From: a virus
Virus record (IMG/VR): IMGVR_UViG_3300042691_047966
Span: 1 to 23,609 of that record
Length of the DNA: 23,609 nt
Reading direction: 5' to 3' (one strand)
Shown here in pieces: positions 1 through 23,609 of the stretch (position 1 is its first letter; every line of letters starts with the position of its first letter). The notes under the pieces are model-generated. The model made no database searches, had not been told where the DNA came from, and saw nothing but the letters and a program-made list of their open reading frames with translations. A program made the translations under genes and the position numbers.

Positions 1-2
1 AA

Positions 3-1382
3 GGAACTATAGCGTCTGGATCATACTCAACAGTAGTAGGTCAATATAATATAGCTTTACCATCACAAAGCGCATTCATAATTGGTGATGGAACAGAAAC
101 TTTAACTGCTGTTGGATCAGGAGAATTAACTAATTCCCCTAAAATAGGTGATACAGTTTTTACCCTTAAACAAATATCCGGTACTGGTCCTTCTGTTGGA
201 AGTATAATAACAGTAGTTGGAGGTTCAGGTAGTGAAACTTTTACTATTACTAGTGTTAAAAATACTGGTGGAGGTGGTTATGATATTACTGTAACCCCAG
301 GGGCTGGGCAAAATTTTTCTAGTGGAAATTCATATACTATATATAGTTTAGTAGCTAATAGGCATAATCTTTTATTTGCTTCAAGATCATGGTTTGATGT
401 TAGTGCTTCAAATGTATTTTTAAGAGGAATACCTACATCTCCTGAAACTCAAGTATTAGTCTATAACACATCTTCAGGCCAAGTTTATTACACAGCTTCA
501 AGTGCTATTGGTGGAGGAGGATCTACATCAACTGGAACATTTTCTTTACCTGTACCTAAAGTAATTTTATATAACTCGTCAAGTGTGCCATTTCAACTTT
601 ATGTTGAAATTCAATCATATAACTCAGCTAGTGGGGGTGCTGGGGCTACTAATGCTAAGTTATATAATAGTCCTAGAGTAGTGACTATGGATATAACAGA
701 TGAAATGTTAGCTAATCATCGTATTTTTGTAGAGTTAGTTCATTTTAAAAGAGGCAGGCGAAAAGGAGGACAATCATATTTTATACCACCTTCTCATATT
801 AATAGTGGAGGTGGAGTTTATATAAACAAGTTAGCGGCTGATTTAGGTGTTCCCTTATCATCTAGAGGAGGTAAACAAAAATGGAGAACCAATCCAAATG
901 TTGTCCCCGCTGTTTTTGCAGATATACAAGTTAATAGACCAAATCATTATGAAGTAACAGCCCGCAATCAAACAATCCCAGTATATGAATATTTAAATGG
1001 TTGGTTTATAAAAGGACCTATATATTACGCTAATACTTCTGGAGGGGTATCAACTTTTGACTCATGGTATCCTTCATATAGAAGCACAGTAGGAAATAGC
1101 CCTACAGGTAGATTTGCTTATGGAGCTACATTTTCTCCAATGTATGTTGCTTTTAGATACATAGCTTGGAATAGTAGTGCTAATGGAGGTAGTGGAGCAT
1201 TTATATCTGGTCCTTTAAGTCCTATTGTAGCTATAGGTCCTCAAATCTTTCCATTTGTTCAAGATCCTATCTCTACAGCTAATTTAGGTGCCCCAACAGC
1301 ATATTTATCTCAAGCATATATTGATGATCCAGGACTTTACAATAATAATTTAAAATGTTGGTTTATGAATAGATTACCATAA
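3..1382 (+). CDS. Phage fibre/appendage-type structural protein, 5' end beyond the window
   Basis: The frame is open from base 3, so the visible 459 residues are the C-terminal part of a longer protein; the GTG at 585 is internal and not a credible start. The first visible residues, GTIASGSYSTVVGQYN, resemble the head repeats of trimeric fibres and YadA-like adhesins. At residues about 147-174 there is a cassette (TSSGQVYYTASS followed by a GGGGS linker) that also occurs twice in the next gene. The last 270 residues form an aromatic- and glycine-rich domain that I do not recognise, with no obvious transmembrane segment. The likely role is a virion appendage, perhaps a side fibre whose unrecognised C-terminal domain is the tip. 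Function is inferred from the head-like repeat, the shared cassette and the neighbouring fibre genes. It could also be a baseplate-attached decoration protein. The reading frame is secure; the exact role is not. Confidence 0.7.
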   Translation, partial: GTIASGSYSTVVGQYNIALPSQSAFIIGDGTETLTAVGSGELTNSPKIGDTVFTLKQISGTGPSVGSIITVVGGSGSETFTITSVKNTGGGGYDITVTPGAGQNFSSGNSYTIYSLVANRHNLLFASRSWFDVSASNVFLRGIPTSPETQVLVYNTSSGQVYYTASSAIGGGGSTSTGTFSLPVPKVILYNSSSVPFQLYVEIQSYNSASGGAGATNAKLYNSPRVVTMDITDEMLANHRIFVELVHFKRGRRKGGQSYFIPPSHINSGGGVYINKLAADLGVPLSSRGGKQKWRTNPNVVPAVFADIQVNRPNHYEVTARNQTIPVYEYLNGWFIKGPIYYANTSGGVSTFDSWYPSYRSTVGNSPTGRFAYGATFSPMYVAFRYIAWNSSANGGSGAFISGPLSPIVAIGPQIFPFVQDPISTANLGAPTAYLSQAYIDDPGLYNNNLKCWFMNRLP

Positions 1383-1387
1383 TATGA

Positions 1388-1398
1388 TAAAAAACTAA
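1388..1398 (+). repeat. 11-bp direct repeat, left copy
   Basis: TAAAAAACTAA occurs here and again at 1501-1511, exactly flanking the stem-and-repeat element. This could be a target-site-duplication-like footprint of an inserted element. It could also be a coincidence of A-rich leader sequence. Confidence 0.5.
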
Positions 1399-1502
1399 CA
1401 CACAAATGGGGCATCAGAGTTCTTGGTTCGTCTTTGGACGCATTAAGGTTCTTGGTTCGTTTTCGAACGCATTAGGGTTCTCGGTTCCCCATTTGTTTGT
1501 TA
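1396..1502 (+). ncRNA. Candidate structured RNA element between fibre genes
   Basis: ACAAATGGGG at 1402-1411 pairs perfectly with CCCCATTTGT at 1487-1496. After one C/T mismatch the stem continues with TAACA (1396-1400) and TGTTA (1498-1502). The enclosed 75 nt hold two full copies and one partial copy of a 29-nt repeat, each full copy able to form a small hairpin. In copy 1 the hairpin is CGTC-TTTG-GACG; in copy 2 it is CGTT-TTCG-AACG, so a C-G pair is replaced by T-A, a compensatory change. The following bases are A-rich rather than T-rich on this strand, so it does not look like an intrinsic terminator for the + strand. It matches no RNA family I can name. Possible roles are a regulatory leader of the 820-residue fibre gene, an RNA-processing site, or a DNA-level protein-binding or recombination site. 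Confidence 0.5.
1419..1487 (+). repeat. Tandem 29-nt repeat, 2.4 copies
   Basis: Copies start at 1419, 1448 and 1477, with exact 29-nt spacing. The two full copies agree at 25 of 29 positions; the third is cut after 11 nt and runs into the closing arm of the outer stem. The core is GTTCTTGGTTCG followed by a short hairpin and GCATTA. There are no unique spacers between copies, so this is not a CRISPR array. Confidence 0.85.
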
Positions 1503-1511
1503 AAAAACTAA
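1501..1511 (+). repeat. 11-bp direct repeat, right copy
   Basis: TAAAAAACTAA matches 1388-1398 exactly. It lies 7 nt before the ATG at 1519, so it also forms the A-rich leader of the downstream fibre gene, as expected for translation initiation without a Shine-Dalgarno sequence. Confidence 0.5.
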
Positions 1512-1518
1512 AAAAAGA

Positions 1519-3981
1519 ATGGGTAGTTATCCCTTATTAAAAGACACTACAGGCTCAGCAGGAGGTGGAGGTAATTTTGTACCAAGTAGTTGGACAGGAT
1601 CATCCACTTCTCAATTTGCTGGCACAGCTTCATATGTAAGTGGTTCTGTATTTACAAGTACAAACCTAGCATTAAGTGCTTCATACGCATTAAGTGCTTC
1701 ATTTGCAACAAGAGCTATATCAAGTTCTTATCCAATATCAGTAATTGGAAGTTCTTTATATTCTATTGCTCTTAATGCTGGAGTACCGAGCCCTTCTACT
1801 GCTAATTACAGTACATTCTTTGGTGAAGACGCAGGTTTATCAGCTACAAATGCTGGTAGCTCAAACTTTTTAGGTTATAGAGCTGGTTATAATGCTACAA
1901 ATGCTTATGGCTCAAACTTTTTAGGATTTTATGCTGGCGCTGGAGCAACAAATGCTAATAGTTCAAACTTTTTAGGGCAAAGTGCTGGTGGTAATGCTAC
2001 AAATACTAATCGTTCAAACTTTTTAGGAAGTAGTGCTGGTGATAGTGCTGTAGATGCTGACCAATCAAACTTTTTAGGATTTTATGCTGGTCGAGATGCT
2101 ACAAAAGCTGAAAATTCAAACTTTTTAGGTTTTCAAGTAGGTTTTCGAGCTATAAGTGCTTCATATTCAACATTACTTGGTTATCAAGTAGGATACACTC
2201 CTACAGCAAGTCTTAGTATAGGCACTAATAATATTATCATTGGTACAAATATAACCCTAAGTGGAAGCAGAAAAGATTCTATTAATATTGGAGGAATAAT
2301 ATTCGGAACAGGATCACACAGCGATATTAATGCAACCTACCCATTCTCAGGCTCAGTGAACGGAAGAATAGGAATAAATATTGTAGACCCAACTTACAGC
2401 TTACATGTATCAGGAACAGTAGCATTTCCTAATTTAACTAATACTGCTCAAACAAATATAGTTACTATTGATACAAGCACTGGTCAACTATTTTATACAG
2501 CTTCAAGTAATATTGGTGGAGGTGGTGGAAGTGGAGTTACTATAAATAATAACACTAATAATAATCTTGTAACAGCTACAGGAACATCTAACACATTAGA
2601 TGGAGAAGCTAATTTAACATTTGATGGATCAGCTTTAAAAGTTGTAGGTAATGTAACAGCTTCATCTTTCACTGGGTCATTCACTGGATCATTATTAGGA
2701 ACAGCTTCATATGCTGATACAGCTTCAGCTGTGAATGTCACTGTAAGTTCAAATACAGATGAATTTTTACCTGTAATTGTAGCTTATACTGGTTCTTCTG
2801 ATGGAGCTAAATTAGCTTATATAGATAGTGGTTTTCAATATAATCCATCTACAAACGCTCTTTATTTACCAAGTAATGGAGCTCTTGTAGCTGGTAATGT
2901 CACAGTATCAAGCAATACTTCTACATTCGGATCAGCTACAGCTCAAAACCATACTTTAAACTTAACTGGTTCTCTTAATGTAACTAAGAGTTTAAATGTA
3001 ATTGGTAGTATGAGTTTAAATGCAATTCCAACAGCATCATTTCATATTAGTGGCACCACAATATTAAATGGTGGTAATTTAGTTGGTTTACCTTTTTCTT
3101 CTTTTACAACTGTCCCAACTCAAATAACTGGTAATGCAGGTATTAGAGGAATTTTATATGTTTACCCTAGATCAGGTGACACTTCTAGTGTAATTTTTGG
3201 AGGTGGAGGTTATCAATCTTGGACTTTACGATCATTAGGTTTTAATGATTTTCAAATACGCTCTACATCAAATGAAAATGCAACACCTGGTCCACAAGTC
3301 ACATTAATGCATTTTTCATCAGGAAGTAATGGTGAATTTAGAATTGGTGTTTTAAATGAAACTCCAGAATATACATTTGATATTAGTGGTAGTGCTCGAG
3401 TAACTAGTTCTTTTTATTTACCAGGCTTAACTACAATTCCTCAATCAAATGTTTTAACTATTGACACTACAACAGGCCAAGTTTATTATACAGCTTCATC
3501 TGCTTTTGCTTCTACAGACTCAAATATATTTAAAGGAACTCAAACTTTTTCTGGTAGTTTAATACCAGCAGGTCCATATATTGATAATACATCATCTTAT
3601 AATTTAGGTTCACCAACAGCAGCTTGGGATAAAATATATGTTTCAAATAATTCATTACATTTTGTAAGTGGATCTACTTCTTCTAGTATAGGGTTTAACA
3701 ATGGTATTATTAGTTTTAATAATGCTACAGTTACTATACCTACAGGGTCAACTATCCCATATACTTCAACTTCTTCTATTATAGGAGATGGCATAAATGC
3801 AAGCTATGATATAAATCACGGATTTAATACTAGAAATTTGCATATAACTGTTTATGAAAACTTTGACAATTATGAAACAGTATATCCTGATATAAGAAGA
3901 ATCAATGATAACACAGCAAGCATTGTGTTTGCTAATCCAGTATCAGCGATAAACCAATATGTAGTTTATATATCACAATAA
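1519..3981 (+). CDS. Long tail fibre protein with head-type repeats (820 aa)
   Basis: A Ser/Thr/Asn/Gly-rich fibrous protein. Residues 50-75 carry SASYAL/SASFA repeats. Residues 98-233 are eight tandem 17-residue repeats of the type SNFLGxxAGxxATxAxx, resembling stacked turns of trimeric-adhesin head domains. The cassette TGQLFYTASS plus glycine linker lies at about 309-338 and recurs as TGQVYYTASS near 641-664. A segment at 381-405 (FTGSFTGSLLGTASYADTAS) is of a kind common in environmental phage fibres. The last 75 residues (GDGINASYDINHGFNTRNLH and following) look like a compact C-terminal tip domain seen at fibre ends. The likely role is a trimeric fibre contacting the host or linking adhesins to the baseplate. 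The ATG at 1519 follows an A-rich leader without a Shine-Dalgarno. The stop overlaps the next start as TAATG, implying translational coupling. Confidence 0.8.
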   Translation: MGSYPLLKDTTGSAGGGGNFVPSSWTGSSTSQFAGTASYVSGSVFTSTNLALSASYALSASFATRAISSSYPISVIGSSLYSIALNAGVPSPSTANYSTFFGEDAGLSATNAGSSNFLGYRAGYNATNAYGSNFLGFYAGAGATNANSSNFLGQSAGGNATNTNRSNFLGSSAGDSAVDADQSNFLGFYAGRDATKAENSNFLGFQVGFRAISASYSTLLGYQVGYTPTASLSIGTNNIIIGTNITLSGSRKDSINIGGIIFGTGSHSDINATYPFSGSVNGRIGINIVDPTYSLHVSGTVAFPNLTNTAQTNIVTIDTSTGQLFYTASSNIGGGGGSGVTINNNTNNNLVTATGTSNTLDGEANLTFDGSALKVVGNVTASSFTGSFTGSLLGTASYADTASAVNVTVSSNTDEFLPVIVAYTGSSDGAKLAYIDSGFQYNPSTNALYLPSNGALVAGNVTVSSNTSTFGSATAQNHTLNLTGSLNVTKSLNVIGSMSLNAIPTASFHISGTTILNGGNLVGLPFSSFTTVPTQITGNAGIRGILYVYPRSGDTSSVIFGGGGYQSWTLRSLGFNDFQIRSTSNENATPGPQVTLMHFSSGSNGEFRIGVLNETPEYTFDISGSARVTSSFYLPGLTTIPQSNVLTIDTTTGQVYYTASSAFASTDSNIFKGTQTFSGSLIPAGPYIDNTSSYNLGSPTAAWDKIYVSNNSLHFVSGSTSSSIGFNNGIISFNNATVTIPTGSTIPYTSTSSIIGDGINASYDINHGFNTRNLHITVYENFDNYETVYPDIRRINDNTASIVFANPVSAINQYVVYISQ
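1810..2217 (+). repeat. Eight tandem 51-nt coding repeats
   Basis: Eight in-frame 51-nt units, from STFFGEDAGLSATNAGS to STLLGYQVGYTPTASLS. The SNFLG core is identical in units 2-7, and its nucleotide form (tcaaactttttagg) is almost invariant, so the copies can recombine and change number. The end units are more diverged. Confidence 0.9.
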
Positions 3982-4133
3982 TGAAATTTTTATCTGAAAT
4001 ACAATTTGCTACTACAAGCTCAATGGAATCCCCTCCTAGCGGCTTTATCACTATATATGCTAACATAGATGGCAATCTATATGCTGAAACTCCAAATGGA
4101 AATCAGATAAAACTAAGCAATACAGCTGGATGA
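3981..4133 (+). CDS. Stand-alone 50-residue fibre module
   Basis: A 50-residue frame begins in the TAATG overlap with the upstream fibre gene and ends in an ATGA overlap with the downstream gene, so it is tightly coupled on both sides. The sequence runs from MKFLSEIQFATTS through PPSGFITIYANIDGNLYAE to a terminal LSNTAG. It aligns with residues 1-48 of both following glycine-rich proteins: an FVTQS-like strand, then P-x-x-G-x-x-x-x-Y-A, then LY and a final L followed by G. This P-SG-YA-LY pattern is familiar as a short module in phage appendage proteins. The likely role is an attachment or capping piece that assembles with the fibre or the adhesins. It could instead be the remnant of a third adhesin that lost its glycine-rich domain. 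The two overlaps and the homology make it a credible gene; the role is inferred. Confidence 0.72.
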   Translation: MKFLSEIQFATTSSMESPPSGFITIYANIDGNLYAETPNGNQIKLSNTAG

Positions 4134-5212
4134 GTAAGATATTAAAAAGTTTACAAATTGTTACACAGTCATTCACAGGAACACCAAACATAGGATCTGG
4201 TGTTGTGTATGCTAGTGGTAGCAAATTATACTTTGAGAATGCGTCAGGATCAACCTATCCTCTAGGAGGACCGGGATATACCAGAGTATTAGAATATACT
4301 GGCTCTAACCCAGGTGAAGGTACCCTAACCTATACTTGGAATAAGCCTTCCAATGTGAAACATATTCAAGTAATTTGTGTTGGTGCGGGAGGAGGAGGAG
4401 GAAGTGGAGCTTTTCTTACAAGTGGAACTGGAACAAGAGCATCAGGAGGTGCAGGTGGTGGTGGTGGAGCTATTGCTTGGAGATTCTTTGATAGACAAGA
4501 TTTAACACAACCAAGTTATACAATATCTGTAGGAGGAGGAGGAGCAGGAGGAGGTAGTAGAACTCATTCTGGTGCGAATCAAAACGGTATTGCAGGATCT
4601 GCAGGCGATTTTACTACTTTTGGTGATACAATGGTTAGAGCTAGTAGTGGAAGTGGGGGTGGAGCTGGAGGTCTTGTTGGATCTACTATAGTTGGCGGAG
4701 TGGGTGGATCAATACTAGATTGCCTCCCAGGCCCGGCATTTGCAATTGCAGGAGGCACAGGAGCAAGTACTCCCGGAGGTGGCAATAACGCAACTAATGC
4801 TGCTAATTTTTTTACTACTCCTCTTATTCCTGTCGGAACAGCAGGAGGAGGAGCAGGTCCTAATTTAGCTTTAAATGGAACTCCTGGCTCAGGCTCCTTA
4901 GGAGCGGGAGGATTTGAATGGAACACTCTTAACACTAATAACAGTGCTAGTGGAAATTCTGGGTCAAACGATCTAGTATCATCAATTGCATTACTACATT
5001 TTACAAGTAGTATTTATTCTACCTTAGTTGGTTTAGGTGGTGGTGGTAATGGAGTATTAGCGCCATTTGATGCCACTACTGATGGAGGTAATGGAGGTTT
5101 GTATGGTGCGGGTGGTGGTGGTAGTGGATTTGCTAGAGGAAGTGGCCAATCCCCATCCTCACCTGGAGGAAGTGGTTCTTCTGGCCTATGTATAGTAGTA
5201 GAGTATTATTAA
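4130..5212 (+). CDS. Glycine-rich tail adhesin-like protein, copy 1 (360 aa)
   Basis: Residues 1-48 are the short fibre module shared with the two neighbouring genes (VVYASGSKLYFEN). From about residue 60 comes a phage-type glycine-rich domain: a TLTYTWNKPSNVKHIQVICV lead strand, then many runs of glycine (AGGGGGSG, GGAGGGGGA, SVGGGGAGGG) separated by variable loops, ending in a hydrophobic strand, GLCIVVEYY. Such proteins occur at fibre tips; in the Salmonella phage S16 adhesin, related polyglycine runs pack into a helical sandwich that displays receptor-binding loops. Receptor binding is therefore the best guess, by analogy. The start is fixed by the ATGA overlap with the 50-residue gene. 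The next gene is a paralogue. Base composition is visibly richer in G than the surrounding genes, as forced by the glycine codons. Confidence 0.75.
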   Translation: MSKILKSLQIVTQSFTGTPNIGSGVVYASGSKLYFENASGSTYPLGGPGYTRVLEYTGSNPGEGTLTYTWNKPSNVKHIQVICVGAGGGGGSGAFLTSGTGTRASGGAGGGGGAIAWRFFDRQDLTQPSYTISVGGGGAGGGSRTHSGANQNGIAGSAGDFTTFGDTMVRASSGSGGGAGGLVGSTIVGGVGGSILDCLPGPAFAIAGGTGASTPGGGNNATNAANFFTTPLIPVGTAGGGAGPNLALNGTPGSGSLGAGGFEWNTLNTNNSASGNSGSNDLVSSIALLHFTSSIYSTLVGLGGGGNGVLAPFDATTDGGNGGLYGAGGGGSGFARGSGQSPSSPGGSGSSGLCIVVEYY

Positions 5213-5216
5213 AGTT

Positions 5217-6305
5217 ATGGCTAAATTACTAACAACAGCTTCATTTGTAACACAGTCTGCCCCCGCTACTCCAAGTTCAGGGTACGGAACCTTGTATGCT
5301 AGCGGTAGCAATCTTTTCTATAAAAATAGCCTAGGTGTCAATTACGACTTATCAATAGCGGGTTCTAGTAGCTTTGCTTTTTTTACTAGCTCAGGAACAT
5401 GGACATATAACACCGGTTCTAACATACAGTATATAAAAGTGGTGTGTGCAGGAGCGGGTGGTGGTGGAGGTAGTGGTCGTACTATTTCACCAAATGCTGG
5501 AAACCGTAACGGAGGAGCAGGAGGTGCAGGTGGTAACATAAACATAGCATACTTCTCATCCCAATCCCTAACAACTGGCAGCTACACAGTGACAGTAGGA
5601 GGAGGAGGTTCTGGTGGTGCTAGGCAAACAGGTATAAATAACAACGGAAGTGCAGGACAGACAGGTGCCAATAGTTCATTTGCTTCAGGCTCAACCATTC
5701 TTGTAATAGGAGTAGGTGGACCTGGTGGATCAGCAGGATCAGCTACCAACGTTGGTAACGCTCTTGCAGGAGGTACCAACACCGCCCCAACAACTGCCAC
5801 AGTCCCAAATCCATACCCCCCATTTTATTTCTCAGGTGTAAATGGTGGTGACACAGGAGGAGGATTGGTGCAACCAGCTGAGTCTAATGCTTTAGGAACT
5901 AGATGGCTAGCAGGTGGAGGTGGAGGAGGAGCCATAAACTCATCCAACGCCCTTATCCCAGGAGGCTCGGGTTCTAGTGTATGGAATGGTGCAGTTCTGA
6001 TATCATCAGGATCTCCAGGAGTTTCAGGTAGCAATGGTAGTGATGGAGCTCCAGTAGTAGATGTACTAAGTTTATTTTACTACAGTGGTAGTAATCTAAC
6101 ATCAAATGTAAGGATTGGAACAGGAGGACATGGAGGAGGAGGTGGAGTACATGCTCCTGTCTCTTCATCTGGAGGTAATGGTGGATCAGGGAGTAGAGCA
6201 GCGGGTGGAGGTGGTGGTGGTGGATGTAACGGAGCTACTGGATTATCTAGTGGTGCAGGTGGACCTGGTGGAGATGGTTTTGTAATAATTTTTGAATACT
6301 TTTAA
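5217..6305 (+). CDS. Glycine-rich tail adhesin-like protein, copy 2 (362 aa)
   Basis: A paralogue of the preceding gene with the same plan and almost the same length. Residues 1-48 are the short module (TLYASGSNLFYKN). Residues 55-75 are FFTSSGTWTYNTGSNIQYIK, which fits the lead strand of phage glycine-rich domains. Polyglycine runs follow (AGGGGGSG, GGAGGAGGN, VGGGGSGG, AGGGGGGA, GTGGHGGGGG, AAGGGGGGG), and the protein ends in GFVIIFEYF. The two copies agree at the module, lead strand and glycine runs but differ in the intervening loops, as expected for receptor-binding loops under diversifying selection. The gap to the upstream gene is 4 nt. There is no signal peptide or membrane segment, fitting a virion protein. 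The role is inferred from the family type and position. Confidence 0.75.
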   Translation: MAKLLTTASFVTQSAPATPSSGYGTLYASGSNLFYKNSLGVNYDLSIAGSSSFAFFTSSGTWTYNTGSNIQYIKVVCAGAGGGGGSGRTISPNAGNRNGGAGGAGGNINIAYFSSQSLTTGSYTVTVGGGGSGGARQTGINNNGSAGQTGANSSFASGSTILVIGVGGPGGSAGSATNVGNALAGGTNTAPTTATVPNPYPPFYFSGVNGGDTGGGLVQPAESNALGTRWLAGGGGGGAINSSNALIPGGSGSSVWNGAVLISSGSPGVSGSNGSDGAPVVDVLSLFYYSGSNLTSNVRIGTGGHGGGGGVHAPVSSSGGNGGSGSRAAGGGGGGGCNGATGLSSGAGGPGGDGFVIIFEYF

Positions 6306-6315
6306 ATAATTTAAT

Positions 6316-6522
6316 ATGGCTAGATGGACAATAATAAAATCAAACTATGTAATTGATGTTATAATTTGGGATGGTATTACTCCTTGGCAATACCCCGGTA
6401 ACTATGATATTATGATTGAAGAAAATACAGAAAATGTAGGTTATGGAGATTGGTATGAAGTCTCAGAAGGGATTTTTTATCGTCCACTTTCAATACCACC
6501 TGATTTTCCACCAACCCCTTAA
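6316..6522 (+). CDS. Small protein of the fibre module (68 aa)
   Basis: A short protein reading MARWTIIKSNYVIDVIIWDG, then an acidic stretch (EENTENVGYGDWYE), with a proline-rich end. The pattern of I-x-x-N/S-x-V-x-x-V-I-x-WDG followed by GYGDWY resembles small proteins or fibre ends found beside phage tail fibre genes, where they may be tip pieces or assembly factors. It starts 10 nt after the second glycine-rich gene and is the last gene before the TATTTATA site at 6524, so it probably belongs to the fibre transcription unit. I cannot name a family with certainty. Confidence 0.6.
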   Translation: MARWTIIKSNYVIDVIIWDGITPWQYPGNYDIMIEENTENVGYGDWYEVSEGIFYRPLSIPPDFPPTP

Positions 6523-6523
6523 A

Positions 6524-6531
6524 TATTTATA
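6524..6531 (+). promoter_or_regulatory. TATTTATA motif, putative phage promoter element
   Basis: TATTTATA lies immediately after the stop of the 68-residue gene and 12 nt before the ATG at 6544. It is one of six such sites in the larger intergenic gaps between 6522 and 17302. The recurrence is seen; the promoter role is inferred. Confidence 0.4.
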
Positions 6532-6543
6532 ATAAAATAAATT

Positions 6544-6792
6544 ATGAAAATAAAAGTTTTAACTCAAGAAGAAATCAATCAGTTAGGATCTATCCAACAA
6601 GAAAGATATTCTATAATTGATAAATTTGGCACTATTGAAATTCAATTTCAAGAATTAGAATCTACTAAACAAAAACTAAAACTTGAATATGAAAAACTAA
6701 AACAAAAAGAAGAAATTTTAGGAAAACAGTTACAAGAAAAATACGGTGATGGTACTATTAATCTAGAAAAAGGAGAATTTATAAGCAATTAA
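6544..6792 (+). CDS. Small coiled-coil protein (82 aa)
   Basis: The middle of the protein (residues 18-68) is rich in Gln, Glu, Lys and Leu with heptad-like spacing (FQELESTKQKLKLEYEKLKQ) and should form one long helix or coiled coil. The end is KYGDGTINLEKGEF, a conserved-looking tail of a kind I associate with small proteins in T4-like marine phages. It sits alone between two TATTTAT-type sites, just upstream of the tail sheath. Possible roles are a virion-associated scaffold or a tail assembly factor. I do not recognise a characterised family. The start is supported by the A/T-rich leader and by the lack of any upstream in-frame start after the preceding gene. Confidence 0.6.
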   Translation: MKIKVLTQEEINQLGSIQQERYSIIDKFGTIEIQFQELESTKQKLKLEYEKLKQKEEILGKQLQEKYGDGTINLEKGEFISN

Positions 6793-6812
6793 TTTTTTGA
6801 ATTTTTTTAGGA

Positions 6813-6820
6813 TATTTATC
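6813..6820 (+). promoter_or_regulatory. TATTTATC motif upstream of tail sheath
   Basis: The motif (GATATTTATCAATAAA context) is 43 nt before the sheath ATG. The 71-nt gap holds no hairpin or Shine-Dalgarno, only A/T-rich sequence. A promoter here would suit the high copy number needed for sheath. It differs from the other sites at the last base. Confidence 0.35.
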
Positions 6821-6863
6821 AATAAACCCCAATTAAAAAACAACTTAATTAATTTAAAATAAC

Positions 6864-8582
6864 ATGGCAGAAATTTTATTATCCCCAGGTGTCTTATCTA
6901 GAGAGATAGATTCCTCATTTATAGCAGAGCAGCCACCTCAAATTGGTGCCGCTATTGTAGGTCCAACAGTTTTTGGACCTGTTGGTATTCCTGTGACTGT
7001 TACTTCTTACACCGACTATGTTAATCGTTTTGGTGAAACTGAAGTTATAGCTGGTACAGGATCATTTTCTTATTTCACTTCTATTGCAGCTTATAATTAT
7101 TTCCAAAATGGAGGTGAAACATTATTAGTAACTCGTGTAGTATCAGGAACTTATGGTCCTGCTAGTGCTTCAGTTTATGGCCAAGATAGTGCTACAACAG
7201 TATTTAATGTGTTCACTATTTCTGAAGGTGCTATGATGAATAACCAATTATCTTATGGTGCTAATGGATCTTTAAATTCAGGTTCAGTTAATAATATCCG
7301 TATTCAAATTGTATCACCAAATACTCAATCAGGTACATTTAACTTATATGTTCGTAGAGGTAATGATGATAATAATAACCCAGCTATTTTAGAAACATTT
7401 ACTGGATTATCAATGGACCCATTAGATGATAACTATGTAGCTAAAAGAATTGGTGATTATCAATTTACACAAGTTGTTGTAGATGGTGAAGATTCATTAC
7501 AAATTACTGGTACTTATCCTAATAAATCAAGATACATTAGAATTGGTACAGTATCTAAACCAACTCCTCAATATTTAGTAGGTGGCACCCCAGTAGCTGC
7601 TTATACTAGTTCTATTCCTCTTTTAGTAGCTGAAAGTGGATCATTTGCTGGAGGAAAAGGTTCATTAATAGAAGGTGCTAAATTCTATGATCAAATAACA
7701 CAAAATAATATCCAAGGTGTTGGTCCACAAAGCTACACATCTTCCTTTAATCTATTAAAGAGCGCTAATGATTATCAATTTAATGTGTTAGTAGCTCCTG
7801 GATTAAATTATAACCAACATAAATTAGCATCTTCAGCTAACTTAGCAGGTGTAATTAAAAATACTGAAAATAGAGGAGATAATGTACTTGTGTTAGAATT
7901 AACTAGATATTCTTCTTCAGCTAATGATGTTATAGCTGAAGCTAGTAATATAGATTCTTCATATGTAGCTGCTTATTATCCTTGGGTTCAAACACTTGAC
8001 CCAGCAACTAAGCAATATGTATTCTGCCCACCATCAGTAATGATACCTAGTGTATTTGCTTACAATGATAGCGTAGCTTATCCTTGGTTTGCTCCTGCTG
8101 GTATTAACAGAGGTGGATTAAGCACTGTAATTAGAGCTGCTTCTAAATTATCTCAAACAACTCGTGATAATTTATACCAAGCTAAAGTTAATCCATTAGC
8201 TACATTCCCAGGACAAGGTGTTGTAGTATATGGTCAGAAAACTTTACAAACTAAAGCTTCTGCTCTTGATCGTTTAAATGTTCGTCGCTTGTTAATTCAA
8301 CTTAAGAGACAAATTGGTCAAATTGCTAATACATTAGTATTCCAGCAAAATGATGCTTCAACAAGAAATAGTTTCTTAGCTCAAGTAAATCCATACCTTG
8401 AGTCAGTTCAACAACAACAAGGATTGTACGCGTTTAAAGTTGTAATGGATGATTCTATTAATAATGCATCTGTAATTGACAGAAACGAATTAGTAGGTCA
8501 GATTTACTTACAACCAACTAAGACAGCTGAATTCATTTACTTGAACTTCAATATTACTCCAACAGGTGCTACTTTTGGATAA
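6864..8582 (+). CDS. Contractile tail sheath protein (gp18-like, 572 aa)
   Basis: The N-terminus LLSPGVLSREIDSS, followed by GAAIVGPTVFGPVGIPVTV and a YTDYVNRFG segment, is the classic start of phage tail sheath proteins. The C-terminal domain from about residue 453 has the conserved order VVVYGQKTL, then LDRLNVRRLLIQLKRQI, then a QQNDASTRNSF helix, a cysteine-free VVMDDSINN segment with VIDRN, and a final strand, EFIYLNFNITP. These are hallmarks of the sheath C-terminal domain that forms the inner ring and the interlocking arms. At 572 residues it is somewhat shorter than T4 gp18 (659). The middle is the likely variable protrusion domain. The tube gene follows 48 nt downstream, the usual pairing. 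The sheath surrounds the tube and contracts on infection. The start ATG at 6864 follows an A-rich leader. Confidence 0.95.
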   Translation: MAEILLSPGVLSREIDSSFIAEQPPQIGAAIVGPTVFGPVGIPVTVTSYTDYVNRFGETEVIAGTGSFSYFTSIAAYNYFQNGGETLLVTRVVSGTYGPASASVYGQDSATTVFNVFTISEGAMMNNQLSYGANGSLNSGSVNNIRIQIVSPNTQSGTFNLYVRRGNDDNNNPAILETFTGLSMDPLDDNYVAKRIGDYQFTQVVVDGEDSLQITGTYPNKSRYIRIGTVSKPTPQYLVGGTPVAAYTSSIPLLVAESGSFAGGKGSLIEGAKFYDQITQNNIQGVGPQSYTSSFNLLKSANDYQFNVLVAPGLNYNQHKLASSANLAGVIKNTENRGDNVLVLELTRYSSSANDVIAEASNIDSSYVAAYYPWVQTLDPATKQYVFCPPSVMIPSVFAYNDSVAYPWFAPAGINRGGLSTVIRAASKLSQTTRDNLYQAKVNPLATFPGQGVVVYGQKTLQTKASALDRLNVRRLLIQLKRQIGQIANTLVFQQNDASTRNSFLAQVNPYLESVQQQQGLYAFKVVMDDSINNASVIDRNELVGQIYLQPTKTAEFIYLNFNITPTGATFG

Positions 8583-8593
8583 TAAAAGTTAAC

Positions 8594-8609
8594 TATTTAT
8601 ATATTTATT
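8594..8609 (+). promoter_or_regulatory. Double TATTTAT motif upstream of tail tube
   Basis: TATTTATA at 8594-8601 is followed at once by TATTTATT at 8602-8609, 21 nt before the tube ATG at 8631. The region is also bracketed by GTTAA and TTAAC arms, which may be chance in AT-rich DNA. Confidence 0.4.
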
Positions 8610-8630
8610 AACAAATAAAACTAAAAGAAA

Positions 8631-9119
8631 ATGGCAATTATACCTAATAACGATATGTTTTTCACAGCCTTTGAACCTAAACAGGCTAACCGATTTATCC
8701 TGTATATGTCTGGAGTACCAACATGGATGATCAAAGGAGTAAGCGCGGTAAGCTTAACTCAGGGTGAAGTAATATTAAACCACATTAACATTTTACGTAA
8801 AGTAAAAGGTAAATCAGTTTGGGGTGATGTTACAATGACACTCCATGATCCAATTTCACCTTCAGGTGCTCAAGTAATTATGGACTGGGTTCGTAGGTCA
8901 CATGAATCTGTAACAGGTAGAGATGGTTACTCTGATTTCTATAAAAGAGATTTAACTATTAATGCTCTAGGCCCTGTAGGTGACGTAGTAGCTGAGTGGA
9001 TTCTTAAAGGTGCGTTTGTAAAAGATGCTAACTTTGGTGAATATAACTGGGATACTGAAAATACCGCTATAAACATCACTATGACATTAGCAATTGATTA
9101 CGCAATATTGAATTACTAA
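8631..9119 (+). CDS. Tail tube protein (gp19-like, 162 aa)
   Basis: At 162 residues it has almost exactly the length of T4 gp19 (163). The sequence has the tube-family pattern: an early NRFILYMSGVP strand, a KGVSAVSLTQGEVI segment, KGKSVWGDVTMTLHDPI, then VIMDWVRRSHE, RDLTINALGPVG, and a closing AINITMTLAIDYAIL strand. These make the beta-barrel whose hexamers stack into the tube inside the sheath and through which DNA passes. It lies directly downstream of the sheath and directly upstream of a strong terminator, so sheath and tube can be made in excess over the baseplate genes. The ATG follows an AAAAGAAA leader. The identification is firm. Confidence 0.93.
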   Translation: MAIIPNNDMFFTAFEPKQANRFILYMSGVPTWMIKGVSAVSLTQGEVILNHINILRKVKGKSVWGDVTMTLHDPISPSGAQVIMDWVRRSHESVTGRDGYSDFYKRDLTINALGPVGDVVAEWILKGAFVKDANFGEYNWDTENTAINITMTLAIDYAILNY

Positions 9120-9146
9120 AAGCTAAATTTAATATTTTATAAAAAG

Positions 9147-9179
9147 AGCTCGCAAAAAATGCGAGCTTCTTTTTTTTTT
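9147..9179 (+). terminator. Rho-independent terminator after tail tube
   Basis: AGCTCGCA (9147-9154), a 5-nt A loop and TGCGAGCT (9160-9167) make a perfect 8-bp stem, followed by TTCT and an unbroken T run to 9179. This is the clearest terminator in the window, 28 nt after the tube stop. Confidence 0.93.
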
Positions 9180-9182
9180 ATA

Positions 9183-9190
9183 TATTTATA
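9183..9190 (+). promoter_or_regulatory. TATTTATA motif after the terminator
   Basis: This site lies just downstream of the intrinsic terminator and 35 nt before the chaperone ATG at 9226. Transcription stopped at 9179 must be restarted here, or leak through, for the chaperone and tape measure genes. That makes this the best-placed of the six sites to be a true promoter. Confidence 0.45.
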
Positions 9191-9225
9191 TACAACAAAT
9201 AAAAACGTTATAATAAAAATTATTT

Positions 9226-9960
9226 ATGGAAAACAAGTTCACAATGCCAACAGAAGTTATAGATTTACCATCAAAAGGTTTAGTCTATCCTGAAGAAAGT
9301 CCTCTATCAAGCGGTAAGATTGAAATGAAGTATATGACCGCAAAAGAAGAAGATATTTTAACAAATCAATCCTACATTCAAAAAGGAACAGTATTAGATG
9401 AATTAATTAAATCTCTTATTGTCTCACCAGGTGTAAAATATGAAGATTTAGTAGTAGGTGATAAAAATGCTTTATTAGTAGCTGCTCGTATTTTAGGTTA
9501 TGGTAAAGATTATACCTTTACTTATGACGGTGAAGAACAAACAATTGATTTATCACTTATTGAAAATAAACCACTTGATGAGTCTTTATTTAAAAAAGGC
9601 ATAAATGAATTTTCTTATACTCTTCCTTCAACAGGTGTTAAGATTACTTATAAACTTTTAACAGGTCATGATGAGAAAAAAGTAACAGCTGAATTAGAAG
9701 GTTTAAAGAAAATAAACAAATTTAACTCTCCAGAACTATCAACTCGTCTAAAATATATGATTACTTCTATTAATGGTGATACTGAAGTAGCTTCTATTAG
9801 ATATTTTGTTGATAATATTTTCTTAGCCCGTGACTCTAAAGCTTTTAGAGAACATATAAAGGAGGTACAACCGGATGTTGATTTGACCTTTTTTCCCGAC
9901 GGGAGCGACTCAAAAGTTAATATTCCAGTTGGACTTAGCTTTTTTTGGCCTGACCTCTGA
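9226..9960 (+). CDS. Tail assembly chaperone / T4 gp26-family-like protein (244 aa)
   Basis: The N-terminus VIDLPSKGLVYPEESPLSSG, then KYMTAKEEDILTNQSYIQKG and LDELIKSLIVSPGV, is a pattern I associate with the T4 base plate protein family that includes gp26. The C-terminus IPVGLSFFWPDL is the expected family end. Its position right before the tape measure, with an overlapping short frame behind it, is also the position of the G/GT-type tail assembly chaperones of many tailed phages, which bind the tape measure during tube assembly. Both descriptions may apply; a chaperone role is inferred from context. The gene ends in TGA, unlike nearly all neighbours. A T7 run at 9940-9946, inside the codons for the FFW residues, may allow some ribosomes to shift into the next frame. 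A strong Shine-Dalgarno-like AAAGGAGGT lies inside it at 9858-9866. Confidence 0.78.
   Translation: MENKFTMPTEVIDLPSKGLVYPEESPLSSGKIEMKYMTAKEEDILTNQSYIQKGTVLDELIKSLIVSPGVKYEDLVVGDKNALLVAARILGYGKDYTFTYDGEEQTIDLSLIENKPLDESLFKKGINEFSYTLPSTGVKITYKLLTGHDEKKVTAELEGLKKINKFNSPELSTRLKYMITSINGDTEVASIRYFVDNIFLARDSKAFREHIKEVQPDVDLTFFPDGSDSKVNIPVGLSFFWPDL
9858..9866 (+). promoter_or_regulatory. Internal Shine-Dalgarno-like sequence
   Basis: AAAGGAGGT inside the chaperone gene is followed 8 nt later by ATG at 9875, but that frame (the one used by the 9929-10234 region) stops at TGA after three codons, at 9884-9886. It therefore cannot start the downstream gene directly. It is the only strong Shine-Dalgarno I noticed, in a window whose genes mostly lack one. 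It is too far (over 70 nt) from the T7 run to act like the known dnaX or prfB stimulators. It may simply encode the residues K-E-V. Confidence 0.25.
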
Positions 9961-10234
9961 GATAGTTCCTCAGTATCGGGTTAATTTATTTACACAAATT
10001 CACGAAATAGTTTTTCATGGCCAGGGCGGTTATGACTGGGAAACAGTCTATAACATGCCCATTTGGCTTCGTAAGTTTACTTTCCATAAAATGAAAGCAT
10101 ATTATGAAGAGAAAAATGGTGATAATAATGGTGGTGATTTAGCTTCTCAAACTAAAGCTATTAAAGATGGCAAAATTCAACTACCAGATCAATTTAGAGG
10201 TAAACTAAGTAATAAAACAGCTCCTAAGTATTAA
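9929..10234 (+). CDS. Second chaperone frame, probably expressed by frameshift
   Basis: This frame overlaps the end of the chaperone gene. Its only early start is a TTG at 9929, and its first ATG lies inside the conserved-looking core (YNMPIWLRKF), so independent initiation is doubtful. The core reads IHEIVFHGQGGYDWETVYNM and then PIWLRKFTFHKMKAYYEEK, followed by a polar tail. The compact helical, aromatic-rich core resembles small proteins found next to the gp26-like gene in T4-like phages. In G/GT systems the T part is made as a fusion to G and recruits tube subunits. The frame is open from 9887, so a shift anywhere in 9887-9957 would work; the T7 run is the best site because it keeps the conserved upstream residues. 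An alternative is weak reinitiation at the TTG. Confidence 0.65.
   Translation: MDLAFFGLTSEIVPQYRVNLFTQIHEIVFHGQGGYDWETVYNMPIWLRKFTFHKMKAYYEEKNGDNNGGDLASQTKAIKDGKIQLPDQFRGKLSNKTAPKY
9940..9946 (+). other. Candidate +1/-2 ribosomal frameshift site (T7)
   Basis: The upstream frame reads AGC TTT TTT TGG; the downstream frame reads GCT TTT TTT GGC. Skipping one T (+1) or slipping back two (-2) on the run joins the 244-residue protein at F240 to the second frame, giving a product of about 335 or 336 residues. A -1 slip would hit TGA almost at once (TTG GCC TGA). Confidence 0.5.
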
Positions 10235-10242
10235 TATTTATA
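10235..10242 (+). promoter_or_regulatory. TATTTATA motif upstream of tape measure
   Basis: The motif starts one base after the stop of the second chaperone frame and ends 22 nt before the tape measure ATG. The 30-nt gap contains only A and T apart from one G and one C. Confidence 0.4.
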
Positions 10243-10264
10243 GTATATATTATTATAAAACAAT

Positions 10265-13200
10265 ATGGCATTAGATCCAAAGGACGCTAAAGAATTAAGA
10301 GATATGCTTAAAGAGATAGAACAACTATCTATTAAGCTTAAAGCTAATATTAATACTACTAGTCTTCAAAATGTAGAAGCAAACGCTGATACTATTAAAC
10401 GTTTATTTAAGGATCTTAAAGAAGAATGGAATGAAATAAATCGAGAAACACAAAGTTTTGCTCAAACTATAAGTGATACTGTTAGAGAAATTAGAAAAAC
10501 TGAAAGTGGAGCTAACAATATAGCTAAATCTTTTAGAGTAATAGACAGTGTAGCTGATGATATTCTTAGTCACCAAAAAGGTATATATCAAATGTCAGCT
10601 GATGATGCTGATTTAGCTGTTGTTAAATTAAAATATGGAAAAAAGCGCTTAGAAGATCTTCAAAAACAATATAAACTAGAAGAAGAATTCTTAGAAAAAA
10701 AGAAAAAAGAAAATGATGATTTAGAAGATAAATTAAAAACAGAAATAGAAGATTTAGAGAAAAAAAATAAATTAAATAAAGAAGAAGAAAAGTTATTAAA
10801 AGAAAAAAAAGGACTTCTTAATGAAGTAGTAGATAAAAATAGCAATATACCTAAGCTATTAATTGAAAATAAAGATGCTCATGAACAAGTAAATAAACTT
10901 TTAGGTGAAGAAAATCATAAATATAGAACTCTTGTTGATTATGCTAAACAAATAAGAACAGAACAAGAGAATCTTGAAAAAGCTATAGGCATAACAGGAG
11001 CTGCTTTAGATGGTATAGGTGCTGGTTTTGAAAAAATAGGTTTAGGTTCTTTAGCTGACCGAATAGGTTTAGATAAAGCTAAAAACCGAATGAAAGAATT
11101 TACCCACTACATTACAGATGGGGGTAAAAAAACAGCAGGACTTATAGGTCAATTTAGAATTTTATCTGTTGGAATTGGTTCTTTAGGTAAAAGTATAATG
11201 AAGAATCTAACTGATCCTTTAGTTATGGCTGGTTTAGCTGCTAAAGGGGTTCAAAAAGGTGTAGGTTTAATTAAATTTGGATTTTCATCTGTATTAGGTT
11301 TTGTTAAGAATTTATGGGGCATGGCAGATTCATTTGCTGCTGTGTTTGAAAAATATGCTAAAGCAGGTCAATTTGCTGCCCAAAACTTTAGCGCTGTAGG
11401 CGGACAAGTAAATGCATTAACAGCTGGTTTAAACGCAGCTGCCGCTGCTGATCCTTTTATGAGAGTAGCAGAAGCTGGTCCTGCTCTTAAAGCAATAGTA
11501 GATGGTACTGGGGTAATGCAAACCCAAATGGCTGGCTCTGTAAAAGAAGCTCATGACTTAACATACTGGCTAGGCTACTCAGCAGAAGAAACAGGTAAAC
11601 TTTTCAAATTAGGTGCTTTAAATAATCAATCTGCTAAAGAATCTTTAATTGATATTAGATCTAGAGGAGTATTATTAAATAAAGAACATAAAACAGCTAT
11701 TGATCTTAGAAAAGTAGAACAAACTGCCCTTAAAGCTAGTGCTGCTGTCACTTATAATTTACGTCAAAATCCTAAAGCAATAGCTGACGCTGCTTTCCAT
11801 GCTACTAAGTTAAATATGACTTTAGATGAGATAGCAAGTGCAGCAGAACAAACATTAAACTTTGAATCCTCTATCCAAGATCAGCTAACTTACCAAGCAA
11901 TGTCTGGTAAAGAGATAAACATAGATGCTTATCAACAAGCGGCTTTAAGAGGAGATACAGTTACATCCGCTAAAGAATTAAATAATTTAATAGCTAAACA
12001 TGGTCCTGGGCTTAAAAATAATGTCCTTTTACAAGAAGCATTTGCTAAAAGTGTAGGTATAGGCAAAGATAAGTTACTTGAAGCAATGACAGCTACAGAT
12101 GTAGCTAGACAGTTAGGTGAAGATAGAAATGATGTTGAAAAACAACTTCAAGCACTACAAAGAAAAGGTCTTACTCTAGAAGAAGCTTCTGTTGAATTAT
12201 CTAAAGAAGGCTTATCAGGATCTTTAGCTAAATCAAAACGAGCTGAAGCTATGTCTCGCTCATTAGAAGACTTTAGAGACTATATGGCTACAAAATTATG
12301 GCCATTATTTAAAGCAGTATTCAGCCCAGCTAACATAAAAATGTTTATGTCTGTAATAAGTGGTATGAGACCTGTTTTTGTTGAGTTAGGTAAAGCGATT
12401 ACTGCTTTCTTCTCACCTAAAAGCGCGGGTGCTATGACTGATATTATTAAAAACGATGTTATGCCTGCTATATTAGATATGGCTAAAATGCTTACTGAAG
12501 TAGCGGGCGTTGCAGGCGAAGCTCTTTTTGGTGTTATTAAAGCTTTAGGTCCTATTATTAAAAAAGATATTATCCCTATATTTAAAATGTTAGGAGGTAT
12601 TATTAGAGATTTAGCTCCAACTGTTGGGGTATTGATTAAAGCATTTGCTGGAGGATTAGCTAAAGTTTTTGGTAAAATAGGTGAACATAAAGAAGATATA
12701 AAATCATTTATTGAAACATTAGCTAAAGGTTTAACTAATGTTTTTGGTTTTGTAGCTAACCATTTAAAAGAAATAGCTATAACACTTATTGCTTTTAAAG
12801 GTTTAACAGCTGTCAGGAGTCTTAAATCAGCTATTATGGGATCCCCAGGTAGTTCTGCTATGAGTCCAATGTATGTTAAAAATGTTGGTGTTTCTGGTGG
12901 TGAAGGTGGGTTATTTGATAAAATTAAAGGATTTTTTGGAAAAGGATCAACTGCAGCTGCTACAACAGCAGCTACAACAACAGCAGCTGCTACAACAGCA
13001 GCTACTACTGGGGGTGCAGCAGCACCTTTAGCTTCAACTGTTTCTAAAAATGCGGCGTCTGCTCCTCCTCTTTCCCCTTCAGCTCCCCCTGCTGGAATGA
13101 AATATGATAAAGCTGGTAGATTACAGTATGAAAAAGGAAATGAATTAGGTAAAAAAGGATTTGTTAGTAAAGCAGATGCTGAAAAATTAGGTGTGTCTAG

Positions 13201-16200
13201 AACAGCTACAGCTGGTGGAGCAGCTGCTCCTTTAACACAAACAGCAGCTCCAACATCTTTTGCTGATAAACGAAAAATGGTAGCAGCTCGACAAGCAGCT
13301 GGAGGTGGATTAAGTAGCAAAGCCGCATCTACCACATCTGGAGCAGCAGGTGCTGGAGGTAAATTAGCAAGTACTGGTACAAGTGTTGCTAGCAACGCTG
13401 GAGGAGCAGCTGGCGCTGGAGGAGCTGGAGTATCAAACGCTGGTAAATTTGGGCAAATGGCTGGAGGTATGCTTAAAGGAGCAGCTGCTTTAATAGTATT
13501 AGCTGGTGCTCTATATATAGCAGCTAAAGCATTCCAAGAATTCGCTAAAGTTGAATGGGAAAGTGTAGCTAAAGGTATATTAGTTTTAGGAGGATTAGTA
13601 GGAGCTGCTTATCTTTTAGGTAAAATAAAAAAACCAGTAATGGAAGGAGCAGCTGCTATTGGTATATTAGCTGCCTCATTATATATAGCAGCTAAAAGTA
13701 TCCAAGAATTCGCTAAAGTTAACTTAGAAAATATGGGTAAAGCAGGAATAGCTTTACTAGGATTAACTGGAGCTCTTAAATTAGTATCAAAATCATCAGG
13801 AGATTTAATAAAAGGAGGAGCAGCTGTAGCTCTTTTAGCGGCATCTCTATATATAGCGGCTAAAGGTATCCAAGAATTCGCTGAAGTTAATATTGGAGAT
13901 ATGGTCACAGCAGGTTCTGCTTTATTAGGATTAACAGCTATTCTTAGAATAATATCAAAGTCATCTGGAGATTTAATAAAAGCAGGAGCAGCTATGGCTT
14001 TAGTAGCTGCTTCATTGTATATAGCGGCTAAAGGTATTCAAGAGTTCTCTATGGTTGAACCTGAAGATATGGAAAAAGCAGGTGTTGCTTTATTAGGTTT
14101 AGGAGTGTCAATCATTGGTTTAAGTAAACTTATGGGTAAAGCATCTGGAGATTTAATAAAAGCTGGAGCTGCTATGGCCCTTATGTCCGCTTCATTATAT
14201 ATAACAGCTAAAGCAGTTAAAGAATTTGATGGGATTAAATGGGAGGATATGGGTAAAGCAGGCGCTGCTTTACTAGGTTTATCAGTAGCAGCCATAATTT
14301 TAGGTAAAGCTGGCCCTACAGTTTTAGTTGGATCAGCGGCTATGCTTGTTATGGCTGGTGCTTTATATGTAGTGGCTTTAGCTGTAGATAAATTTGCTGC
14401 TGTTAAATGGGAAGATATGGGTAAAGCAGGTGCTGCTTTAGTAGTCTTAACTGGAGCTGTTATTGGTTTAGGAGCAGCCATGATGTCAGGTATAGGTGCA
14501 TTAGCTATTTTAGCTGGTGTAGCAGCTATGGTTGCTATGGGAGGAGCATTATATGTAGTTGCTGAAGGTATATCAGCGTTACAAAATGCTGTTGGTGGTG
14601 GCAAATTAGATACATTAGGAGCTGATTTAAACAAAGGTCTCACAGCTATAACAGTAGGTCTTGACAATGTAAATTTTGATGATTTAGAAGATAAATTTGA
14701 AGGTTTACAAAGTGCTCTTGATGTATTAGACTTAGATAGTATATTAGCTTTTGCTGAATTAGCTAAAGCAGATTTAGGCAAAGCAGCTTCCAATTTAATG
14801 GAAGGTATGAAAAACCTAACCACTCTTACCCCTGAGGGAGGCGGTGAAGCACCAGATTTTAATAAATTTACAGCTGATTTAACAACTAAATTAAAACCAC
14901 TTGAAGGTGTAAACCGAGCTTTTACCGCTGCTCTTCAAGGTTTAAATGTTACAAAATTAGTAGAACTAAGTAAAGTAAGTGGAAGTGGATTAGTAAACGC
15001 TATAAAAGGAATAGCTCAAGCTATTAAAGAAATAACTACATTTGATTTTGCTGCTGATATTGATAATTGGTTTGATCCTAATGATCTTGAATCTAAATTG
15101 CAAGGATTTATTTGGGTATTCTCAAACTTTAACTCAGCAATAAGTACATTAAATTTTGAAAAACTAAAAGAATTTGGTGAGTCAGCCAAATTCCAATTAT
15201 CAGAAGCAGCTACTAACTTACTGAATGGTGTAAACACAATGGCTGGACTTGAAAAACCAGTAAGTAAAATTAGTGAAGAAGTTAAAGCCTCATTCCGAAC
15301 TTTTGGTCAAATAATATCTTCTTTAGATACTAAATCTCTTGTAGAGTTTGCTTCATTAGCTAATTCTAATTTTGAACTAGCTACTGCTAAGTTTATTAAT
15401 GGTGTTAATTATATAGCTGAACATCTTGGTGCGGCTGCTAAAACAGAAGGTGAAAATATTAAAAAAGCATTTACTGCTTTTAATGAATCTATTGGTGGAT
15501 TAAATGTAGAAAAATCAAACATGCCAGGCGGTTCAGATGGTTTATTAGCTTTTGCTAAACTAGCTGAAGCAGACTTATCTGGGGCAGCTGTGAACCTTGT
15601 AACAGGTATGGATCAATTACAAGTAGCTTTCAAAAATGCTGATGACAGTATAAAATCCTATACATTCCCAGGTGTTAAAGAAGCTTTCACTGCTCTTAAT
15701 AATGTTTTAACAGGTATAGATTTAGAAGCATTTACTAAATTAGCTGATTTAGGTGATAAAGCTGTTAATATGGGTGATGGTGCTACAAATATTAGAAAAG
15801 GATTAGATGCTATAAATATAGCTTTTGACGGATATGATGAGAAAAAAGCTACAGAATTAAAAAATAAATTAGAGCCTGTTTTTAATAAATTAAGTGAAAT
15901 TTTTGGAGGTACTTCTAAATTTGGAGAAGTATTAACTAGTTTAGGAAATCTAGCTAAAGCTGAATTTTCAAAACTTGGAAGTGCGGTTATTGATTTTAAA
16001 AATGGTTTAAATAAACTTGTTGAGTTAGATAAAATAGATATAACTCCTTTTGCTGAAAATGGTAATATAGATAGACTTTTTGAATCATTAAGTAAAATAT
16101 TTAATGTTGAAACTGGTCCTTTAAATATAGATACTTTAATTAAATTTGGAGAAGCAGATTTCTCTAAAATGACAACATCAGTTGGTGGTCTTAAAAAAGG

Positions 16201-17260
16201 ATTAGCTGCTCTCCAAGAACTAACAACTGCTTTTACTAAAATAGTAGATGGCCAAACACAAGCAGATGATTTTTCAGGAATAAAAACACTTTTAGAAAAT
16301 GTATCTAAAGCATTTGCTGGAGAGAATATCACGGCATTAATAAGTTTCGCAGAAAAAAACTTTTCTAGTCTCCCAGGCAGCGCCAGATCATTAGGAGAAG
16401 GTATAGCAGCATTATTAACAATAACATCAGGACAAAAATCTACTTATGATGCTTTACAGCAAGATTTTCTTGCTTTATCTTTAGCTGTTTCTTCTCTTAA
16501 TCTTACTAGTTTAGGAGAAATATCTAACGCTGCCCCATTATTTAAAAAATTAGGTACAGCGTTTATTAACTTAAAAACAGCTTTAGGATCATTTGCTGGG
16601 CTTAATATCGCTCAAGAGATAGCTCAACTTAAAGAATTATCAAATATTGACGCTTCTAAATTAGTAACTTTATCTGAAGCAATTATTAAGTTAAGTGATT
16701 CATTTGTTGTATTAGCTAAAGCTATAAAAGAAATGGGAGATATTACTCCTGTAGTTAAAATATCAGACCAGATGCTTAAACTACATGAGTCTGTATCTAA
16801 AAATCCTATGAATGCTGAAAAATTAGCTGAGGGTGTAGGAGCTATATTTAGTGGTTTAATGGGATCATTAGTTTCATTTGTTGAAGGTGGAGGCCAAGGA
16901 GTATCAAATTCATTCTTTGGTGGTGTTACAAAAGGAAAAGATGGCATTGTTCAAGCCCAAGACGGTGAACTTAACCCTAACGGCGGCCCAGTAGTATCTA
17001 CATTCCAAAAAGGACAATTAACCCCAGTAATGCAAGGCATTAAAGAAGATAATGTATATTTAACTACAAACAAACCTATTTCTTCTTCTACTGGAAACTA
17101 TGATGCTCTTTTTGCTAAAATGGAACAATTTATATCAGCAATGGAAGCTAATAAAGATAAACCAATAGTGATAGAAAATAACACAACATTAAGTGTTGAT
17201 GGTGATAAATTAGCTGAAGTTACTGAAAGAAATTTTAGAAATAAAAAGGTAAGAAGCTAA
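10265..17260 (+). CDS. Tail tape measure protein (2331 aa)
   Basis: The largest gene, placed after the chaperones as in most tailed phages. Residues 1-230 are helical, with a strongly charged coiled coil at about 130-190. Residues about 370-615 form a conserved-looking core (LNFESSIQDQLTYQAMSGKE). Residues 690-860 are hydrophobic helical segments. Residues 894-1062 are an Ala/Thr/Gly/Ser-rich linker. Seven hydrophobic repeats of about 56 residues follow (1072-1445), then about ten looser repeats of near 70 residues (1455-2160). The C-terminus has DGELNPNGGPVVSTFQKGQ and VDGDKLAEVTERNF, as in T4-like tape measures. The protein sets tail length and may help DNA enter through the host membrane. 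By the usual rule of about 0.15 nm per residue it would specify a tail near 350 nm, far longer than T4 (gp29, 590 residues). No muralytic domain is evident. Confidence 0.93.
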   Translation: MALDPKDAKELRDMLKEIEQLSIKLKANINTTSLQNVEANADTIKRLFKDLKEEWNEINRETQSFAQTISDTVREIRKTESGANNIAKSFRVIDSVADDILSHQKGIYQMSADDADLAVVKLKYGKKRLEDLQKQYKLEEEFLEKKKKENDDLEDKLKTEIEDLEKKNKLNKEEEKLLKEKKGLLNEVVDKNSNIPKLLIENKDAHEQVNKLLGEENHKYRTLVDYAKQIRTEQENLEKAIGITGAALDGIGAGFEKIGLGSLADRIGLDKAKNRMKEFTHYITDGGKKTAGLIGQFRILSVGIGSLGKSIMKNLTDPLVMAGLAAKGVQKGVGLIKFGFSSVLGFVKNLWGMADSFAAVFEKYAKAGQFAAQNFSAVGGQVNALTAGLNAAAAADPFMRVAEAGPALKAIVDGTGVMQTQMAGSVKEAHDLTYWLGYSAEETGKLFKLGALNNQSAKESLIDIRSRGVLLNKEHKTAIDLRKVEQTALKASAAVTYNLRQNPKAIADAAFHATKLNMTLDEIASAAEQTLNFESSIQDQLTYQAMSGKEINIDAYQQAALRGDTVTSAKELNNLIAKHGPGLKNNVLLQEAFAKSVGIGKDKLLEAMTATDVARQLGEDRNDVEKQLQALQRKGLTLEEASVELSKEGLSGSLAKSKRAEAMSRSLEDFRDYMATKLWPLFKAVFSPANIKMFMSVISGMRPVFVELGKAITAFFSPKSAGAMTDIIKNDVMPAILDMAKMLTEVAGVAGEALFGVIKALGPIIKKDIIPIFKMLGGIIRDLAPTVGVLIKAFAGGLAKVFGKIGEHKEDIKSFIETLAKGLTNVFGFVANHLKEIAITLIAFKGLTAVRSLKSAIMGSPGSSAMSPMYVKNVGVSGGEGGLFDKIKGFFGKGSTAAATTAATTTAAATTAATTGGAAAPLASTVSKNAASAPPLSPSAPPAGMKYDKAGRLQYEKGNELGKKGFVSKADAEKLGVSRTATAGGAAAPLTQTAAPTSFADKRKMVAARQAAGGGLSSKAASTTSGAAGAGGKLASTGTSVASNAGGAAGAGGAGVSNAGKFGQMAGGMLKGAAALIVLAGALYIAAKAFQEFAKVEWESVAKGILVLGGLVGAAYLLGKIKKPVMEGAAAIGILAASLYIAAKSIQEFAKVNLENMGKAGIALLGLTGALKLVSKSSGDLIKGGAAVALLAASLYIAAKGIQEFAEVNIGDMVTAGSALLGLTAILRIISKSSGDLIKAGAAMALVAASLYIAAKGIQEFSMVEPEDMEKAGVALLGLGVSIIGLSKLMGKASGDLIKAGAAMALMSASLYITAKAVKEFDGIKWEDMGKAGAALLGLSVAAIILGKAGPTVLVGSAAMLVMAGALYVVALAVDKFAAVKWEDMGKAGAALVVLTGAVIGLGAAMMSGIGALAILAGVAAMVAMGGALYVVAEGISALQNAVGGGKLDTLGADLNKGLTAITVGLDNVNFDDLEDKFEGLQSALDVLDLDSILAFAELAKADLGKAASNLMEGMKNLTTLTPEGGGEAPDFNKFTADLTTKLKPLEGVNRAFTAALQGLNVTKLVELSKVSGSGLVNAIKGIAQAIKEITTFDFAADIDNWFDPNDLESKLQGFIWVFSNFNSAISTLNFEKLKEFGESAKFQLSEAATNLLNGVNTMAGLEKPVSKISEEVKASFRTFGQIISSLDTKSLVEFASLANSNFELATAKFINGVNYIAEHLGAAAKTEGENIKKAFTAFNESIGGLNVEKSNMPGGSDGLLAFAKLAEADLSGAAVNLVTGMDQLQVAFKNADDSIKSYTFPGVKEAFTALNNVLTGIDLEAFTKLADLGDKAVNMGDGATNIRKGLDAINIAFDGYDEKKATELKNKLEPVFNKLSEIFGGTSKFGEVLTSLGNLAKAEFSKLGSAVIDFKNGLNKLVELDKIDITPFAENGNIDRLFESLSKIFNVETGPLNIDTLIKFGEADFSKMTTSVGGLKKGLAALQELTTAFTKIVDGQTQADDFSGIKTLLENVSKAFAGENITALISFAEKNFSSLPGSARSLGEGIAALLTITSGQKSTYDALQQDFLALSLAVSSLNLTSLGEISNAAPLFKKLGTAFINLKTALGSFAGLNIAQEIAQLKELSNIDASKLVTLSEAIIKLSDSFVVLAKAIKEMGDITPVVKISDQMLKLHESVSKNPMNAEKLAEGVGAIFSGLMGSLVSFVEGGGQGVSNSFFGGVTKGKDGIVQAQDGELNPNGGPVVSTFQKGQLTPVMQGIKEDNVYLTTNKPISSSTGNYDALFAKMEQFISAMEANKDKPIVIENNTTLSVDGDKLAEVTERNFRNKKVRS
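13478..14600 (+). repeat. Seven tandem ~168-nt repeats in the tape measure gene
   Basis: The anchor LYIAAK or LYVVA recurs with its tyrosine codon at 13514, 13682, 13850, 14018, 14198, 14366 and 14552. The first three steps are exactly 168 nt (56 residues); later ones are 180, 168 and 186. Units 1-3 share long nearly identical stretches (tatagcagctaaa, ccaagaattcgct). The unit reads roughly GAAxALLAASLYIAAKGIQE, then F-A-x-V, EDM-x-KAG and ALLGL. This points to recent duplication at the left and older copies at the right. Confidence 0.9.
14700..16740 (+). repeat. Degenerate ~70-residue helical repeats in the tape measure
   Basis: About ten units share a loose pattern: L-x-x-L-(N/D)-x-x-x-L-x-x-F-A-x-L-A-x-A-(D/N)-(L/F) followed by A-x-N-L-x-x-G-(M/I/L)-x-x-L. 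Clear examples are SILAFAELAKADLGKAASNL, LLAFAKLAEADLSGAAVNL and LKEFGESAKFQLSEAATNLL. Nucleotide identity is low, so these are older than the 168-nt repeats. Confidence 0.65.
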
Positions 17261-17269
17261 TCTAATATA

Positions 17270-17277
17270 TATTTATA
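17270..17277 (+). promoter_or_regulatory. TATTTATA motif upstream of baseplate genes
   Basis: The site lies in the 41-nt gap after the tape measure stop and ends 24 nt before the ATG at 17302. Downstream genes to 22513 are spaced by 4 to 15 nt and have no further copies in the gaps, consistent with one transcription unit starting here. Confidence 0.4.
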
Positions 17278-17301
17278 ATAAACAATTAAAAACTTAATAA
17301 C

Positions 17302-17490
17302 ATGACAGAAGATAACACATGGGATGGAATCCAAGCCCAACTTAGAGGTAAAGGATCAAGATACACCGCATTTGATGGCAACACTCCCCCACCAGCAGTT
17401 TTCCCTGATCCATTAGATTCATCAAACTCAGCTTTATCAGCGTATAAAGGTATAACCCCTCCAGGATATATATCTAACATGCCGCAGTAA
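17302..17490 (+). CDS. Small hypothetical protein before baseplate genes (62 aa)
   Basis: A 62-residue polar, proline-rich protein beginning MTEDNTWDGIQAQLRGKG and ending GYISNMPQ. It follows an A-rich leader and a TATTTATA site and ends 4 nt before the next ATG, so its position is that of a real first gene of an operon. The minus-strand frame over the same bases has no promoter or gene context and is a shadow. There is no membrane segment, signal peptide or recognisable motif. It could be a small virion or assembly protein linked to the tail end. Confidence 0.55.
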   Translation: MTEDNTWDGIQAQLRGKGSRYTAFDGNTPPPAVFPDPLDSSNSALSAYKGITPPGYISNMPQ

Positions 17491-17494
17491 TTAA

Positions 17495-19222
17495 ATGGGT
17501 TTAATAGACTTAAAAACCAATTTAAGATCATTTTATAATGGTGGTGGGTACACTCTTTTAGATGGTTCAAATTATAAGCCATCACAAGAAGTTACAGTAC
17601 CTGAAGGTTTTAAAGGTCTAAAATATGGTAGAGATTTACCCGGGGGAGGTTCTAGTGATTTACCAGATGTAGTTTCTCCTATATCTAATGGTATAAGTAC
17701 TAATACTCCTGATTTTTTTTTAAGACAAGGAGCTTTACAATCAGCTTTAGTTGATGTAACTAGATTAACTAATTGGTTTAGTGGCATTAAAGGAATATTA
17801 TTCACAACCAAACAAATAGCCTTAGAAAGAATGAACCCAGATATACCTGGGGGGCTAGCTAGAATATATAATCCACTTAATACAATAGCTCAAGTTGGTG
17901 TATTACCTTTAAATATACATTTAAATAAGCAGGGTGTAAACGGTGCTAATTTTGGTTATGCTGAAGGAGGTAGAGATGGTTATTACTATTTTACCAAAGA
18001 TAAAGCTGAACAAGATGATGTTGGTAGATTATCATTATTGTTTGATACTAAAATAGCTAGTTCAAAACAGTTAACTACAAGAACAGCTGATCAAAGATTA
18101 TTTAATATAAGTAGAGATCCTGAATACTCTACTTCCCAAGATGGGGGCCCCGGTTCTATAGGTGGTATAGGTAGAACTAGAATAGGTTTAGCTGGTGATG
18201 GAAGTAATAGCCCTAGAGATAGAACTACTACTTTTAAATTAAGTAAAGACTTAATTGAAAACCCTAATGAGGTTTATGCTTTTAATAATGAATTACTTGC
18301 TAAACAAGAATCTAGAGGTTTAACTAAGAGTACATCTCTTACTAACTTAGTAGATTATAGAGCTACAATAAATGAAAAAGTAGAAGAAGCTTTACCTCAA
18401 ACTCCTTATAGTAAATTTAATAGAGAAGATAATTACGGTACTGCTAAAACAGTATATCGTGTTGGAATTAGAGCTGATGGTACTGATGAAAAAGAGTTAT
18501 TAAAAAATCCTAATGCTTCTTTAAATTCTGACGCTATTAATAAACTAGATGTACTTTTTAGTAAGGATAAAACAACAGAAATAGCTAATAATCAAAATAA
18601 AGATTTAGTATCTTTTTATTTTGAAGTTTTAAACCCTAAAACAGACTCAAAAGACTCACCAGGATCAGATTTTTTATTTTTTAGAGCTTATGTTACTGAT
18701 TTAGGTGATAGTTATAAAGCTGATTGGCAGAATTATAAATACATAGGTAGAGCTGAAAATTTTTATAAATATGGAGGATTTGGTAGAGATGTATCTTTAA
18801 GTTTTACTATATATGCTCATTCTAGAGAAGAAATGAAACCGTTATATGCTAAATTAAATCGTTTAGTAGGTGTAACTGCTCCATCATATTCAAATCAAGG
18901 TTTTATGATGGGCAATATTTTAAAAATAACTGTAGGTAATTATTTTAATCAAATGCCTGGAATATTAACTAGTATTAGTTTAAAACCTTCTTTTGAAGCA
19001 GGATGGGATATAAATAGAACTGCTGATGGTACTATTATAAAATTTGATGAAGAAGAATATGTAGGTCAATTACCTCGATTAATAGATGTAAGTATGAACT
19101 TTACTCCTATTCATTATTCTGCCCCACAGTATAAAAACTCATTTATTAATGACCCAACACCAGCCCAATTTCAAGCAGCGGTAGATACCTTAGCTGCACT
19201 ACCCTTCTTTCCAGGCACGTAA
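17495..19222 (+). CDS. Baseplate/tail-end structural protein (575 aa)
   Basis: The N-terminus (MGLIDLKTNLRSFYNGGGYT) and a long middle region (residues 150-360) are polar and unfamiliar. The C-terminal part (about 365-575) contains YVTDLGDSYKADWQNYKYIG, GRAENFYKYGGFGRDVSLSF and TIYAHSREEMKPLYAKLNRL, then TVGNYFNQMPGILTSISLKP. This succession of strands with a central helix suggests a tube-like or tube-initiator fold such as that joining tube to hub (T4 gp48/gp54, or the distal-tail class in other phages). The position between tape measure and LysM gene fits. I cannot assign one family with confidence. The gene stops with TAATAG, a double stop, 15 nt before the next start. Placement in the baseplate is inferred from order and strand pattern. 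Confidence 0.7.
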   Translation: MGLIDLKTNLRSFYNGGGYTLLDGSNYKPSQEVTVPEGFKGLKYGRDLPGGGSSDLPDVVSPISNGISTNTPDFFLRQGALQSALVDVTRLTNWFSGIKGILFTTKQIALERMNPDIPGGLARIYNPLNTIAQVGVLPLNIHLNKQGVNGANFGYAEGGRDGYYYFTKDKAEQDDVGRLSLLFDTKIASSKQLTTRTADQRLFNISRDPEYSTSQDGGPGSIGGIGRTRIGLAGDGSNSPRDRTTTFKLSKDLIENPNEVYAFNNELLAKQESRGLTKSTSLTNLVDYRATINEKVEEALPQTPYSKFNREDNYGTAKTVYRVGIRADGTDEKELLKNPNASLNSDAINKLDVLFSKDKTTEIANNQNKDLVSFYFEVLNPKTDSKDSPGSDFLFFRAYVTDLGDSYKADWQNYKYIGRAENFYKYGGFGRDVSLSFTIYAHSREEMKPLYAKLNRLVGVTAPSYSNQGFMMGNILKITVGNYFNQMPGILTSISLKPSFEAGWDINRTADGTIIKFDEEEYVGQLPRLIDVSMNFTPIHYSAPQYKNSFINDPTPAQFQAAVDTLAALPFFPGT

Positions 19223-19237
19223 TAGTCTTTAAATAAT

Positions 19238-19540
19238 ATGAATAGATATAGCTCAACTCCTATAGTATCAAATCCAATATCAGGTATTAAATACCGTAAA
19301 AATACTAAATATCCTCAAATTCCTTATTCTATTAATGATATTTATGTTGTAGCATCTGATGGAGATAGATTTGATTCGTTAGCTACCCAATATTATAATG
19401 ATCCAACATTATGGTGGATTATTCCAACAGCTAATCCTCATCTACCTCAAAATTCGTTATATGCCCCATTAGAAACCCAAATTCGAATCCCAGCTGACCC
19501 TGGTACTATATTATCCCGTTATAATCAACTAAATTCATAA
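19238..19540 (+). CDS. LysM-domain baseplate protein (gp53/gpX-like, 100 aa)
   Basis: The last two thirds form one LysM-like unit: IYVVASDGDRFDSLATQYYN, then DPTLWWIIPTANP, then a proline-flanked PLETQIRIPAD strand. The D-R-x-D-x-LA-x-x-Y-Y-x-D-P-x-x-WW-x-I signature is shared by the LysM region of T4 gp53 (baseplate wedge) and by short tail proteins of the P2 gpX type that fasten the tube end to the hub. At 100 residues it is shorter than T4 gp53 and longer than P2 gpX, so I leave the symbol blank. In phages this fold serves as a protein-protein clamp in the virion rather than as a cell-wall enzyme. It sits 3 nt before the next gene, implying coupled translation. Confidence 0.85.
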   Translation: MNRYSSTPIVSNPISGIKYRKNTKYPQIPYSINDIYVVASDGDRFDSLATQYYNDPTLWWIIPTANPHLPQNSLYAPLETQIRIPADPGTILSRYNQLNS

Positions 19541-19543
19541 GTT

Positions 19544-21970
19544 ATGGCTATTTTAGGTGAAGGTTTTAAAGATTATGTTAGAGAACAAATTAATATACGA
19601 CAACAAAAATTATCTGCTTTTAATAAAGATAATAGTTTATTAAAATATCTCACATCTAATACTCCTTTTATTAGATTAACATCTGGAGTTAATATATCAG
19701 ATAAAATTTTGGAAGAATATGAATTACCATTAGATTTAGCTGGTAATAGACTAGCCACACAATATATCTTAGAAGCAGCTAGATTTAAACCCGGGTATGC
19801 TGGAGATCTTGAAGATCCAAATAGTACAATAGGAGTTTTAACTTCTGGAGTAGGGTTTAGTGATTTTAATACATCATATGGTTTTTTATCTGATTCAAAT
19901 TATGGATATGTCCCCCCACCAGGTATAACCCAAATATCAGCTAAAACTCTAAATCGAGGCACTATCCGTGAAGCTACGATCCAGATCCTTTGCCATAATA
20001 TAAAACAATTTTATATTATAAATCTTTTATTTTTAAAATTAAAATATTCATTATTATTAGAATGGGGTCATACAATTTATTATGATGATGTAGGAAATTT
20101 AATTGAAGGATTTAGCATACCCAACTTATCAGGCGAATTCTTAAAAGGTGGTATGAGTCAAGGTGAGTTTCTTACAAAAATTGAACAAAAAAGAGCAGAA
20201 TCATTTGGAAATTATGATGCTTTTTTTGGTTGGGTTAAAAATTTTCAATGGGAAGCTCAAGAAAACGGAAGTTATAATATAACAGTTAATGCTATATCTA
20301 CAGGTGATGTTATTGAGTCTTTAAGAATTAATACTAATTTTAACCCAAATGTTTCTATTGAAAAAAAAGATGATAAAGATAAAGCAGATCCATATGAAAA
20401 ATCAACTCTTCATAAGATTTTAGGAGCTATTAGAAATAATAGTACTTTACAACAAAAATATTTTTTAGATGGTTTTCATTCTGGTGATGATAAAACCCCA
20501 GCCTTAAATACTGATGATTTAATTACTTTAGTAAAAGCTAAATATAAAAGTTTTAATTTATTTGCTAATTATAAAGTACCTGAATTAGATGTAAGTAAAA
20601 AATCTAATCAAGAAAATAAAATTTTAGCTGAAAAAGAAGCTATAAGAGCTGATTTTACTAATTTTCAATCAACTGGAAATACAAAAGGTAAGAATGTTCA
20701 AAGTGCTCAATATTATATAAAATTAGGAGCATTATTAAGAATCATTCAATCGTTTTTATTATGGTATGATACTAGTAAAAATGATAATTTTCGATTTTAT
20801 GATGCTACAACATATTCCCCTCCTTCAACTACTCCAAGTGTTAATTTAAGTCCAAATATTACAAACCCTCCATCAGCAACTTCTCCTGAAATAAAAACCC
20901 ATCCTCCAGTATTTTATATTAATACAGATTATGAGAGTAATGAGTGTTTAACTACTGTAAATCAATTGCCTGTTGACCCTAGAGTAGCTTTAATACCTAT
21001 AAAAGGTGTCACTCTTGATAAAGGTCCTATGAAATATGTTAGTAGTAAGTATAAAACTGATCTAAGTTATATAGCTAAAACAATGCATATATACATCAAT
21101 ATAGACCATATTATATCAGTACTAGATAATAATGTAGATGAAAATAATGATATAATTTTACTAGATTTTTTAAATTCTTTATTAAGTGATATTAGTAATG
21201 CTTTAGGAGGTATAAATCAGTTTGAATTAGATTATGATGACGCTACTAATACTTTTTCTGTTATAGATAATGCTCTTATACCTATTAAATATCAAGTTGA
21301 ACCACCTGAAATGTCTGTATTTAATATTAATGCTTTTAGCCCTGAAAATAATAGAGGGGGTAGTTTTGTAAATAATTATGGGTTAAAAAGTGATGTTTAT
21401 TCATCTATTGGAAATGCTGTAGCTTTAAGTGCTCAAGGTGGAGGTGACACTTCAGTTTCTTTTAGCGGGTTTAATACTGGAATAGTTGATAGATTTTTAA
21501 CTAAAAAAACGAACCTCAACTACCCTGAATCAGCTGATATTACAGCTAGCTTACAAGAACAGCAGTTAATTAAAGATAATTTTACAGCATTTGCTAAAAA
21601 ATTAACTTCTACATCTACAACAGCCTTAACCCCAGATGATATTGGAAAATATTCAACATATGTACCTAGTGTTTTACAGATGGATTTGGAAGAAGCTGTT
21701 AAAACTGATCAAATAGCTGGCACAATATTTATACCTTTAAATCTTAATTTAACAATAGATGGTTTAAGTGGTATGAGACAATATCAAACTTTTAAAATAA
21801 GTGAAAATTTATTACCTAAAGAATATTATAATAGAGTAAAATTTATAACTACAACTATAGAACATAAAGTAGATACAAAAGGTTGGGAAACAACTATTAA
21901 TACAATAGGTGTACCTTCTAAACCTAAAGCTCAATATAATGAAAAACCTGTTAGTCTTATAACAACATAA
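19544..21970 (+). CDS. Large baseplate hub-like protein (808 aa)
   Basis: The conserved-looking part is near the N-terminus (about 110-185): YGFLSDSNYGYVPPPGITQI, then SAKTLNRGTIREATIQILCH, and LLFLKLKYSLLLEWGHTIYY. This arrangement, ending in a LLEWG-x-x-x-Y motif, occurs in hub or tail-tip proteins of distant T4-like environmental phages, where it probably forms the first barrel of the hub. Residues 195-270 continue with a FFGWVKNFQWEAQENGSYNI segment. The middle (420-480) is a Pro/Ser/Thr linker, and the C-terminal 150 residues (GTIFIPLNLNLTIDGLSGMR) end in a strand-rich domain with VDTKGWETTINT. No lysozyme or peptidase motif is evident. The likely role is the hub under the tube. It starts 3 nt after the LysM gene. 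Confidence 0.72.
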   Translation: MAILGEGFKDYVREQINIRQQKLSAFNKDNSLLKYLTSNTPFIRLTSGVNISDKILEEYELPLDLAGNRLATQYILEAARFKPGYAGDLEDPNSTIGVLTSGVGFSDFNTSYGFLSDSNYGYVPPPGITQISAKTLNRGTIREATIQILCHNIKQFYIINLLFLKLKYSLLLEWGHTIYYDDVGNLIEGFSIPNLSGEFLKGGMSQGEFLTKIEQKRAESFGNYDAFFGWVKNFQWEAQENGSYNITVNAISTGDVIESLRINTNFNPNVSIEKKDDKDKADPYEKSTLHKILGAIRNNSTLQQKYFLDGFHSGDDKTPALNTDDLITLVKAKYKSFNLFANYKVPELDVSKKSNQENKILAEKEAIRADFTNFQSTGNTKGKNVQSAQYYIKLGALLRIIQSFLLWYDTSKNDNFRFYDATTYSPPSTTPSVNLSPNITNPPSATSPEIKTHPPVFYINTDYESNECLTTVNQLPVDPRVALIPIKGVTLDKGPMKYVSSKYKTDLSYIAKTMHIYINIDHIISVLDNNVDENNDIILLDFLNSLLSDISNALGGINQFELDYDDATNTFSVIDNALIPIKYQVEPPEMSVFNINAFSPENNRGGSFVNNYGLKSDVYSSIGNAVALSAQGGGDTSVSFSGFNTGIVDRFLTKKTNLNYPESADITASLQEQQLIKDNFTAFAKKLTSTSTTALTPDDIGKYSTYVPSVLQMDLEEAVKTDQIAGTIFIPLNLNLTIDGLSGMRQYQTFKISENLLPKEYYNRVKFITTTIEHKVDTKGWETTINTIGVPSKPKAQYNEKPVSLITT

Positions 21971-21976
21971 TCTTTT

Positions 21977-22513
21977 ATGCCTTATATACCCAAAAATAAA
22001 ATCATTACTGATTTAACCACGTCAGGCACAGAGTTTGTCTATAAAGATACTACAGATTATTACTCCGGACCTTATTATAAACTTTATAATGGAAAATTCT
22101 ACTCAGGCCAAAACCAAAATTCATTTGGAACTAAAGAGATAGTTAGACCAACTGATGAAAAATCTTCTTTAAATACTGTGGTTTTAAATGATATAGCCCA
22201 ATCTCCTTTATTTCCAACAGAGCAAGATTATAAAAAAGGAGTTTTTACTCGTTATTTTATAGTTAAAAGAAATGAACCTGTTTTTATTGAAATTGAGAAA
22301 AAAATATATGATAAATATAATCAACGTAATTCTCAAGTGTCTTGGCAATTATATAATCATATTTCTTTATTTTGGGAATTAGTAGGTGATATGAATAAAG
22401 TAGCTCAAATAAATAAAAATATGACTACTTTAGTTGAACAAAAAGAGCAAGCTTTTGGTTTAGGTCTTTATTTAGAAGAAAATTGGACTCAATATTATAG
22501 AGAAAATCCTTAA
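21977..22513 (+). CDS. Conserved-looking virion protein of the baseplate operon (178 aa)
   Basis: The N-terminal part has the pattern YIPKNKIITDLTTSGTEFVY, then YYSGPYYKLYNGKFYSGQN. The Y-x-G-x-Y-x-x-x-x-x-GK-x-Y-x-G motif is a type I recall from proteins of unknown function encoded next to baseplate genes in T4-like marine phages. The C-terminal half is helical and polar (FIEIEKKIYDKYNQRNSQVS, ISLFWELVGDMNKVAQINKN). There is no signal or membrane segment. It starts 6 nt after the hub gene and is the last of the baseplate operon before a 45-nt gap. It is probably structural, bound to the baseplate; the function is unknown. Confidence 0.65.
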   Translation: MPYIPKNKIITDLTTSGTEFVYKDTTDYYSGPYYKLYNGKFYSGQNQNSFGTKEIVRPTDEKSSLNTVVLNDIAQSPLFPTEQDYKKGVFTRYFIVKRNEPVFIEIEKKIYDKYNQRNSQVSWQLYNHISLFWELVGDMNKVAQINKNMTTLVEQKEQAFGLGLYLEENWTQYYRENP

Positions 22514-22558
22514 CTTGGCTTAAGATAATTTTTTATTATATTATGGTAAATAAAGGTT

Positions 22559-23609
22559 ATGTATTATCTAATAGAAAGTCAACATCAATTTGAGGAGTTT
22601 GCTCAACAGCAAACTAACAAATGTTTTGTTGAGCTTATTCTAAACCATGATTTAGTACATCCTATCTTAAATGATATTTCATTAGTCTATATTAGACCTG
22701 AGGGTGATAAAAAAGGATATGTTATCCCTATTTCACATAATGAAGCATTTTTAATCCCGTTTCAGCAAGTAAAAAAGTTTATAGCTAGTTATAAAGAAGT
22801 ATTTGTTAGGGATAAGAAAACAAGTATGTATTTTTTAAATAAAAAGAATTTAATACATGCCCCTATCAATACAGAAAATTTATCATTTCCTATTTATGAT
22901 TATTATCATAGACAATATCCAAATCGAAATGATATAAATAAATTTATCCCTATTGCTAAACACTATGAGCGTTGTGAAGAATATTTTAAATATATAAACT
23001 TCACACCCCAATCTGAATTCTATAATAAAGCAATAGAATTATTTCAGACAATAGAATCAAGTGGTATTAGTGTAGATACAACACTTATAGACGATTATTT
23101 TACACCAAACAACACCCTCCATTCAATAAAAAACAATGTAATATACTCACAGTACAATGTAGACACTACAACTAAGAGACCATCAAATAGTTTTAATAGT
23201 ATTAACTTTGCCGCTTTACCTAAAGATAAAAGTAGACAAGCGTTTATTTCTACTAATGGAAGATTTGTTGATATTGATATTGATTCCTACCACCCAACCC
23301 TAATTGCTAAACAAATAGGATATGATTTTGGAGATGAGTCAATACATGACCATATGGCTCAAATGTATAGAGTTGATTATAAAACAAGTAAAGAACTTAC
23401 CTTTAAACAACTATATGGGGGTATTTTTGATCAATATAAAGATTTAGAATTTTTCTCTAAAACTCAAACATTAATAGACACTTTATGGGAACAGTTTAAT
23501 ACTGAGGGTTATATTAAATGTCCTATATCAAATCATAGGTTCTATAAAGAACAACTACCTAATATGGGTCCTCAAAAGTTATTTAACTATTGGGTTCAAA
23601 ACTTAGAAA
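22559..23609 (+). CDS. Family A DNA polymerase, 3' end beyond the window
   Basis: The frame runs open to the right edge (350 codons seen). The ATG at 22559 follows TAAAGG, one of the few plausible Shine-Dalgarno leaders here. The polymerase domain begins near residue 205 with TTKRPSNSFNSINFAALPKD, the usual template-binding stretch before motif A. Motif A is VDIDIDSYHPTLIAKQIG (237-254): D240 is the probable metal-binding aspartate, and the usual glutamate position holds H245. Motif B is KTSKELTFKQLYGG (275-288), with the K-x3-F-x3-YG spacing intact but no arginine at K-4. Motif C (HDE) would lie beyond the edge. The first 190 residues look like a reduced exonuclease-type domain without an evident D-x-E. 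The enzyme would replicate phage DNA. The 45-nt gap upstream has no terminator. Confidence 0.82.
   Translation, partial: MYYLIESQHQFEEFAQQQTNKCFVELILNHDLVHPILNDISLVYIRPEGDKKGYVIPISHNEAFLIPFQQVKKFIASYKEVFVRDKKTSMYFLNKKNLIHAPINTENLSFPIYDYYHRQYPNRNDINKFIPIAKHYERCEEYFKYINFTPQSEFYNKAIELFQTIESSGISVDTTLIDDYFTPNNTLHSIKNNVIYSQYNVDTTTKRPSNSFNSINFAALPKDKSRQAFISTNGRFVDIDIDSYHPTLIAKQIGYDFGDESIHDHMAQMYRVDYKTSKELTFKQLYGGIFDQYKDLEFFSKTQTLIDTLWEQFNTEGYIKCPISNHRFYKEQLPNMGPQKLFNYWVQNLE

Follow-up and report, generated by a model that had tools for sequence, protein, structure and literature searches.

Phage operons are known to carry intercistronic hairpins that are cut by RNase III or stabilize the mRNA, such as the R sites of T7, and the exchange of tail-fibre tips between mosaic genomes is a known kind of fibre variation. 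Among palindromic elements, REPINs are extragenic, about 100 bp long and built of two inverted arms around a hairpin-forming spacer (PMC3116915). Virulent phages, one of them a Polaribacter phage, can carry functional attC sites (PMC9892861).

We compared these systems with a fold-back element in IMG/VR record IMGVR_UViG_3300042691_047966, an incomplete metagenome contig that was analysed over its whole length of 23,609 nt (the window; Table 1). Like a T7 R-type hairpin, the element is a strong hairpin that lies between co-directional structural genes and has no terminator tail, but it differs in its internal three-unit repeat and in that the genes on its two sides were one gene before an insertion. 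As in a mosaic tip exchange, a glycine-rich linker joins a new tip domain to a conserved shaft, but here the old distal half survives as a restarted, separate ORF, with the structured element between the two.

Table 1. Features of the split fibre locus and of its counterpart on contig L117 (window coordinates unless stated)
Feature	Position	Strand	Description
orfA, upstream fibre ORF	3..1382	+	459 codons, open at window start
Insert absent from L189, L193 and L203	521..1560 (approximate)	+	~1.04 kb
Tip (knob) domain	543..1382	+	starts (S)LPVPK, ends at stop 1380-1382
Left copy of exact 11-bp direct repeat	1388..1398	+	TAAAAAACTAA; possible target-site duplication or leader copy
Fold-back element	1396..1502	+	107 nt; 16-nt inverted repeat (15/16) around 75-nt repetitive core
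Outer stem, 5' arm	1396..1411	+	TAACACACAAATGGGG
44-codon ORF spanning element	1406..1540	+	probably not a gene
Three head-to-tail 29-nt units	1411-1439, 1440-1468, 1469-1497	+	
Outer stem, 3' arm	1487..1502	+	CCCCATTTGTTTGTTA
Right copy of 11-bp direct repeat	1501..1511	+	TAAAAAACTAA; also within leader of 820-codon ORF
fibB, downstream fibre ORF	1519..3981	+	820 codons; shaft and original C-terminal domain
L117 palindromic element	6751-6861 (of L117)		after fibre-tip domain; stem AATTTGGGGAC / GTCCCCAAATT

A stable fold between two fibre ORFs

The first-pass annotation had described a stem enclosing 29-nt tandem repeats at this site, and inverted-repeat and direct-repeat analyses agreed with its coordinates, sequence, stem and repeats. 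The arms of the outer stem are 94% complementary, with a single C–T mismatch in 16 pairs, and units 2 and 3 are 79% and 69% identical to unit 1. None of 1,000 dinucleotide shuffles reached the level of the 29-nt direct repeat; the 10 bp of the stem that pair perfectly, taken alone, were equalled in 15 of 1,000. RNA folding, a check that the annotation had named, returned stable structures on both strands. The plus-strand fold of 1396–1502 had an energy of −39.0 kcal/mol, whereas shuffled sequences averaged −21.1 (z = −5.87; 0 of 200 shuffles as stable), and the minus-strand fold one of −30.1 kcal/mol (z = −5.66). Of the 87 intergenic gaps in related phage loci that were 80 nt or longer, the one between the orfA stop and fibB held the most stable fold, and the outer stem had pairing probabilities of 0.84–1.0 when folded in a context of 300–500 nt. 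The fold potential of this segment is real. Modelling favours an RNA form on the plus strand, because the fold is more stable there and the three-way form described below holds six G–U pairs, a bias that may partly reflect the choice of the plus-strand minimum-energy fold and the shared ancestry of the arms.

An intrinsic terminator was rejected: no T-run follows the stem and no terminator-like site was found at the element, whereas a textbook terminator (9146–9168; nine-pair stem, T10) follows the tail-tube gene. At the position equivalent to 9146–9168, four related loci (L012, L013, L015 and L035) have gaps similar in length and folding energy. A tRNA search found none at the element.

The element lies in an insert that splits a fibre gene

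The new result is the context of the element, an insert-split fibre gene. The annotation had placed it between two fibre genes; there are indeed fibre ORFs on both sides, but three relatives (L189, L193 and L203) have a single gene in their place, with the orfA and fibB shafts contiguous within one ORF. The N-terminal shaft of fibB (NFVPSSWTGSSTSQFAGTASY) aligned to the middle, not the start, of the long fibre ORFs in relatives. In L189, the orfA shaft runs straight into the fibB shaft (SSGQVYYTASSAIGGGSVGGNFVPSSWTGS) within one ORF of 598 amino acids, which is followed by a small gene resembling in translation the one after fibB; L193 and L203 have the same order. In DNA alignments, positions 356–517 and 1566–1701 of the window matched positions 2832–2993 and 3000–3135 of L189, and positions 355–520 and 1557–1711 matched L193. 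These paired alignments lie within 6 nt of each other in L189, overlap by 9 nt in L193 and are ~1.04 kb apart in the window. Judged from these alignments, a segment of ~1.04 kb has been inserted at a glycine linker and has split one fibre gene in two. Both ends of the insert fall in glycine codons, which limits their placement to within about 10 nt and suggests a short-homology event. In order, the insert contains the tip domain, the stop codon, the element, a new leader, the ATG at 1519 and a new N-terminus (MGSYPLLKDTTGSA); the element is compact, relatively GC-rich and close to the 3' end. The tip domain was modelled with AlphaFold at a mean pLDDT of 44, and the model was set aside.

A small ORF of about 50 codons (3981–4133) follows fibB and overlaps both the fibB stop and the next start. 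Its conservation in L002, L015 and L035 (50–69% identity) and its native codon use mark it as a real small tail gene.

We found the tip domain on one other IMG/VR contig, L117, and a profile scan for further relatives of the domain returned L117 again and no others. Homology between orfA and L117 is confined to the tip domain (27% over 296 columns), with LPVPK as its exact start and the stop as its end. As in the window, the order in L117 is tip domain, stop, palindromic element, ATG and shaft-like repeats, an association of element and tip domain that was noticed after the fact. The L117 element folds with z = −3.6 on the plus strand and −4.1 on the minus strand, and no sequence similarity between it and the window element was detected. 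Because no empty-site relative of the L117 fibre was found, the split of that gene is proposed by analogy. The window contig may be misassembled across orfA and fibB, but the parallel architecture in L117 argues against such a chimera.

Inner structure and covariation

The small hairpins that the annotation described did not give the lowest-energy fold, which was a rod formed by pairing between units: the three-way form with two hairpins reached −37.7 kcal/mol and the rod −39.0. In context, the probabilities were ~0.59 for hairpin 1, ~0.18 for hairpin 2 and ~0.34 for the rod. The two positions reported to covary (14 and 19 of the unit) do show a compensatory change between two units, but they are the two sides of a single pair, C–G to T–A, and simple arithmetic (four transitions over 29 positions, eight Watson–Crick pairs) gives ~0.12 compensatory pairs by chance. 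As a sign of selection for an RNA structure, this pairwise covariation amounts to one base pair and is statistically weak, and relatives lack the stem.

A comparison of three arms, with the outer stem as the third arm (picked because it pairs) and a bulged A left out, gave four double changes in ten pairs with full pairing, a result reached by 8 of 500 shuffles; no slid control matched both the double changes and the full pairing. This hints at maintained pairing, as read from paralogous repeats inside a single molecule.

A conserved leader RNA was rejected. Relatives retain the flanking shaft sequence and the stem is absent from them, an outcome that the annotation had listed as counting against conservation; the absence arises because the element sits in the insert that these relatives do not carry.

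Searches for relatives of the element

The element matched no Rfam family at the gathering score, which bears out the annotation's remark that no described family fits, and nothing convincing appeared at E values up to 10. BLASTN with the element against 50,697 phage records and against plasmids found no relative, and a covariance model of the three-way form, run on ~1 Mb of related phage loci, matched the window alone. Degenerate patterns of the 29-nt unit gave no matches, or chance matches, in IMG/VR and GTDB, and the inner unit had 0 exact matches in GTDB; the scans of these two collections used exact patterns, which diverged copies would escape, and sensitivity was unequal between searches. 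The outer-stem pattern matched 19 IMG/VR contigs, every one with a different inner sequence, and several of these belong to one separate repeat family. Also set aside were an inverted repeat at 5505–5637 of L054, which spans coding sequence and was attributed to chance, and a 14-mer shared with the L117 phage (at 16074), which has no inverted or tandem-repeat context and was likewise taken as chance. By itself, without homologues, the element is of modest interest.

A separate conserved repeat element with ACAAATGGG words and long hairpins occurs on L092, L093, L095–L099, L101, L102, L106, L108 and L109, and is common to many viral contigs.

An 11-bp repeat flanks the element

The annotation's description did not include the exact 11-bp direct repeat, TAAAAAACTAA, at the flanks of the element (shuffle p ~0.0002). 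With the element and one copy removed, ~24 nt remain between stop and ATG, an ordinary short leader as in other genes. The repeat suggests that the element was inserted into the leader. A duplicated leader is also possible because other leaders of the phage contain these words, with up to 10 nt shared (tube-gene leader). ATGGG words at 1519–1523 and 1406–1410 each stand 7 nt after the TAAAAAACTAA word, and a leader-plus-start segment of 26 nt occurs twice, 113 nt apart and 81% identical. On the best reading, the element was probably acquired with or after the cassette.

Transcription and the preferred reading

orfA and fibB lie in the same-strand gene block. A motif, ATATTTAT (often ATATTTATAA), occurs at positions 6523, 6812, 8601, 9182, 10234 and 17269 of the window, 20–51 nt upstream of the ATG with which a gene block begins, and precedes many genes in related loci as well; in this phage group it probably serves as a late promoter or leader motif. 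It is absent from the 100 nt upstream of the fibB start, so orfA and fibB are probably read from one message, and gene order likewise makes their co-transcription probable. The 3' end of the stem is 17 nt before the ATG of fibB. The annotation was right that the element lies in the leader of this 820-residue gene and had suggested regulation of fibre expression, RNA processing or a protein-binding site, but direct control of initiation finds no support in the predicted accessibility of the fibB start, which was about equal whether the element was present (mean unpaired 0.74) or removed (0.72).

The reading that we prefer begins with the ~1.04-kb segment entering the fibre gene at the glycine linker, by which the upstream half would gain a tip domain and a stop, and the downstream half a leader and an ATG. 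The element itself was probably inserted into the leader between that stop and the ATG. We infer that it is transcribed in the fibre mRNA and folds out as one stable stem, which would leave 13 + 16 = 29 unpaired nt from stop to start. It could then act as an intercistronic hairpin that stabilizes the message, is processed or insulates the two halves, which would be expressed separately. As in a processing or stabilizing hairpin, the stable fold stands between genes that are probably co-transcribed. We favour this view tentatively, as the leading one but short of probable; against it we counted that no homologue of the element itself was found and that the L117 element shares no sequence similarity with it.

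Alternative readings

An intercistronic hairpin is only slightly favoured over a neutral palindromic insertion, which would look nearly identical. The element would then be REPIN- or MITE-like, a miniature piece of palindromic DNA that duplicated an 11-bp target when it inserted into the leader and that does nothing for the phage, its presence being tolerated because it is folded out of the mRNA; we regard this as possible, although we lean against it. Its size of ~107 bp, extragenic site, inverted arms and hairpin-forming spacer are those described for REPINs (PMC3116915). Each arm of a REPIN contains an imperfect palindromic core, however, and the element arms ACAAATGGGGCATC and GGTTCCCCATTTGT have no self-palindrome, whereas the L117 arm GGGACAGTCCC does. 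REP sequences also come in many copies with a REP-associated transposase; this element is present once in the 23.6-kb record, its inner unit lacks an exact GTDB match and we know of no such transposase for it. The exact 11-bp flanking repeat favours a target duplication while setting the element apart from REPINs, but it resembles ordinary leaders of the phage and has 10 nt in common with that of the tube gene. To our knowledge, IS200/IS605-type transposition makes no target duplication, which also counts against a mobile element, as do the G–U pairs that favour an RNA form. The L117 counterpart adds weight on the other side: its stem AATTTGGGGAC / GTCCCCAAATT is dispersed in GTDB bacteria, sometimes many times per genome, and recurs at similar spacing at 60 GTDB loci with different inner sequences, including several copies in some Clostridia. 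From this distribution, the L117 stem is a dispersed REP-like palindrome of bacteria.

Palindromes of the form AATTTGGGGAC(N60-90)GTCCCCAAATT (L129–L188) are scattered through MAGs of Clostridia, Acidobacteria and Gammaproteobacteria, with several per genome in some.

Much less credible is a recombination site that moves fibre-tip cassettes, as in an integron cassette consisting of a gene and a folding attC. Two unrelated fibre genes do show the cassette order of ORF, stop and imperfect palindrome, the palindrome is of attC-like size and directly 3' of the stop of the inserted ORF, and functional attC sites exist in virulent phages (PMC9892861). The details are discordant: the GTTRRRY and RYYYAAC core boxes are each off by one position (GTTAAAA and AACTAAC), there is neither a several-base unpaired spacer nor an extrahelical base, and the right end of the cassette lies 55–65 nt past the element, which is thus away from the cassette boundary. 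The L117 element lacks GTT/AAC ends, and no integrase was seen within the window.

It is similarly improbable that the 44-codon ORF across the element, which overlaps the fibB start by 22 nt, is translated and that its translation opens the hairpin and tunes fibB. Its ATG is spaced from TAAAAAACTAA exactly as the fibB ATG is, L117 likewise has a 45-codon ORF across its element that ends in an ATGA overlap, and whole-region shuffles gave p < 0.01 for both ORFs. When only the interiors were shuffled, however, p was 0.56 for the window ORF and 0.18 for that of L117; codon use of the window ORF fell below that of every in-frame window of the phage's genes, and no homologue was found. We rejected this ORF as a gene for its non-native codon use and because composition-matched shuffles showed it to be expected from composition.

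Ligand sensing by the RNA, for instance as a degenerate preQ1-I riboswitch (RF00522), has next to no plausibility, as the weak cmscan match at 1471–1517 (15.5 bits, E = 0.53) rests on the tail UAAAAAACUAA, which is like ordinary leaders of the phage, falls far under the gathering score of 39, breaks three stem pairs and has a stem that competes with the outer stem.

A possible route for tip switching

Phage host range turns on fibre tips. In a broader and unlikely reading, stop, structured element and restart would together form a portable module: a mobile tip cassette would insert in frame into shaft linkers, the new tip would end the protein, and the structured 3' end would let the displaced distal half with its old tip be made separately. 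The window and L117 would then have received their insertions independently, and the structured ends would be convergent. If true, tip switching would have a concrete route in such a cassette, which brings in a tip, cuts the old fibre short and leaves the distal half as a second gene, and the structured element between the halves would offer an obvious handle on their expression or exchange.

Elsewhere among the related phage contigs, L079 carries a very long AT-rich inverted repeat at 2785–2873, with arms of ~30 nt.
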